From: Gammaproteobacteria bacterium
GTDB lineage: Bacteria > Pseudomonadota > Gammaproteobacteria > DSM-16500
DNA: 64,000 nucleotides
Assembly (NCBI GenBank): GCA_021324305.1
Contig: JAJPJI010000033.1
Location: 62,001 to 126,000 of the forward strand
Direction: 5' to 3'
Of the stretch, positions 1 to 64,000 are shown one piece after another. Positions within the stretch are counted from its first letter, which is position 1. Each line of letters starts with the position of its first letter. The notes under the pieces were generated by a model. That model saw only the letters and a program-made list of their open reading frames with translations, searched no databases and was not told the origin of the DNA. Position numbers and translations under genes: made by a program.

Positions 1-317
1 CGCTCGTGACCATACAAGGCGGGAGCAATGAACGCCCACAACTGGTAAAGAAAGAAAGGCACGGTCAGGATCATGGAGGCCATAAAGGCAAGCTTGAACG
101 GCACAAAAAAAGGAGAAACAATTTGCGTGGCGATCAAATGTCCTTGGGGCAAAAACTTCAATAAAGGCAGTGCAAGCCAGGTATAAAGATTATTTGCAAA
201 ATATAACAGGACAGAAAAAACAGCAAAAAGAACAATCAATGAATACATCAATCGAGAACGCAATTCCGTCAGGAAATATACAGCATTTGACACGCTTGCC
301 GGACTATTACTGCTCAC
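1..317 (-). CDS. tatC: Sec-independent protein translocase subunit TatC (3' part cut by window edge)
   Basis: The N-terminal third of TatC, the polytopic membrane subunit that binds twin-arginine signal peptides. Reading leftward on the minus strand from a GTG at 317, the frame gives SSNSPASVSNAVYF and then LTELRSRLM, the conserved cytoplasmic TatC start. A hydrophobic segment follows, then PQGHLIATQIVSPFFVPFKL, typical of the first periplasmic loop, and a second membrane segment ending ALYGHE at the window edge. The frame stays open to base 1. It overlaps the end of tatB by 11 bases. A second GTG at 293 would remove eight residues, so the start is not certain. Last gene visible of a tatABC operon. 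Confidence 0.9.
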   Translation of the reverse strand, partial: MSSNSPASVSNAVYFLTELRSRLMYSLIVLFAVFSVLLYFANNLYTWLALPLLKFLPQGHLIATQIVSPFFVPFKLAFMASMILTVPFFLYQLWAFIAPALYGHE

Positions 318-507
318 TCTTCCGCTCATTGGGTTTCTCAACCGTATCAATAAAGCCATTCATTTCATCTTTCACCTTGGCAAACATTCGCCGCAGGGTT
401 TGCGCAAAACGTCCCAGGGTAAAGGCGACATCTGGTAACTGCTCCGGCTTGATCACCAGCAATGCGATCAATAAAATGACAACAACTTCACTGATACTGA
501 AATTCAC
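307..507 (-). CDS. tatB: Sec-independent protein translocase subunit TatB
   Basis: 66-residue TatB, the single-span partner of TatC in the twin-arginine receptor complex. It begins with a short periplasmic N-terminus, one membrane helix (about residues 5-20), then the hinge and amphipathic helix KPEQLPDVAFTLGRFAQTL seen across the TatA/B family, and a charged tail. The start is GTG at 507, which overlaps the tatA stop in the sequence GTGA, so the two genes are translationally coupled. At 66 residues it is much shorter than E. coli TatB (171), because the long C-terminal tail is missing. A second TatA is the main alternative, but the E at residue 7 and the position between tatA and tatC favour TatB. 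Confidence 0.85.
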   Translation of the reverse strand: MNFSISEVVVILLIALLVIKPEQLPDVAFTLGRFAQTLRRMFAKVKDEMNGFIDTVEKPNERKSEQ

Positions 508-671
508 TGTTTGCTTCCTTCCTTCTCATCCTGATCTTCCTGCAAACCTTTACGAAAGCTTCGAATGGCAACCGCCAGGTCATTGCCAATATCACGCAAT
601 CGCTGTGTACCAAAAACCATCATGAGAATCAGGAAAATCAGCAGTAACGAGCCAAAGTTTCGAAAACCCAT
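504..671 (-). CDS. tatA: Sec-independent protein translocase subunit TatA
   Basis: 55-residue TatA, which oligomerises to form the translocation passage for folded proteins. The translation starts MGFRNFGSLLLIFLILMMVF (one membrane helix), then FGTQRLRDIGNDLAVAIRSF, matching the TatA hinge FG and the amphipathic helix, and ends in an acidic and basic tail. The ATG is at 671. Its TGA overlaps the GTG of tatB. The gene is first of the tat genes in the minus-strand run, 14 bases after the DUF2909 gene. Length is at the short end for the family. It is too short to be found by a 60-residue ORF cut-off but is clearly real from its order and motifs. Confidence 0.9.
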   Translation of the reverse strand: MGFRNFGSLLLIFLILMMVFGTQRLRDIGNDLAVAIRSFRKGLQEDQDEKEGSKQ

Positions 672-685
672 AGTTCATCTCCTCG

Positions 686-895
686 CTAGGGTTGATGCGG
701 AGTAATCCACCCCATAGCATAAGCCAACATCAGAATTAAAAATAACAGCAGCGACAACAATATTCGCCACGTCAGCGCTTTCACGCTCCGGTTTGAACTC
801 TTCTTATCATGAACAAGAAAGTATAAAGCACTTCCCAATGAAAAAAAGATAAAACCCAGCAATATGATAAGAATCGCCTTGATAATTATTGTCAT
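686..895 (-). CDS. DUF2909 family twin-transmembrane protein
   Basis: A 69-residue membrane protein with two hydrophobic helices (about residues 3-26 and 44-62) separated by a basic loop, HDKKSSNRSVKALTWRI, and a tail MGWITPHQP. This matches my knowledge of the DUF2909 family, small proteins of unknown role normally found with cytochrome c oxidase assembly genes between coxC and SURF1. The ATG at 895 follows a TAGGA about nine bases upstream; a GTG at 898 is possible. Here the gene is divergent from SURF1 and runs into the tat operon, so its orientation is reversed compared with the usual gene order. Function unknown, probably oxidase assembly. Confidence 0.75.
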   Translation of the reverse strand: MTIIIKAILIILLGFIFFSLGSALYFLVHDKKSSNRSVKALTWRILLSLLLFLILMLAYAMGWITPHQP

Positions 896-991
896 CACAC
901 TACAATCCTACAATAAATTGTCCTGCACGGCTGTCTCTGTATAAAAAATGCATAAACGCCAGCAGCAGCACGGCGCATAGTATATTCACAT

Positions 992-1720
992 ATGACCAGG
1001 AATGCACCTAAAATGCCATTCAAGATACAAAACTGGAAGCTCTCCCTGTTGGCACTCCTCTTTATTTGCATATTCACCAGTTTGGGATTCTGGCAGTTAT
1101 CGCGTGCCAATCAAAAAAAGCTGCTGCTTGCTTCCTTTACTGAACGAACCATGCGTACTCCGCTGACCGTGCAGGATATCAATCATCCGGGTGACTGGCG
1201 GTTTTATCAGGCCCGGCTTGAAGGCTCATTTGATAATGCCCACACCATGCTGCTGGACAACAAAATTTACCAGGGGATGATTGGCTATGAAGTGTACACA
1301 CCATTTAAAGCATCCGGCATGGATACTCCCATTATGGTTGACAGAGGATTTATCCCCATTGGCAAGAGCCGCAAGGACTTGCCTGTCATCAAGAACATTA
1401 CCGGAAATATTACGATAACCGGCATGTTGAACTTGCCACCCACTTATGTCGCCCTGGGACAAATCTATGAAGCGCCCTCCATACGCTGGCCGCTGCGCAT
1501 CGAGTACGTTAATCTTTCAGAATTCCCGAAATTTCTAGGCTATAGTGTCTATCCTTACGTGTTAAATATCGAAGCAAGCGACTCGTCGGCATACGAAGTC
1601 AGATGGCAGCCTGTCACGATGAGCCCCGAGAAACACACCGCTTACGCAGTACAATGGTTTGCTTTGGCGCTCACCTTATTGATATTATTTGTCGCTCTAA
1701 ATCGTAAGCCTAAAGTATAG
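992..1720 (+). CDS. SURF1 family cytochrome oxidase biogenesis protein
   Basis: 242-residue SURF1/Shy1 homologue, an inner-membrane factor for haem A insertion into subunit I of aa3-type oxidase. It shows the family architecture: N-terminal membrane helix (about 18-38) followed by FWQLSRANQKK, a periplasmic domain with MLLDNKIYQGMIGYEVYTPF and VDRGFIP, and a C-terminal helix after HTAYAVQWFALA. The ATG at 992 is chosen, with ATG 1013 as an alternative. It leads a plus-strand run with COX15, CyoE and SCO, the standard accessory set for oxidase assembly, but the oxidase subunit genes are not in the window. Confidence 0.93.
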   Translation: MTRNAPKMPFKIQNWKLSLLALLFICIFTSLGFWQLSRANQKKLLLASFTERTMRTPLTVQDINHPGDWRFYQARLEGSFDNAHTMLLDNKIYQGMIGYEVYTPFKASGMDTPIMVDRGFIPIGKSRKDLPVIKNITGNITITGMLNLPPTYVALGQIYEAPSIRWPLRIEYVNLSEFPKFLGYSVYPYVLNIEASDSSAYEVRWQPVTMSPEKHTAYAVQWFALALTLLILFVALNRKPKV

Positions 1721-1849
1721 TTGCACGATAACACCAACTTACTTGTAACCTGATGCGTCTGGTTAATTAAAATCATTGAGGATTCATCACAGATGAAGAC
1801 CTGAAAGCTTCGTCAGAACCATTATAACTATCTTAATGAGGATACACTT

Positions 1850-2848
1850 TTGGCAAACAACTGGTTTATTTCTCCAAAATACCGTCAAGGCTCAAAACTT
1901 GCGCTCTTTACTTTCGCGCTGGCATTTGTGGTCATTATTCTTGGCGCCTATACTCGTCTTACCGATGCAGGATTGTCATGCCCTGACTGGCCGCACTGCT
2001 ACGGTTATATCACTGCACCTCACACCACGTCGCAATTGCAGGGTGCCGCCCAACTATACCCACAGGCACCTGTGGATATAAAAAAAGCCTGGACTGAAAT
2101 GACACATCGTTATTTTGCCGGAACCGAAGGTATACTGATTCTCATTCTGTCACTCTCCATTCTTTTTGCCCGCAAAGCGAAAGACCTGAAATCTACCGGT
2201 ATCGCCATCGCACTCATGGCATTGCTTTGCATTCAGGTAATGCTGGGCATGCTGACCGTTACAGAAAAGCTCAAGCCTGTCATTGTTCTTTCACACTTGC
2301 TGACAGGGATATCCATCCTGAGCATGTTATGGTGGGCTTATCTGGACATACATCTGCGTGATGACAGCCTGCTTGACAGGAAATCCGGTCCACGCATCCT
2401 GCCATGGATCTGGCCTGCATTGATTATCGTTGCCCTGCAAATCACCCTCGGAGGCTGGGTCAGCACTCACTATGCCGGACTCGCCTGTGTTGATTTTCCC
2501 TATTGCAATGGACAGCTTTTACCAGCCATGCAATGGAACAATCTCAATGGAGACCTTGTTACCATTCACATGCTGCACAGGATTGGCGCATTGGTCACAG
2601 CGACATACCTGGCCATCATGGCGCTATTCCTGTTCAGACACCCGCTGTTTCGCAGAACAGCAGTGATCATTCTTGCCCTGATTGCATTACAGATCACGCT
2701 TGGGATTCTCAACATTGTATGGCTAAGACCAGTCTGGATAGCCCTGATACATCAGGCTGTCGCAATCCTCCTGCTGCTCACTGTCATTACTTCTCTTGTC
2801 AAAGCATCTTTTATTACAGGAAATCGCCATGAACTCCGGACTGCGTGA
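1850..2848 (+). CDS. ctaA: Haem A synthase, COX15/CtaA family
   Basis: 332-residue polytopic inner-membrane enzyme that oxidises the C8 methyl of haem O to make haem A. About eight membrane helices are visible. The four haem-ligand histidine contexts are present: EMTHRYFAGTEG, LSHLLTG, MLHRIGAL and IHQAVAILL, along with the CPDWPHCYG cysteine pair and the second-half repeat CVDFPYCNG. The start is TTG at 1850, preceded by GAGGA at a good distance. Its end overlaps cyoE by 20 bases, so the two enzymes acting in sequence on haem are coupled. Gene length agrees with the proteobacterial type. Confidence 0.93.
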   Translation: MANNWFISPKYRQGSKLALFTFALAFVVIILGAYTRLTDAGLSCPDWPHCYGYITAPHTTSQLQGAAQLYPQAPVDIKKAWTEMTHRYFAGTEGILILILSLSILFARKAKDLKSTGIAIALMALLCIQVMLGMLTVTEKLKPVIVLSHLLTGISILSMLWWAYLDIHLRDDSLLDRKSGPRILPWIWPALIIVALQITLGGWVSTHYAGLACVDFPYCNGQLLPAMQWNNLNGDLVTIHMLHRIGALVTATYLAIMALFLFRHPLFRRTAVIILALIALQITLGILNIVWLRPVWIALIHQAVAILLLLTVITSLVKASFITGNRHELRTA

Positions 2849-3701
2849 CTACCTGGTACTTTGCAAACCCCGCGTGGTACTGTTAATGCTGCTGACCACA
2901 TGGGCTGGGATGTACCTTGGAGCAGCAAGCCCTATCCCCTGGTGGCTCTGGGTGAATGCGACTGTCGGTATCGCCTTAATGTCAGGCTCGGCAGCCACAT
3001 TGAATCACATTATTGATCATCGTATTGATGCCGTCATGGACAGAACCAAAAATCGTCCACTGGCCAGCGGAAAGCTCACGCTCAACGCAGCCTGGACGTT
3101 TGCAGGCATTCAGGGCGTGATTGGATTCATTATCCTTTATCTTGGCGTCAATACACTGACAGCATACCTGACCCTGCTGGCTGCTATTGGTTATTCTGCT
3201 GTGTATTCGATTTATCTCAAGCGCGCCACTTCACAAAACATTGTCATTGGCGGTCTTTCAGGCGCAATGCCGCCATTGCTCGGATGGACAGCTGTCACCG
3301 GCAAACTTGATCCGCAAGCCTGGCTGCTGGTGTTGATTATTTTCACCTGGACACCCGCGCATTTCTGGGCGCTTTGCATACACCGCTATCACGAATACAA
3401 AAAAACACCTATCCCCATGCTTCCCGTCACACACGGCATCTCATTTACAAAATTGAACATTGTACTTTATAGCCTGCTGACAATTGCATGCAGCCTGCTT
3501 CCTTACGCAATAGGCATGAGCGGCAAATTATATTTCATCTCTGTCTTGCTGCTCGACGCAGGCTTGATTGGTTACGCGCTAAAGCTGCAATTCGCAAAAA
3601 CTGATAACCGAATTGCCCTCAAAACCTTTCAGTATTCACTGGTGTATCTGACAGGATTGTTTTTGGCTATATTACTCGACCATCATTTACTGATTAACTG
3701 A
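2829..3701 (+). CDS. cyoE: Protohaem IX farnesyltransferase (haem O synthase)
   Basis: 290-residue UbiA-superfamily prenyltransferase that adds farnesyl to haem B to form haem O. The Asp-rich prenyl-diphosphate site reads NHIIDHRIDAVMDRTKNRPL near residues 56-75, and the second conserved loop YHEYKKTPIPMLP lies near residue 190. Multiple membrane helices are predicted. The ATG at 2829 has AGGAAA upstream and overlaps the end of ctaA; a TTG 33 bases earlier is open but lacks a ribosome site. It works just before CtaA in haem A synthesis. A perfect 13-base inverted repeat begins at its stop codon. Also called CtaB. Confidence 0.95.
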   Translation: MNSGLRDYLVLCKPRVVLLMLLTTWAGMYLGAASPIPWWLWVNATVGIALMSGSAATLNHIIDHRIDAVMDRTKNRPLASGKLTLNAAWTFAGIQGVIGFIILYLGVNTLTAYLTLLAAIGYSAVYSIYLKRATSQNIVIGGLSGAMPPLLGWTAVTGKLDPQAWLLVLIIFTWTPAHFWALCIHRYHEYKKTPIPMLPVTHGISFTKLNIVLYSLLTIACSLLPYAIGMSGKLYFISVLLLDAGLIGYALKLQFAKTDNRIALKTFQYSLVYLTGLFLAILLDHHLLIN

Positions 3702-3730
3702 ATTCAGATCCGGCAAAGGATCTGAATTCA
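3699..3730. other. Perfect 13-bp inverted repeat between cyoE and the SCO gene
   Basis: Arms TGAATTCAGATCC (3699-3711) and GGATCTGAATTCA (3718-3730) pair perfectly around the loop GGCAAA. The left arm includes the cyoE stop codon. No run of T follows, so it is not a classical intrinsic terminator; a processing or stability hairpin that sets SCO expression against cyoE is an inference. Confidence 0.6.
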
Positions 3731-3774
3731 CCTGGCTGCATACTGACAGACAGCCATTTCAGAGGAACCAAGAT

Positions 3775-4410
3775 ATGCAAAACACACAAACGATCTCAAC
3801 CAATAAAATAATCGTATTTATTGTCTTCATCTGCGCCGCGCTCATGACGTCATTATTTGTGTATCACTTGCGTCACAAGCCTGCGCCGCAGCAAGCTCTC
3901 TCGCCAGAGATCGGCATCATGTTTTCCAACCCGCGCGATATCAAATCGTTTGAACTGATTCGAGCCGACAACCAGAAATTCACACAGAAGGATTTCTACA
4001 ATCACTGGACATTATTGTTTTTTGGGTTTACTCATTGTTCCAGCGTCTGTCCTGCCACGCTGGATGTCATGAAACGTGTTTATGAAAAATTACATGCAAA
4101 ATATCCTGATCTCCAGGTTATACTGGTATCCGTCGATCCGGACCGCGACACACCCGAAGCGTTAGCCAAATACACTCACTCTTACAATTCAGATTTTATT
4201 GGCGTGACAGGCAAAATCCAGGAATTGAGAAAATTACAAAGCCAGCTAGGAATTTTTTCGGCCAGGGACAATTCAACTGGCAATGATTATCAAGTACAGC
4301 ACACATCGTCCATCATGTTGATAAATCCGCAAGGCAAGTGGGCAGGATTATTCAAATTTGGGCTGAATCCGGAACAGCTGGCGAAAGGATTTGAAGATAG
4401 TGCCAGCTAG
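3775..4410 (+). CDS. SCO1/SenC/PrrC family copper chaperone for cytochrome oxidase
   Basis: 211-residue thioredoxin-fold protein anchored by one N-terminal membrane helix (about residues 11-30). The copper-binding pair is present in FTHCSSVCPATL (CxxxC) and the third ligand in the later HTSSIMLINPQG; SVDPDRDTPE is the family loop. Such proteins deliver copper to the CuA centre of oxidase subunit II. It is the last gene of the SURF1-COX15-cyoE run, separated from cyoE by 73 bases that contain the hairpin at 3699-3730. The start ATG at 3775 has GAGGAACCAAG upstream. Confidence 0.93.
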   Translation: MQNTQTISTNKIIVFIVFICAALMTSLFVYHLRHKPAPQQALSPEIGIMFSNPRDIKSFELIRADNQKFTQKDFYNHWTLLFFGFTHCSSVCPATLDVMKRVYEKLHAKYPDLQVILVSVDPDRDTPEALAKYTHSYNSDFIGVTGKIQELRKLQSQLGIFSARDNSTGNDYQVQHTSSIMLINPQGKWAGLFKFGLNPEQLAKGFEDSAS

Positions 4411-4415
4411 CAAGT

Positions 4416-4448
4416 CCCTCTCCTGCACAAAAAAATGTGGCGGAGAGG
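4416..4448. terminator. Stem-loop between convergent genes (probable terminator, no T-tract)
   Basis: CCTCTCC (4417-4423) pairs with GGAGAGG (4442-4448), and an inner CACA/TGTG (4426-4429 / 4436-4439) extends the stem around a run of A. It lies after the SCO stop at 4410 and before the stop of the convergent gene at 4488, where a two-sided terminator is expected. Neither strand has a strong T-tract, so the call is moderate. Confidence 0.4.
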
Positions 4449-4487
4449 AAACTTTCAAATAAAAGCCGTGAATGATTATCAGATTGC

Positions 4488-4994
4488 TTATAATGCGTCA
4501 TTAACACCATATGTGGTTACATTTTCCTGCTTTCTCGCTCTGGCCATTTCAACGGCTCCCTGTGTCAGCGATTTCATCGCCTGCATGTCAAAGTGATACG
4601 GAGGAAAGATTGGACCGTAACCAGACGTGACGCCCCTGTAGGTCGCAGCTACCAGACCTTGTCTCTTGCGAACAATTTCAGTCTCATTGATTGCCAAATA
4701 TTCACAAATAGCCTGCATCAATCGGTAGCGCAATTTAATACTGGAGCCCAGGTCACTCTCCGGATTATAGATGTCATCGTAGACTCTCAGTAATAAATCG
4801 TCTTCATCCTGGCCAAAGGCATTAACAACATCGCTTTTGTAATCATCGGCCCGTTTACGGCCTTTCGCGCCGCTTGAAGAAAATATACCGCCAATGGTTT
4901 CAAAAAAACCTTCTGCCGCTTTGTTATCCTCAGCAAGGTAAACATTTTCAATCTTGTTAATTAGAGTGTCTTTTAGTGATCTTCCGCCTAGCAT
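4488..4994 (-). CDS. Hypothetical protein, 168 residues
   Basis: A soluble-looking 168-residue protein that I do not recognise. It begins MLGGRSLKDTLINKIENVY, has a glycine/serine stretch (GGIFSSSGAKGRKR, about residues 35-48), an acidic middle (DEDDLLLRVYDDIYNPESD) and a C-terminus with GYGPIFPPYHFDMQAM. No signal peptide or membrane helix is evident. Coding is supported by the full-length open frame, an excellent ribosome site (GAGGAGTTAAC before the ATG at 4994) and its convergent placement. It is solitary between the SCO gene and psd. A lineage-specific protein, possibly secreted into hosts, is a guess only. Confidence 0.7.
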   Translation of the reverse strand: MLGGRSLKDTLINKIENVYLAEDNKAAEGFFETIGGIFSSSGAKGRKRADDYKSDVVNAFGQDEDDLLLRVYDDIYNPESDLGSSIKLRYRLMQAICEYLAINETEIVRKRQGLVAATYRGVTSGYGPIFPPYHFDMQAMKSLTQGAVEMARARKQENVTTYGVNDAL

Positions 4995-5175
4995 GTTAAC
5001 TCCTCATATATCAATTAATAAACAGCCTATTTGTGATAATATTTGGCCACATTCTTAAAACGGGTCAAAATTCTATCATCTTAGTTCGCAAATGTGAACC
5101 TCCAGTGTGTTACTTCAACTGGGTAGGTGTATCCTCCCGTTCTTACGCTATAATGCCGCCACTTGGTTTTATTGA

Positions 5176-6033
5176 ATGGTCACTGGTATGCCTGAAAAAA
5201 TTTCCGTCTATCTTCAATATCTTGTCCCGCAACACATGTTGACTGTCCTGATGGGACGACTAGCCGAGATCCGCACCCCATGGCTCAAAAATTGGATGAT
5301 AAGACGATTTATACGGAAATATCATGTCGACATGTCAGCCGCACAACAGGAAACACCAGAGGCTTACCCTACGTTTAACAGCTTTTTTATACGCCAGATA
5401 AAGCCTTCCTTACGGCCAATCGCCAATCTGAAGGATGATATTGCCTGCCCTGTCGATGGGACAGTTGCTCAAATAGGATCCATCAATAAAAACCAGCTTC
5501 TTCAGGCAAAAAATTTTTATTTTGATCTGGAATCACTGTTGGGGGGAGATACACAACTTGCTCAGACGTTTTATGATGGCTCATTTGCCACCCTCTACCT
5601 GGCGCCGCACAATTATCATCGTATTCACATGCCCCTGTCTGGCATCCTGGAAAAGTCCATTTATATCCCCGGTAAACTGTTTTCAGTCAATCGCATGACA
5701 TCTGACCTCATTCCCGGCCTCTATAGCCGCAACGAGCGGCTGGTCACGCTCTTCAACACTGAGGCAGGGCCCATGGCTGTCATTCTGGTTGGCGCCATGA
5801 TTGTAGGCGGCATTCAGACTGTCTGGATGGACCATGCTGTCCGCGTAAATTCAGCCACAGATATCTCACCCGACCGCACAATCACACTGAAAACCGGCGA
5901 TGAACTCGGTTTTTTCAAATTGGGATCAACGGTCATCCTTTTGTTCGCAAAAGACAAAATTACGTGGAACCCCAGATTAGGCACAGATTCCACGATCCAA
6001 TTTGGTCAATTAATAGGAAATATCGTTAGATAA
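5176..6033 (+). CDS. psd: Phosphatidylserine decarboxylase proenzyme
   Basis: 285-residue Psd, which makes phosphatidylethanolamine and cleaves itself to form a pyruvoyl cofactor. The processing motif LGST is seen in FFKLGSTVILLF, with the serine at about residue 251. Other family marks are PTFNSFFIR, CPVDGTVAQIG, and APHNYHRIHMPLSG with the catalytic histidines. Length agrees with the short gammaproteobacterial form. The ATG at 5176 is used; ATG at 5188 is a close alternative. It is a single gene between an unknown protein and a small membrane protein. Confidence 0.95.
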   Translation: MVTGMPEKISVYLQYLVPQHMLTVLMGRLAEIRTPWLKNWMIRRFIRKYHVDMSAAQQETPEAYPTFNSFFIRQIKPSLRPIANLKDDIACPVDGTVAQIGSINKNQLLQAKNFYFDLESLLGGDTQLAQTFYDGSFATLYLAPHNYHRIHMPLSGILEKSIYIPGKLFSVNRMTSDLIPGLYSRNERLVTLFNTEAGPMAVILVGAMIVGGIQTVWMDHAVRVNSATDISPDRTITLKTGDELGFFKLGSTVILLFAKDKITWNPRLGTDSTIQFGQLIGNIVR

Positions 6034-6040
6034 GGCCGAA

Positions 6041-6071
6041 GTTAAGCCTGCCTTAAGAATACCCTTATAGA
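6041..6071 (+). promoter_or_regulatory. PmrA-box-like direct repeat with -10 element
   Basis: GTTAAG (6041-6046), five bases, CTTAAG (6052-6057). This fits the PmrA binding consensus YTTAAK-N5-YTTAAK except for the first G. A possible -10 TATAGA lies at 6066-6071, nine bases after the second half-site, and the next gene starts at 6126. PmrAB controls Dot/Icm genes and effectors in Legionella and Coxiella. Some TTAA-N7-TTAA matches are expected by chance in 64 kb, so position is the main support. Confidence 0.45.
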
Positions 6072-6125
6072 ATCAAACTAGCGAAGTTGTAGAATGCAAT
6101 CAGGAAATAACAGAGCATTAAACAC

Positions 6126-6428
6126 ATGAAAAAATGCGTGCTATCAGTCAGTCTTGTTACCTTCATCACACTGTTTGTTGTGTTTTATGCTGTCTATTAT
6201 CTCCTGCTCCAGGACAACTTCCTGCACTGCTCGATATCGTCCATTATCACAATGTCACACCATCTTGATCACAAAAGACATTTAATTGTGCCTGGTTTGT
6301 TGCCAATATATATCGCTTCGGTAATTTTTGGCGCAGCTACCTTGGGTATTTACATAGGATCATCCATACAGCAATATATTATTCGGTGCTCGAAAAAACC
6401 CATTATCGCTCCCAAAAAAGCATTTTGA
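6126..6428 (+). CDS. Small two-span membrane protein, hypothetical
   Basis: A 100-residue protein with two predicted membrane helices (about residues 7-29 and 55-80), a histidine-rich loop TMSHHLDHKRHLIVP between them, and a basic tail CSKKPIIAPKKAF. I recognise no family. The ATG at 6126 lacks a convincing ribosome site, so the gene call is moderate. Its support is the intact frame, regular membrane topology and an upstream PmrA-box-like element with a -10 sequence. If PmrA-controlled it could be an envelope-remodelling or secreted membrane protein; that is inference. Confidence 0.5.
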   Translation: MKKCVLSVSLVTFITLFVVFYAVYYLLLQDNFLHCSISSIITMSHHLDHKRHLIVPGLLPIYIASVIFGAATLGIYIGSSIQQYIIRCSKKPIIAPKKAF

Positions 6429-6579
6429 GATAATTGCCATTATCCATGTAAGCCTTTTACTATAGGCAACGTAGGAAAATCTCCACAAAATTGAGTCTTC
6501 ACTCATCTCAACTTATTGATTAATAAAAAAATAACCCCATTGCAATAATCATGTTCCAGCTTAACTGTTGATAAAATCA

Positions 6580-6609
6580 TTGAGCCTTGAGAAAACGATT
6601 TGCTAATCT
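6580..6609 (+). promoter_or_regulatory. Sigma70-like promoter of the RsmY/Z-like sRNA
   Basis: -35 TTGAGC (6580-6585), 18-base spacer, -10 TAATCT (6604-6609) preceded by the extended element TGC (6601-6603). The predicted transcription start is near 6616, just before the first GGA motif of the RNA. Confidence 0.5.
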
Positions 6610-6615
6610 AGAAAT

Positions 6616-6756
6616 TGTTCAGGGATGAAATCAAGGACAGGCATCACGGAATTGAAGCATCTTCACGGATGACACCGCCAAGGATTTTGGCAGATTGGGC
6701 CAGGAAGCCTGGGTAGGCAAAAAGGGGCAGCTTAAGGATTAAGCTGCCCCTTTTGG
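6616..6756 (+). ncRNA. RsmY/RsmZ (CsrB-family) CsrA-sequestering small RNA
   Basis: About 140 bases without an ORF hold seven GGA motifs (at 6623, 6635, 6648, 6667, 6682, 6703 and 6736), several in small hairpin loops: GCCAA-GGAT-TTTGGC at 6677-6690, TCA-CGGA-TGA at 6663-6672, GGC-CAGGAA-GCC at 6698-6709, and an AGGA loop inside the terminator stem at 6724-6750. Repeated AGGA/GGA in loops ending at an intrinsic terminator is the hallmark of RsmY/RsmZ RNAs, which titrate the translational repressor CsrA. In Legionella these RNAs sit below the LetAS two-component system. A LetA/GacA site was not found convincingly. Ends are estimated from the promoter and terminator. Confidence 0.75.
6719..6755. 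terminator. Bidirectional Rho-independent terminator
   Basis: GGGGCAGCTTA (6724-6734) and TAAGCTGCCCC (6740-6750) form a perfect 11-bp stem with loop AGGAT. A-run 6719-6723 and T-run 6751-6754 flank it, so it can end both the plus-strand small RNA and the minus-strand ppa transcript. The loop itself carries a GGA motif. Confidence 0.9.
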
Positions 6757-6775
6757 CTTTCTGAGTTCTCACACA

Positions 6776-7315
6776 TTACGCAACTGTTTTCTCTTGGTAT
6801 CGTTTAACGCTGGCTAATATTTCACTTCTGGCCGATTCTACATTTTCCCAGCCATCCACTTTAACCCATTTGCCTTTTTCGAGGTCTTTATAATGGGTGA
6901 AGAAATGTTCAATCGCATCGAGAAGTTCCTTGCCCAGGTCTGTCGGCTTGGAGACATGCTGATATCTGGTCGTCAACTTGTCTACCGGCACAGCCAGGAT
7001 TTTTGCATCTTTACCAGATTCATCTGTCATGCGCAGCATGCCAATGGGTCGGCAGCGGATAACCGCACCAGGGACAAGTGAAAAAGGTGAAACAACCAGC
7101 ACATCCACTGGATCACCATCTTCAGACAAGGTATGAGGAACAAAACCATACTCGCAAGGATAAAACATGGCGGTCCCGAGAAATCGATCCACCATTACCA
7201 TACCGCTTTCCTTATCAACTTCATATTTGATAGGGCTACTGTGTGACGGTATTTCAATAACAACATTAATATCATCTGGAACCTGTTTGCCGGCCTGGAG
7301 ATTCTCTAAACCCAT
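6776..7315 (-). CDS. ppa: Inorganic pyrophosphatase, family I
   Basis: 179-residue soluble pyrophosphatase that hydrolyses PPi and drives biosynthesis. Catalytic metal-binding aspartates are in [27 protein letters not shown] and [13 protein letters not shown] are conserved family blocks, and the C-terminal part has [20 protein letters not shown]. Length matches E. coli Ppa (176). The ATG at 7315 has AGAGGATG upstream. Transcript end is the bidirectional terminator at 6719-6755, shared with the convergent small RNA. Confidence 0.96.
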
Positions 7316-7518
7316 AAAACATCCTCTTCTAATCTTAAGATAGTGCGCCTAGTGTACTTTCCATCAGCAATTTTGCAAGTCACAGCACAATATTTTACAC
7401 TAGACGCCATGATTGACACTGATACGATATGACCCTGATATCCGATCGCAAAGAACCGCCATCAAAGACGGGTAAGCTCGACAGCTCAATAGCACCTAAA
7501 CAAATTTTGGGAGCCACC

Positions 7519-7863
7519 ATGAAGGATTGTTTATTTTGTAAAATTGCTAAAGGTGAAATTCCTGCAAAAATACTTCATCAGGACGACAGGATTGTTGCAT
7601 TTGATGATATTAATCCGCAGGCGCTTTACCATAAGATCATTATCCCGCGTAAACATATCGCAACCGTCAATGACTTGCACGCGGAAGATGCTGACCTGGT
7701 TGGCCAGATGGTATTGTCGGCAGCCAATTTGGCCAAAGAGCTTAACATCGCGGAACCAGGATACCGGCTGGTAATGAATTGCAATCCGGGAGGCGGGCAA
7801 ACAGTGTATCATATCCACATTCATTTGCTTGGCGGCCGTCAGATGGCCTGGCCGCCAGGATAG
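7519..7863 (+). CDS. HIT domain protein (HinT-like purine nucleoside phosphoramidase)
   Basis: 114-residue HIT family protein. It has CLFCKIAKGEIPAKILHQDD at the N-terminus (CxxC of the HinT class), DINPQALYHKIIIPRKHI in the middle, and the histidine triad YHIHIHLLGG near the C-terminus. HinT enzymes cleave AMP from lysine and other amines. The frame is open upstream to 7429, but the ATG at 7519 with GGGAG six bases before it begins exactly at the family start MKDCLFCKI. Followed 52 bases later by folE. Confidence 0.93.
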   Translation: MKDCLFCKIAKGEIPAKILHQDDRIVAFDDINPQALYHKIIIPRKHIATVNDLHAEDADLVGQMVLSAANLAKELNIAEPGYRLVMNCNPGGGQTVYHIHIHLLGGRQMAWPPG

Positions 7864-7915
7864 GATGACTTAATCGTTCCAGGGCTTTAAAAATTCAAGC
7901 AAACAGGTAATGACA

Positions 7916-8458
7916 ATGCAAGAGTACTTTAAAAAGATAATCGAAAACATAGGCGAGGATTCTGATCGTGAAGGGTTGCGTGACACACCCAAACGAGCAG
8001 CTGAAGCGATGAAATTTTTAACCCAGGGTTATCAGCAAACTGTTGACGAGGTCGTGAACGGCGCCCTGTTTCAATCTGATGATGATGAAATGGTGCTGGT
8101 GAAAAACATCGAACTCTATTCTCTTTGCGAACATCATTTATTGCCTTTCACAGGCAAATGCCATGTCGCCTATCTTCCCAATGGCAAAATCATCGGCCTT
8201 TCCAAAATTGCGCGCATTGTTGACATGCATGCACGCCGATTACAGGTACAGGAAAACCTCACCAAGGAAATCGCGCGCACCGTTTACGACGTCACTGGCG
8301 CAAAAGGTGTCGGGGTAATCATCGAGGCACAGCACTTATGCATGATGATGCGCGGCGTCGAAAAACAAAACTCTGTCATGAATACTTCCATGATGCTGGG
8401 CACATTCAGAGAAGATCCAAGAACTCGTGCTGAATTCTTGAGTCTGGTGAAAAGCTGA
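7916..8458 (+). CDS. folE: GTP cyclohydrolase I
   Basis: 180-residue enzyme for the first step of tetrahydrofolate synthesis, GTP to 7,8-dihydroneopterin triphosphate. Zinc ligands are visible in [17 protein letters not shown] and in the later [11 protein letters not shown]; the substrate-binding segments [20 protein letters not shown] and [12 protein letters not shown] are also present. Two starts are six bases apart (7910 and 7916); the second is preferred because AGGT lies eight bases before it. Another folate gene, folA, is in the window at 56814 but not linked. Confidence 0.95.
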
Positions 8459-8609
8459 CTTAACAGACCTTGTTGCGCGAATCCTTCTTTTGTGTTTTGT
8501 GGATCACCGCGCATCCTGCAGGGGCTGCTCGACATGTATTAACCCGGAGATCGAGGAATACCTGATGCCTCCCCTGCCAGCGACAGCTGCTGGATTCTAG
8601 GGATGTGAA

Positions 8610-9656
8610 TTATTGCGGCCTGGATCCGGCGTTCGGAAACCGTCTTGAAACAGTGAACTCTACATATTCTCTCATTGCAGAAGCGGCACCAGCAATCAAG
8701 GCCTTTATCTCGTCTCCTGTCAGATTTCCAGTCTGTAATTTTTTTTCCAATCCCATAATGGAATGATTCAGCGATTCATGATCAGGAAGGATGGTTTTTA
8801 GCAATAAAAGAAATCTCGATACCAGCTGCCTGTTTTCCGGAGAATTTTCAATATCACAGCCTTTGATCATATCCATGGATTTATTAACCATCACAATCAT
8901 GCCGGATATATCGTCGGAATAGTTCTCTTCGGTCCTTACAACGCTATGCTCGAAATCGATGAAATTGGTCTTTCCGTCACTAAAATCATAGATGAAATTT
9001 TCGGTAGACAGCAAATCGCCATGAATTCTTCCCAAATCATGAATCTGTTTCTTGTAGGCATCGAGAAACGAGTTAATAAATCTCATGCTCTCTGAAAAAT
9101 CATTCAGATCCGCCAGGTAATCGTAAGCATCGGACGATGTCACGCCCTTGATCATATTCATGATGAGAACAACCATTCCCGTCGACAGATTGCGTATGGG
9201 TTTGCGCATATTCAGATGGGAAAATTTGACTCCTATCTGATACTGGTCATCAAAATTATCGTTTCCAATTTTATATAATACCTTGGCCACGCGCGCTTGC
9301 TGTGCATCAGGAACATAAACCAGACGCTGGTTTTTCATGTCCGCCTGCAAAATACCATTGATTTTGTGAAGAATGGAATTGGTTCCTGTTTTATTGATGA
9401 CTTCACCCATGACAAAAAACGTCAACATGTCAGGATTGGATTGCTCGTCATCAAGAACCAGCGACTGCCTGAATTCCAGTTCATTTCCACATTTCCCGCT
9501 TGAAATAATCGCCGGACATACCCCGGTTTTTTTCTGCTGGTCAAGAAGAAAATCAAACAGCTTTTTCACCGCAGCATTATCCGAATATGTTTGCGGATCA
9601 TTAAAATCGATCTGAATCACTTTGGGCTGAAAGATTGATGCTATCAGGTGCAGCAT
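8610..9656 (-). CDS. Kinase-like-fold protein, candidate effector
   Basis: 348-residue protein of no family I can name. The C-terminal half holds a catalytic loop like that of aminoglycoside/choline and protein kinases: RIHGDLLSTENFIYDF (His212, Asp214, Asn220), followed by NFIDFEHS (Asp234), which corresponds to the metal-binding DFG/DFE. The N-terminal lobe has no obvious glycine loop, though YQIGVKF may supply a lysine strand. No signal peptide or membrane helix. It is a single gene with a strong ribosome site (GGAGGGTT before the ATG). Kinase-like proteins are frequent Dot/Icm effectors in Legionellales, so this is a candidate; a small-molecule phosphotransferase is equally possible. Confidence 0.65.
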   Translation of the reverse strand: MLHLIASIFQPKVIQIDFNDPQTYSDNAAVKKLFDFLLDQQKKTGVCPAIISSGKCGNELEFRQSLVLDDEQSNPDMLTFFVMGEVINKTGTNSILHKINGILQADMKNQRLVYVPDAQQARVAKVLYKIGNDNFDDQYQIGVKFSHLNMRKPIRNLSTGMVVLIMNMIKGVTSSDAYDYLADLNDFSESMRFINSFLDAYKKQIHDLGRIHGDLLSTENFIYDFSDGKTNFIDFEHSVVRTEENYSDDISGMIVMVNKSMDMIKGCDIENSPENRQLVSRFLLLLKTILPDHESLNHSIMGLEKKLQTGNLTGDEIKALIAGAASAMREYVEFTVSRRFPNAGSRPQ

Positions 9657-9775
9657 AACCCTCCAATAAAAGGATCATTGATTCTTAAAGTATAGGAGAA
9701 ATTTTTAATAAATCGCTTCCATATCATGGATGACGGAATGGATATGCTGTTTATGCTGTAAAAGCAAGGCATAAA

Positions 9776-10990
9776 TTATATAAAAGCGGTTCCAAATCTC
9801 AATTTGGGCAGACCCAGATGTTTGGCTATGCTCTGACCGATATCCGCGAAAGTTTCCCGAACGCCAATCGGTCCCGGTTTGATATCAGGGCCAAAAGCAA
9901 TGACAGGTACATGTTCGCGCGTATGATCCGAACCAGTCCAGGTAGGATCACAGCCATGGTCAGCGGTAATAATTGCCATGTCACCGGGTTTTAACTGTGC
10001 CTCGAATGATGGCAGCCAGGAATCGAAATCTTCCAGCGCTTTTGCATAGCCGATTACATCACGACGATGGCCATACACCATATCAAAATCAACCAGATTC
10101 ACAAAGGTAATGCTCTGATCGGGAGCAGATTTTGCTTCCTCCACAAAAGAAGCAAATAGCGCGCGGTTTCCGTCAGCCTTGACAGCTTTGGTGATACCCT
10201 GGTGAGCATAAATATCAGCTACCTTTCCAATCGAAATCACGCTGCCGCCCTGTTTCACCAGTATATCAAGCAATGTCGGCTCCGGAGGCGGTGTTGCATA
10301 ATCGTGACGATTGCCGGTTCGATAATATTTTCCTGGTTCTCCGAGGAATGGACGTGCTATCACACGCCCGATGTTATAAGGATCAACCAGTTTGCGCGTG
10401 ATTTCGCATACTTCATAAAGCCTTTGCAAACCGAATGACTCTTCATGGGCCGCGATTTGAAAAACACTGTCCGCAGAAGTGTATACAATAGGCTTACCTG
10501 TCTTTTGATGCTCTTCACCCAATTCATCAATGATGACTGTGCCTGAAGCATGCCTGTTGCCAAGCACTCCCGGCAACCTGGCCTGTTTCACCAAGTCATC
10601 AATTAACTGCTGGGGAAAACTGGGATATTGAGGTGAAAAGTAACCCCACTCAAACAGGACTGGGACACCCGCCATTTCCCAATGACCGCTTTGTGTGTCC
10701 TTGCCAAGACTAAGTTCAGCCGCACAACCATAAGCGGCGTGTATGGAAGCAGCCTGATCCATACCTGGTACCAGCGTGCCCTGACTAATGGCAGCCGCAC
10801 CATTCAATCCCAGCCTGGTCAGGTTGGGAAGATGCAGAGGCCCGGAGCGTACACCTGGCTTATCCGCTTTTCCCAGCGAGCAATACTCAGCAATATGCCG
10901 CAAGGTATCAGCACCCGCATCACCGTACTTGCTGGCATCCGCTGTGCTGCCAAGCCCAAATGAATCAAGCATGATAATAAATGCACGCAT
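9776..10990 (-). CDS. deoB: Phosphopentomutase
   Basis: 404-residue alkaline-phosphatase-superfamily mutase that interconverts (deoxy)ribose 1-phosphate and 5-phosphate. Metal and active-site blocks are visible: [20 protein letters not shown] at the start, [36 protein letters not shown], and [20 protein letters not shown] near the end. Length agrees with E. coli DeoB (407). It is the last gene of the tkt-gap-punA-deoC-MFS-deoB run and links nucleoside phosphorolysis to deoC and the pentose phosphate pathway. Confidence 0.96.
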
Positions 10991-11061
10991 CAGTATTCCA
11001 CCAAAGAAAATCTCTCTTGTTCCGCCTGGGGCTCAACGTCTACTGTCAACGCTGACCGCAA

Positions 11062-12360
11062 TCAGGCTCGCGATCTGCAATAAGTTTCGCGCATAAACAT
11101 AGTAATGACCAGAGCAGCAATAAATGCAACCGGCATAATCAGCATGGCATGGTTAAAATCCTGCGCCGAATAAACAGCGATACCGTTGACAACCTGCTGA
11201 TTACCGCCCTGCTCCATTAGCCACCCAAAGAATGGCGGAATAATGAATCCGCTGGCCATGATACAAAGTGAGTCGATACTGACCGCCGTGCTGGTCAGAT
11301 AAATGGGGTTAAGCTCTGCAATCAATGGATAGGTAAGAACCTGTGAACTGGTCACAAACCCTATCAGGAAGAATAAGCCAATCAGCATCCAGACAGAGAG
11401 GCCTGGTACATACATTAAAACTGCCATCACGATCAGGGACAGAATAGCGCCGACTATCATGGGCATGACACGTCGTTCAATATGATCCGATATCCATCCA
11501 TAGACAAGAGAACCAAATATGACCCCTACAAAAAACATGGTGGTTGCATAAGAGGCTTGCTCCTTGGTGATGTGATGCACCTGGGTAAGATAGAGGATTC
11601 CCCAGAGTCCGCCCAGCACAAAAACCGGCAAATTAACCAACGCTGTATAAATCCCTCCAAACCAGTTTTGCGGATTAAGCGCAGCCAGCCGGATACAGCG
11701 CCACAATCCCAGTTCTTTCAGTTGCTGCTGATCAATCTGGGCTTCATTTTGTGCATCCGGTGGTCTATCCTGCACAATAAACATGGTTGCCAGTAAAATT
11801 ACCACACCCAGCGCAGTGTCGATTAACAGTGCCTGCCGCCAACTGCCAAGATACTCAGTGAGCAAAGCAAACGGTGTTTGTGCAACCAAGCCACCAAGCA
11901 TTGCCATTGTGACGACGACACCGGTGACAAATGCCATTTTATGCGGTGAAAACCAGCGTGATGCGATCCGGATACAACTAAGAAAACAAAACGATGCACC
12001 GGCGCCGACCATGAACCTGCCCAGTGCCGCAACCCAGTATACGCTGGCAATGGTGAAAAGAAACGTCCCCAATGTACACAAGCTGATGGCAAGCATCAGT
12101 AATTTTTTGGTAGAGAACCGGTCAAGCAAATTGCCAGCGGGAAAAAGGCAGAGAAAATTAGCATAGAAATACATGGAAAAAAGCTGCCCTATCTGTACTG
12201 CATCAAGATGATAGGCCTCTCTCAATTGCTCATTGATCGCATTAAAGAGGTTCATCTGGATGAATTCATAAAAAAAGAAGAGTGAGGCAGTAAAGGTAAC
12301 CACCCAGGCAAGCTTTGTATGTGCAGTTTTTTGATGCTTGTGTTGATCGTGCATAGTCAT
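11062..12360 (-). CDS. MFS transporter of the deo cluster (probable nucleoside uptake carrier)
   Basis: 432-residue major facilitator protein with about twelve membrane helices and a central cytoplasmic loop. The first-half signature reads PAGNLLDRFSTKKLL between helices 2 and 3, followed by GRFMVGAGASFCFLSCIRI. Overall it resembles the Pht (phagosomal transporter) carriers of Legionella and Coxiella, of which PhtC and PhtD are known to handle pyrimidine nucleosides. Lying between deoC and deoB, its likely substrate is a nucleoside or deoxynucleoside. This substrate is inferred from context and not from binding residues. Confidence 0.8.
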   Translation of the reverse strand: MTMHDQHKHQKTAHTKLAWVVTFTASLFFFYEFIQMNLFNAINEQLREAYHLDAVQIGQLFSMYFYANFLCLFPAGNLLDRFSTKKLLMLAISLCTLGTFLFTIASVYWVAALGRFMVGAGASFCFLSCIRIASRWFSPHKMAFVTGVVVTMAMLGGLVAQTPFALLTEYLGSWRQALLIDTALGVVILLATMFIVQDRPPDAQNEAQIDQQQLKELGLWRCIRLAALNPQNWFGGIYTALVNLPVFVLGGLWGILYLTQVHHITKEQASYATTMFFVGVIFGSLVYGWISDHIERRVMPMIVGAILSLIVMAVLMYVPGLSVWMLIGLFFLIGFVTSSQVLTYPLIAELNPIYLTSTAVSIDSLCIMASGFIIPPFFGWLMEQGGNQQVVNGIAVYSAQDFNHAMLIMPVAFIAALVITMFMRETYCRSRA

Positions 12361-12471
12361 GAGTTCTAATAATTTAAAGTTTGGCCAATTTTAAACATAA
12401 GTAATTAATTTAGGCTAGGAGATTCACACAAAATGGAATTTCACGCATCCCAAAGAGTGCCTGGATTAATC

Positions 12472-13266
12472 CTAAACCTTCATTTCTTTCATCATTTCAT
12501 CCACCAGTTTGCTGGCACCGATCCGGAATGTGGATGCATTCACCCAGTCACGTCCCATGATTTTATCCGCAAGCTCGATATATTGAGCAGCTTGCTGGAT
12601 TTCCCTGATTCCACGCGAAATTTTAAGACCTAACCGTCGTTTCAATTGCGGCGTTGCATGCCGTATAACAAGCAGCATGGCTGCGGCAGCTTCCAGTGTA
12701 GCTCCTTCCGGAATCTTTCCTGTAGAGGTTTTGATGAAATCAGCTCCGGAAGTTAACGCATCCAGACTGGCATCTGCGATAATCGCTGGATCGATTAATG
12801 CACCCGTTTCAAGAATTACCTTGAGAGTAACATTTTCGCCGCACGCAGCCTTGCAAGCCGCGACAAAAGTCTGGGCATATTGTCTTTCTCCCGCCAGGTA
12901 TCGGTGATATGGAAAAACGACGTCGATTTCCTCCACCCCATCCTGCAAAGCCCGGCTGATCTCAATCATAACAGACTCCAGGGAAGACTCGCCGCCAGGA
13001 AAATTCGCAACGGTGGCAACCCTGACAGGCGTACCAGAGAATTGAGCCGCAACCAGTCTGGCAAATTGCGGATAAACACATACTGCAGCAACAGATCCAA
13101 ATGGCGTCTGCGCCTTTTGACAAAACTCGGCGATACTTTCCTGTGTATCGGTTGAGTTCAAGCTGGTCAGATCAACCAGACCAATGATTCTCTGAATTAA
13201 AGCAGGACTGGTTTTTACCGGAGAGAGCGCCCTGATTTGCTCTTTGATCGCATCAGACCAGTACAT
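12472..13266 (-). CDS. deoC: Deoxyribose-phosphate aldolase
   Basis: 264-residue class I aldolase that splits 2-deoxyribose 5-phosphate into glyceraldehyde 3-phosphate and acetaldehyde. The Schiff-base lysine is in DFIKTSTGK; EIDVVFPYHRYLAGE and LKVILETGAL carry the other active-site residues. The length and segments match the E. coli type (259 residues) rather than the short Bacillus type. Its start overlaps the end of punA by 14 bases, so translation is coupled. The product glyceraldehyde 3-phosphate is the substrate of the gap enzyme encoded two genes upstream. Confidence 0.96.
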   Translation of the reverse strand: MYWSDAIKEQIRALSPVKTSPALIQRIIGLVDLTSLNSTDTQESIAEFCQKAQTPFGSVAAVCVYPQFARLVAAQFSGTPVRVATVANFPGGESSLESVMIEISRALQDGVEEIDVVFPYHRYLAGERQYAQTFVAACKAACGENVTLKVILETGALIDPAIIADASLDALTSGADFIKTSTGKIPEGATLEAAAAMLLVIRHATPQLKRRLGLKISRGIREIQQAAQYIELADKIMGRDWVNASTFRIGASKLVDEMMKEMKV

Positions 13267-14086
13267 TATTCATGTCCTTCATGAATTCAGGTATCAGTTT
13301 AATCAATTTACGCGCTGCAATCTCTCCAAAATGCAGCGTGCCTTCATGACTGATTTTTTCCTTGGAAAGACCCGCTGCTGCATTGGTAATTGCCGCCACG
13401 CAGGCAACCCGCATTCCACTGTGACGCGCGATAATGACTTCCGGCACCACTGACATACCAACGGCATCCGCACCCCATTGCCTGTACGCACGAATTTCCG
13501 CCGGCGTTTCAAAAGAAGGCCCCAGGGTTGAAATGTATACGCCTCTGCTTAATGGTATACCGATACGATTAGCGGCACCCTGCATTAATTCCTGCAGCAT
13601 GGGATCATATGCATCTTCCATGCTTACAAAACGCGGCCCGATAGTTTCATCATTTGGTCCAACCAGCGGATTGCCGGGGTGGAAATTAATATGATCATTA
13701 ATCATCATGAGATCGCCGGGACCGACTTCCGGGCGCATTGAACCGGCAGCACAAGTGATAATAAATGCGCTTGCTCCCAAGCGGCGCACGATACGCACCA
13801 GAATGCGTATTGATTCATAACTGACTCCTTCATACAAATGCAGTCGTCCTCGCAAACAGACAATCGGCACATTGTTCAAGTAACCCATCACCAGAAGCGA
13901 CGCATGCCCAGCGACGCCGCCAGCCTGCAATCCCGGAATCGCCTGATAGGGAATAGAAACCGGATTGGTAATCTGATCAGCCAGTGAAGAAAGACCGGAT
14001 CCAAGAATCAATCCAGCCTTGGGTACAAAACCCTGCGGCGCATAACGGTTGATGACCTGCATTACTTCTGCCATTTGCGGGGACAT
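13253..14086 (-). CDS. punA: Purine nucleoside phosphorylase (trimeric PunA/XapA type)
   Basis: 277-residue phosphorylase that releases purine bases from (deoxy)nucleosides and yields pentose 1-phosphate. Family marks: GLILGSGLSSLA, GRLHLYEGVSYE, TCAAGSMRPEVGPGDLM, HPGNPLVGPND, MSVVPEVIIARH and ITNAAAGLS. The length is the same as E. coli XapA and differs from the hexameric DeoD (about 239). The start ATG at 14086 has GGAG eight bases upstream. It feeds ribose 1-phosphate to deoB. Confidence 0.93.
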   Translation of the reverse strand: MSPQMAEVMQVINRYAPQGFVPKAGLILGSGLSSLADQITNPVSIPYQAIPGLQAGGVAGHASLLVMGYLNNVPIVCLRGRLHLYEGVSYESIRILVRIVRRLGASAFIITCAAGSMRPEVGPGDLMMINDHINFHPGNPLVGPNDETIGPRFVSMEDAYDPMLQELMQGAANRIGIPLSRGVYISTLGPSFETPAEIRAYRQWGADAVGMSVVPEVIIARHSGMRVACVAAITNAAAGLSKEKISHEGTLHFGEIAARKLIKLIPEFMKDMNNVLV

Positions 14087-14122
14087 GCATTATTCTCCTG
14101 TTTTTTGTTGCCGCAATTCTGT

Positions 14123-15136
14123 TTACTTCGCTTTCATCCACACAACAGCGACATCGAGCATTCTGTTTGAAAAGCCCCATTCGTTGTCGTACCAGGCAAG
14201 AATCTTGACGAGGTTGCCGTCGCCGATGACCTTGGTTCCGAATGTATCAAAAATCGCTGACGACGAATTGTGGTTGAAGTCGACAGAAACCAGCTGTTCC
14301 TCATTGAATCCCAATACACCTTTCATTGGACCATTGGCAGCCTTGCGAATTACTTCATTGACTTCTGCCACAGTGGTCTTGCGTTTTGCTTCAAATGTGA
14401 GATCCACAAGAGAAACGTTGATGGTTGGCACTCGCACGGCAAATCCATCCAGCTTGCCATCCAGTTCCGGCAAAACGAGGCCGAGTGCAGACGCAGCGCC
14501 TGTTTTTGTTGGAATGATAGACTGGGTAGCAGAGCGGGCACGGCGCAAATCACTATGATACACATCGAGCAATACCTGATCGTTCGTGAATGCATGCACG
14601 GTATTCATTAATCCACTCACGATACCAATTTCCGCATGCAATGGTTTGACAACTGATGCCAGACAGTTTGTTGTGCAAGAAGCATTGGAAATAACCGTGT
14701 CTGTTGATTTGAGAATATTGTCATTCACTCCAAACACCACAGTCGCATCGACGCCTGTCGCCGGAGCGGAGATAATCACTTTCTTCGCGCCTGCTTCAAG
14801 GTGCATTGCCGCCTTTTCCTTGGTAGTGAACAAGCCGGTGCACTCAAAAACGATATCGACATTTAACTCTTTCCAGGGCAGCTTTCTTGGATCGCGCTCC
14901 GCCACAACACGAATTTTATCTCCATTTACTATCATTTCATTGCCTGATACGGACACTTCGCCAGGAAATTTCCCATGGGTTGTGTCATAACGAGTCAGAT
15001 GAACATTGGTATTCACATCGCCAAGATCGTTAATTGCGACGATCTGGATTTCAGAATGCAACTTCTTCTCATAGTGAGCGCGTAAGATGTTGCGACCAAT
15101 TCGGCCATAGCCATTAATCGCAATACGAATTGTCAT
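14123..15136 (-). CDS. gap: Glyceraldehyde-3-phosphate dehydrogenase, type I
   Basis: 337-residue glycolytic dehydrogenase. The active-site cysteine lies in [11 protein letters not shown]; the N-terminal NAD site is [13 protein letters not shown], and the C-terminal block [13 protein letters not shown] is intact. INDLGDVNT after the second strand is compatible with NAD preference. Erythrose-4-phosphate dehydrogenase is the alternative because of the neighbouring tkt, but the sequence is more like Gap. The usual next gene pgk is not present; punA follows after 36 bases instead. The start has GGAGACACAAC before the ATG. Confidence 0.9.
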
Positions 15137-15177
15137 GTTGTGTCTCCTTCAATCAATGCATTTTATATTTATTTATT

Positions 15178-15197
15178 CCCTGCGGCATTCCGCAGGG
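15178..15197. other. GC-rich hairpin between tkt and gap
   Basis: CCCTGCGG (15178-15185) and CCGCAGGG (15190-15197) with loop CATT. On the minus strand, in which tkt and gap are read, it is followed by AATAAATAAA and not by T, so it should not terminate tkt. A T-run (15200-15204) follows only on the plus strand. A processing or stability element between the two genes is an inference. Confidence 0.5.
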
Positions 15198-15234
15198 ACC
15201 TTTTTAATAGGGTTTCTTGCAAGCGGTCGTTTGT

Positions 15235-17289
15235 TTAACCTGAAGCACACTTTGCATGAAAGTGGTGCGCAGCACTGGCAACAGAATATATAACTTCCTT
15301 GGTCATTGCCACCACCTGCTCAACTGTGATTCCGCAATCGCGGAACACGTCTTTCGCCGGAGCTGATGCGCCAAACCGGTCAATGCCGATCACCCGGCCC
15401 TGCGTACCGACAAACCTGTACCAGTCGGAACTTGCCGCAGCTTCAACCGCAACTTTCGCCATCACCGAACCCGGCAATACTGCCTCGCGGTATTCTTCGT
15501 CTTGCGACAGAAAAACATCTGTCGATGGCATGGAAACAACACGCACATAAATTTCTTCTGCTTTCAGTTTTTTTGCTGCTTCAATCGCCAGGGCAACTTC
15601 TGATCCCGTTGCGATGATAATTGCATCCGGATAGCGGTCTTCAGCGGAATCGAGCAGGATGTATCCACCGCGCTGGATTAATGACAACTGTACCGCGTTA
15701 CGCTCCTGGAAGGGCAGCGCCTGACGAGACAACATCAGACAGGTTGGGCCACTTCTTTCGATTGCAGCACGCCAGGCAACTGCGGTTTCAACCGTATCGC
15801 ATGGCCGCCAGTTGGAAAGATTTGGCATCAAGCGCAAACTAGGCAAATGCTCAACCGGTTGATGAGTCGGGCCATCTTCGCCTAATCCGATTGAGTCATG
15901 TGTATACACGTAAATCACCCGCTGGCGCATGATGGCAGCCAGACGAATGGCATTACGGGCATAATCGGAAAAAGTCAAAAAGGTACCTCCAAAAGGAATA
16001 ATGCCCTTGTAAAGCGCCATTCCATTCATGATGGCAGACATGCCAAACTCACGCACGCCGTAATGTATATATCTGCCTGCAGGCGCATCACTGGAGAAAA
16101 CCTGCATGCCCTGCCAGTTAGTACAGTTGGATTCGGTCAAATCAGCGGAACCGCCCAACATTTCCGGTAATACATTCGCATACTTATCAAGACAGTACTG
16201 GGAAGCCTTTCTGGTGGCCACAGTTTGCTTTTTCTCATTCAGGCTCTGCAATAATTCATTGGCTTGCCAATCCCAGTCACCTGGCAGCCGACCCTCTGTA
16301 CGGCGCACAAATTCTTCCGCCAGCTCGGGATAATGATCCTGATATCGGTTGAACAAGGCCAGCCATTCGTTTTCCAGTGCCGCGCCATTTCTGCGGGCAT
16401 CCCATGAAGAGTAAATATCTTCAGATATCACAAATGGTTCGTGCGGCCAATTGAGGTGGGTTCGTACAGCCGCCACTTCCTTCTCGCCTAATGCAGCCCC
16501 GTGGACACCTGCTGTCCCAGCCTGATTCGGCGATCCCCAGCCAATGGTAGTCTTGCAGCAAATAATGGTGGGCCTGTCAGTTACGGCCTGCGCATCCAGT
16601 ATTGCCTTGCGTAATGCTTCACTGTCATGACCATTCACCTGAGGAATAACATGCCATCCGTATGCCTGGAAACGCATGGGCGTATTGTCCTTAAACCAGC
16701 CATGAACATCGCCATCAATAGAAATCCCGTTATCGTCATAAAAGACAATCAATTTTCCAAGACCCAGCGTGCCAGCCAGGGAGCAAACTTCGTGAGAGAT
16801 ACCCTCCATGAGACAGCCGTCGCCAACAAAACAATAAGTATAATGATCGACGATAGAGAATCCCGGACGATTAAATGTCGCTGCCATATGTCTTTCAGCA
16901 ATTGCCATGCCGACCGCATTGCCAAGGCCCTGGCCTAATGGGCCGGTTGTCGTTTCCACCCCTGGCGTTTCGCCATATTCAGGATGGCCCGGCGTTTTCG
17001 AATGCAGCTGCCGGAATTGCTTTATGTCTTCAATCGAAACGTCATATCCGGTAAGGTGCAGCAGTGAATACAACAGCATAGCACCATGCCCATTCGACAG
17101 GACAAATCGGTCCCGATTCGCCCAGCCTGGATTTTGAGGATTGTGCTTAAGAAAATCATGCCACAAAACCTCTGCTATATCCGCCATTCCCATTGGCATT
17201 CCAGGGTGTCCGGAATTGGCCTTTTGAACGGCATCAATGCTGAGAAAACGAATCGCATCAGCTCTGTCTCTACGTGTTGGCTGCGGCAT
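15235..17289 (-). CDS. tkt: Transketolase
   Basis: 684-residue thiamine-diphosphate enzyme moving two-carbon units among sugar phosphates. The ThDP motif is [15 protein letters not shown] through [10 protein letters not shown] (about residues 152-190); [14 protein letters not shown] near the start, [15 protein letters not shown], and [20 protein letters not shown] in the second half are all present. Length is a little above E. coli TktA (663). GAGG lies eight bases before the ATG at 17289. First gene of the minus-strand carbohydrate/nucleoside run. Confidence 0.96.
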
Positions 17290-17372
17290 GAGTACTACCT
17301 CTGGTAAAAAATTGTTTTGCGCATATTACATGAAATTTGACGGTGGTACAAAGTGGCACAGACTTATCCCTT

Positions 17373-17400
17373 GGCCTCTTCCCGCAAGCGGGAAGAGGCC
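17373..17400. terminator. Strong GC-rich palindrome after the sulfatase gene, no T-tract
   Basis: GGCCTCTTCCCGC (17373-17385) and GCGGGAAGAGGCC (17388-17400) form a near-continuous 12-13 bp stem. It lies between the end of the minus-strand sulfatase gene (17431) and the tkt start. The absence of T on either side makes it a hairpin of uncertain role, perhaps transcript 3' end protection. Confidence 0.4.
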
Positions 17401-17430
17401 GGGTTGCAAATGAGGGAACATATGAAGGCT

Positions 17431-19605
17431 TCAGCTTGTGATCTCATCTCCATATAACCCTTTCAGGCGGCGGAGCAACTGGTCAACCGGAGCTTTTTTC
17501 GCAAGCTGCGATGACAGCCCGATTGTCCACTGCCCGGTTTTGAGATTCGCCAATACATAATAAGGTGGAATAACAAAACTCTTTCGTACATACAAAGGCC
17601 TGGATTTCGTCTTGCCTTTCTCAAGAACCAATTTCTTTTCCAGGTGCGCTGGATAACGGGCTAGATACCAGCCTTGCCACATGACTGCCAATTGCTTGTT
17701 TTTTATAACAGATTTTTCAGCAATCGGATTCATCCTGAGCAATCCATTTTGCGGATTGATTTCGTATACACCAATTTCATGCTTAATGACTTTCTGAATA
17801 TAAATATGGTCTGTTTCAATTTCGCTCATACTGTCGCCTGTTTCCAGAAACAGGGCTCGCTGCGAATCCGGCTTCCTGGATGAGCCAGAAAAATACCCAA
17901 ACAAAGACACACCATCAATATTGTTCATGGGCGAAAAGCCCTGAAAATCAAGAATGGTTGGCGCGATATCCAGCAGCGAAGCCGGTTCATTGATTTGCTG
18001 AACCGGCAATTGACCGCCATAGCGTCTGAAAGCCAGCAGCACATGATATTGTTTGAGACCCAGCACATTGGTTCCCTGGCCATAAGAAGTATTAATTGCG
18101 TAATCCTTCTTATCTGTGCTAAATCCCTGAGCACTGCTCAGCTTCAATTTCTGAATCAGTTTAAGTTCCCGAGGATCCCCCTGATAGGTCTTTTCAGAAA
18201 TAATTCTGTCACCAGGCAATCCCAGACCGGTCCCATGATCAGAGAGCAGGACAACCAGACTATTCTCAAGCAGCCCGTTCTCCTTCAGGATTTGCAGCAG
18301 CTCACCCAGCTGCCTGTCCACCCCCTGTACAGCACTGCGATACTGGTCAGCCATGAGAAAATGACTGTTCTGGCCGTCGCGCGCCCATGTAAAAGGCCAA
18401 TGGGAAAGACAGAGATGAACCGCCAGAAATACCGGCTTGTCTTGCCGGTCAGCAAGGCCGGCCTTGACGAGCTGCAAGAATCTGTCTGGTTCATAAGTAA
18501 TTGCTGCTGCCCGGTTACCGTAATTGAAAGGAAACAAAAACCGGCCAAAAGGAAGATTGACCAGCAAGTTGCTTAATGGAAAATCAGACAACCCTCCCAG
18601 CAAAAAGTCGTTGACCCCCATACCAGGCCCAACCACCCGATCGAAACCATAATCCGATGTGATATTGCTGAAGCGTTTTTCATCGGTGGCATATATCGTT
18701 TCATAACCAGCCTCGCGCATGCGTTTAGCTATCGTGTCATTTGTAACAATATTGGCTGGATCGACAAGATTATTGCGGGCAAGGCTATGCTTGGGGTGCT
18801 TGGAAGTCAGTATGCTGACCCAAGCAGGGAACGTACGCGCAAGTGGTGTGTAAGCCTGGTTAAAGACAGTTGAACCTTGCAAAAAGCTGTCTATGTTCGG
18901 CGTGAGAATGGATGGGTTCCCATAATAATGGGTAAAATCCGGCCGGAGTGAATCGAGCCCAATTAAAATAATATTCGGCTTGTCCCCGGACAGTGTCTTT
19001 TTACCTGGGACCACAGATGATAACTTCATATCATAAATGATCGATACCGCCATTACCGCAGCTAATACCAATAAAATGGTTCCGGCCCGCAGGTGACGTC
19101 TGTAGAGAAAATAATTGATATACGCACCGAGGGTGACTATCGCCAGAAACGCGGAAACTGCAATGATGATTGCAATATTATGCTCCATGATAAAGGTGGA
19201 TTTATTCAGCAGTTTTGCGAACAGGGAATCAGGATAATAATACTTATTGAGGACCAGTATTGCCGCACATCCAGCGCCCCAGATCATCAGTCCCAGCCAA
19301 TACGTCACTGTTTTCCTGAACCTGAGCAGCTCGCCAAATGATACGGATATGAACCAGATCCAGAGAACAAATATCGCATATGCCGCTACCTGCAGGATGA
19401 CAAACACAAAAACCGGGATAAGGATGACAGGATGAAGCAGCTGCAAGGCGATTGAAGTATTTACCAGCGAATCAATAAGCTCGCTCACAGCATAATGAAC
19501 CAGAAACAAGGATAGCTGCGCGGCGACAAATAGCACTGTCAAACAGATCAGCATGGCGTGCAGACTGGATTGCTTGCGATTTAAAGATAACTTCAACACT
19601 CTCAT
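17431..19605 (-). CDS. Membrane-anchored sulfatase-superfamily protein
   Basis: 724-residue protein with about five N-terminal membrane helices (first ~190 residues), then an alkaline-phosphatase/sulfatase-fold domain beginning KPNIILIGLDSLRPDFTHYY. The position of the nucleophile reads ARTFPAWVSILTS, a threonine or serine context without the C/S-x-P-x-R sulfatase maturation motif, so it is closer to phosphoethanolamine or glycerol-phosphate transferases and phosphodiesterases. Later metal-site blocks are VVLLSDHGTGLG and DIAPTILDF. ATG 19605 with GGAG upstream is preferred over a TTG at 19671. Substrate unknown; a lipid or surface-glycan head group is plausible. Confidence 0.75.
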   Translation of the reverse strand: MRVLKLSLNRKQSSLHAMLICLTVLFVAAQLSLFLVHYAVSELIDSLVNTSIALQLLHPVILIPVFVFVILQVAAYAIFVLWIWFISVSFGELLRFRKTVTYWLGLMIWGAGCAAILVLNKYYYPDSLFAKLLNKSTFIMEHNIAIIIAVSAFLAIVTLGAYINYFLYRRHLRAGTILLVLAAVMAVSIIYDMKLSSVVPGKKTLSGDKPNIILIGLDSLRPDFTHYYGNPSILTPNIDSFLQGSTVFNQAYTPLARTFPAWVSILTSKHPKHSLARNNLVDPANIVTNDTIAKRMREAGYETIYATDEKRFSNITSDYGFDRVVGPGMGVNDFLLGGLSDFPLSNLLVNLPFGRFLFPFNYGNRAAAITYEPDRFLQLVKAGLADRQDKPVFLAVHLCLSHWPFTWARDGQNSHFLMADQYRSAVQGVDRQLGELLQILKENGLLENSLVVLLSDHGTGLGLPGDRIISEKTYQGDPRELKLIQKLKLSSAQGFSTDKKDYAINTSYGQGTNVLGLKQYHVLLAFRRYGGQLPVQQINEPASLLDIAPTILDFQGFSPMNNIDGVSLFGYFSGSSRKPDSQRALFLETGDSMSEIETDHIYIQKVIKHEIGVYEINPQNGLLRMNPIAEKSVIKNKQLAVMWQGWYLARYPAHLEKKLVLEKGKTKSRPLYVRKSFVIPPYYVLANLKTGQWTIGLSSQLAKKAPVDQLLRRLKGLYGDEITS

Positions 19606-19752
19606 TTTCTCCACATTTTCTATATTATTGAGCGGTGCAACACCATACCTTGTACAAGGATTAACATTCAAGACCGAAATAAGCAGCCATACTCAAACTG
19701 ACAAGAATAAATGCAGCCTGACAGGAAGGTATTAGTATTGGTAGTGTCAGCA

Positions 19753-19761
19753 TGCTATGAT
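19753..19761 (+). promoter_or_regulatory. Extended -10 promoter of metK
   Basis: TGC followed by TATGAT (19756-19761) forms an extended -10; no good -35 is seen at 17-18 bases. The predicted transcript start near 19768 leaves about 30 bases before the metK ATG at 19799 and excludes the upstream ATG at 19757. Confidence 0.4.
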
Positions 19762-19798
19762 TGACCCCATTTTATACTATTGGCAAGGCATGGAAACT

Positions 19799-20959
19799 AT
19801 GCAAAAAGATGAGTTCCTCTTTACATCAGAATCTGTCTCGGAAGGACATCCGGATAAAATCGCGGATCAAATCTCGGATGCCATACTCGATGCCATTATC
19901 GAACAGGACAAAAACGCCCGGGTTGCTTGCGAAACTCTGGTAAAAACCGGAATGGTATTTATCGGCGGCGAAGTCACAACCAACGCATGGGTGGACATTG
20001 AGCATATTGCCCGCGACGTTATTAGCAGCATCGGCTACAATAGCTCCGAAGTTGGCTTCGATGCCAACTCCTGCGCCATCATCACCGCACTTGGCAAGCA
20101 ATCCGCTGATATCGCTATTGGCGTCGACAAGCAAGCCAAGGAAGAACAGGGCGCAGGCGATCAAGGCTTGATGTTTGGATATGCAAGCAATGAAACCGAT
20201 GTATACATGCCGGCACCTATTACTTATGCCCACAGGCTGATGCGCCGCCAGGCGCAATTACGCAAGGAAGATGTATTACCCTGGCTACGCCCAGATGCCA
20301 AGTCACAAATCACCTTCCGCTACGTCAATGGACGTCCGGAAAGCATTACCAATGTGGTTCTTTCAACCCAGCACCATCCGGATATCTCGCATGCCAGCCT
20401 GGTTGAAGCCGTGATTGAAGAAATCATCAAGCCCATCCTCCCTGAAGAATGGCTGAAAAGCACAAAATATTTTGTCAATCCAACCGGCAGATTCGTCATT
20501 GGCGGACCGCAGGGTGATTGCGGCCTGACTGGCAGGAAAATCATGGTTGATTCATATGGCGCAATGGCGCGTCATGGCGGCGGATGCTTCTCCGGAAAAG
20601 ACCCATCCAAGGTAGACCGCTCGGCAGCTTATGCTGCCCGTTACGTGGCTAAAAATATTGTCGCGGCTGGACTTGCAGATCGCTGCGAAATACAGATTTC
20701 TTACGCAATCGGCGTAGCGGAACCCACAGCTATCCGCATTGAAACGTTTGGAACCGGAAAAATTCCAGACAAGGAAATCATCAAGCTGGTTAACAAGCAT
20801 TTCGATTTGCGTCCTTACGGGATTATCAAAATGCTTGACCTCTTAAGACCAATCTACAGGCAAACAGCATGTTATGGCCACTTCGGCCGGGAAGACATCG
20901 ATGTTTCCTGGGAAAAGACAGACAAGGCCGCCGCATTACACAGTGCAGCCGGGTTATAA
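19799..20959 (+). CDS. metK: S-adenosylmethionine synthetase
   Basis: 386-residue enzyme making SAM from methionine and ATP. Signatures: [32 protein letters not shown], and the P-loop-like [19 protein letters not shown]; all are intact, although GGG-C-FSGKD has Cys where Ala is usual. The frame is open to ATG 19757 and has ATG 19790, but ATG 19799 gives the family start [16 protein letters not shown] and fits the upstream extended -10. Followed after 20 bases by ahcY, giving a methyl-cycle operon. Confidence 0.95.
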
Positions 20960-20979
20960 CAAACAAAAGGAATCCAAAT

Positions 20980-22293
20980 ATGCAGGTAACAGCCATGAAA
21001 TCCAAATCCACAGATTACAAAGTCGCAGACCTTGCGCTCGCCGAATGGGGCAGAAAGGAAATCCGCATCGCAGAAACAGAAATGCCCGGACTGATGGCGA
21101 TTCGCCATATGTACAAAGGCAAACATCCGCTGAAGGGAGCTCGTATCGCAGGCTGCCTGCATATGACGGTCCAGACCGCTGTTCTCATCGAGACGTTGAT
21201 CGAATTGGGCGCTGAAGTCCGATGGTCATCATGCAATATTTTTTCAACACAAGATCACGCTGCGGCAGCAATTGCGGCAGCAGGCATTCCCGTTTTCGCC
21301 TGGAAAGGAGAAACCGAAGAAGAATACTGGTGGTGCGTCAGACAAACCATAGAAGGGCCGGACAATTGGCATCCCAATCTGATATTGGATGACGGCGGCG
21401 ATCTGACACTGATCATGCATAATGAATATCCAGAGCTATTGAAACAGATTAAGGGAATATCTGAAGAAACAACCACTGGTGTGCATAGACTCTATGAAAT
21501 GCACAAGACTGGTGAATTGAAGGTTCCCGCCATCAATGTCAATGATTCTGTCACCAAATCCAAATTCGACAACCTGTACGGATGTCGTGAATCACTTATC
21601 GATGGCATCAAACGGGCAACTGATGTCATGATTGCCGGCAAAATTGCTGTCGTCTGTGGTTATGGTGAGGTAGGAAAAGGCTGCGCACAGGCACTGCGTT
21701 CTTTTGGTGCCACCGTTCTCATTACGGAAATTGATCCAATCTGCGCATTGCAGGCAGCAATGGAAGGATTTCGGGTTGTCACCATGGAAGATGCCGCACC
21801 CATAGGCAACATTTTCGTGACAACAACCGGAAATGTCCGGGTTATTACCCATGAACATATGCTGAAAATGCAGAACGAAACCATTGTTTGCAATATCGGA
21901 CACTTTGATTCAGAAATTGATATCGCCTCATTGCGTCAATATAAATGGGAAAATATCAAACCCCAGGTTGACCATGTGATCATGCCTGGCGGCAACCGGC
22001 TCATCGTGCTTGCCGAAGGACGTCTTGTCAATCTGGGCTGCGCGACGGGACATCCAAGCTTCGTTATGTCAACCTCATTCACCAACCAGGTGTTAGCCCA
22101 GATTGAGCTCTGGCAGCATAATGAAAAATATCCGATTGGTGTTTACGTACTGCCGAAAAAGCTGGATGAAATGGTGGCACGTTTGCATCTGCAAAAATTG
22201 GGCGCCAAACTGACTGTGCTCAACGAAGAACAGGCAAAATATCTCAGCATATCAATTGATGGCCCATACAAGCCGGATCATTATCGTTATTAA
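20980..22293 (+). CDS. ahcY: S-adenosylhomocysteinase
   Basis: 437-residue NAD-dependent hydrolase that removes S-adenosylhomocysteine, the inhibitory by-product of SAM-dependent methylation. Blocks seen: [56 protein letters not shown], the NAD site [17 protein letters not shown], and the C-terminal [10 protein letters not shown]. The start ATG at 20980 is preceded by AAAAGGA; the longer open frame into metK is not needed. Coupled in one transcript with metK. A BtuB gene for vitamin B12 uptake follows 880 bases on, consistent with a B12-dependent methionine cycle. Confidence 0.96.
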
Positions 22294-22316
22294 TTGAATC
22301 CTGTTTTACCCTCCGT

Positions 22317-22345
22317 CCCGCGCCCAAGGCGCGGGCACCCGGGTG
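22317..22345. terminator. GC-rich hairpin after ahcY
   Basis: CCCGCGCC (22317-22324) pairs with GGCGCGGG (22328-22335); the palindrome CACCCGGGTG follows directly (22336-22345). Placed 24 bases after the ahcY stop, so probably the end of the metK-ahcY transcript, but there is no T-tract. Confidence 0.4.
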
Positions 22346-22462
22346 TCCTTGGTCAAAGCGGCCGCCATATCATAATGCTGCCAGGATACCTTCCAAATAA
22401 TCTGCCAACCATCTACACTTGAAGAAACAAACACATTCCTACGGCAAGGAGGGAACTTTGAT

Positions 22463-22909
22463 ATGTTCAGGAAAACCATCATAACCGTCAGTGTCGCATT
22501 GCTGTCTCAAATCTGCCTGGCCGAGACATGCCCAAGCGTGCAGGACATCAAAAGCAACTCTTTGCATGGATGGAAAGCGTTTGACAGTGATGATGGCATG
22601 CCATTATCAGCAGCACGAGAAAAACAATTCAAAAATACTATCGAACAATTTGCATTGGCTGAATGGAAAGACACAAAAGACAAAAGCGGCTCTATTCATT
22701 GCTATTATCGTGACAGTACCGGGTCTAACCTGGAAGCTTATTTCGCCAAGGATAATTTCATCCCGAAACGACTCGCCAACAGTTTCTGGTACGAAGTCAG
22801 CGGCTTCATGCATTGTGCAGCAGGCATGGATAAATGTGAATTTGAAACCCAGACGCTAAGCAATAAAAATCAGTTTACGAAAAAGCGGATTGAAAAAACC
22901 ATCAGCTAA
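22463..22909 (+). CDS. Putative secreted/periplasmic protein, hypothetical
   Basis: 148-residue protein with an N-terminal signal peptide (MFRKTIITVSVALLSQICLA, cleavage likely before ETCPSV) and four cysteines in the mature part (about residues 23, 84, 118 and 125), which could form disulphides. The body contains SLHGWKAFDSDDG, IHCYYRDSTGSNLEAYF and FMHCAAGMDKCEF. I recognise no family. GGAGGG stands ten bases before the ATG. It lies alone between ahcY and the cobalamin riboswitch. Small disulphide-rich secreted proteins of unknown role are common in Legionellales. Confidence 0.75.
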   Translation: MFRKTIITVSVALLSQICLAETCPSVQDIKSNSLHGWKAFDSDDGMPLSAAREKQFKNTIEQFALAEWKDTKDKSGSIHCYYRDSTGSNLEAYFAKDNFIPKRLANSFWYEVSGFMHCAAGMDKCEFETQTLSNKNQFTKKRIEKTIS

Positions 22910-22955
22910 GCACTTGTAAATTCTACGCTTACTCTGTAGATTTCACATCGCGAAG

Positions 22956-23138
22956 TAACAGGTGTACGGGAAGTTGGTGCGCGACGCATTTTTATAATGA
23001 CTCACAAGGCCAACGCTGCCCCCGCAACGGTAATCATCTTTTGAAACAGATATCGCCACTGTGCATAGCATGGGAAGGCGCTGGTATCGGTGACAAAACC
23101 AATGTCGCCAGGATGTAAGCCCGGAGACCGGCCTGCTA
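22956..23138 (+). promoter_or_regulatory. Adenosylcobalamin riboswitch
   Basis: The core elements of the cobalamin riboswitch are present in order: AGTAACAGGTG then ACGGGAAGTTGGTG at the 5' end, GCTGCCCCCGCAACGGTAA at about 23017-23035, GCCACTG near 23055, TGGGAAGGCGC at about 23081, and the B12 box GATGTAAGCCCGGAGACCGG at about 23112-23131. It ends 30-40 bases before the start of the TonB-dependent receptor gene. The known mechanism is repression of the downstream gene when adenosylcobalamin binds. Confidence 0.95.
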
Positions 23139-23170
23139 CAACTTTTTACTCACTGTAGCGGAGGGCTCAC

Positions 23171-25087
23171 ATGAGAATGCGCTTTCTATTGTTATTTGTT
23201 CCACTCTCATTAACTGCGAACATTTCTCAGGCTGCCGACCTGAGCAAATCCATACCATCTGTCATTGTAACCGCAGAAAAAAAAGATTCCTCGTCATTCA
23301 CTGCGCATCCCGGTTTCATTATTACCCGTGAGCAAATTGCCGCGACCGGTGTCACCACACTGGCTCACGCATTACAAGACCTGGGAGGCGTTCAACTCCA
23401 GGACATCAGCGGTACCGGGAGCCAGGTTTTATTAAGCATGCGAGGTTTCGGAGCAAATGCCAGCAGCAACACCTTAATGCTGGTCAATGGCATCCCTCTC
23501 ACCAATCCTGATATGGCGCCGCCAGATCTTAATTCCATCCCCTTAGCAGAAATTGAATATATTGAAATCATATCCGGCAGCGAGAGTGTTTTATATGGCG
23601 ACCAGGCAGTCGGCGGCATCATTAATATCATCACGCACAAGGATTCTGACAATCCCATCGGATTGTCTTGCAGCACAGGAAGCTATCACCAGCATAATTG
23701 TATGGCATCCGTGTATCACCGCTTTGATCTTATGGATTTCAATCTCAATCTGGCAAACAATCATACTGACAATTATCGTGATCACAATAATTACGATCAA
23801 AGCCTATTATCCGGCGGAATCAGTCACACCTACCAGACAGGCAGGATCAACTTTGATTACACGATTGCCAGCGAAAAAATGCTTTATCCAGGCGCGCTCA
23901 CAAAAAGCCAGGTCGAAGCGAACCGCAGACAGGCAGCAAACACAACGGATTTTTTCCGGGACACAAACGGCCTTTTTCACCTGCAATCGCAACAGAACAT
24001 TTACACACAGTGGCGGCTGACTACAGACTTGTCGCTGCGCACCATGCATGGCGATGGCGTGCTTTTTTCGTCATTCAAACAGTCACGTTCTTCCGGTTTC
24101 CTGAAACCACAATTAGATGGAATGATTGGAAAAATCCGCTTGAAAAGCGGCATGGATTTCCAAACTGATCAATACAGGTTAAGCAGCCTGCTGGGAACAA
24201 CAAAAGACACCCTGGAAAAATACGGAATATATTTCCTCGCGAGCATGCCAGTCAATGATCGGCTTGCGTTTGAAATTGGAGCACGCGGCGCTCAGCAGGA
24301 CAGCACACTCACATCGCTCACCGCCAGTCACTTCGTCAGCCGCGCAGCCGCTTCAACGATTGGCACAACTTATCTGCCCGGGCCTGACGTCAAGCTGTAT
24401 TTGCGTAGGGCCGAGAGCTTCCGCTTTCCGAAAGCGGATGAAAACTCCTCAACACCTCCGGGCATCAACAGCTTGCGAACACAACGCGGCGCGGCTTATG
24501 AAGCCGGCGCCGAAATAATCCGTGAAGCATATTCAGGCAAACTCCAGATTTACCAATTAAACCTTGAAGATGAAATCACATTTGATCCCACCCAGACACC
24601 ATCACATCCATTTGGGACAAACAGGAATCTCGATCCCACTGTGCGGCGCGGCCTGATCATTTCTGGAAAAAAAACTATCACCAGAGACATCACTGTCAAT
24701 GGACAATACAATCATGTTAATGCCAGATTTCAGAGCGGTGCAAACAGCGGCAATCGCATTCCGCTCGTTTCTGAAAACATCATGCGCGCCGGCATCAGTT
24801 ATAAATTGGCCCAGCATTGGAATTTCTATTCCGAGGCCATCTTCACAGGCAATCAATACCCTGACAGCGATGATGCAAATGTGGCTGGTAAAATTGGCGG
24901 TTATACGGTTTATAATTTGAATCTGCGCTTTGTTTACGCGCAATTTTCCGCTTCTCTGCATTTCAATAATATCTTTAATAAATACTATTATCTCTATACT
25001 GTCTATCAACCGGCAATCCAGAGTGAATTTTTCTATCCGGCACCGGGAAGAAATATTACGTTGACCATGAATTATGCATTCGCCTAG
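23171..25087 (+). CDS. btuB: TonB-dependent outer-membrane receptor, BtuB-like (cobalamin uptake)
   Basis: 638-residue outer-membrane receptor. Signal peptide (residues 1-21, ...NISQA), a TonB box within SVIVTAEKK, a plug domain with FIITREQIAATGVTTLAHAL, VLLSMRGFGANASSNTLMLV and SVLYGDQAVGGIINIIT, then a long beta-barrel ending in aromatic-rich strands (NITLTMNYAFA). The control by an adenosylcobalamin riboswitch directly upstream identifies cobalamin as the likely ligand. No btuF, btuC or btuD transporter gene is adjacent, so the inner-membrane system must be encoded elsewhere. Confidence 0.9.
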   Translation: MRMRFLLLFVPLSLTANISQAADLSKSIPSVIVTAEKKDSSSFTAHPGFIITREQIAATGVTTLAHALQDLGGVQLQDISGTGSQVLLSMRGFGANASSNTLMLVNGIPLTNPDMAPPDLNSIPLAEIEYIEIISGSESVLYGDQAVGGIINIITHKDSDNPIGLSCSTGSYHQHNCMASVYHRFDLMDFNLNLANNHTDNYRDHNNYDQSLLSGGISHTYQTGRINFDYTIASEKMLYPGALTKSQVEANRRQAANTTDFFRDTNGLFHLQSQQNIYTQWRLTTDLSLRTMHGDGVLFSSFKQSRSSGFLKPQLDGMIGKIRLKSGMDFQTDQYRLSSLLGTTKDTLEKYGIYFLASMPVNDRLAFEIGARGAQQDSTLTSLTASHFVSRAAASTIGTTYLPGPDVKLYLRRAESFRFPKADENSSTPPGINSLRTQRGAAYEAGAEIIREAYSGKLQIYQLNLEDEITFDPTQTPSHPFGTNRNLDPTVRRGLIISGKKTITRDITVNGQYNHVNARFQSGANSGNRIPLVSENIMRAGISYKLAQHWNFYSEAIFTGNQYPDSDDANVAGKIGGYTVYNLNLRFVYAQFSASLHFNNIFNKYYYLYTVYQPAIQSEFFYPAPGRNITLTMNYAFA

Positions 25088-25328
25088 CTATCAAAAAGCT
25101 CATTGCACCAGTACATTCTGATGATGAATGAACGCTTGAATTACATGCTTAATCTTTACTGGATATGGAATGCAATTCTTGACCTCATGAATCAGATACA
25201 CTAGCATCGGTTGATGAAATGCACCCGGTTTTTGCCTGTGATTTTTATTCTTGATTCCCCGTTTATCCAGAGACTATAGTAGAAACAGTTTTTACTGGAT
25301 AATATATAAACCACAAGGAATGACTGAT

Positions 25329-27221
25329 ATGGCTCCGGATAACAAGGATTCATTTTTCTTTGAACATGGCAGATATATCTCTATTCAACATATAAAAAAG
25401 AATGCCGCCATTCCTTTCAAGGACAATCCGCAGTTTCCCATCATCGTTGACATATTAAGCCGCAAGGATACACATCACGCCATTTTATGCATCGATTTTC
25501 CTGCGAACCTGCATACCTACTTCATCGAGGCCATGTTGCAACATCTGGCACAGGAAACCACCCCATATCATTTACGTGGAGTAGATCTGATATATCTGGA
25601 TATCGCCAATCTGACCATTGCCAAAACCAGGCAGAAAAATATCGAACGGGATTTTCTTAATTTGCAGGAAACACTGGATACCGCGGATAAGTATATTCTC
25701 TTTATGCTGCCTGATATCAATATCTTATTTGCGGACATCAAACACGAAGATGATGCTTTTTTACAAAGACAGCTAAAACCCCTGCTCTCGCATCCGAAAT
25801 GCCGCTTTCTCGTCTTTATGGATGATAAATCACGCGCACAAGAAAGCCAGCGTTACCCTCAATTTGCATTTGTGCATGTTCCCGGCCCAACTGAAGCGGA
25901 TGTCATGACAATTCTCAAGCTGCAACGCACCGAACTTGAAAACTTCCATCATATTCTGATTCCCGAGGAATTACTGGGGTACGCCTATTCACTCGCAGAG
26001 CGCTATATCAGCACCGATAACACACTGGAAAACGCGCTGCTATTACTAGACAGCAGCTCAGCCAGAGCGTCCGTCATAGATCATGCTGACAATAGCCACC
26101 AGTTCAAGCCCGTTTTAACTATCAACACATTAACCAATGTATTATCTGGATGGACACATATACCTGCCGCCAACCTGCAGCTGCATAAATTCAAATTCAG
26201 TGAATTCCTTCAGGGAATGCAACAGAAAATTTTCGGGCAGGATGCAGCCCTGACAATTCTTGGTCATGAACTGCAGCAATCTCAGGCTCATGTGCAACAG
26301 AAAACAGGACCATTTTGCAGCCTGCTGTTTGCTGGCCCCATGCATTCAGGCAAAGCCTCGACAGCGGCTGCCCTTGCTGATCAGTTATTCAAACAGCCTA
26401 ATGTACTTTATTTTGCCCAACAGATAATGCCTAGTCTCCACTCCATCATTGATGTCAAGGTTCAAGGACATGCTGATAAAAACTGCATTCCATTGAGAAA
26501 CCTGATTCGGCAAAAGCCATACGCCATTATTGTTTTTGAAAATATTGATCAGTCACCATCCACTGTTTTAGATGGCTTGCAGGAAATTCTGGCTACTGGC
26601 TACCTCACTGATGACAATGGCAGACAATATAACTTCCGGCAGACAATAATCATTTTAAGCACAACCATTGGCTCTCACCGTCTCGCTGAAATTTCAAAAA
26701 CATTCGATCCAGAAGATGAAACGCATAGCGTGGATTTATTGCAACTGGTGATGAACGAACAAAAATACGAAACCTTTACTGCACATCATTATACGCCTCA
26801 GGAAATTTCCGAAGAGGTGATGACCGAGCTATCATCATTTCTGCCAACAACACTATGTCAATCCGTACATATCATCCCGTTTCTCCCGTTAAACAAACAT
26901 TCAATTGAAAAAATTATTCGCCTCAAGCTCAAACATCTGGGAAAAACACTGGATTTACGCCACGGTATTGAACTTGGATATGCTCCTGAAGTAATACGCT
27001 ATCTGGCCGGCGAGATTATCAAAAATGAAGAGATAGACAATAAATCAGTCGACATAGACAAGGCATTAAAGCAACTTTATTTTGCTGTTGAACAAGCCAT
27101 TTTAAGCCAGATCGATAATAAAAATCGGCCGAATCAATTGTTTTTGCAATTGAATGAAACGGGTCAAATTCTCAGATGCGATTGGTTAACGATGGCCACC
27201 GCCAGACACCATGCGTCTTAA
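25329..27221 (+). CDS. Clp/Hsp100-like AAA+ protein with degenerate first ATPase module
   Basis: 630-residue protein related to ClpA/ClpB. The junction to the second AAA module is recognisable: TLTNVLSGWTHIPAANL, then LQGMQQKIFGQDAALTILGH. The second module has Walker A GPMHSGKAS (about 336-344; Ala-Ser replaces the usual Thr) and Walker B IIVFENID (Asp replaced by Phe before Glu-Asn). The first ~270 residues align in order with a first AAA module but show no Walker A and no pore loop. ATG 25329 is nine bases after AAGGA; the frame is open further upstream. Its 3' end overlaps the convergent cytochrome b561 gene by 36 bases. Role unknown, perhaps a dedicated unfoldase with a lost ATPase ring. 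Confidence 0.7.
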   Translation: MAPDNKDSFFFEHGRYISIQHIKKNAAIPFKDNPQFPIIVDILSRKDTHHAILCIDFPANLHTYFIEAMLQHLAQETTPYHLRGVDLIYLDIANLTIAKTRQKNIERDFLNLQETLDTADKYILFMLPDINILFADIKHEDDAFLQRQLKPLLSHPKCRFLVFMDDKSRAQESQRYPQFAFVHVPGPTEADVMTILKLQRTELENFHHILIPEELLGYAYSLAERYISTDNTLENALLLLDSSSARASVIDHADNSHQFKPVLTINTLTNVLSGWTHIPAANLQLHKFKFSEFLQGMQQKIFGQDAALTILGHELQQSQAHVQQKTGPFCSLLFAGPMHSGKASTAAALADQLFKQPNVLYFAQQIMPSLHSIIDVKVQGHADKNCIPLRNLIRQKPYAIIVFENIDQSPSTVLDGLQEILATGYLTDDNGRQYNFRQTIIILSTTIGSHRLAEISKTFDPEDETHSVDLLQLVMNEQKYETFTAHHYTPQEISEEVMTELSSFLPTTLCQSVHIIPFLPLNKHSIEKIIRLKLKHLGKTLDLRHGIELGYAPEVIRYLAGEIIKNEEIDNKSVDIDKALKQLYFAVEQAILSQIDNKNRPNQLFLQLNETGQILRCDWLTMATARHHAS

Positions 27222-27740
27222 AATATCATCGCGCTTGATAAAGTGATGATAAAACGCTGCCAGGATATGAAAACTGATAAGCACGATCAATATGACGGCT
27301 AATGGAACATGCACGTCATCGAATGCAAAATCGGCAAGCGCCTTGCTATGCGAAATCGGTAGTTCGATATCGAAATTTCCCAAATGCGGCGGTTTGCCTG
27401 CAGCAACCGAGCCTACCAACCCTGAAAGTGGCATGATAATCAATCCCAGGTACAATGATACTTGTACGATCAATTCTACGGCTTTTTGCCATGCGGGTGT
27501 TTGAAAAGGTAACGCCGGTCTGACGTTGTATAATGTCCAGAGCACTCGTAACAGCATCAATAAGAGTATCAACACGCCAATCAATTTATGAATATTGACA
27601 ACCTGCGCGCGCAAGACCTTATCTGAGACATCATCCATGAAATAACCCAAAGGGATGATGATCAACACCAATAAAAAAATTATCCAGTGTAATAACCTGG
27701 CTATACTTCCATACGATGTCTCAGTATTCTTGATCGCCAT
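27186..27740 (-). CDS. Cytochrome b561 family protein
   Basis: 184-residue di-haem membrane protein of the bacterial YodB/CybB type with four helices. Haem-ligand histidines appear in RLLHWIIFLLVL, VNIHKLIGVLI, DDVHVPLAVILIV and SFHILAAFYHHFIKRDD. These proteins pass electrons from quinol, for example to superoxide or methionine-sulfoxide reductase partners. ATG 27740 begins MAIKNTETSYGSIARLLHW as in the family; the frame extends further upstream but without support. The gene is convergent with the Clp-like gene and its 3' end overlaps that gene by 36 bases. Confidence 0.88.
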   Translation of the reverse strand: MAIKNTETSYGSIARLLHWIIFLLVLIIIPLGYFMDDVSDKVLRAQVVNIHKLIGVLILLLMLLRVLWTLYNVRPALPFQTPAWQKAVELIVQVSLYLGLIIMPLSGLVGSVAAGKPPHLGNFDIELPISHSKALADFAFDDVHVPLAVILIVLISFHILAAFYHHFIKRDDILRRMVSGGGHR

Positions 27741-27772
27741 CTTAACTAAATCCTTGTCTTCACGAATATAGT

Positions 27773-27803
27773 AAAAAGGCAGAACCCAGGTTCTGCCTTT
27801 TTT
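27773..27803. terminator. Bidirectional Rho-independent terminator
   Basis: GGCAGAACC (27778-27786) pairs with GGTTCTGCC (27789-27797), flanked by A5 (27773-27777) and T6 (27798-27803). It ends the minus-strand prepilin transcript (stop at 27821) before the cytochrome b561 gene. Confidence 0.9.
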
Positions 27804-27820
27804 GAACAACGAATCTATGA

Positions 27821-28294
27821 TTACGGATTGGTTGTATATGTGATAGTGATTGCTGTTGCTGCACCAGATGTACAATCACTTACAGCAAACGGCGTACCGC
27901 CCTTGGAGAAGTGATTATTCGTAGACAGCTTGGAAACCAGTAACGGACAAACACCAGAAGGTACGTTGCCGATATCAATGGTATAAGTTGTTGCAGATCC
28001 ATAGGCAACAGTAATTGGATCACCCCATGGGGTTGTTAAACCACCACCTGGCAATAAGGGCTTGAGAGCTGAGTTAGTAATTACAGACGCAGTATACGCA
28101 CCGTTAGCCTGTGAGATACTATCTGCTGCTGACACAATACCCTGGATTTGCTCAAGTACTGCGTTAGCTTGTTGAGATGAGCTGGCAGATTGATAGTAGC
28201 GAACGGACATAACGATAATCATTGCCGCGATTGCTAATACCAACATGACTTCAAGCAGGGTAACACCAAGCGCCGACTTGTAAAATCTTTTCAT
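27821..28294 (-). CDS. Type IV prepilin-like protein
   Basis: 157-residue prepilin. The leader MKRFYKSALG ends at Gly10, followed by the processed N-terminus VTLLEVMLVLAIAAMIIVMS with the conserved Glu at +5 and a first residue Val, as seen in type IVb-like pilins. The globular part has two cysteines (about residues 117 and 142) that could form the C-terminal disulphide loop. Prepilin peptidase and pilus assembly genes are absent around it, so this is an orphan major or minor pilin. It has its own terminator, GGGAG before the ATG, and a divergent esterase gene upstream. Confidence 0.88.
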   Translation of the reverse strand: MKRFYKSALGVTLLEVMLVLAIAAMIIVMSVRYYQSASSSQQANAVLEQIQGIVSAADSISQANGAYTASVITNSALKPLLPGGGLTTPWGDPITVAYGSATTYTIDIGNVPSGVCPLLVSKLSTNNHFSKGGTPFAVSDCTSGAATAITITYTTNP

Positions 28295-28430
28295 AATAAC
28301 TCCCTTCCCTTTTATTAAGACCCTTACTCTGTTGACGGTGATTTACTATAACTAATGCCAGCTACAACTGGCATGGCAATCACTTATTATGTTATTTTTC
28401 AGCTTCATTACGCAAGTGGATTTCATAACA

Positions 28431-29129
28431 ATGAATGAAAATAATCTTTTAGATTGCATAGAAATAGAAACTTCCAGCCCAGCCAAAAGAAGCATTATCT
28501 GGCTTCATGGACTTGGGGCAGATGGCAATGACTTTGCCCCCATTACGACAGAACTCAACCTGCCAACTAATTCCGGATTGCGCTTTATTTTTCCACATGC
28601 TCCAATCATGCCCGTTACGATTAACAATGGCTATGAAATGAGGGCATGGTTTGATATCTATGGATTCTCATTTGATTCCAGAATTGATACTGATGGCATT
28701 GCCCAATCTGTCAGGCATGTTGAAAGACTGATCAAGAGAGAGGTCGATCGCGGCATCGATAACAGGAATATTATCCTCGCCGGTTTTTCCCAGGGTGCCG
28801 CCATCGCGCTAACCACAGGCCTCAGCCATGCCACACCCTTATGCGGTGTTATCGCTCTTTCAGGATTTCTGCCGCTAGCCGGTGAAGTCTTGTCGACAGC
28901 AAGCTCTGCGAATCGCCAGCTGCCAATTTTTCTTGCACACGGCACTGAGGACCCGATTGTGCCCTATGCTCTCGGCAAAGCTACTCAAGCTGCATTAACA
29001 CAGGCAGGATACAACATCGATTGGCATAGCTACCCCATGCCGCACTCGGTATGCGCTGAAGAAATACATGACATTGGCACCTGGCTGAAAGACATTATCG
29101 CCGGCCAGAAAAAACAAAACCCCGCATAG
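28431..29129 (+). CDS. Phospholipase/carboxylesterase family alpha/beta hydrolase
   Basis: 232-residue serine hydrolase of the acyl-protein-thioesterase/carboxylesterase family. The nucleophile elbow is GFSQGAAI; WLHGLGADGNDFAPI is the oxyanion region, AHGTEDPIVPY holds the catalytic Asp, and PMPHSVCAEEI the catalytic His. The frame runs upstream to 28389, but ATG 28431 gives the usual family start. No signal peptide, so cytoplasmic. Homologues cleave short-chain esters; a thioesterase role on acylated proteins is possible. A weak terminator overlaps the stop. Confidence 0.9.
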   Translation: MNENNLLDCIEIETSSPAKRSIIWLHGLGADGNDFAPITTELNLPTNSGLRFIFPHAPIMPVTINNGYEMRAWFDIYGFSFDSRIDTDGIAQSVRHVERLIKREVDRGIDNRNIILAGFSQGAAIALTTGLSHATPLCGVIALSGFLPLAGEVLSTASSANRQLPIFLAHGTEDPIVPYALGKATQAALTQAGYNIDWHSYPMPHSVCAEEIHDIGTWLKDIIAGQKKQNPA

Positions 29130-29139
29130 AACGGGGTTT
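29117..29139. terminator. Terminator-like hairpin at the esterase stop codon
   Basis: AAACCCCG (29117-29124) and CGGGGTTT (29132-29139), loop containing the TAG stop. The T-tract is short, so termination is probably weak; it also faces the minus-strand barrel gene ending at 29166. Confidence 0.5.
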
Positions 29140-29165
29140 CGCGCACACAAAAAATTGAACGGATC

Positions 29166-29768
29166 TTAAACAAAGAGGAATGAAATACCAATACTGTATA
29201 AATCTTCGGTCCCTGTTCCGCTGCTGCCCTGGGCTCGCTGCCATTGCACCACACCGGCAAATTCCGGCGTAAAATACATTTGCCCGCCAAGGCCGATATA
29301 AAGACCGGTCGAGCTGTGTGAACTACCGCCAAGACCAATTGAATTTGCAGCGGCATTATTAACCAGACTGATATGTGAACTAATATGTTGGGCACCCAGC
29401 TTTCCGAATGCTTCTACGCCTGAATCAGAAATCGGGAGAATACCTCTGGCAGCGATATCGTATGAATAATGGGTGACGTTTGCTGCTTTCGTTCCATCAC
29501 CTGCCTTGATGCTTGAGTTTGCATATTTTGTATAACCGATTTCGGCTGCAAAATATGGCATGAATTTGTAGCCGATATTACCGTTTCCACCCAGCCCCGA
29601 TGAACTCGAAGAACCAGGATAGTCTGTGTTGGATATATGGGAAGATCCGCCATTCAACTCAAGATACCAGCCGCTTGGAGCTGACATCGTTTGCGCCAAA
29701 GCCGGTGCTGCAACAGAAACTGCAGCCAATCCACTAACTACCGCCAATAATAATCTTTTGCCCTGCAT
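29166..29768 (-). CDS. Outer-membrane beta-barrel protein (OmpA/OmpW-like porin family)
   Basis: 200-residue outer-membrane protein. Signal peptide MQGKRLLLAVVSGLAAVSVA with cleavage after APALA, then eight or so alternating strands such as GWYLELNGGSS, GYKFMPYFAAEIGYTKY, SYDIAARGILP, EAFGKLGAQHISSH and a C-terminal strand ending DLYSIGISFLFV with final aromatic pattern. ATG 29768 has GGGAGGA six bases upstream. Similar small barrels are abundant surface antigens in Legionella and Coxiella. Ligand unknown. Confidence 0.85.
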   Translation of the reverse strand: MQGKRLLLAVVSGLAAVSVAAPALAQTMSAPSGWYLELNGGSSHISNTDYPGSSSSSGLGGNGNIGYKFMPYFAAEIGYTKYANSSIKAGDGTKAANVTHYSYDIAARGILPISDSGVEAFGKLGAQHISSHISLVNNAAANSIGLGGSSHSSTGLYIGLGGQMYFTPEFAGVVQWQRAQGSSGTGTEDLYSIGISFLFV

Positions 29769-29867
29769 GTATAATCCTCCCTTTAAGATGGGCGTTGCAA
29801 ACTGAGCATTATATCCAAAAAACATCATGGCACGAGTATAACCAGAATGTAAATTCCAGGAAACAAT

Positions 29868-31952
29868 TTATTGCAGCAGCGCAATATCCGCCACCTGCAG
29901 AAACAGTGCGCGCAGCTTGCTTAAAAGCAAAATCCGATTTTCACGCCGCGGCTTGTCATCCGTCATCACCATGACCTGGTCAAAAAAATCATCTACCGGC
30001 TTTCGCAACTCAGCCAGCTGCAACAATACTTCATCATATTTACCGGATTGCGACAGCCGCGCGACAACCTGGCTTTTCGCTTCCAACTGATGAGCAAGTT
30101 CACGCTCGGCAGCATTTTCAAAAAAATTTGGATCAATGGATTTGGCGTCAATTGCATCCACATACTTGGCAAGAATATTGCTGACGCGTTTATTCGCGAT
30201 ACTCAGCGTTTCTGCTTCCGTCAATCTCTTGAAGGCCTGAACCGCCTTGATGCGCTCATGTATGTCCAAGGGATTGGCAAGCCCCAGCGCCGCCACAGAA
30301 GCAAACACATCCGGCATGACACCCTGCTCCTGATACCAGGAACGGAGGCGCTCCTGGACAAAGCTCAAGACCTGCGGAATGATATCCGGGTTTTCCAGTC
30401 TGGCGGTGTAAGTCGAAACAGCAAATTCAAGCACAGCCCTGAGATCAAGATCAATATTATTCTCTATCAGGATGCGGATCACGCCTACCGCTGCCCGGCG
30501 CAGGCCATAGGGATCCTTGTCGCCGGTTGGAATCTGATTGATCCCGAACGCACCCGTGAGCGTATCAATTCGATCAGCAAGCGCGAGCGCCTGGCCAACC
30601 GGATTTTGTGGTAAATCGTCGCCAGCAAAACGCGGCATGTATTGCTCTTTCATGGCAATAGAAACGTCATTTGGCAAGCCATCGTGCGCCGCATAGTAGC
30701 AGCCCATGACACCCTGCAGTTCGGGGAATTCTCCCACCATATCGGTGGTCAAATCCGTTTTGGCGAGCAATCCTGCCTGTTCTGCCAATACGGAACTCGC
30801 TCCTATTTTTCCAGCAATAAAAACCGCCTGCTGACTGATACGCGCAGCCTTGTCATAAAGCGTTCCCAGCTTGGCCTGGAAAACAATCCCCTTCAGACGC
30901 TCAACGCGTTGCTCGAGCCTTTCCTGTTTGTCTTTCGCATAAAAGAATGCCGCGTCTGACAAACGCGCTCGCAGTACACGCTCATTACCATGAACAACAC
31001 GCTCAGGCTGATGACTGCGTATATTGCTGATGGTCACAAAGTGCGGCAGAAGCTTTCCCTTTGCATTCGTTACCGGGAAATACCGTTGATGGTCCTGCAT
31101 GGATGAAATCAACACTTCCTGGGGCAATTCCAGAAAGTCGCGGTCAAAATTTCCAACAATGGCTACAGGCCATTCAACCAACCCCGTCACCTCATCCAGC
31201 AAGGCATGATCAATCAGCACCGAAGCCTCTCCGCCAAACGCGTTCAGCACAGCTTCTCTTGCCGACCTTACAATTTCACTGCGCCGGAATTCAAAATCAG
31301 CGATCACAAATCCTTTGACCCTAAGAAGGGATTCATATTCCGCCGCATGCGGAATCGTTATCCTGTCAGGCGCATGAAACCGATGTCCCCGTGTCACCTG
31401 TCCAGCTGCATAACCAAGAATATTACCGGGGATCACTTGAGCCCCATAGAGCATGATGACCGAGTGGATAGGACGGGTGAATTGCGCATCATTGTCACCC
31501 CAACGCATGCGTTTTGGTATGGGCAGCGCTGTCGCCGCCTGTTCAATGATGCCCGGCAGCAATTCAGCAACCTTTTTACCGGCCACATTCTGGCGGAAGC
31601 CCATCCATTCGCCTTGGTTATTCTTGATAACTATCAATTCCGCCGGCGTCACACCGCATGACCGCGCAAACCCCACGCAGGCCTGTGACAGATTTCCGCT
31701 AGCGTCAAACGCCGCATTAACAGCCGGACCTTTGCGTTCAACTACTTGATCAGGCTGTCCCGAGGCAAGATCCTTGACGAGCACCGCCAATCGTCGCGGC
31801 GTGGCAAAAAATTTAATGTCTTCGAATGCCAGGTCTGATTTCTGCAAACGGTCTTTCAATTGCTGGCAAAATGCCTCTGCCAGCTTCAACAATGCCTTGG
31901 GAGGCAGCTCTTCAGTGTGGATTTCAACCAGAAAATCATCTTTCATTTTCAT
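29868..31952 (-). CDS. glyS: Glycyl-tRNA synthetase beta subunit
   Basis: 694-residue beta subunit of the alpha2beta2 glycyl-tRNA synthetase, which contributes tRNA recognition. The start [22 protein letters not shown], the block [31 protein letters not shown] and [18 protein letters not shown] are all characteristic. Length matches E. coli GlyS (689). Its ATG overlaps the glyQ stop by four bases (ATGA), the normal coupling of the two subunits. Confidence 0.97.
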
Positions 31953-32875
31953 ACTTTCTTCTCTTTCAGCAAGGGGAAACCGAGCGCTTCTCTAGCCAGG
32001 TAATAACTCTCGGCGACCGCTTTGGCCAAACGACGGATTTTTAAAATGTGATGCTGACGCTCGGTAACCGAAATGGCTCTTCTTGCATCAAGCAAATTGA
32101 ATGTATGCGACGCTTTCAGCACCATTTCATATGCAGGCAAAGGCAATCCCGCCTCAATCAGCCGCAAACTTTCGCGTTCATAAAAATGAAAATGCTTGAA
32201 TAGCGTATCAATGTCAGCAACTTCAAAATTATATCTGGATATTTCCACTTCGGATTGATGACACACATCACCGTATGTCACCACACCTTGCGGGCCTACA
32301 CTCCAGACAAGGTCATAAATATTATCCACGCCCTGCAAAGCCATGGATAATCTTTCCAGGCCATAGGTAATTTCTCCGGTTACCGGTTTGCATTCCAGTC
32401 CGCCAACCTGCTGGAAATAGGTGAACTGCGTCACTTCCATCCCGTTCAGCCAGACTTCCCAGCCCAGACCCCATGCTCCAAGCGTTGGAGATTCCCAATT
32501 ATCCTCAACAAAGCGTATATCATCGGCCAGCGTATCGATGCCCAGTACGCGCAGCGAGGCAAGATACAAATCCTGTATATCTGCAGGAGACGGCTTCAGC
32601 ACAACCTGAAACTGATGATGCCTTTGAACACGATTCGGATTTTCGCCATAACGTCCGTCAGTAGGCCGGCGACTGGGCTGCACATAGGCTGCCCGCCAAG
32701 GCTCCGGACCGATTGCCCCGAGAAAACTCGCGGTATGAAATGTTCCCGCACCCACCTCCATATCAACCGGCTGCATAATGACACAGCCTTGCCCGCCCCA
32801 ATACGCCTGCAGGGCAGCTATTAAACCCTGAAAGGTCTTCACATCAAAAGTATGATTGTTTTTTGATTGATCCAT
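31949..32875 (-). CDS. glyQ: Glycyl-tRNA synthetase alpha subunit
   Basis: 308-residue catalytic alpha subunit. Family segments: [60 protein letters not shown], and [20 protein letters not shown]. Length agrees with E. coli GlyQ (303). The gene is first in the glyQS operon and is divergent from prlC. The ribosome site before the ATG at 32875 is weak (GGCGATAAGTAC). Confidence 0.97.
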
Positions 32876-33039
32876 GTACTTATCGCCAATATTTATCTTA
32901 TGATTAGCGGCCGATTATAGCATTCTTGCTTGAGATTAGGAGATGCTATTCTGGAAGATAGAGGAAACCCGGCCTCATGACGAGCTCAACAGCTGAACAA
33001 TCCTGCCCGCAGGACAGGTTATTTAAAGAGAGATTGCTT

Positions 33040-35094
33040 ATGTCAATGGAATCCTTTCATCAAGATATGTTACCCATATTCACAAAAATTGACCCCGCAC
33101 TGATCAAGCCACTTGTCACCGAAGCCCTGAATTCGAACCGGCAGCAATTACAGACTTTGTTGAATCAACCCGGGCTTTATACCTGGAACAATCTGATGCA
33201 GCCCCTGGAGACCATGAGTGATGAATTTAACAAGATCTGGTCGCCGATTTCACACCTGCACGCCGTGATGGAATCAGAAGCATTGCGCGCCGCCTATAAC
33301 GAAACCCTGCCAATCATCACGGAATACCACACAGAACTATCACAGAATGAAAAGCTTTTTCATGCCATTTCTTCCCTCGAGAAAAGTCCGGAGTTTGAAA
33401 CACTCGCGCCTGCACAACGCAAAATAATCGAAAACGAAATTCGCGATTTCAGACTGGCTGGCGTGCATTTACCCGAAGACAAAAAAGCACGCATGGCCGA
33501 ATTACAGCAGCAGCTCAGCAGGTTAATGACAACATTTTCCGAAAATCTCCTTGATGCGACCCACGCATGGACCCTGCATGTCACAGACCAGCGGCAAATT
33601 GAAGGGTTACCCGCGCAAGCTACACAGCTTGCTGTTGATAATGCAAAACAGCGCGGACTGCCGGGCTACGTATTCACCCTGGATTATCCCTCTTACTCCA
33701 CTGCGATAAAATTTATTAAAAACCGGGAAATCCGCAAAACCCTTTACGAAGCCTATGCTACACGCGCATCAGACCGCGGACCGGATGCGGGAAAATGGGA
33801 CAATTCACCGATCATGGATGACATTCTCAGGATACGCAATGAAATCGCCCATCTGATCGGCTACAAATCATTTGCTGAATATTCTCTCGCAACAAAAATG
33901 GCGAAAACACCTGACGAAGTGCTGCATTTCCTGCATGATCTTCTGGCACGAAGCAAATCTATTGCAGAGGCCGAATACAATGAAGTCATGGAACTGGCGA
34001 AAACACTGGATGGCATCACTGCTGTCGAGGTATGGGATTTCGCCTATTATTCTGAAAAGCTACGTGAATCCAAATTCAATTTTTCGCAAGAAGACTTGCG
34101 TGCTTACTTCCCGATAGAGAAAGTACTTGCAGGCATGTTTTCACTGGTGAACAAGCTGTACGGTATCAATATCAAAAAGCAGGATGATATCAATGTCTGG
34201 CATCCTCTCGTCCAGTTTTTCACAATCCACGATGACAACAATGAGTTACGCGGCGGATTTTATATTGACCTGTATGCACGCCCGCACAAGCGCGACGGTG
34301 CATGGATGGATGAATGCCGCGTACGCCGCCGAATCGACGGGAAGAACATTCAATATCCCGTTGCCTATCTGACTTGCAATTTCATGCCGCCTGTCGACAA
34401 TCATCCGGCACTGCTCACTCATGATGATGTCCTCACCCTGTTTCATGAATTCGGCCACTGTCTCCATCACCTGCTGACAAAAGTTGACTTTCCCTCTGTT
34501 TCCGGAATCAACGGCGTGCCATGGGATGCCGTCGAATTTCCCAGCCAGTTCATGGAAAATTACTGCTGGGAGAAGGAATCACTGGCGCTTCTCTCCGGAC
34601 ATTATCAAACCGGCGCAACCCTGCCTGACGACCTTTATCAGAAGATGCTGAATGCGAAACACTTTCAGACGGGACTGCAAATGATCAGACAGATTGAATT
34701 CGCATTATTCGATTTTCGACTGCATCTCGAATACGATCCATCAAAATCGAATTTCGTCCAGACTATACTCAATGAAGTGCGCAACCAGACCGCGGTCATC
34801 CATGTTCCCGAATTCAACCGCTTCCAGCACAGCTTTTCGCACATTTTTGCCGGCAGTTATGCCGCGGGTTATTACAGCTATAAATGGGCAGAGGTTTTAT
34901 CATCCGACGCCTATGCGCAATTCGAAGAAAACGGAATTTTCGACCGCAAGACCGGTAAATCATTCATGGAAAACATTCTCGAAATTGGCGGTGTGCGCGA
35001 TCCCATGGTTTCATTCAAGGAATTTCGCGGCCGTGAACCCACAATTGACGCGCTACTTAGACAAAGTGGAATTATAAAAGGCCAGCCGGCATGA
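33040..35094 (+). CDS. prlC: Oligopeptidase A (M3 metallopeptidase)
   Basis: 684-residue cytoplasmic zinc peptidase that degrades signal peptides and other oligopeptides. The zinc motif HEFGHCLHHLL begins at about residue 469, and the downstream glutamate ligand region is MENYCWEKESLALLS. The frame is open to ATG 32977, but ATG 33040 starts MSMESFHQDMLPIFTKI, aligning with the E. coli PrlC start region and length (680), with GAGAG upstream. Single gene. Confidence 0.93.
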   Translation: MSMESFHQDMLPIFTKIDPALIKPLVTEALNSNRQQLQTLLNQPGLYTWNNLMQPLETMSDEFNKIWSPISHLHAVMESEALRAAYNETLPIITEYHTELSQNEKLFHAISSLEKSPEFETLAPAQRKIIENEIRDFRLAGVHLPEDKKARMAELQQQLSRLMTTFSENLLDATHAWTLHVTDQRQIEGLPAQATQLAVDNAKQRGLPGYVFTLDYPSYSTAIKFIKNREIRKTLYEAYATRASDRGPDAGKWDNSPIMDDILRIRNEIAHLIGYKSFAEYSLATKMAKTPDEVLHFLHDLLARSKSIAEAEYNEVMELAKTLDGITAVEVWDFAYYSEKLRESKFNFSQEDLRAYFPIEKVLAGMFSLVNKLYGINIKKQDDINVWHPLVQFFTIHDDNNELRGGFYIDLYARPHKRDGAWMDECRVRRRIDGKNIQYPVAYLTCNFMPPVDNHPALLTHDDVLTLFHEFGHCLHHLLTKVDFPSVSGINGVPWDAVEFPSQFMENYCWEKESLALLSGHYQTGATLPDDLYQKMLNAKHFQTGLQMIRQIEFALFDFRLHLEYDPSKSNFVQTILNEVRNQTAVIHVPEFNRFQHSFSHIFAGSYAAGYYSYKWAEVLSSDAYAQFEENGIFDRKTGKSFMENILEIGGVRDPMVSFKEFRGREPTIDALLRQSGIIKGQPA

Positions 35095-35141
35095 ATCCAC
35101 GCAGGCAGGCATGGGCAAATCTGAGTCCAGCCCGCGCTTCC

Positions 35142-36275
35142 CTAGTTCATCTTGCTGACAATGTGAGATTTATCCCGGGATATGGAATGCGCCTGTTGAT
35201 CGGATTGCGGCTGGATGCCCGCTTCTTGCGAAACCGCAGGCTTTTTCCAGATGCCAAGAGCTGGCGCGAGCCTGAACTCTCCCGCGCAGGCCGGATTTTC
35301 CACAACCTTTTCGCTCTGGATCAAATGATATCTTTTTGCAAATGCAATCGCCGTTGATTTGCGATATTCATTATCTGCCAGATCGCCCAGGCTGTTTTCC
35401 AGAAACAATTTTGCTGAGCACCGTATTTTGCTTGCTTTCACGCGCGAGGAACAATCAGAAGACAAAATCTGTTGCAATGCCTTATTAAAAAGCGTGGACA
35501 GCTCTGAGGGAATGAATGACCAGTAATTCTCAATGAAACAGCTGGCGGAAATTTCTGTTAACTTATCCTTGCATTGACTCAAGGACCATGCTACCCGGGT
35601 TTGCGGATCAAACATGAAATAACAGCAAAGATTAAGCACCTCCTCTGGCAGAATGGATATTAATGAATTCGCCTGTTGGTGTCCCTGCGCCATCACAACA
35701 GCCTGCTGCTGCTCAAGCAGGCGATGATATGTTTTGGTAGCGGTATCCAGTCTGTTTTTCAATCTCCTGGCCAGTGGGTAATTCAACTTGATCTCCAATC
35801 CGGCAGGACATTGGCCGCTTTCTAGCGCTTCCGCCAGTTGCGGAACCCAGTGTTGACTGAAACTTTCATACGCGAAATGATTCATTCGCAAGCGACCACG
35901 CGCATCTTGTTCCAGAGCACAGCCTGTATCAAAACGGATTTCCAGCTGAAAATGGGCAGGACATTTTCCGCTTTTCAATGCAGCGGAAATTGATTTAAAA
36001 CCCCTGTTATCATGGTTGGATATGTAAAGAACAATTTTTGTGTGCTCCGGCAGCCGTCCGCTTTCAATCAGTCTTGCAATTTGGCTCATTGAATTACTAT
36101 AGATATTGATGTATTCGTCACTCCAGTCCTGCTCCGAGTAAAAATCCTTTTTGCGCGGGAAAAGAAGATAGACTGTCATTCCTTCTGATGCTTCACCTTT
36201 TAATACTTGCTCACTGAATTCAAGAAACGCCTGATATCCGCGAATGGCTTGCGGAGAATCGCCGCGACCTAACAT
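35142..36275 (-). CDS. LRR-type repeat protein with F-box-like segment, candidate effector
   Basis: 377-residue protein. Three copies of a repeat are visible: IARLIESGRLPEHTKIVLYI (66-85), ISAALKSGKCPAHFQLEIRF (96-115), and LAEALESGQCPAGLEIKL (147-164). The last two match the ALxSGxCPxxLxIxL units of leucine-rich-repeat proteins in Legionella and Coxiella. Residues 207-235, ISILPEEVLNLCCYF onward, resemble an F-box (LPxEvL). The tail is hydrophilic and Ser/Gln-rich. The frame is open to a GTG at 36467, but a strong promoter at 36346-36374 places the transcript start inside that extension, so ATG 36275 with GAGGA upstream is used. Function unknown; host ubiquitin targeting is inference. Confidence 0.7.
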   Translation of the reverse strand: MLGRGDSPQAIRGYQAFLEFSEQVLKGEASEGMTVYLLFPRKKDFYSEQDWSDEYINIYSNSMSQIARLIESGRLPEHTKIVLYISNHDNRGFKSISAALKSGKCPAHFQLEIRFDTGCALEQDARGRLRMNHFAYESFSQHWVPQLAEALESGQCPAGLEIKLNYPLARRLKNRLDTATKTYHRLLEQQQAVVMAQGHQQANSLISILPEEVLNLCCYFMFDPQTRVAWSLSQCKDKLTEISASCFIENYWSFIPSELSTLFNKALQQILSSDCSSRVKASKIRCSAKLFLENSLGDLADNEYRKSTAIAFAKRYHLIQSEKVVENPACAGEFRLAPALGIWKKPAVSQEAGIQPQSDQQAHSISRDKSHIVSKMN

Positions 36276-36345
36276 GGAGAATTGTCCTCGTTTTGCTGCA
36301 AAAACAAATAATAATTTGCATTGGATATGCGGATTATGCAGGCGC

Positions 36346-36374
36346 ATTATACCCACGCCCCACAAAATGGTCAA
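36346..36374 (-). promoter_or_regulatory. Consensus sigma70 promoter for the LRR protein gene
   Basis: Reading the minus strand: -35 TTGACC (36374-36369), 17-base spacer, -10 TATAAT (36351-36346). Transcript start is expected near 36339, giving a leader of about 64 bases before ATG 36275. Confidence 0.7.
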
Positions 36375-36496
36375 ATTTAACGCACTTGCATTTTGATCGG
36401 CATATGCGCCAATAAAATGTCTCACGCTTGCCCAACATCCATACGAAAGCCATAATACATTCCCCACAAGTCTTTCATATAACTGAGGTATAAACT

Positions 36497-37924
36497 ATGG
36501 ATTCACTATCGGCCCGGCATCCCAAGGTATTGCCATTTCTGTTCCTGACTGAAATGTGGGAAAGATTCGGATTTTATGTCGCACAAGGTTTGCTTGTTTT
36601 ATATATGACTCAATATTACGGATTTTCCGATGACATGAGTTATACCATCTCGGGAATCTTTGCAGGCCTGGTATACATATCCCCTTTCATCGGCGGCTTT
36701 CTGGCAGACAAATTACTGGGTTTTAAAACTGCCATTATTTGGGGAGGCCTGTTTCTTGTCCTTGGATACGCATTACTCAGCCTGTCTTCTGTCAGTGCCT
36801 TGTTCTATCCTGCCCTCTCCACCATCATTATTGGCAATGGTTTGTTAAAACCAAACATCTCCAGTCTGCTGGGTACGCAGTACGCGGCAGAGGATCCGCG
36901 CCGGGATTCAGGCTTCACCATTTTTTACATTGGAATCAATATCGGTGCAGCCCTGTCTGGCGCCTCTGGTTACATTAAAAATGCATTTGGCTGGCATACG
37001 GCATTTGCTCTCGCGAGCGCAGGCATGATTATTGGACTGATTGTCTTTTTCAGCGGCCTGAAACACATAAAAAACACCCAAAAAATCCAGCCGGCTGATG
37101 GCAAGTTAAAATTCAAGCTGTTATTCTGCTGTGTGCTTGCTGTAATTGGCATCAGCTTTTTAATGCGCGTCCATGTACTTGCTAACCTGTTGCTGCCAGG
37201 CGCGGGAATTGTACTGCTCATATTCCTTATTGTACTGACCTTGCAGCAAGATGCGAAATACCGCAAGCGCATGATTGTACTCAATACATTAATTCTTTCA
37301 TCCATTGTCTTCTGGATGCTGTTTCTTCAGCTGTTCAATTCCGCCAATTTGTATATCGACAGACTGGTGGATAAAAACCTGTTTGGCCTGCACCTCACGA
37401 CAACGGTATTTTATGCGTCTGAAAGCGTCTTTATCATCCTGCTGGGTCCAGTGTTTGCATGGTCATGGCAGGCGCTTGGACGCAATGACAAAAATCCCTC
37501 GCCTGTGACCAAATTTGTCCTTGGTATTTTCTTTGCCGGATTGGGATTTCTGGTACTCGCGGCCAGCACCATGTATCCAAGCAGCGAAGGCCTGATCAGT
37601 CCTCTATGGATATTTCTTTCCTATCTGCTAATTACAATTGGTGAATTGCTTCTCTCGCCCATTGGACTATCTGCTGTCACCATGCTTGCGCCTTCCAACC
37701 TGATTGGCATGATGATGGGCATCTGGTTTGTCGCAACTGGTTTTGGAGGAATCTTCGCTGGATGGATTGCAAAACTCTCAAGCGTGCCCGAAGCAACCGC
37801 TACTGTCGCGGAGAAACTCAGCATTTATCAAAGCGCGTTCTTCGATTATGCGTGCCTGGCATTTTTCGTTGCCATCGTTTTATTTTTTGTCCAGATAGGA
37901 TTAAAAAGAATGCTGAAAGAATGA
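36497..37924 (+). CDS. POT/PTR family proton-dependent oligopeptide transporter
   Basis: 475-residue membrane protein with twelve or more helices. The signature LTEMWERFGFYVAQGLLVLY (ExxERFxYY class) is at the start, and helix 4-5 shows GNGLLKPNISSLLGTQY and FTIFYIGINIGAALS, both characteristic of POT carriers. These import di- and tripeptides with protons. Peptide uptake fits an amino-acid-using intracellular lifestyle. Single gene, divergent from the LRR protein; ATG 36497 is preceded by GAGGTATAAACT. Confidence 0.93.
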   Translation: MDSLSARHPKVLPFLFLTEMWERFGFYVAQGLLVLYMTQYYGFSDDMSYTISGIFAGLVYISPFIGGFLADKLLGFKTAIIWGGLFLVLGYALLSLSSVSALFYPALSTIIIGNGLLKPNISSLLGTQYAAEDPRRDSGFTIFYIGINIGAALSGASGYIKNAFGWHTAFALASAGMIIGLIVFFSGLKHIKNTQKIQPADGKLKFKLLFCCVLAVIGISFLMRVHVLANLLLPGAGIVLLIFLIVLTLQQDAKYRKRMIVLNTLILSSIVFWMLFLQLFNSANLYIDRLVDKNLFGLHLTTTVFYASESVFIILLGPVFAWSWQALGRNDKNPSPVTKFVLGIFFAGLGFLVLAASTMYPSSEGLISPLWIFLSYLLITIGELLLSPIGLSAVTMLAPSNLIGMMMGIWFVATGFGGIFAGWIAKLSSVPEATATVAEKLSIYQSAFFDYACLAFFVAIVLFFVQIGLKRMLKE

Positions 37925-38003
37925 GACTTGACTGGACAAACATCATGTTTGCTCCCCGCCCGGCTAGAGGTTATGATATGCCCAACATTTTAGGAGTGTA
38001 TTT

Positions 38004-38573
38004 ATGAGTTCGTATGGGTTGAATGAAATAAGAAGCGGAATGAAGCTTATCATTGATGGCGACCCCTGTGTTGTTGTCGATAACGAATTTGTCAAACCAG
38101 GCAAAGGCCAGGCTTTCAACCGTTTAAGATATCGAAATCTCAAAACAGGCCGCGTCATCGAACGTACATACAAATCCGGCGACAGCATTCCAGCCGCTGA
38201 TGTGGTCGAAGTTGATGCACAATTTTTATATAGCGATGGCACCGAGTGGCACTTCATGGCAACAGAAACGTTCGAGCAATATGCCGTCCATGAAGCTGAA
38301 GTCTCTGATGCAAAAATCTGGTTAAAAGAACAGGCTGAATGCAAATTAACACTTTGGAACGGATCACCCATTCTTGTCGTACCGCCAACATTTGTGAATC
38401 TGAAAATCGTTGAGACAGATCCAGGGCTCAAGGGTGACACATCCGGAGGCGGCGGCAAGCCAGCCAAACTGGAATCGGGCGCTGTCGTTCGTGTACCGCT
38501 GTTTGTCCAGGAGGGCGAAGTTATCAAGGTTGATACCCGAACAGGTGAATACGTTTCAAGAGCGAAGGAGTAA
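38004..38573 (+). CDS. efp: Elongation factor P
   Basis: 189-residue translation factor that rescues ribosomes stalled at polyproline. The modified lysine is in [17 protein letters not shown] (about Lys34), the position that EpmA beta-lysylates; the C-terminal OB-fold has [20 protein letters not shown] and [10 protein letters not shown]. The gene for EpmA follows after 61 bases, with a palindromic repeat between. This pairing shows modification by the EpmA pathway rather than by rhamnosylation. EpmB is not in the window. Confidence 0.97.
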
Positions 38574-38579
38574 TCCAGC

Positions 38580-38603
38580 TGTCATGCCAGCGCAAGCTGG
38601 CAT
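38580..38603. repeat. REP-like palindrome, copy 1
   Basis: A 24-base unit beginning TGTCATGCCAGCGCAAGCTG and ending GCAT. The stem ATGCCAGC/GCTGGCAT closes a GCAA tetraloop. The same 24 bases occur at 46677-46700. It sits between efp and epmA. Confidence 0.8.
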
Positions 38604-38634
38604 CCAGAAATCCAGAACAAGAATCCCTGCTCAA

Positions 38635-39630
38635 ATGATCCCTTCCAAACACAATTCCGATGCACCATCCTCATGGCGGCCATCTGCCTCTATCGAGACG
38701 CTGCATGCAAGAGCGCGTATCATCAAATCGATTCGTGATTTTTTTACCTCCCGGGGTGTCATGGAAGTTGAAACACCGCTCATGTGCCATACATCGGTCA
38801 CTGATACATTCATTCAAAGCATACCCGCACTGTTTCAATCCCAGCCGCATGAAAAAGAGCAGCGGTATTATTTGCAAACATCGCCTGAATATGCAATGAA
38901 GCGGCTGCTTGCGGCCGGCAGCGGCGCTATTTTCCAGATCTGCAAAGCTTTCCGGCAGGGCGAAGTAGGCCGGTTTCATAATCCTGAGTTCACCATGCTG
39001 GAGTGGTATCGTCCCGGATTTGATCATCATGCTCTCATGGATGAAATGGATGAGTTACTGCAAATGGTTTTAAACAAACCGGCAGCCGAGCGGAAAAGCT
39101 ATTCGGAAGTGTTTTTGCAATATTTGCAAATTAATCCGCACACCGCTTCTCTGGAAGAATTAAAGGCTTGCGCAAGCGCAAATCATATTTCAGTTGCTGA
39201 AGACATTCAGGATCGCGACACATGGCTGCAGATATTAATGTCTGAATTCATAGAATTACGCATTGGCCAAGACAGGCCCTTTTTTATTTACGATTTTCCA
39301 GCTTCCCAGGCTGCGCTTGCACGAATTCAACCGGGAACTCCACCAGTCGCCTCGCGGTTTGAAGTGTATTTTCGCAGCATTGAACTGGCGAATGGATTTC
39401 ATGAACTTCAGGATGCAGGTGAACAGCGCAAGCGTTTTGAAAACAACCTGATCCGGCGCAAGGAACTGGGGTTAAATTTATTGGATATCGATGAATTTTT
39501 TCTCTCGGCTCTTGAACATGGACTGCCTGATTGCTCCGGCGTTGCCCTAGGTATAGACCGGCTGATCATGCTGGCCACTCACAGCAACAATATTGCGAAC
39601 GTGTTAACCTTTGATTTCTCGAGAGCCTGA
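38635..39630 (+). CDS. epmA: EF-P-(R)-beta-lysine ligase
   Basis: 331-residue LysRS-like catalytic domain without the anticodon-binding part, as in EpmA/GenX/PoxA (325 in E. coli). Class II motifs are visible: EVETPLMCHTSVTDTFIQS, YLQTSPEYAMKRLLAAGSGA, FRQGEVGRFHNPEFTMLEWY and GVALGIDRLIML. It attaches beta-lysine to EF-P encoded just upstream. The frame is open far into efp, but ATG 38635 fits the family length and leaves the palindromic repeat outside the coding region. Confidence 0.93.
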   Translation: MIPSKHNSDAPSSWRPSASIETLHARARIIKSIRDFFTSRGVMEVETPLMCHTSVTDTFIQSIPALFQSQPHEKEQRYYLQTSPEYAMKRLLAAGSGAIFQICKAFRQGEVGRFHNPEFTMLEWYRPGFDHHALMDEMDELLQMVLNKPAAERKSYSEVFLQYLQINPHTASLEELKACASANHISVAEDIQDRDTWLQILMSEFIELRIGQDRPFFIYDFPASQAALARIQPGTPPVASRFEVYFRSIELANGFHELQDAGEQRKRFENNLIRRKELGLNLLDIDEFFLSALEHGLPDCSGVALGIDRLIMLATHSNNIANVLTFDFSRA

Positions 39631-39644
39631 CAGAATGCTCGTTT

Positions 39645-39677
39645 TTTAATTCTATCTTAACTTATTCCTGCTAAATT
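39645..39677 (+). promoter_or_regulatory. PmrA-box-like direct repeat with -10 element
   Basis: TTTAAT (39645-39650), TCTAT, CTTAAC (39656-39661) matches YTTAAK-N5-YTTAAK except for the last base. A -10 TAAATT lies at 39672-39677, eleven bases after the second TTAA, and the IQ-protein ATG is at 39720. The spacing resembles that of the other site at 6041. Confidence 0.5.
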
Positions 39678-39719
39678 TATTACAACTACCCATAAACACA
39701 ACACCTGGACGAGGAGCAT

Positions 39720-40745
39720 ATGCAGAGAAATACAGGCGCATTGGCAACAAGCGCAGATGATATTCAGCCAGACCCGATCGACGGCCACAGTTCAACCGTT
39801 CTTATTCCAAATCAACAAGCCGAAAAAGATGCTATTGACATCAAGTCTGTTATCAATGCGCAAAAATATATACGCGGCTATCTTGCGCGCAAGCATTTTG
39901 CAATCAATCACTTAAGCAAAACGGAAATGGTTTCATACTCAACATTTATTGTCGGGAATGATCCCGTCATGCCAAAAGAACTGGACAGCTTTAATGTTCA
40001 AAACGAAAAAATCGCGATTGTAGGTACATCCGGCATGCGTGTTGTATCATTGGCCTGCAAGCTTGGAAACGTGCAGCATACGCCAAAAATTTTTCTTGTC
40101 GACAACAGCAGAGAAGTTCATGAATTCTGGCAGGCTATGAGAAATTTCATGCAGGATGATTCCCTGACGAAAACAGAACAGGATTTCATCATGAATTTTC
40201 CTCAATTCCTTGAAGATTACAGACATCTGTACAGACCCCTGACAGACCTGGCTTATAAGGATTACAACAATGGCGCCACCTACCTGAATCAGAATCCAGC
40301 CGTGTTTTTTTCCGCATTATTTAAAAAATATGGTTACGAATTCGTACGTGCAATCATCAAACACGTATCATTGATACAACAAACATGGGAAGACCCGCTT
40401 GCCTTTGATAAAATCAAGAACATTTTGAGTTACCTAGGGATTCGCAAGGTATTTGTCAATCCCACCAACATATGGACAGGATATACCTCCAGTCAAACCG
40501 GCAAGATTGCAGCTTTTTTCAAAAATATCAGCAAACTGGAGCCGACGCTCAGCATTCATACCGACCTGTGCAATGATCATGGGATTCCGGAAAATACTTA
40601 TCTATTTACCACTCATGATCCCATGAAAATAATCAAGACCCTGTTTGCGGACTACAGTTGCGGGATAAAAAAAGACACGATTCAGATCAATGACTCAAAT
40701 GATCAAGAAAAATCCATCATGAGGAATACAAAGGATTCATTATAA
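39720..40745 (+). CDS. IQ-motif protein with Rossmann-like segment, candidate effector
   Basis: 341-residue protein. Residues 47-60, AQKYIRGYLARKHF, match the calmodulin-binding IQ motif (Qxxx[RK]Gxxx[RK]) apart from Ala in the first position. Residues 97-131, IAIVGTSGMRVVSLACKLG to IFLVDNS, look like a nucleotide- or SAM-binding Rossmann start. The remainder (LEDYRHLYRPL, FVNPTNIWTGY) is unrecognised. GAGGAGC precedes the ATG. A PmrA-box-like promoter lies upstream. IQ motifs are essentially eukaryotic, but the Legionella effector SidJ uses one to bind host calmodulin, so this protein may act inside a host; whether it is secreted is inference. Confidence 0.7.
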   Translation: MQRNTGALATSADDIQPDPIDGHSSTVLIPNQQAEKDAIDIKSVINAQKYIRGYLARKHFAINHLSKTEMVSYSTFIVGNDPVMPKELDSFNVQNEKIAIVGTSGMRVVSLACKLGNVQHTPKIFLVDNSREVHEFWQAMRNFMQDDSLTKTEQDFIMNFPQFLEDYRHLYRPLTDLAYKDYNNGATYLNQNPAVFFSALFKKYGYEFVRAIIKHVSLIQQTWEDPLAFDKIKNILSYLGIRKVFVNPTNIWTGYTSSQTGKIAAFFKNISKLEPTLSIHTDLCNDHGIPENTYLFTTHDPMKIIKTLFADYSCGIKKDTIQINDSNDQEKSIMRNTKDSL

Positions 40746-41981
40746 AATTACTCCCAGCTGCTGGCAGGCGTTCATTGCACTTTTTACGCCGTCCTCATGA
40801 AAACCGTAGCCCCAGTAAGCGCCGCAGTAGTATGTATTATTCATACCACTGATATGATGATGCAATTGCTGCGCTTTCACTGCCTGACGCGAAAAACAGG
40901 GATGCGCATAATGAAAACGCTTGATAACTTTCTCCTTGTCTATCAGATCGGATAAATTGACAGACATGCAAAAATCATGGCTGGCATCAAGTTGTTGCAG
41001 CTTGTTCATGTAATATGTCAGCGTCGTGCGTGCTGACCCATTGTCATAATAATTACAGCCAGCCCAAGCCAAACGTTTTCTTGGCAGCAAACTCGAATCC
41101 GTATGCAAGATGACATCATGTTTTGTATAGGGAATGGCAGATAATACTTCCTGTTCGGCATAAGTCGGATCTCCCAGCATATGCAGCGCCTGATCACTAT
41201 GCACCGCCATGACTACCGCATCGAAGGTGAATTGATCTTTTTGTGTTTTTAATACGACAGAATTTTCTTTTCGCTCCACTCTTTCTATTTTGCTATTCAA
41301 CTGAATATTGGATTGGAAATTTTTGATTAGCGGCGGGATATAGTTGCGCGCCCCTCCTGTGATTACGAGCCATTCAGGATTATTTTCCGCACTCAGCAAC
41401 CCGTGATTGGCATAAAACTGCAATACAAAATGTGCTGAATTATGCATGACATCGTCAGGATCACTGGACCAGATAGCTGCAATCATCGGGATAAGATAAC
41501 TATGAATAAACAATGAAGAGTAATCATTTTCACGGATAAAATCACCGATAGACACATCGGTTACGACAGCGCGCCGTAAAAATCTTTTTGCATCTTTGTT
41601 AAAGCGTCTGATTTCATTCATGAAGCGATAAAAATCAGGATTAAATAAATTACGCCGGTCAGAAAACAATGTGTTGATATTGTGCCAATTGTACTCAAGC
41701 TGCATGGCATCTGAACGAAAACTGAAACTCATTTCACCCGGATGCGTAGCAACATTGAATTTTTCCAGAAGCCTGCAAAAATTAGGATAGGTTTTCTTAT
41801 TAAAGACGGTAAATCCCGTATCGATAGAATATCTAGTTCCATCCAGTTCGACATCAATGGTATTGGCATGACCGCCAAGATAATCATTCGCTTCAAACAG
41901 TGTGACTTCATAACGCTGAGATAGCAGATTGGCACTTACCAGGCCCGAAATGCCGCCGCCGATAACCGCAATCCTTTTCAT
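40740..41981 (-). CDS. FAD-dependent amine oxidase-like protein (COG2907 family)
   Basis: 413-residue flavoprotein. It opens with the dinucleotide motif IAVIGGGISGLVSANLLS, followed by LFEANDYLGGHANTIDVE, and ends with YCGAYWGYGFHEDGVKSAM, all typical of the COG2907 NAD/FAD-binding group that often accompanies cyclopropane-fatty-acid synthase genes. That partner is not adjacent here. Substrate unknown, probably a lipid-linked oxidation or desaturation. ATG 41981 with GGGGAA upstream; a TTG codon immediately precedes. Ends convergently with the IQ gene, overlapping it by six bases. Confidence 0.85.
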   Translation of the reverse strand: MKRIAVIGGGISGLVSANLLSQRYEVTLFEANDYLGGHANTIDVELDGTRYSIDTGFTVFNKKTYPNFCRLLEKFNVATHPGEMSFSFRSDAMQLEYNWHNINTLFSDRRNLFNPDFYRFMNEIRRFNKDAKRFLRRAVVTDVSIGDFIRENDYSSLFIHSYLIPMIAAIWSSDPDDVMHNSAHFVLQFYANHGLLSAENNPEWLVITGGARNYIPPLIKNFQSNIQLNSKIERVERKENSVVLKTQKDQFTFDAVVMAVHSDQALHMLGDPTYAEQEVLSAIPYTKHDVILHTDSSLLPRKRLAWAGCNYYDNGSARTTLTYYMNKLQQLDASHDFCMSVNLSDLIDKEKVIKRFHYAHPCFSRQAVKAQQLHHHISGMNNTYYCGAYWGYGFHEDGVKSAMNACQQLGVIL

Positions 41982-42346
41982 CAACGTGTTCCCCGTTTTA
42001 TCCCGCTGAACCAGAAGCGAGCTATACTAGCTCTAACAGTAACAAATGGGAATATCGTCAGGGGTAAACACCGATTAAAAACACTTGCATTTCTGCAAAA
42101 ATAATGTTCAGATAAGCACACTGAGTTTTATACGTCATCACCAATGAATTGTTTTCCTTCCGATTTTGTTTCTATCGTCGGTTCTACCTAAGAATAGGTC
42201 AGGGGATGGTTCACAAGGCAGGATTGCCGACTATCTTTCTGTCAGGTTGGCGATGATCACATTAACAGCCAGCTATCTAGGTCTCTTTCCTTGGGAAATG
42301 CGTGATCCTACATGGCTCGCATTTTATATACCTTACGAGGAAATTT
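41982..42346 (+). promoter_or_regulatory. Intergenic region with possible long leader of the helicase gene
   Basis: 365 bases between divergent genes. It must hold both promoters. Several short pairings are present, such as CCGA/TCGG near 42160-42181, and a 67-codon open frame at 42166-42369 has no ribosome site or recognisable product. Long structured leaders are common for cold-induced DEAD-box genes, but I see no specific motif that proves it. Confidence 0.3.
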
Positions 42347-43879
42347 GTGAATACTTTCAAAGAATTTAATTTGCATTCAAATATTTATAAAGCTATTGCC
42401 GCTTGTGGTTATACCAAACCGACACCCGTCCAGTCACAATCCATACCCGAAGTCATGCAAGGCCGCGATGTCGTTGTTTCCGCTCAGACTGGTACCGGCA
42501 AAACAGCCGCATTTGTCCTGCCTGCACTGCATAATTTAAGCTCCCAGCCGCAGGCCTCGAAAAAACCGCGTGTTCTCATCCTTACCCCAACACGCGAATT
42601 AGCCAGTCAGATTACCAAAGCAGCTGGCATGTATGGCAAATTTTTACGCTTTAACATCGTAAGTCTGGTTGGCGGCATGCCGTACCATCACCAGATCAAA
42701 GACTTGTCCCGCGGAGCGGACATCATTGTTGCCACACCTGGACGCCTGCTTGACCACATGGATCAAAAACGTGTCGATCTATCAGCCATTGAAATGCTTG
42801 TGCTTGACGAAGCTGATCGCATGCTGGACATGGGTTTCATTGATGACGTCCAGTACATTGCCAAGTTAACACCCTCGCAACGTCAGACACTCCTGTTCAG
42901 CGCGACACTGGATAACAAACTCATGGCCGCGGTCAAACATTTGCTGAAAAATCCCGTGCGCATCGATTTATCCAACCAGAAAATTGCTTCGCCGCAAATC
43001 GTGCAGCACATGTATAAGGCGAATAACGCCCAACATAAAACCCGCTTGCTGCGTCATTTCCTGACTGATGAAAATATTTATAAAGCAATCATTTTCTCCG
43101 CAACCAAAATCAACGCTGACAAACTCGCAAATCAGTTACGCGACGAAGGATTTGCAGCTGCGGCATTACACGGCGACCTGCGCCAGAATGTACGTAATCG
43201 CACTCTCGAACAATTACGGCGCGGAAAGATTCAGTTTCTAGTTGCTACCGATGTTGCGGCACGTGGCATTGACGTCAGCGACATTACTCATGTATTCAAT
43301 TATGACTTGCCAAGATTTTGTGAAGACTATGTTCACCGTATTGGACGCACCGGCCGAGCAGGCAGAAGCGGCGTAGCGATATCATTTGTATTGCCAACAG
43401 ATAACCGTCATTTACGCTCAATTGAAAAGTATATGGGACAGCGCATCAACCTCATTCATCATGTGGAAATGCGTGAATCATCCGAACATTCAAATGCTAT
43501 TCCGCCTCAAGAGATTCTGACCCTGAAGAAAGAAAAAACACATTCTACCGATAAATTTGACAAATTCAGTCGTGGAACTAAAAAACAACCGAGAAATGAA
43601 AAAGCGAATCACTTTGACAGGCGAGAGAGAGAGACAAGCAGAGCCTCCAGGTTCGAAAGATTTGACAAGACCGAATCCAGCGAGAACTACCGTCCGAAAA
43701 AGAAATTTACTTCCAATAAAAAAAATCAGAAGCATGCCAAAAATAACAGATTTTCTGATAGCGGCGCAAACAAGTTTAACGACAGCGCGAAGAAGAAAAA
43801 TCCTCGCTCATTCAAAAAGCGTCCTGCAAACAAGGACCGTGGATTTACTCATAGCAGCACTGGATCAGAGAACTACTAG
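42347..43879 (+). CDS. rhlE: DEAD-box ATP-dependent RNA helicase, RhlE-like
   Basis: 510-residue RNA helicase. All core motifs are present: Q motif (GYTKPTPVQSQSIP), AQTGTGKT, PTRELASQI, GG, TPGRLLD, DEAD (VLDEADRMLDMGF), SAT, and in domain two ATDVAARGIDV and HRIGRTGRAGRSG. The last ~130 residues are a basic, disordered tail rich in Lys, Arg, Asn and Ser, useful for RNA binding in ribosome assembly and decay. The start is GTG 42347 with AGGA upstream, giving MNTFKEFNLHSNIYKAI. Followed by a terminator-like stem. Confidence 0.93.
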   Translation: MNTFKEFNLHSNIYKAIAACGYTKPTPVQSQSIPEVMQGRDVVVSAQTGTGKTAAFVLPALHNLSSQPQASKKPRVLILTPTRELASQITKAAGMYGKFLRFNIVSLVGGMPYHHQIKDLSRGADIIVATPGRLLDHMDQKRVDLSAIEMLVLDEADRMLDMGFIDDVQYIAKLTPSQRQTLLFSATLDNKLMAAVKHLLKNPVRIDLSNQKIASPQIVQHMYKANNAQHKTRLLRHFLTDENIYKAIIFSATKINADKLANQLRDEGFAAAALHGDLRQNVRNRTLEQLRRGKIQFLVATDVAARGIDVSDITHVFNYDLPRFCEDYVHRIGRTGRAGRSGVAISFVLPTDNRHLRSIEKYMGQRINLIHHVEMRESSEHSNAIPPQEILTLKKEKTHSTDKFDKFSRGTKKQPRNEKANHFDRRERETSRASRFERFDKTESSENYRPKKKFTSNKKNQKHAKNNRFSDSGANKFNDSAKKKNPRSFKKRPANKDRGFTHSSTGSENY

Positions 43880-43885
43880 TCCAAA

Positions 43886-43920
43886 TGACGCCGACAATCA
43901 GGAATTGACTGTCGGCGTCA
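43886..43920 (+). terminator. Terminator-like stem-loop after rhlE
   Basis: TGACGCCGACA (43886-43896) pairs perfectly with TGTCGGCGTCA (43910-43920). Seven bases after the rhlE stop. The T-tract that follows (CATTTCT) is weak. Confidence 0.6.
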
Positions 43921-43971
43921 CATTTCTACTCTGAAGCAAATCCAGGCATGATCGCTGACTTCTGAATACAG

Positions 43972-45516
43972 CTAAAACCCTTTTGGGTTAAAGTGCTCGT
44001 CTTCCGGCTTGTTATTCTTTTTTTTCATTTCAGATTTTTCCCTGCTCTCTTGCTGAGGCGGCTCAACACCCTTGCTCACCGAAAGGACTTCTTCTGATGG
44101 TGATTGTCTTTCTCTCAACAACCCCAGCTCATTTTCAGAGAGTGGTTGATCAAAATGATGGCCAAGTAAAAACATGTCGATTTTAGCTTCGGAACTCTTG
44201 GCGCTCACCACTGTTTTGGTGAGCTTCTTGCTTGCTTCCTCGGTTAATTCTTCCTGCGGTTCAGGTGCTGGTTTCTTCATGGATTTATCAACCGGAACTG
44301 CATATTTGTTTTGTATCATGGCATGCTGGCTGGCAATTCTTTTGGCCTCCTGCCGCTCATTATATAACTTCATCCCGAACATAATGCCTCCAACCAGGGC
44401 AAGGCCAAGTCCAACTGCCGCCAATGGTATAGCCGCAGGTGGAAACGCAAGCGCAGCAATACCTGCTCCCAATGCAAGCGCAGAAAGCACGATAGGTAGC
44501 GCCTTTTTACCTATACTTTTTGCTCTTTCCAATCTGGTCGGCTGCCGCAGCCTGACAGGCTCTCTTTTCCCTAACTTTGGCATTGCATGTTTGGCAACAG
44601 GCTCAGTGATTTCCTTGGCGAGATCAATTGTCCCATAAGCAATACCTGCGATACCAAGGGCAATCACGGCTACTGGAGCAGTCATTGCCACACCCACAGC
44701 AGTCAATGTGGCACCTACTGCAATCCAGGCAAAATCGACTGCTTTTCGTTTCGTACTGACGGGTTCAGGAAGATAGCTGGATCTTGCTTCATACAAGGCA
44801 TCTACATGGCGTCTTCCAATTCTGGTGAAAAGATTCTGTAAGTCTTTTCCACCTTGTCTTGCGCCACCCAATTCCTGGATATTGCGCATATGCTTGGCAA
44901 GTATTAAGCGTTTCTCCTCCAATTCCTGCCGGTTTTTTGCCTTCAACATTTCTTCGGCAAGCAGTCTTGCCTTTCTCATTTCTTCCTTGATGAGTGCAAG
45001 CTTTTTAAGCCCGCTTTCTACCCGGTTAATTGCCGCTTCGGATGCTTCTTCTTCGATTAAAAGCTTTAATCTCCGCTCTAGGCCCGCAGCCAATTCATTG
45101 ACGCTATCAAAAAACTCCTTTAAGCCGATATCAATCCACTTGAGGCGGGTATTGAATGTAAATGCCCTGATTTCATCATCATGTTTTTGATCTTCATCGT
45201 AGCGAGCGGAAGTCAAATCAATGACATGGCGAAAATGCAGCAGACAATCATAAATACCGAGGACGTCCTCATCTATCACCAGTGAATCAAGAACATCATT
45301 GAAACTGCCATAATACAAATCCAGCTCTTCCTGAGACTTTGCCTTCATGATACCAGCCAGATTGTCACGCAGATGATTCGCGTAACTTGCAAGGCCTTTC
45401 GTATCTAGCGACTGGATAATATCGATAGCAGCTTCCAGATCCCTCTTGCGCTCACCCTCAAACGCATGCACTTCTCGATTAAAATCCAGAATTTGCTGCC
45501 GGAGCGATGTCGACAT
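43972..45516 (-). CDS. Coiled-coil protein with two membrane hairpins, candidate effector
   Basis: 514-residue protein of no recognised family. Residues 144-210 are a charged, heptad-like helical stretch (for example LERRLKLLIEEEASEAAI). Two long hydrophobic Ala/Gly/Val-rich hairpins follow at about 260-300 and 339-383, separated by a basic segment. The C-terminal 120 residues are hydrophilic and disordered and finish in PEDEHFNPKGF, acidic within the last 15 residues, as in the E-block translocation signals of Dot/Icm effectors. AAGGAA precedes the ATG at 45516. Membrane hairpins with coiled coils are typical of effectors that act on host organelles, but a bacterial membrane role is possible. 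Confidence 0.65.
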   Translation of the reverse strand: MSTSLRQQILDFNREVHAFEGERKRDLEAAIDIIQSLDTKGLASYANHLRDNLAGIMKAKSQEELDLYYGSFNDVLDSLVIDEDVLGIYDCLLHFRHVIDLTSARYDEDQKHDDEIRAFTFNTRLKWIDIGLKEFFDSVNELAAGLERRLKLLIEEEASEAAINRVESGLKKLALIKEEMRKARLLAEEMLKAKNRQELEEKRLILAKHMRNIQELGGARQGGKDLQNLFTRIGRRHVDALYEARSSYLPEPVSTKRKAVDFAWIAVGATLTAVGVAMTAPVAVIALGIAGIAYGTIDLAKEITEPVAKHAMPKLGKREPVRLRQPTRLERAKSIGKKALPIVLSALALGAGIAALAFPPAAIPLAAVGLGLALVGGIMFGMKLYNERQEAKRIASQHAMIQNKYAVPVDKSMKKPAPEPQEELTEEASKKLTKTVVSAKSSEAKIDMFLLGHHFDQPLSENELGLLRERQSPSEEVLSVSKGVEPPQQESREKSEMKKKNNKPEDEHFNPKGF

Positions 45517-45638
45517 CGTTGTATTCCTTCCCTGTCAATGTTTGGCCATAACAATTCATTCATAAAGTTCATAAACAACAAATCTTTCACTTCCAGCAAG
45601 ATTACTATTTCTGATAATAATGATGACGAAATGTCTTT

Positions 45639-45929
45639 CTAGTATCTGCTGAAAAAGCAATATCCATTATTGCAAACTCTTACCGCATGATGATAGCGGG
45701 GACCGTAATAATAACGTGGACTTCTGGAATAACTGCTGTAATAACCGCGATAATAATGCGGACCATAATATCCATCATGGTAACGCGGACCATAATAGGT
45801 GCGATAGTAATGTGACCCATAGTATCCGTGATGGTAATAACCATGATAAGCATAGCTGGACAATGACATCAAACCACACAATAGAACGGCTAGGCGCATG
45901 CCCTGCTTGATTAATGCTTTGGTATTCAT
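45639..45929 (-). CDS. Small secreted Tyr/His/Gly-rich protein
   Basis: 96-residue protein with an N-terminal signal peptide (MNTKALIKQGMRLAVLLCGL... ending SSYA) and a mature part made almost entirely of degenerate YYGxxYYRxYY units, very rich in tyrosine, histidine, glycine and arginine. It ends VRVCNNGYCFFSRY with two cysteines. The composition suggests a disordered envelope or extracellular protein able to bind metals or polymers. I recognise no family beyond low-complexity similarity. The ribosome site GGAGAAGAC stands before the ATG. Confidence 0.7.
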   Translation of the reverse strand: MNTKALIKQGMRLAVLLCGLMSLSSYAYHGYYHHGYYGSHYYRTYYGPRYHDGYYGPHYYRGYYSSYSRSPRYYYGPRYHHAVRVCNNGYCFFSRY

Positions 45930-46110
45930 TGTCTTCTCCTCTCTGCATTCTTGGCATTTAAAAAATGAATCTGAATATAACAGGATGTCTATAAACCGAC
46001 CGTACTATTATATTCAGAGAATGCGCAGGAAACGACTATTGACAATTCAACTCGGAACAGGTTGGCAGGATTAACCATCTGATCAAAAAAAAGCCTTACC
46101 TGTTATCAGG

Positions 46111-46572
46111 TTATTTTGCCAATTCTGAAATGATTTTCCATTCCCGGGGCGAAATGGGTGTAATGGATAACCGATTACCTTTACGATTGATTATCATCTC
46201 TTTCAGTTGAGGATTTCTTTTGATTTCATCCAGCGTAATTAAGCGGGGAAATTTTTTCACCAATCTGACATCGACCATGTACCAGCGTGGATTGTCCGGC
46301 GTGCTTTTGGGATCATAATGCTCCGAATTCAAATCCCAGGCCGTGAAATCAGGATAACCATTTTTTACCACTTCAATCACCCCTGCGATTCCTGGTGGCA
46401 CACAACTGGAGTGATAAAAAAAACCAAGATCCCCTACCTTGATTTCATCGCGCAGCATGTTGCGGACTTGATAATTGCGGACTCCATCCCAATATGCTGT
46501 CTGTTTTGGACGTTTACTCAAATCATCAATGCTAAAGCAGCCAGGTTCAGACTTGAATAGCCAATAATGCAT
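46111..46572 (-). CDS. EVE domain protein
   Basis: 153-residue EVE (PUA-like) domain protein, similar to bacterial homologues of thymocyte nuclear protein 1. Key segments: YWLFKSEPGCFSIDDL at the start, WDGVRNYQVRNMLRDEIKVGD, FFYHSSCVPPGIAGV, and PRWYMVDVRLVKKFPR. EVE domains bind modified bases in DNA or RNA, and many stand-alone bacterial ones are conserved housekeeping genes near thioredoxin or zapA genes. GGAGTTAACGT precedes the ATG. Binding target unknown. Confidence 0.92.
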   Translation of the reverse strand: MHYWLFKSEPGCFSIDDLSKRPKQTAYWDGVRNYQVRNMLRDEIKVGDLGFFYHSSCVPPGIAGVIEVVKNGYPDFTAWDLNSEHYDPKSTPDNPRWYMVDVRLVKKFPRLITLDEIKRNPQLKEMIINRKGNRLSITPISPREWKIISELAK

Positions 46573-46675
46573 ACGTTAACTCCTTATCACAGCTATGGTT
46601 ATGTCTTATGTATTCATCTGGAGGCCGGCAACAATATCCAGGCGACATCGCCATACCCTGAAGTACCGCGACATA

Positions 46676-46705
46676 TTGTCATGCCAGCGCAAGCTGGCAT
46701 GACAA
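46676..46705. repeat. REP-like palindrome, copy 2
   Basis: TTGTCATGCCAGC (46676-46688) and GCTGGCATGACAA (46693-46705) form a perfect 13-bp stem with a GCAA tetraloop. The central 24 bases are identical to 38580-38603. It lies between the EVE gene and the end of rho. Confidence 0.8.
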
Positions 46706-46752
46706 TGCTGCAATCACTTTCGCTGGTTGACAGCGTTGAAACAATATTCACT

Positions 46753-48009
46753 TTAAAACTTTTTCATGGCATCAAAAAATTCATCGTTGGTTTTTGTATC
46801 TTTCATTTTATCAATCAGGAATTCTACTGCGCCTTCTTCCATGTGCTGCAAGAGCTTTCGCAGTATCCATATTCTTTGCAATACATCTTTTGATACGAAT
46901 TTTTCATCTCGACGCGTACCGCTGCGATTTACATTGATAGCAGGATAAACTCTTCGTTCTGCGATTCGCCGATCCAGATGAATTTCCATATTACCTGTGC
47001 CCTTGAACTCTTCGTAAATCACGTCATCCATTTTGGATCCGGTTTCAACCAGCGCAGTTGCGATAATTGTCAGACTGCCGCCTTCTTCTATATTACGCGC
47101 CGCACCGAAAAAGCGCTTTGGACGCTGTAACGCATTGGAATCGACACCACCAGTCAATACCTTGCCAGATGCAGGCACGACCGTATTGTAGGCGCGCGCC
47201 AGACGGGTGATTGAATCAAGGAGAATGACAACATCGCGCTTATGTTCAACCAGTCGCTTGGCTTTTTCTATAACCATTTCTGCCACTTGCACGTGACGGT
47301 TGGCGGGCTCGTCAAATGTACTTGCAATTACTTCTCCCTTGACCGAACGTGACATTTCCGTCACTTCTTCAGGACGTTCGTCGATCAGCAATACGATGAG
47401 ATAACATTCGGGATGATTATGTGCGATCGAGTGTGCAATGTTCTGAAGCATCATTGTCTTACCCGCTTTTGGCGGAGACACGATCAATCCGCGCTGTCCT
47501 TTTCCGAACGGCGAGATCAGATCAATAACGCGCGCCGTGATATCTTCCGTGCTGCCATTACCCAGCTCCATTTTTAGATGCTTGTCAGCGAACAGCGGCG
47601 TGAGGTTTTCAAATAATACTTTATTTTTTGCGTTTTCTGGCGCTTCGAAGTTGATTTCATCAACTTTTAACAAGGCAAAATATCGTTCGCCTTCTTTTGG
47701 AGGACGGATTTTGCCGGATATTGTATCGCCTGTGCGTAAATTGAAACGACGAATCTGGCTGGGTGAGACATAAATATCGTCCGGGCCAGCAAGATAAGAA
47801 CCTTCAGCTGAGCGTAAGAACCCAAATCCGTCTTGAAGAATTTCCAGTACACCGTCACCATAAATATCTTCACCACGTTTTGCGTGTTCCTTTAAAATTG
47901 CAAAAATAATATCTTGTTTCCTTGAGCGGGCCATATTTTCCAGCCCATATTGTTCAGCCAATGTAACCAATTCAGCTGCACTTTTTTTCTTAAGCTCAGT
48001 TAAATTCAT
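46753..48009 (-). CDS. rho: Transcription termination factor Rho
   Basis: 418-residue hexameric RNA helicase that ends transcription at C-rich rut sites. The N-terminal domain begins [20 protein letters not shown]; the RNA-binding cold-shock fold has [12 protein letters not shown]; the P-loop is [14 protein letters not shown]; the Walker B region is [16 protein letters not shown] and the R/Q loops include [20 protein letters not shown]. Length is as in E. coli (419). It follows trxA in the same direction, the conserved trxA-rho order, with a 436-base leader between. Confidence 0.97.
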
Positions 48010-48445
48010 AATGATTTAAACCCTACATAAAGAACGTTGATTGATTTTAAACATAGAAATGACACTACACCTTCAGTTCACTGATAACCCGAGCTGTTCG
48101 TTTTTTCATGCATAGGGATCTTTGAAAAAGACTTGTTTTCCTATTCACACAGGAAAAACGCCGTTTCGGTGTAAACCAATGAATCATGTACCAAAAGTTG
48201 TATCCGACTCAGGGTCGTGACACACCTGATAACCACAAACACGAACTATGGAATATACGACAGGCAAGGGGGTTATCTACAAGGTAAAAATATCATTAAT
48301 TTATGAGAATTTCCAGCTTTCCAGGTTACAGCCTTGTCAGGGTAGCCTTATTCGACAACAGACTAGCCCGGGCTTCTGCCCAGGCCAAGCCGGAAGACAC
48401 ACTCCCATAAAACAGATAACTGGATCGAACGGATTTTTTGCGTAA
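48010..48445 (-). promoter_or_regulatory. rho leader region
   Basis: 436 bases between trxA and rho without a convincing gene. In E. coli a long leader here carries autoregulatory Rho-dependent attenuation. I see a hairpin CCTGGGC-AGAA-GCCCGGG (minus strand, about 48364-48381) and a short open frame starting near 48411 that ends at its far side, but neither proves regulation. A plus-strand frame at 48248-48445 looks spurious. Confidence 0.35.
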
Positions 48446-48772
48446 TTAAATATGGCTATCGATGAATCGCACCAAGTCAGCCTTGCTTAAAAGTCCAACT
48501 TGAGTCGCCGCAACCTGGCCATCCTTGAACATAATTAATGTAGGGATTCCGCGTACGCCAAATTTAGGCGGTGTGGATGGATTATGGTCGACATCCAGCT
48601 TAACGAATTTGACTTTATCGGTGTATTTCGATGCAACATCTTCGATGATTGGCGCTAATGCCTTGCATGGCCCGCACCATTGCGCCCAGAAATCAACGAT
48701 AACGGGGATGTGGGATTCTATTACTTCGGTTTCGAACGAATCATCGCTAATTGCGTGAATATGGCTGCTCAT
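48446..48772 (-). CDS. trxA: Thioredoxin 1
   Basis: 108-residue thioredoxin. The redox site is FWAQWCGPCKALAPII, and KLDVDHNPSTPPKFGVRGIPTLIMF contains the cis-proline loop. Length equals that of E. coli TrxA (109). It reduces cytoplasmic disulphides, for example in ribonucleotide reductase and methionine sulfoxide reductase. AAGGTCAAATC precedes the ATG. It heads the conserved trxA-rho arrangement. Confidence 0.97.
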   Translation of the reverse strand: MSSHIHAISDDSFETEVIESHIPVIVDFWAQWCGPCKALAPIIEDVASKYTDKVKFVKLDVDHNPSTPPKFGVRGIPTLIMFKDGQVAATQVGLLSKADLVRFIDSHI

Positions 48773-48932
48773 GATTTGACCTTCTTTGGTTAATTATATC
48801 TTGGTTATATCATTAATATGGTTTCATTTTTAAAAAAATCAAGAGGCTTGGAGCTGACGTTTACATTCTCATTTCTCAAGCATAGCAGACATGCATATCT
48901 TAATGAAATAATGAAAATATTAAGCGAATGCT

Positions 48933-50192
48933 CTAGGCCTCCTGGACACGAACCGGCAATAACAATAATCCGCCGACAGCAAAAAACACCAGAACTGTCG
49001 CCATCCCGACACGTTGACTGCCAAACAGCAATGTCATTACACCGAGCAGCCATGGACCAATAAATGCAGTAATCCTTCCGGATAACGCATACAATCCAAA
49101 CATTTCTGCTGACGTCTCCTTATTTTCAATCAATCTCACCATTAGCGAGCGGCTCGCCGACTGAACCGGCCCCACAAATATGCAAAGCAATAACGCGACC
49201 GCCCAAAATGCAGACTTGTGATGCAGAAATAACAGAGGAATTCCGAGTAAAACAAGAAATATCAAAGACACGACCACTGTCATCTTTGATCCAAGAAAAT
49301 CATCCATCCAGGAAAGCAATATTGCGCCAAGCCCGGCAGTAATGTTCATCGTGATCCCAAATAACAATACTTCCTCAAAAGATAATCCATAGGTGCCGGC
49401 AGCATAAATCCCGCCAAACACGAACAGCGTATTCAGTCCATCCGTGTAAATCATATGCGAGACAAGATATAGAAATATGTTTCTTTCACGAGGCATTTTT
49501 TTTAGTGTGCTGATCAACTCACTCACCCCATCGCGTACAGCCTGGCACAAGGGACGCGGAGCAGCAGACATATTCGGCACCATAAAAAAAAACGGTATCG
49601 AAAAAATCGCATACCAGACTGCAACAAATGGACCACAAATTCGAATTTGGGCTGCCGTCTGCGTATCCAGTGAAAAGATATTGGTTTTGACAAAAAATAC
49701 CAGCGCAAACGAGAGCGCTAAAATTCCACCAATGTAACCGCAACCCCACCCCCATCCGGATACGCGTCCCAGATAGTCTTTTGGAGCAAGCTGCGGCAAA
49801 AAAGCATTATAGAAAACCAGTGCCACTTCCAGACCAACGGTTCCAAACACAAGACAAACAAGCGTGAGAGGAGCGGAACCGACATTCGGATAGGCAAACC
49901 AGAGCAGCCCCGAACTTATAATACTTATCCAGGTAAAAACGAATAGCCAGCGTTTGTGATGCCCGCCATGATCAGCAATTGCACCGAATAATGGACTCGA
50001 AACCGCAATGATTATTCCGGCAATCGATGTCGCATTTGCCCACTGGTAAGTCCCGATAATTTCATTCTGCGCCACTTTGGTGGTAAAGTAGGTGGCAAAA
50101 ATAAATGTCATGACAATAATTGAATAGGATGCGCAAGCCCAGTCGTACAAACACCATGCTGCAATCGCTTTTCCAGATTTACCTTGCTTCAA
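48933..50192 (-). CDS. MFS transporter, UMF1/Atg22-like family
   Basis: 419-residue twelve-helix carrier. The opening AIAAWCLYDWACASYSIIVMT and the segment PLFGAIADHGGHHKRWL are typical of the UMF1 family, whose yeast member Atg22 exports amino acids from the vacuole. LVFYNAFLPQLAPKDYLGRVSGWGWG is another family block. A TTG at 50192 with GGAGG eight bases before it is preferred to the TTG at 50207. It precedes trxA in the same direction but with a 160-base gap. Substrate unknown, perhaps amino acids. Confidence 0.8.
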   Translation of the reverse strand: MKQGKSGKAIAAWCLYDWACASYSIIVMTFIFATYFTTKVAQNEIIGTYQWANATSIAGIIIAVSSPLFGAIADHGGHHKRWLFVFTWISIISSGLLWFAYPNVGSAPLTLVCLVFGTVGLEVALVFYNAFLPQLAPKDYLGRVSGWGWGCGYIGGILALSFALVFFVKTNIFSLDTQTAAQIRICGPFVAVWYAIFSIPFFFMVPNMSAAPRPLCQAVRDGVSELISTLKKMPRERNIFLYLVSHMIYTDGLNTLFVFGGIYAAGTYGLSFEEVLLFGITMNITAGLGAILLSWMDDFLGSKMTVVVSLIFLVLLGIPLLFLHHKSAFWAVALLLCIFVGPVQSASRSLMVRLIENKETSAEMFGLYALSGRITAFIGPWLLGVMTLLFGSQRVGMATVLVFFAVGGLLLLPVRVQEA

Positions 50193-50242
50193 AAAATATG
50201 CCTCCAAATCAACTTCTGCAGACTGGTCCCGCTAAAATATTG

Positions 50243-53065
50243 TTAGCGTGTATGCTTGGGCGCAATTGCCTGCGCGGCGATAAAATCCAGCGAAGGCTCA
50301 CCGCAATATTTCGCAATTTCGGCACGAACCTGATTACGCAACTGGGTGACATTCTGCCATTCCTGCCCAACGGGCTTGATCAGATCACAGACCGTCACAA
50401 TAATCTTGTTCGGCCGCATCAGTTTTTCATCATCGCGCAAAATCGTGCGCGTGCCTTTCAAGGCAATCGGGCAAACAGGTATACTGGTTTCCGTTGCGAT
50501 TTTAAAAGCACCCAGACGAAACGGTCTCAAACCGGACGCATACCCAAACGTTCCTTCCGGGAAAATCAAAATCGGATTGTTCGATTTTAAAAAATTTTCG
50601 ATTCGCCTGGTATCTTCCAGTCCCCTGGACAAATCCAGCCTGTCCACACCCAGGTAATCAAGTTTCTCCATGACCGTACGAATTAACGGCGTATGGAATA
50701 ATTCTTTCTTAACAACTATCCGGGTATTGATCGGCAAAACAGAAGCCATCACAATTGAGTCAATGTAGCTGGCATGGTTCGGTGTAAAGATAACGCTGGA
50801 TGATTGATGCAGCTTATCAGCACCTATCACCTTAACCGGGCAAAAAGCAAATCTTAATATCCATCTTGCCCACACCCTGACTGCTCTTGCTGCTATATCC
50901 CGGGAAGAATACTTGACCAGGAAAAACATCGGAAAAAATGTACCGCCAACGATAAGCGCCATGTACAGTGTATAAATGGCTTTTGCAGCCAACCCGAAGC
51001 CGGTCGCGCATTTGCGGAACAATGACCGCAGTCCAAGCTTGCTCACCTGCAGCCAAGCCGGAGTTTGTGGCCTGCCAAGACCCCCATTAAGATACATTGT
51101 CTTGCAGGCTGCGCGTTGCAGCTTGCCGCTTGATGTTTTCGGAACAATATGCGGCGCAACTAGAACGACGTGATCCGGCACGATTTCCAGCGAACTCGCG
51201 ATCTTGTCTTTTATGTCCTCAACAATCTTGTTCCGTCCGGATTTTGTTTTTTCCCTGGTCTCGGCAACAACCACCAGCTGCTCCGTGCCATGCTGAGAAT
51301 CAGACACCTCAAATGCCACGACACATCCTTGCCGCACACCCGCAACACCCCCGGCCAATTCCTCGATTTCCGCAGGATAAAGATTGCGTCCAGCCTTGAT
51401 GATCAAATCCTTGCTGCGACCGGTAATGTATATCTCACCATCAGCCTGATACGCAAGATCCCCGCTATCCAACCAGCCATCACGATAGATCGCCATTGTG
51501 GCCCGTTCATTATGATAATAACCCTGCATACTGGATGGGCCGCGAAACTGCAGCTTGCCAACATTACGCTCTGGCAGCTCCAGATTCTGATCATCAACGA
51601 TACGGACTTCGTGTCCTTGCACTGGTGGGCCGCATGAAACAAATTCGATAATATTCTTTCCCTCTGATGGAACAGCCTTGCGTTCTTCCTCGAATTTTTT
51701 CCGGTCGATGCGGTCTATGCGAAAATCACGCCCCACTGGCGGGATGGTGAGTGCAACTGTCGATTCAGCCAGGCCATATACAGGCAGCAACGCATTGCGC
51801 TTGAATCCGTAGGCAGCAAATTTTTTTGCGAATGCCTCAAGTGTTCTCGGATAAACTTTTTCTGCCCCATTCGCCGCCATGCGCCACGAAGACAAATCCA
51901 GACCTTCGATCAACGCAGGATCAATCTTGCGCACACATAATTCATAAGCAAAATTTGGCGCACCCGACAGCGTACCGCGATGATAGTGGATCGCCCACAA
52001 CCAGCGTTCTGGATGATTGAGGAAGGAAAATGGCGTGAGCAAGATCAATGGCACGCCATAATATAAACTTCCCAACCACATGCCAATCAAACCCATGTCG
52101 TGATAAAGCGGCAGCCAGCTGACCGCAACATCATCCGGTGTGACCTTGATCGCATTGCCATACGCATGTATGTTTGCAAGCAAATTATCATGCGTCAATA
52201 ATACACCCTTAGGGTCAGAAGTACTTCCCGAAGTATATTGAATAAATGCAAAATTACCTGGCTTCGCGATGAAAGGACTTGCGAGCCGGCTTGGTTCCTT
52301 CAATTCATCAATCGTTACAACATGTTTCAAACTGGGCACAAACGACTTGAGCAGCAAACTCAATTTTTCAGCCTGAGAAAAGGTAACGAGAATACGCACT
52401 TCTGCGTTTTTCAATATCCGCGCTTCTGTTTGTGCATAGGCTTCAAGCATATGCATGCGGAAAGGCGGATAGATTGGCACAGGGATCCCGCCAGCCAGTA
52501 AGGTGCCATAAAAGATGTAAAAAAATCCGGGAGTAGTTGGCTGCATAATGGCCACTGTCTCGCCGTCTTTCAACCCACGCGTTCGCAGCCCGCTCGCTAC
52601 ACGCAGCGATGATTCAAGCATCTGGCCATATGTGATCACCTCTTCGCTGCCGCCTTCATGCTGAAAATAAATGTGAGCCTTGTCAGGTGATTTTTCGCCA
52701 TAAAGCAGCAATATGTCTATCAGTGTTCTCGCATGCGATACATCCACGCGAAACTTTTCGCCATGCGATGTCACAATCTCATGCCGTGCAGGAATGATAA
52801 TGCCGGGATGCGCCTCCTGCAGATAATCAGCAATATCCCTCAGGGTTTCTGCTTCAGCCAGCAATCGATCGGGAATGGAGACTTCAAATGATTTCTCGAT
52901 TCGCTGAAATAATTCCGCACGTCCCAGACTGTCAATTCCGAGATGTCGCTGCAAGGAGGCATCCAGCTTGATTTCCCGCCTGTAAGGCTCGCCAGAATCA
53001 ATAAGCAGTTTGTGCGTTATTGAAATCAGCTCTTTTTCAACATCATGTTGCGATACTTGCTTCAT
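50243..53065 (-). CDS. Trimodular ACP - fatty acyl-AMP ligase - PlsC acyltransferase
   Basis: 940-residue fusion. Residues 5-85: acyl carrier domain with the phosphopantetheine serine in HLGIDSLGRAEL (Ser46). About 105-665: adenylating domain of the fatty acyl-AMP ligase type, with FIQYTSGSTSDPKGVLLTHD, SWLPLYHDMGLIG, YGLAESTVAL, DGWLDSGDLAY and KTSSGKLQR. A membrane-like stretch follows (about 705-725). About 745-915: acyltransferase with TPNHASYIDSIV (HxxxxD) and LIFPEGTFGYASG. One chain can thus activate a fatty acid, hold it as a thioester and transfer it to a lysolipid or other acceptor. Acceptor unknown. Single gene between ubiH and the MFS gene. Confidence 0.88.
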   Translation of the reverse strand: MKQVSQHDVEKELISITHKLLIDSGEPYRREIKLDASLQRHLGIDSLGRAELFQRIEKSFEVSIPDRLLAEAETLRDIADYLQEAHPGIIIPARHEIVTSHGEKFRVDVSHARTLIDILLLYGEKSPDKAHIYFQHEGGSEEVITYGQMLESSLRVASGLRTRGLKDGETVAIMQPTTPGFFYIFYGTLLAGGIPVPIYPPFRMHMLEAYAQTEARILKNAEVRILVTFSQAEKLSLLLKSFVPSLKHVVTIDELKEPSRLASPFIAKPGNFAFIQYTSGSTSDPKGVLLTHDNLLANIHAYGNAIKVTPDDVAVSWLPLYHDMGLIGMWLGSLYYGVPLILLTPFSFLNHPERWLWAIHYHRGTLSGAPNFAYELCVRKIDPALIEGLDLSSWRMAANGAEKVYPRTLEAFAKKFAAYGFKRNALLPVYGLAESTVALTIPPVGRDFRIDRIDRKKFEEERKAVPSEGKNIIEFVSCGPPVQGHEVRIVDDQNLELPERNVGKLQFRGPSSMQGYYHNERATMAIYRDGWLDSGDLAYQADGEIYITGRSKDLIIKAGRNLYPAEIEELAGGVAGVRQGCVVAFEVSDSQHGTEQLVVVAETREKTKSGRNKIVEDIKDKIASSLEIVPDHVVLVAPHIVPKTSSGKLQRAACKTMYLNGGLGRPQTPAWLQVSKLGLRSLFRKCATGFGLAAKAIYTLYMALIVGGTFFPMFFLVKYSSRDIAARAVRVWARWILRFAFCPVKVIGADKLHQSSSVIFTPNHASYIDSIVMASVLPINTRIVVKKELFHTPLIRTVMEKLDYLGVDRLDLSRGLEDTRRIENFLKSNNPILIFPEGTFGYASGLRPFRLGAFKIATETSIPVCPIALKGTRTILRDDEKLMRPNKIIVTVCDLIKPVGQEWQNVTQLRNQVRAEIAKYCGEPSLDFIAAQAIAPKHTR

Positions 53066-53111
53066 AACATCCTGCTTTTATTCCATATCCTTAAATACTT
53101 TCCGGATAATA

Positions 53112-54308
53112 TTATTCCTGAGCAAGGAGTAAACGAGGCACACGACCTGCTCGTCCCGTCATTCCGTCAATAAATCGTTTCTTGACCGGTTTTGCAATAT
53201 CTAGCCCTATCATTCCCAATTGCACCGCTGCTCCTGCCAAAGCTGAATCTATGGAAAAAAGCCTCGACAGTCGATGCGAAACACCAATACTCGCGGACTG
53301 GTGCTTCTGGATCTGGTCCTGGATTCCCTGCAAATCCACGGGAGTAAAAATTTCATTCCGGGCAATTTTTTGCATGATCCCTTCCGCAAGTATCGCTACC
53401 TCATAAAGAGCAAGATTAAAGCCCTGGGCAGCAATCGGATGCAAGGTATGCGCAGAGTTACCCAGCAACAATACCCCTTGTTCCACCATTTTTTCGGCGC
53501 GAATCATTCGCAGCGGAAAAACGTGGCGCTTACTGACTGCCTTGAGGTTTCCGAGGCGATAGCCAAATTCCTTTTGCAATTTGTCCAGAAAAGCAGTCTC
53601 GGAAAGCGCCATGAGGGCTGATATGGTACTCGTGTCCGCGCTCCAGATTGTGGCGCATTCGTTGTCGCTCAAAGGCAGCATGGCAATCGCCCCTTCAGCA
53701 TTAAAGCGCTCATAGGCAATGTGCCGGTGCGAACGCTTCAACATGGTTCTTGTTACCAGAGCGCTTTGCCCATAATCAAAAATGTCCGCATGAATTTTCA
53801 GTTGTGCGCGCACAGTGGATTCCGTCCCATCAGCACCGATAACAATAGGTGCCTGCAGGTTTTTTTCCACTCCGTCTGAAATAACCGACAACAGTACCTT
53901 TCCGTCCTGCTGCTCCAGGGTTTGTAATTTTGCAGGACGGTAAAGAGTGCAATTCGACAGTATCTGCAGTTCATCGTTTAACGCCGCTTCAATATGCTTC
54001 GCAGGAATAACATAGCCCAACGCAGGCAAGCCCACGTCTTCACGATTAAGCCGCACTGAACCAAAATGACCGTGATTGGAAACATGGACTTGATGAATTG
54101 GCGCTGCATAGGCCTTCAGTTTCGGCCAGAGGTCAAGATTTTCCAGAAATTGGCAGCTGCCGGCATTCAACGCAAACAGACGCGGATCATCATTGCTTGG
54201 CAGCCTTGCATCAATCAGCGCGATTTGCAAATCAGACCGGCGCAAGGCTGCTGCCAGCCCTGCGCCAACCAGTCCTCCGCCAACGATAATCAAGTCGTAG
54301 CGCTGCAT
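53112..54308 (-). CDS. ubiH: FAD-dependent ubiquinone-biosynthesis hydroxylase, UbiH family
   Basis: 398-residue flavin monooxygenase. N-terminal FAD motif LIIVGGGLVGAGLAAALR, the middle VIGADGTESTVR, and the C-terminal LLGNSAHTLHPIAAQGFNLAL are the three family blocks; HPIAAQGFN favours UbiH over UbiF or UbiI. UbiH hydroxylates the ubiquinone ring at C6 in known systems. It follows pepP by three bases, as in the E. coli ygfB-pepP-ubiH operon, which supports the assignment. The next E. coli gene, ubiI, is missing here. Confidence 0.88.
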   Translation of the reverse strand: MQRYDLIIVGGGLVGAGLAAALRRSDLQIALIDARLPSNDDPRLFALNAGSCQFLENLDLWPKLKAYAAPIHQVHVSNHGHFGSVRLNREDVGLPALGYVIPAKHIEAALNDELQILSNCTLYRPAKLQTLEQQDGKVLLSVISDGVEKNLQAPIVIGADGTESTVRAQLKIHADIFDYGQSALVTRTMLKRSHRHIAYERFNAEGAIAMLPLSDNECATIWSADTSTISALMALSETAFLDKLQKEFGYRLGNLKAVSKRHVFPLRMIRAEKMVEQGVLLLGNSAHTLHPIAAQGFNLALYEVAILAEGIMQKIARNEIFTPVDLQGIQDQIQKHQSASIGVSHRLSRLFSIDSALAGAAVQLGMIGLDIAKPVKKRFIDGMTGRAGRVPRLLLAQE

Positions 54309-54311
54309 GTC

Positions 54312-55622
54312 TCAATTCGCCATTATTGCTTCTATCTCAGCAACCGTCTTTGGAATCTTTTGACTCAATACTTCGCGGCCTTTTTCTGTCACAAGTACAT
54401 TATCTTCAATGCGGACGCCAATATTATGCCAACGCTTATGCACCCCAGGAATGTCCGCTGAAATATAGATGCCTGGCTCCACTGTGAATACCATACCTGG
54501 CTGCAATGACCGCCACTTGCTTTCGATACGATAGCGGCCCACATCATGGACATCCAATCCCAGCCAATGACCCGACCGATGCATATAGAATGGGAAATAA
54601 GCCTGCTTCTCGATCAGGTTATCGAGACTACCCTTCAGGATGCCAAGATCAATCAATCCCTGGGTGATAATTTTAACAATGATATTCTGCGCATTGGTCC
54701 ATGACGCGCCGGGCTTTATGGATTTAATCGCAGCCAGCTGTGATTCCAGTACAAGTTCATAAATCGCACGCTGCTCGCCAGTGAAACGCCCATTGGCAGG
54801 AAACGTTCTGGTGATATCAGCAGCATAATTTTGATATTCTGCGCCAGCATCAATCAGCACAACATCACCATCCGCAACTTTCTGGTTGTTATTTACATAA
54901 TGCAAAATACAAGCATTGCGTCCTGCCCCGACGATGGAGTTGTACGCTGGAAAACGAGCTCCGTTACGCTGGAATTCATACATGATTTCAGCTTCAATCT
55001 GGTATTCATAGACTCCCGGCTGGCAAAACTGCATAGCGCGGACATGAGCTTTTTCAGTAATATCAACTGCTTTTTGCATTAACGCCACTTCGGCAGGGCT
55101 CTTGAACAACCGCATTTCATGCAATGAAGGGGTGATATCCACGAACGCCATCGGCGATTGCATGCCGCCACGGACTTTTGATCTAACCTTGTTTACTGCA
55201 TGCATCAGGACCTTGTCGAAATCACGGTTGATTCCCAGCGGGTAATGGATCGCGTCCCGGCCTGCAAGCAATTCAGGCAATATCAAGGAGAGCTCACTGA
55301 TTGGAAAAGCCTGGTCAGCGGAAAAATCTTTCACCGCGCCTTCTTGTCCGGCACGCGGACCATCCCAGATTTCGCGATCGCGATCTCTTACGCGATTGAA
55401 TAGTATATATTCACCTTCTTTTCTCTTTGGCGCCAAAACAAGCACGGCCTCCGGTTCTTCAAAGCCGGTCAGATAATAAAAATCGCTATTCTGCCGATAA
55501 GCATAAACTGCGTCACCATTCCGATATACCTCGGGAGCAGAGGAAAGAATGACGATTCCATTCGGGCCAATTTTTTGCATTAATTCTTTGCGGCGTTTAG
55601 CGTATTCATTCATTTTTATCAT
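54312..55622 (-). CDS. pepP: Xaa-Pro aminopeptidase P
   Basis: 436-residue M24 metallopeptidase that removes N-terminal residues before proline. The dinuclear metal ligands are in VLIDAGAEYQNYAADITRTF (Asp, Asp), HRSGHWLGLDVHDVG (His), VFTVEPGIYI (Glu) and GVRIEDNVLVT (Glu). The N-terminal creatinase-like domain has SAPEVYRNGDAVYAYRQNSD and FYYLTGFEEPEAVL. Length matches E. coli PepP (441). Second gene of ygfB-pepP-ubiH; the ATG at 55622 has GGGAGATGTC upstream. Confidence 0.96.
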   Translation of the reverse strand: MIKMNEYAKRRKELMQKIGPNGIVILSSAPEVYRNGDAVYAYRQNSDFYYLTGFEEPEAVLVLAPKRKEGEYILFNRVRDRDREIWDGPRAGQEGAVKDFSADQAFPISELSLILPELLAGRDAIHYPLGINRDFDKVLMHAVNKVRSKVRGGMQSPMAFVDITPSLHEMRLFKSPAEVALMQKAVDITEKAHVRAMQFCQPGVYEYQIEAEIMYEFQRNGARFPAYNSIVGAGRNACILHYVNNNQKVADGDVVLIDAGAEYQNYAADITRTFPANGRFTGEQRAIYELVLESQLAAIKSIKPGASWTNAQNIIVKIITQGLIDLGILKGSLDNLIEKQAYFPFYMHRSGHWLGLDVHDVGRYRIESKWRSLQPGMVFTVEPGIYISADIPGVHKRWHNIGVRIEDNVLVTEKGREVLSQKIPKTVAEIEAIMAN

Positions 55623-55655
55623 GACATCTCCCTTTTGTTTTATTTATTCATTTTA

Positions 55656-56222
55656 TTAATGCAGGTGATTTGAAGAACTCGTGGTTTTCGCTTTGACATC
55701 CTCTTCCCGCATATCCTGATAGATCAGAATAACTGCCATTCGCACATATTCAACAAGCTCGATATAAGCAGCCTCATCCTCTTCGCTTGCAACCACTTCT
55801 TCATAATTCATTTTCGCGATTTCAATCAAATCGTTGATTGCTTCTGTCATTTCACCCGGCTCTCGATCGATTATTTGCACTTGCGCCAGCTTGAGGCCCG
55901 TCAGAAATCCCTGACACCAGAGGGTTAAGGCTTCCGCTCTTGCTGGCAAGTCATCCGCATCTGGAGGCAGAACCAATTGAAATTCGAACAAAAATTCATC
56001 CAGCTGCTTGCCGCTGGCATCAAACAGACCTTGCAGAATAGTGTGCGTTTTTGCCGAATCCTCTCCCCCGGTGACCAGCTCTTCCCAGGCCGCACTGCTT
56101 TTGGGATTCCCGCAAAGAATACCGCATATTAACCCATGTACCTGGGATGGATGAAATTTGAGAGTTGTCTTGCTGAGCGCTTGATTCAGCTCCCGGTAAG
56201 TAGGCATAGATTGTTGTTTCAT
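55656..56222 (-). CDS. ygfB: UPF0149 family protein YgfB
   Basis: 188-residue UPF0149 protein. The helical family pattern TLKFHPSQVHGLICGILCGN at the start and ALTLWCQGFLTGLKLAQ in the middle are recognisable, with acidic helices after. YgfB homologues are conserved upstream of pepP-ubiH; in Pseudomonas one affects beta-lactam resistance through the AmpD/AlpA regulators. ATG 56222 (MKQQSMPTYRELNQAL) matches the family start; the frame continues upstream to 56435 without support. No zapA or 6S RNA was seen next to it. Confidence 0.9.
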   Translation of the reverse strand: MKQQSMPTYRELNQALSKTTLKFHPSQVHGLICGILCGNPKSSAAWEELVTGGEDSAKTHTILQGLFDASGKQLDEFLFEFQLVLPPDADDLPARAEALTLWCQGFLTGLKLAQVQIIDREPGEMTEAINDLIEIAKMNYEEVVASEEDEAAYIELVEYVRMAVILIYQDMREEDVKAKTTSSSNHLH

Positions 56223-56813
56223 ATTTGGAATACCAGCGTAAATTGACAATATTAGCGAAAACGGTCTGAGATAGAAAGCTCGGTGCACCATTCGCGGCCT
56301 GAAGGGCATCATGGTTTCCGGCGCTCCCGGACTCCAGCAAGGCCCGAACACAGCTGCACTGATAGCCGCGCGCCTCCTTTTAAAAGCCGTATGGCAGCCT
56401 GATTTTAAGCTTATTTTAATGTTTATTGCCAGCAAAAATATTAATTTCCTTTAAGCCCCGTTAATCTATCAAGAAACCAGGGATAGTAAAATTTCACTCG
56501 TTTTATCCATTAATGACAAGTCCAACATAAATATAACTATTCAGACTTTCGAAAATAGTAATACATCAAAAACGAGATGGTGGCATGCAGTCGCGACTTG
56601 AAAATACAGTTTTCTCTGACGATCTGATAATCAAAGCATCGTGGAAGAACAAATACTGCTAACAGATCTTTTAGCATTCATCCAGACAATGAAACGCTAA
56701 GAACAATCGCCCGATTAAATCTTGCGGCAGAACGACACATCGATTTGAATGAATTAACATTGCCGTGGATCAGGTATATACTCTGGATCAATATCGCTAG
56801 TTGAAACAAGCAA
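56223..56813. other. Gene-poor interval between ygfB and folA, with possible decayed coding remnants
   Basis: 591 bases without a supported gene. On the plus strand three short stretches in different frames read like protein: 56587-56661 (MQSRLENTVFSDDLI...), about 56640-56700 (VEEQILLTDLLAFIQTMKR, then stop) and about 56703-56804 (TIARLNLAAERHIDLNEL...). They could be a decayed small gene. A further open piece at about 56280-56455 (GLQQGPNTAALIAARLLL) has no start. I recognise none. The folA promoter is at the right end. Confidence 0.3.
56754..56782 (+). promoter_or_regulatory. Sigma70-like promoter of folA
   Basis: -35 TTAACA (56754-56759), 17-base spacer, -10 TATACT (56777-56782). Transcript start near 56789 leaves about 25 bases before the folA ATG. 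Confidence 0.55.
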
Positions 56814-57326
56814 ATGAATACTACACACACACCCATGATTTCAGCTGTCGTAGCCATGTCAGAAGACCGCGTCATTGGCAAGGACAATCAATTGCCCTGG
56901 CGTCTGCCTGCCGATCTGCGGCATTTCAAATCTCTCACCACGGGCAATCCCATTGTAATGGGCCGCAAAACTTATGAGTCCATCGGAAAACCGCTGCCTA
57001 ACCGTACAAATATCATCTGCACCCGAAATCCCGAATATTCAGCTCCCGGATGCATTGTTGTCACTTCCGCTCTGCAGGCCATTCACTCGATTGCAGAAGA
57101 TAGCAGTCAAATCTTTATTATTGGCGGCGCGGAAATATACCAGTTATTCATGCCCATGATCGAACGTATTTATTTGACAATTGTGCATCACGTCTTTGAT
57201 GGCGACGCCTATTTTCCCGAACTCGATAGCAGCCGATGGAATGAAATATCACGCAGCAGTCATGAAAGTGATAATGAAAATCCGTATCCATACAGTTTTG
57301 TGCTGCTTGAAAAAAACTGCCGATAA
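56814..57326 (+). CDS. folA: Dihydrofolate reductase
   Basis: 170-residue enzyme reducing dihydrofolate with NADPH; target of trimethoprim. Motifs: MISAVVAMSEDRVIGKDNQLPWRLPADL (the catalytic acidic residue lies in LPADL), IVMGRKTYESIGKPLPNRTN, and IFIIGGAEIYQLFMP. ATG 56814 gives a seven-residue extension over the second ATG at 56835; both are feasible. It is convergent with apaH, next to rsmA, the same neighbourhood as in E. coli. Confidence 0.95.
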   Translation: MNTTHTPMISAVVAMSEDRVIGKDNQLPWRLPADLRHFKSLTTGNPIVMGRKTYESIGKPLPNRTNIICTRNPEYSAPGCIVVTSALQAIHSIAEDSSQIFIIGGAEIYQLFMPMIERIYLTIVHHVFDGDAYFPELDSSRWNEISRSSHESDNENPYPYSFVLLEKNCR

Positions 57327-57348
57327 CATTCCCCGCGCTGCCCGGCAG

Positions 57349-58158
57349 TCAAGAACAACGCACGCTAAACCGTTTCTCATCTTCCAGGCGCATTGCCGTA
57401 AGGCAGTTGCCCCAGACGCAGCCGGTATCCAGGGCATATACATTAAATGCATCTGTTTTGCCGCCAAGCGCCGCCCAGTGACCAAAAATGATTTTCTCAC
57501 TCACATTCACACGTCCGGGCGTATCAAACCAGGGAATTAATTCTGCCGGCTTGCCGGCAATTTCTCCCTTGTAAGACAAATCAAGCCTGCCGTCTGCGTG
57601 ACAAAATCTCATACGCGTCAAAAAATTGATGATGCATCGCAAACGATCAATGCCTGCCAGGCCGTCATCCCAACGATCCGGTTGATTCCCATACATATTT
57701 TTCAGAAACGATTCAGGAGAACGTCCGCGCAGCGCTAATTCAACTTCATGCGCAAGTGAACGCGCCTCATTCAGAGTCCAGGATGGCGCAAGGCCAGCGT
57801 GCGCCATCACAAAACCATTCGACTTATCATAGTGAAGCAGTGGGCGATGACGCAGCCATTCAATCAACTCGTCCTTATCTGGCGCCGAAAGCACGGACTC
57901 AAGCGTGTCGCTCCTGTGCATGCTTCTGACTCCATAAGCAACCGCAAGCAAATGCAGATCATGATTCCCCAGAACAGTGACATGATTTTCACCCAGGGCT
58001 TTGACAAAGCGTAATACTTCCAGGGAATAGGGCCCCCGATTGACGAGATCACCAGTAAACCAGAGCGTGTCCTTTCTGGAATCAAAATGTATTTTCTCAA
58101 GCAGTTTTTCAAACTCGGCAAAACATCCCTGAACATCTCCAATAACATAAGTTGCCAT
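57349..58158 (-). CDS. apaH: Bis(5'-nucleosyl)-tetraphosphatase, symmetrical (ApaH)
   Basis: 269-residue metallophosphatase that splits Ap4A into two ADP and removes Np4 caps from RNA. Metal motifs: YVIGDVQGCFAEFEKLL, WFTGDLVNRGPYSLEVLRF and TVLGNHDLHLLAVAYG. The C-terminal half has FGHWAALGGKTDAFNVYALD and CVWGNCLTAMRLE. Usual length 270-280. It lies 24 bases after rsmA; the small apaG gene often found between them is missing. Confidence 0.96.
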   Translation of the reverse strand: MATYVIGDVQGCFAEFEKLLEKIHFDSRKDTLWFTGDLVNRGPYSLEVLRFVKALGENHVTVLGNHDLHLLAVAYGVRSMHRSDTLESVLSAPDKDELIEWLRHRPLLHYDKSNGFVMAHAGLAPSWTLNEARSLAHEVELALRGRSPESFLKNMYGNQPDRWDDGLAGIDRLRCIINFLTRMRFCHADGRLDLSYKGEIAGKPAELIPWFDTPGRVNVSEKIIFGHWAALGGKTDAFNVYALDTGCVWGNCLTAMRLEDEKRFSVRCS

Positions 58159-58182
58159 GACTCGTATCCATTCCTGATGACA

Positions 58183-58968
58183 TCATTTTTTAATTTGTGC
58201 CACTGCGTTAGCCATCTCTACAAAATCCTTCACAGACAAATTCTCCGGCCGCCTGTCCGATCGTATGGGCATGGATTCCCACACTTCATCCGAGACAATG
58301 CTTTTCAGACTATTGCGCAATGTTTTACGTCGTTGACCAAATGCATGCTTCACGATTTCTTCGAATAACACATAATCATCCGCGGGATACGGAGGTCTCT
58401 GGTAAGGCACCAGACGCAAAATACTGGATTGCACTTGCGGCGGCGGATGGAATGCCTGCGGCGGAACATCAAACAATAGTTCTGCCTTGCAATAATACTG
58501 CACCATCACACTCAATCGACCATAATGCTCTGAATCTGGAATAGCCACCAGACGCTCCGCCACCTCTTTTTGCAGCATAAACAGCATGTCTTCAATGATG
58601 CCTGCAAAACCCAGCAGGTGGAAAATAAGCGGAGTAGATATATTGTATGGTAAATTTCCAAATAAACGTAAACGCCTGCTGTCCTTTTGTATACTGCCAA
58701 AGTCAAACTCCAGGGCATCAGCAGAATAAATATTCAATTGGCCGGCTTTAACACTTCGCTCTTGCAATTCAGGTATGAGATCGCGATCCAGTTCAACCGC
58801 CTCGAGTTGTTTCACAAGTCTGAGTACCGGAATAGTCAGCGCACCCTGGCCAGGACCTATCTCAACCAGATGCTCTCCGCTTTTGGGAGCAAGAACAGTA
58901 ACAATCCGCTGGATAATTGCCTGATCCCTTAAAAAATGCTGTCCGAACCGCTTGCGTGGGATATGCAC
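58183..58968 (-). CDS. rsmA: 16S rRNA (adenine(1518)-N(6)/adenine(1519)-N(6))-dimethyltransferase
   Basis: 261-residue KsgA/Dim1 methyltransferase that dimethylates two adenines near the 3' end of 16S rRNA. Motifs: RKRFGQHFLRDQAIIQRIV, SAM site LVEIGPGQGALTIPVL, and the catalytic LFGNLPYNISTPLIF (NLPY). The C-terminal part has FHPPPQVQSSILRL and FGQRRKTLRNSL. Two bases separate it from the Sel1 lipoprotein gene upstream, so they share a transcript with apaH. Confidence 0.97.
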   Translation of the reverse strand: MHIPRKRFGQHFLRDQAIIQRIVTVLAPKSGEHLVEIGPGQGALTIPVLRLVKQLEAVELDRDLIPELQERSVKAGQLNIYSADALEFDFGSIQKDSRRLRLFGNLPYNISTPLIFHLLGFAGIIEDMLFMLQKEVAERLVAIPDSEHYGRLSVMVQYYCKAELLFDVPPQAFHPPPQVQSSILRLVPYQRPPYPADDYVLFEEIVKHAFGQRRKTLRNSLKSIVSDEVWESMPIRSDRRPENLSVKDFVEMANAVAQIKK

Positions 58969-58970
58969 AA

Positions 58971-59426
58971 TCAGGACTTCGGCTGCTGAATGGCAAGACG
59001 TGCGGGTTCAAATCCATGGGCTGCGGATTTCTGGAACCATTGCATGGCAATTTCTTTATTTGGCGTTGTACCAAGACCACGCAAGTACATTAGCCCAAGA
59101 TTATACTGGGCACTGGCAAGTCCTTGCTCGGCCGCTTTTGTATACCAGTAAATCGATTTCGTATAATCACGCGGCGTACCCTTTCCTGCGGCATACATGT
59201 ATGCGATTTCATTTTGCGCAAATGCATCTCCATTATTCGCAGCCTGGCTAAAATAACCGAATGCTTTTTGATCACTCTGCTCCACACCCTGACCCAATAG
59301 ATAACGGACTCCCATGCTCTTAGGGCTATTATCACTGTAAGAGTTATTACCAAGATATCCACCAGTTGAACAGCCGGCGAATAACACAGATAATCCCATT
59401 ATCAACATTAACTTTCTAATGGACAT
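58971..59426 (-). CDS. Sel1-repeat lipoprotein
   Basis: 151-residue protein with a lipoprotein signal (LIMGLSVLFAGCS, Cys19) and about three Sel1-like repeats: SMGVRYLLGQGVEQSDQKAF, AQNEIAYMYAAGKGTPRDYT and AQYNLGLMYLRGLGTTPNKE. Such alpha-solenoid proteins are scaffolds; in Legionella, Sel1 proteins such as LpnE and EnhC act in host-cell entry. Here it leads the rsmA-apaH transcript, an uncommon partner. Probably anchored in the outer membrane facing the periplasm. Confidence 0.85.
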   Translation of the reverse strand: MSIRKLMLIMGLSVLFAGCSTGGYLGNNSYSDNSPKSMGVRYLLGQGVEQSDQKAFGYFSQAANNGDAFAQNEIAYMYAAGKGTPRDYTKSIYWYTKAAEQGLASAQYNLGLMYLRGLGTTPNKEIAMQWFQKSAAHGFEPARLAIQQPKS

Positions 59427-59538
59427 ACATTTACCTTTTTTTTATAGAATTTTAAAACGTTCATTATAATGTGACTAAATACGATTGGAAACTTCATTAC
59501 CATCATGCAGTGACAAAACTGCAAAAGAGGAGAGCCAA

Positions 59539-60972
59539 GTGTTATCTTCCATTTATTCACCACTGCTAACCGATCTTTATCAGTTAACCATGGCTTATGG
59601 CTACTGGAAATTAAATATCCACAATCAGGAAGCCGCCTTTCATCTTATATTTCGCAAGAATCCATTTAACGGCAATTATGCACTCTGCTGCGGATTGGGG
59701 ACAGCACTGGATTACCTTTCTCAATGGCGTTTTCGGGATGATGATCTCGCTTACCTCGCCACCCTGAAAAATGTCCGTCATGAACGCATGTTCCCCCAGG
59801 AATTTCTCGATTATTTGGGCAAGCTGACTTTCTCATGTGATATTGATGCCATCCCTGAAGGCATGGTCGTGTTCGCCAATGAACCGCTTGTTCGTATCCA
59901 GGGCCCGATATTGCAATGCCAGCTGATTGAAACCGCGCTGCTCAACATGATTAATTTTCAAACCCTGATCGCAACCAAAGCGTCCCGCGTTTGCCGCGCG
60001 GCCCAGGGCGATCCGGTAATTGAATTTGGCATGCGCCGTGCGCAAGGACCTGATGGCGCGCTGTCAGCCAGCCGAGCAGCATATGTTGGAGGCTGCATTG
60101 CCACCTCGAACACACTCGCCGGCAAACTATACGACATTCCAGTAAGAGGGACACATGCTCATAGCTGGGTCACTGCATTTCCAAACGAGCTGGATGCATT
60201 CCAGTCCTATGCCAGTGTCATGCCGCACAATTGTGTCTTGCTTGTCGATACATTCAATACCATTGAAGGCGTGAAGAATGCCATCAACGTTGGAAAAAAA
60301 TTACGCGCAGAAGGAGCAGACCTGATCGGGATACGCCTGGATTCAGGGGATATGGCAGACCTCAGCATTAAAGCCAGAAAGCTGCTCGATGAAGCCGGAT
60401 TCGAAAAAACTGAAATCCTTGCGAGCAACTCACTTGATGAGTATGCCATCAGCCAGCTCAAGAATCAGCACGCGAAAGTATCCTCATGGGGAGTCGGAAC
60501 CAACCTGGCTACCGCTTATGATTATCCCGCCCTGGATGGCGTCTATAAACTGTGCGCACTTCGCAAACCAGATAATACATGGGAGTACAAATTAAAACTC
60601 TCCGAGCAGGAAGTTAAAATTTCCAATCCAGGCCGCCACCAGGTCAGACGCTTTTTCTGCAATGATCATTATGTGATGGATGTTATTTATGATCTCGATA
60701 TCGGTATCACCGACGTGCCGGAAGTTGTGCTGCTAGACAAATCGCTTGAGCACAGGAAACTGGATGACTATGATGGCTCAGCCGATTTATTGAAGCCTAC
60801 CATGCGAAACGGCAAGCTCGTCGATGAACAGCCGTTGATTCATAGCACCCGCAAACAGGCTATAGAGGCGGTTAATCATTTTTATCACTCACATGGCGAG
60901 CGGCCCTATTTTGTTGCGCTGGAAAAAAGGCTGTTTGATCTGAAACAGGATTTGATAAAGAAGTTAAGATAA
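59539..60972 (+). CDS. pncB: Nicotinate phosphoribosyltransferase
   Basis: 477-residue enzyme converting nicotinate and PRPP to nicotinate mononucleotide for NAD salvage. Family segments: SPLLTDLYQLTMAYGYW, FRKNPFNGNYALCCGLG, EFGMRRAQGPDGALSASRA, the catalytic-loop region VRGTHAHSWVTAF, and IGIRLDSGDMADLS. The length matches the longer bacterial type (~480) rather than E. coli PncB (400). GTG 59539 with GAGGAG upstream is chosen over the ATG at 59485. Single gene, convergent with the aldo/keto reductase. Confidence 0.93.
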   Translation: MLSSIYSPLLTDLYQLTMAYGYWKLNIHNQEAAFHLIFRKNPFNGNYALCCGLGTALDYLSQWRFRDDDLAYLATLKNVRHERMFPQEFLDYLGKLTFSCDIDAIPEGMVVFANEPLVRIQGPILQCQLIETALLNMINFQTLIATKASRVCRAAQGDPVIEFGMRRAQGPDGALSASRAAYVGGCIATSNTLAGKLYDIPVRGTHAHSWVTAFPNELDAFQSYASVMPHNCVLLVDTFNTIEGVKNAINVGKKLRAEGADLIGIRLDSGDMADLSIKARKLLDEAGFEKTEILASNSLDEYAISQLKNQHAKVSSWGVGTNLATAYDYPALDGVYKLCALRKPDNTWEYKLKLSEQEVKISNPGRHQVRRFFCNDHYVMDVIYDLDIGITDVPEVVLLDKSLEHRKLDDYDGSADLLKPTMRNGKLVDEQPLIHSTRKQAIEAVNHFYHSHGERPYFVALEKRLFDLKQDLIKKLR

Positions 60973-61034
60973 TTTTTCTGTCTGGCGAGCCCGTAAAACG
61001 TTTGGGCGCGGCGATCTGGGTTCATGGATCAATA

Positions 61035-61790
61035 CTACAAGATAGCCTGTATATTCTCGCGCAGATGCTCAGGATTAATCGTGCCGGTAATGATACTTGT
61101 CACCCCCGGTTCAGCTAAAATAAAGCGCATGCAGTCGGCGGCAGGCTTTTGCAGATGCCCGCTCCTGAGCGCTTTTTTAATGAATATCCCTTTTTGTTTA
61201 CAATGTGCAGCAGCAATCACTTCACGATCGCCTGTTTCATCAAGATTATAAGTAACCATTGCGACATCTGCTAAATCTACTGTCAGCAAGCCGCCCGCGA
61301 CTGTTTTCGTCGACATGCCATATGCGCGGATTTTTCCATCCTTTTTCAGTGTTTCCAGCACGGCGAAAACGTTGTCCTGCTCTATGATGCGGCAATCATC
61401 GCCATTTGAATGCACAAGCATGATATCAAGATAATCTGTCTGCAGCCGCTTCAGACTGCGCTCAACACTTTTGACAATCGATAGCGCAGAAAAATCGAAC
61501 CTGGATTCACCATCAATAAATTCTTCGCCTACCTTGGATGAAATCACCCAGCTATGCCGGTTGCGCAGCAGTTTCCCCAGACGTTCTTCGCTTGTTCCAT
61601 ACGCAGGCGCGGTATCCAGCAGATTCACGCCCAGATCGGTAGCGATTGAAAGCAGACTGACGATATCATTATCAGTGGGCAATGAAAATGAGGCGGGATA
61701 CTTCACTCCCTGGTTACGTCCAAATTTAACGGTCCCAAGCCCGATGACACTGACATCCAGTCCGGTTTTGCCTACGCGACGTTTTTGCAA
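61035..61790 (-). CDS. Aldo/keto reductase
   Basis: 251-residue NADPH-dependent oxidoreductase of the aldo/keto reductase superfamily. The catalytic tetrad is visible: Asp and Tyr in NLLDTAPAYGTSEERLG, Lys in WVISSKVGEE, His in DIMLVHSNGDD. The cofactor loop near the end reads PGVTSIITGTINPEHLREN. The start TTG 61790 sits six bases after GGGAGGA; the frame opens further to 61805. It overlaps the end of the FAD oxidoreductase gene by 19 bases, so the two are coupled and may act on related substrates. Confidence 0.85.
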   Translation of the reverse strand: MQKRRVGKTGLDVSVIGLGTVKFGRNQGVKYPASFSLPTDNDIVSLLSIATDLGVNLLDTAPAYGTSEERLGKLLRNRHSWVISSKVGEEFIDGESRFDFSALSIVKSVERSLKRLQTDYLDIMLVHSNGDDCRIIEQDNVFAVLETLKKDGKIRAYGMSTKTVAGGLLTVDLADVAMVTYNLDETGDREVIAAAHCKQKGIFIKKALRSGHLQKPAADCMRFILAEPGVTSIITGTINPEHLRENIQAIL

Positions 61791-62986
61791 AACAAATCCT
61801 CCCAAATGGGTTTGGCCAGCGGCGGCATTGGCCAGGAACGCAGTTCACGAACATCAAAGAGCTGCGGAGAAATATTGTTTGTTTGCAATTGCTGCATGAT
61901 ATCCTCTGCCAGCTTTGGCGCCAGTGCGAGCTTGGTTGGCCAAGCAATGGTCATGTTTTTGATTATCCTGGTGAATGATGACTCAGGTTTGAGCCCGCCT
62001 TTCTGCAATGGCTCAGCACGGTCAATCATTAATGTCGCAAATTCCGCGGCAGAAAAATCCAGCCACGGAAAGAGGGCACGCAATTCATCGCGCGCTGCCT
62101 GAATTTGCGTCGCGCTATCCCGCCCAACGCCGTCTTCAGCCAGCAGCCCTCCAAGATACCAGATAGTGCTGCCATCCTGGGCATGATGCGTGGTAACAGT
62201 AATGCGCGGCCTGCTTCCGAGCCCAAGACAATGCGCATAAAGAGGATAATCAAACGGCGTTTTCACCAGCACCATATGCAATGGCCGCCGTTGCATTGCG
62301 ACTTCATGACTTTTAAGCTTTTTGATAATCACTTCATTGCCAGCGCCCGCCGTGAATACAAATTGCTGGGCTGTCACTTCGACTGACTTGCCCGACATAT
62401 AGACAGTCGCTGACAACAGATTTCCCTGATCATCAAACTTGAGCTCTTCATCACATAGCGGTTCAATTTTGAAAACAGCATCCTGATTGGCTTTCACCAG
62501 CTCGCGCACCAGCACGGGAACATCAATGACTACCTCATCAAGCGCAAATACTTCACCTTTAAAACCCGGATTCTGAAAAACGGTTGGATAATGTTCCCGG
62601 GGAAGCGCTTCCACCTTGCTGGACAAGGTTGCGCTGGCTAAAAAACCTGTCAGCCTGGAAGTAAATTTATGAGGAGCCCAAAGGTAATTATAAGCAGACA
62701 GAATTGGGACAGCGGATAAATCGATCTCACCCTTGCCGCTCAGGCATTTTTTCCAGTATGCAGGCATATCTGATATTGACCGCGCTTCATTAGTCAGCAC
62801 GCCATGCAGGGCATACTTCATGCCGCCATGGATAATGCCCTGGGATTTGTGCGTCTGTCCGCCGCCCAGTGAGCCTGATTCAAACAAAAGTACGGATAAT
62901 CCTGCCTGACGCAATCGATTCAACAACCACAAGCCCGCTATACCGCCGCCAAATATTACAACGTCGGCCGCTGCTACCTTCTTCAT
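61772..62986 (-). CDS. FAD-dependent oxidoreductase (DAO/GlpD-like family)
   Basis: 404-residue flavoprotein. N-terminal FAD motif DVVIFGGGIAGLWLLNRLR followed by LLFESGSLGGGQTHKSQGI, in the style of glycerol-3-phosphate dehydrogenase and other DAO-superfamily enzymes; a central FVFTAGAGNEVI closes the FAD site. The substrate domain (HMVLVKTPFDYPLYAHC) is not diagnostic. GAGGAACAT precedes the ATG. Translationally coupled with the downstream aldo/keto reductase. Substrate unknown, perhaps a hydroxy or amino acid. Confidence 0.8.
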   Translation of the reverse strand: MKKVAAADVVIFGGGIAGLWLLNRLRQAGLSVLLFESGSLGGGQTHKSQGIIHGGMKYALHGVLTNEARSISDMPAYWKKCLSGKGEIDLSAVPILSAYNYLWAPHKFTSRLTGFLASATLSSKVEALPREHYPTVFQNPGFKGEVFALDEVVIDVPVLVRELVKANQDAVFKIEPLCDEELKFDDQGNLLSATVYMSGKSVEVTAQQFVFTAGAGNEVIIKKLKSHEVAMQRRPLHMVLVKTPFDYPLYAHCLGLGSRPRITVTTHHAQDGSTIWYLGGLLAEDGVGRDSATQIQAARDELRALFPWLDFSAAEFATLMIDRAEPLQKGGLKPESSFTRIIKNMTIAWPTKLALAPKLAEDIMQQLQTNNISPQLFDVRELRSWPMPPLAKPIWEDLFCKNVA

Positions 62987-63387
62987 ATGTTCCTCATCTT
63001 GCTACCGAAAGGTAGCTATTTTTTCATAACAGATGGCAGGGAAGCCACCATATAATTCGTCAATATCTTAACTCTCTTTACATTAAATGGTGAATTTTTT
63101 ATATGCCGCGCCTTAAAATGGGTGCGAAGCAACCTCTTTGCATCGAAGTAAATGATTTCATCTGCGCTTGCGGAATCCTGATCGATATTTACCATTTTTG
63201 GGGTTTAAACAGGATTTCTTTACTGCAAAACACTGTATAATGCCCGTTTTATTATTTGCTTTTGCTGAAAGTTCAATTATTATACAGATCTCCCCTTCCA
63301 GTGTCACCTCGTGTACGCTCGCAGCCCAGGTTATCGAGAGAATGACATATTACGGGCAGATTAAATGCGATGCTGAGGAATGGTTAA
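62987..63387. other. Interval upstream of mnmG with hairpin and -10 element
   Basis: 401 bases without a gene. GCTACC-GAAA-GGTAGC followed by TATTTTTT (63001-63024) is a good terminator for plus-strand transcription, though no plus-strand gene ends here; on the minus strand it is a hairpin in the leader of the FAD gene. TATAAT at 63236-63241 is a probable mnmG -10, with a poor -35. An open frame 63168-63503 overlaps the mnmG start and is not supported. No DnaA boxes (TTATNCACA) were found. Confidence 0.4.
63001..63024 (+). terminator. Intrinsic-terminator-like hairpin facing plus strand
   Basis: Stem GCTACC/GGTAGC with GAAA tetraloop and a tract TATTTTTT. It lies directly upstream of the FAD oxidoreductase start (62986), so it would stop transcription coming toward mnmG from the left, antisense to the FAD gene. 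Confidence 0.5.
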
Positions 63388-64000
63388 ATGATCGATTTGC
63401 AAAAATGTTTCGACGTTATTGTTGTCGGCGGCGGACATGCCGGTACCGAAGCTGCACTTGCTGCCGCCCGGATGGGCGCAAAAACACTGCTGCTCAGCCA
63501 TAATATTGAAACGTTGGGGCAAATGTCCTGCAACCCCGCCATTGGCGGGATCGGCAAAGGCCATCTGGTAAAAGAAATCGATGCTCTTGGCGGCGCCATG
63601 GCTCGCGCAGCCGACAGGGCTGGTATTCATTTTCGCACCCTGAATGCCAGCAAAGGCCCTGCTGTCAGGGCAACCCGGGCCCAGGCTGACCGGGTGCTTT
63701 ACAAGCAGGCCATACGTCAGATACTTGAAAATCAGCCAAACTTGATACTCTTTCAACAGGCAGTCGACGATATCCTGATTGAACAAGACAGGATCACCGG
63801 CGTTCTCACGCAAATGGGACTTAAAATCAGGGCAAAAACGGTAGTCCTGACGGCAGGCACCTTTCTCGCGGGCAAAATTCACATTGGCCTTAATCATTAT
63901 GAAGGCGGCCGGGCGGGAGACCCTCCAGCCAAAACACTGGCAGGGCGGTTACGCGATTTGCCTTTCCGTGTAAGCCGATTAAAAACAGGCACTCCGCCGC
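63388..64000 (+). CDS. mnmG: tRNA uridine-5-carboxymethylaminomethyl synthesis enzyme MnmG (5' part, runs off window)
   Basis: The first 204 codons of MnmG/GidA, which with MnmE modifies the wobble uridine of certain tRNAs using FAD and methylene-tetrahydrofolate. The FAD motif is [20 protein letters not shown], followed by [40 protein letters not shown] and [20 protein letters not shown], all diagnostic. The frame is open to base 64000. ATG 63388 is eight bases after GAGGA. The partner mnmE and the usual follower rsmG are outside the window. Confidence 0.95.

Follow-up and report, generated by a model that had tools for sequence, protein, structure and literature searches.

The intergenic span between an open reading frame of 100 amino acids and the convergent inorganic pyrophosphatase gene (positions 6429-6775 of the window, by which we mean the whole 64,000-nucleotide stretch of DNA that was analysed) very probably encodes, judging from its sequence, a small RNA sequestering the global regulator CsrA and of the same working type as RsmY, RsmZ and CsrB. 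On the same grounds, we hold it highly probable that this is a UvrY/GacA-activated sRNA of that kind, recurring in many relatives. The selective conservation of its GGA motifs, the compensatory changes in the stems carrying GGA loops, the presence of CsrA and UvrY/GacA genes, and a set of boxes upstream all support the CsrA-titrating reading proposed in an earlier note on this DNA. The functional kind is already known; the RNA family is not one recognised by Rfam 15. From these features we infer that the RNA is transcribed, that UvrY/GacA binds upstream of it and that CsrA binds the RNA itself. The features of the locus are collected in Table 1.

Table 1. Features of the RNA gene and its surroundings, in window coordinates
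Feature	Position	Strand	Evidence or remark
100-aa ORF without Pfam match	6126-6428	+	3' of phosphatidylserine decarboxylase gene (psd)
UvrY/GacA-type box 1 (TTTTGAGATAATTGCCAT)	6423-6440	+	de novo motif and PWM scan, 17.3 bits
UvrY/GacA-type box 2 (ATGTAAGCCTTTTACTAT)	6446-6463	+	PWM scan, 12.4 bits; 23 bp after box 1
UvrY/GacA-type box 3 (ACGTAGGAAAATCTCCAC)	6469-6486	+	PWM scan, 10.2 bits; 23 bp after box 2
-35 element TTGAGC	6580-6585	+	TTG-type -35 and 18-nt spacer in genus
Extended -10 TGC-TAATCT	6601-6609	+	TGNTANNNT in 27/27 loci, own included
Predicted CsrA-sequestering small RNA, about 141 nt	6616-6756	+	covariance model R1, 171.8 bits
GGA 1	6623-6625	+	possible UUCA-GGGA-UGAA mini-hairpin; kept in 10/10 comparable congeners
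GGA 2	6635-6637	+	without conserved stem; kept in 10/10 comparable congeners
Hairpin H1, GGA 3 in loop	6641-6658	+	two-sided changes in 3/6 pairs
GGA 3	6648-6650	+	H1 loop
GGA 4	6667-6669	+	without conserved long stem; kept in 11/11 comparable congeners
Hairpin H2 (GCCA/TGGC), GGA 5 in loop	6677-6691	+	two-sided changes in 3/3 counted pairs, 27 loci
GGA 5	6682-6684	+	H2 loop; kept in 11/11 congeners
Hairpin H3 (GGGC CAGGAA GCCT), GGA 6 in six-base loop	6697-6710	+	comparative structure
GGA 6	6703-6705	+	six-base H3 loop; kept in 11/11 congeners
Intrinsic terminator, 15 bp, AGGAT in loop (GGA 7)	6720-6754	+	two-sided changes in 8/8 upper-stem pairs, 27 loci
GGA 7	6736-6738	+	terminator loop; kept in 11/11 congeners
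Inorganic pyrophosphatase gene (ppa)	6776-7315	minus	convergent with the RNA

Seven GGA motifs can be counted directly in the sequence, as had been claimed; six of them are of the form ANGGA and four sit in hairpin loops of the comparative structure, as is characteristic of CsrA/RsmA-sequestering sRNAs. The bare number of GGAs is unremarkable (7 against a mean of 4.8 in dinucleotide shuffles, P 0.12); ANGGA is enriched (6 against 1.5, P 0.0012), and no second 146-nt stretch with 6 ANGGA was found on either strand of the window, scanned in 5-base steps. A column-by-column test covering six of the motifs (five in the body and the one in the terminator loop) found each of them in all comparable congeners (10/10 or 11/11), against a mean retention of 47% for 87 other trinucleotides of the body, 3 of which were fully kept; in these counts, as in those of the boxes below, congeners are non-independent sequences. 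GGA 3 is split by an alignment gap, and each of the 11 full-length rows has seven or eight GGAs. Across the 27 full-length loci aligned over the order (see below) the number ranges from 5 to 8, with a mean of 6.8, the GGA of the terminator loop being missing from many loci outside the genus.

Stems that carry a GGA in the loop show paired substitutions. The genus alignment (12 genomes, 11 of them congeners) holds 7 pairs with two-sided changes against 1.8 in shuffles, none of 500 of which reaches 7, and the alignment of 27 loci, counted over H2, H3 and the terminator, holds 14 such pairs against 7.0 (0/500) and 67 cells against 18.9, the two counted structures coming partly from an RNAalifold consensus of the same alignments, which favours those structures. 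Three of the genus pairs are in H1, one is in H2, none is in H3 and three are in the terminator. Two pairs of H1 fail in 4 and 5 of the 11 sequences of the genus alignment. H1 is out of register in the 27-locus alignment and for that reason plays no part in the second count, but many of the 27 RNAs allow a stem to be drawn around the third GGA. H3 is paired in all cells of the genus alignment with zero two-sided changes, and over the 27 loci it shows a two-sided change in one of its four pairs with 82.7% of cells paired. Compensatory change is thus clear at the sequence level for H1, H2 and the terminator and slight for H3. The terminator with AGGA in its loop, noticed earlier, is real. None of 200 shuffles folds as well as the predicted RNA (z -4.14), much of this score being expected to come from the terminator, and over the 27 RNAs the GGAs are unpaired more than other body positions (0.61 against 0.44). 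An energy-based fold of the single sequence of the window pairs several GGAs, and the earlier statement that the motifs lie mostly in small hairpin loops is therefore only partly true of that fold; it holds for four of the seven in the comparative structure and rests on comparison.

The claim of a sigma70-like promoter is borne out by conservation. All 27 loci, counting that of the window, have the motif TGNTANNNT near the RNA start; relative to the model start it lies at -9 to -11 in 25 of them and is shifted in G047 and G040. The best -35 is of the TTG type with an 18-nt spacer in 12/12 genus members (again counting the window's own), and no consistent -35 was seen outside the genus. A generic consensus promoter scan did not have the TTGAGC-18-TAATCT promoter in its list. 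Positions 6580-6609 are the promoter and lie upstream of the RNA, the 5' end of which, judged from this promoter, is probably near 6616.

The element recurs throughout the order. A DNA search found it in 12 congeners besides the genome of the window, two of these copies being cut by contig ends; BLAST matches outside the genus, of 22-28 bases, were taken as chance. Covariance model R1 was built from 11 sequences, among them the window's own, which qualifies the score of 171.8 bits given in Table 1. At E 0.1 or less it has matches in 31 of the order's 36 genomes, and the full-length RNA is present in 28, that is in 27 by R1 and in G050, where it is clear only with R2. The 27 full-length R1 loci, which were aligned, comprise the 11 that built the model and 16 new finds. 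Their neighbourhood is largely kept, with psd in 23/27 and the 100-aa ORF, whose product by its look is probably a membrane protein, upstream of the RNA in the fetched flank of 23/27 (the window's own being included in both counts). G016 has a partial copy, and G012 the terminator only, at a contig end. R2 has no match in six of the 36 genomes (G003, G011, G013, G022, G042 and G043, 63-88% complete); G043 has a weak match with R1, and the R1 matches in G003 and G011 were rejected, with 1-3 GGA. Contigs end within or close to the RNA gene in G004, G012, G014 and G016, perhaps due to the strong hairpin.

One homologue per genome was recognised. In the genome of the window, the other matches are an antisense match of its own terminator and three weaker ones (E 0.3-0.75). 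A candidate second homologue (C8:32281-32415, 23.8 bits), with 3 GGA and no ANGGA, was rejected; that search gave scores to 150 of its 1228 candidates. R1 also has six secondary matches in other genomes (G048, G008, G009, G019 twice and G002), which were set aside as not Rsm-like, with 0-2 ANGGA each, and no second copy of the RNA was recognised among the secondary matches inspected.

Across the class, a search of 369 genomes with R2 gave matches at E 0.001 or less in 20, three of which belong to the same family as the genome of the window. Of the 17 others, 12 genomes supplied 13 matches for inspection. Seven of these matches, from six genomes, have at least 4 ANGGA and look Rsm-like (with E no better than 6e-4 in G355 and G125), one consists of ppa coding sequence and a terminator, and five look terminator-driven or doubtful. 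The remaining five genomes matched over the terminator only. The seven that look Rsm-like are GGA-rich RNAs from other families within the class, at loci L084, L085, L086, L088, L101, L096 and L097, in genomes G064, G363, G104, G341 (twice), G355 and G125, and none of the seven is named by Rfam at the gathering cut-off. The two copies in G341 are near-identical, and a UvrY/GacA-like box (12.5 bits) precedes the RNA of G363 by 195 nt.

No Rfam model matches the region of the window's RNA at gathering; PrrB_RsmZ (RF00166) stays at 10.3 bits against a cut-off of 44 (E 4.8). The RsmY, CsrB and CsrC models, which we take to be present in Rfam, gave nothing at gathering and were not among the matches listed up to E 10, a list from which one overlapping match was dropped, its clan being represented there by a match of higher score. 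The earlier description as RsmY/RsmZ-like is apt as to working type, but since no Rfam model reached threshold, PrrB_RsmZ included, the RNA is not filed under the RsmY, RsmZ or CsrB families. Elsewhere in the window, a Cobalamin riboswitch (84.1 bits) occupies positions 22943-23150 of the + strand. Among the best-ranked matches in the open-licence literature, judged by title and abstract opening, no publication was evidently on this RNA, and the accessible portion of PMC12889724 has nothing on sponge RNAs.

The protein partners of such an RNA are encoded in the same genome, which has one CsrA match over cut-off (94 bits), presumably with its RNA-binding residues in place, and one UvrY/GacA (329.8 bits against a curated cut-off of 280). 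No BarA in this genome exceeds the cut-off (263 against 890 bits), and hybrid-kinase-like frames are present. Dot/Icm genes were checked in the genome of the window only, where DotI/IcmL has three matches; 14 control genomes have none. In the order as a whole, CsrA is over cut-off in 30 of 36 genomes and UvrY/GacA in 29. G049 (98% complete), G040, G046 and G047 have no CsrA match and carry the RNA; G018 (99% complete), G002, G017, G020, G041 and G047 have no UvrY/GacA match at 1e-60 and carry the RNA with at least one box. Such genomes count against a strict dependence. G003 and G011, both without the RNA, have a sub-cut-off CsrA match only. A partial CsrA-like match below cut-off (G000:C20:25451-25525, L002, 23 bits) lies inside an open frame of about 600 codons and occurs in 15/17 genus genomes.

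Upstream of the promoter, three boxes of 18 bp follow one another, with centres near -184, -161 and -138 from the presumed RNA start, the first overlapping the stop codon of the 100-aa ORF. A fourth weak match at 6386 (8.1 bits) is out of the 23-bp step. A de novo motif search of the 27 upstream regions returned TTGTAAGATATTAGCCAT with a score of 323, against 212-224 in six shuffled sets. The matrix, fitted on the same sequences that it later scanned, finds 58 boxes, against a mean of 6.2 and a maximum of 12 in 50 shuffles, and has 9 raw matches on the reverse strand. The fit did not depend on the second and third boxes, since each locus contributed a single site to the de novo search. The step between neighbouring boxes is exactly 23 bp in 22 of 31 cases. 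In a matrix-free test (TGTAAG with one mismatch allowed), 15 pairs have this 23-bp spacing, where 30 shuffles have 0.2 on average. We also tried the palindromic GacA consensus TGTAAG-N6-CTTACA upstream of the 27 loci; it matches at 7-10 of 12 positions, near chance in most, and gave way to the de novo motif. The sequence-level features that UvrY/GacA control would call for, a candidate box array and a UvrY/GacA gene, are both in the genome. What is most unusual about the system is this constant 23-bp step in arrays of as many as three boxes, and no title evidently on tandem UvrY/GacA boxes was seen among the best-ranked matches of a longer list from the open-licence literature.

Three other explanations of the locus have to be weighed. 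It might be only a bidirectional terminator with an untranslated tail, shared by the 100-aa ORF and ppa, in which the GGAs are incidental. The sequence following the stem is T-rich on both strands, and for this reason the terminator may also end the ppa transcript; ppa converges on it in 10 genus loci (the window's own and the partial one of G016 included). However, the RNA has its own conserved promoter, its GGAs are conserved far above their surroundings, its body stems are compensated, and it is still there at loci such as that of G001, where no adjacent ppa was found, all of which makes this explanation very improbable.

We consider a base-pairing (Hfq-type) small RNA, acting by antisense pairing to mRNAs, just as improbable. 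Size and terminator would fit, the best weak match in Rfam is the Hfq-binding sRNA STnc250 (in the 3' part, 17.9 bits against 42), and members of the genus share a conserved block, GGTAGGCAAA, ahead of the terminator, but the most conserved positions of the body are GGAs spread along the RNA and not one long seed. A short coding gene or dual-function RNA is the least credible of the three, hardly worth entertaining. The region had been called ORF-free, which is not strictly so, as a 33-codon ORF with a TTG start overlaps the RNA on the + strand. In 6 of 10 congeners, however, its length does not divide by three, and of the other four two have it interrupted, one has it rewritten and one (G006) keeps it open.

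Under the preferred reading, that of a UvrY/GacA-activated CsrA-sequestering RNA, phosphorylated UvrY/GacA (LetA-type) would bind the 18-bp boxes, as many as three, whose centres lie about 140-185 bp upstream, and would activate the extended -10 promoter. The resulting RNA of about 140 nt would display seven GGA sites, four in hairpin loops, to which CsrA dimers would bind, drawing CsrA off its mRNA targets, and CsrA control would be relieved when the two-component system fires. By analogy with Legionella, we infer that the physiological outcome could be a switch between growth and transmission phases. A further suggestion, tentative and rather doubtful, is that a CsrA sponge recognisable in one copy per genome runs through a Dot/Icm-bearing order, with a cooperative array of boxes at 23 bp, the one RNA providing a sharp life-cycle switch where Legionella uses several. 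The locus provides a sequence-and-structure handle on a probable CsrA sponge in a gammaproteobacterial order that has been little studied and where none of the loci tested was recognised by Rfam. The exact 23-bp spacing, retained in otherwise diverged DNA, opens the architecture of the upstream activating sites to direct testing.

Among the closest known systems is that of Legionella, where, according to the available parts of two reports (PMC5338858, PMC4273665), a UvrY/GacA-type regulator promotes the CsrA-sequestering small RNAs RsmX, RsmY and RsmZ. As described there, the proposed logic is the same as in L. pneumophila under LetA/LetS, likewise in a Dot/Icm-bearing bacterium; one homologue per genome was recognised here, whereas three RNAs are named in those parts for L. 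pneumophila, and the likeness drawn is one of logic. As to the RsmX/RsmY/RsmZ of Pseudomonas, the RsmZ model PrrB_RsmZ falls far below its cut-off here, and the activator site, described as palindromic in the excerpted text on Pseudomonas, differs from the boxes reported here, which are asymmetric and in tandem. CsrB and CsrC of E. coli are longer RNAs with more GGA sites, and up to three boxes with a strict 23-bp step set the present locus apart from theirs. The upstream sites themselves are alike: in the excerpts of PMC4682653, the UvrY site of csrB is an 18-nt repeat centred at -183/-182 (thus also about 180 bp upstream) with a partial copy 5 bp downstream, and that of csrC is the asymmetric TGTGAGACATTGCCGATA, asymmetric as the boxes are here. 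By our own arithmetic, an 18-nt site and a 5-bp gap make a step of 23 bp, which the partial second site of csrB fits, and the 23-bp spacing found here would suggest that this partial site is functional in E. coli.
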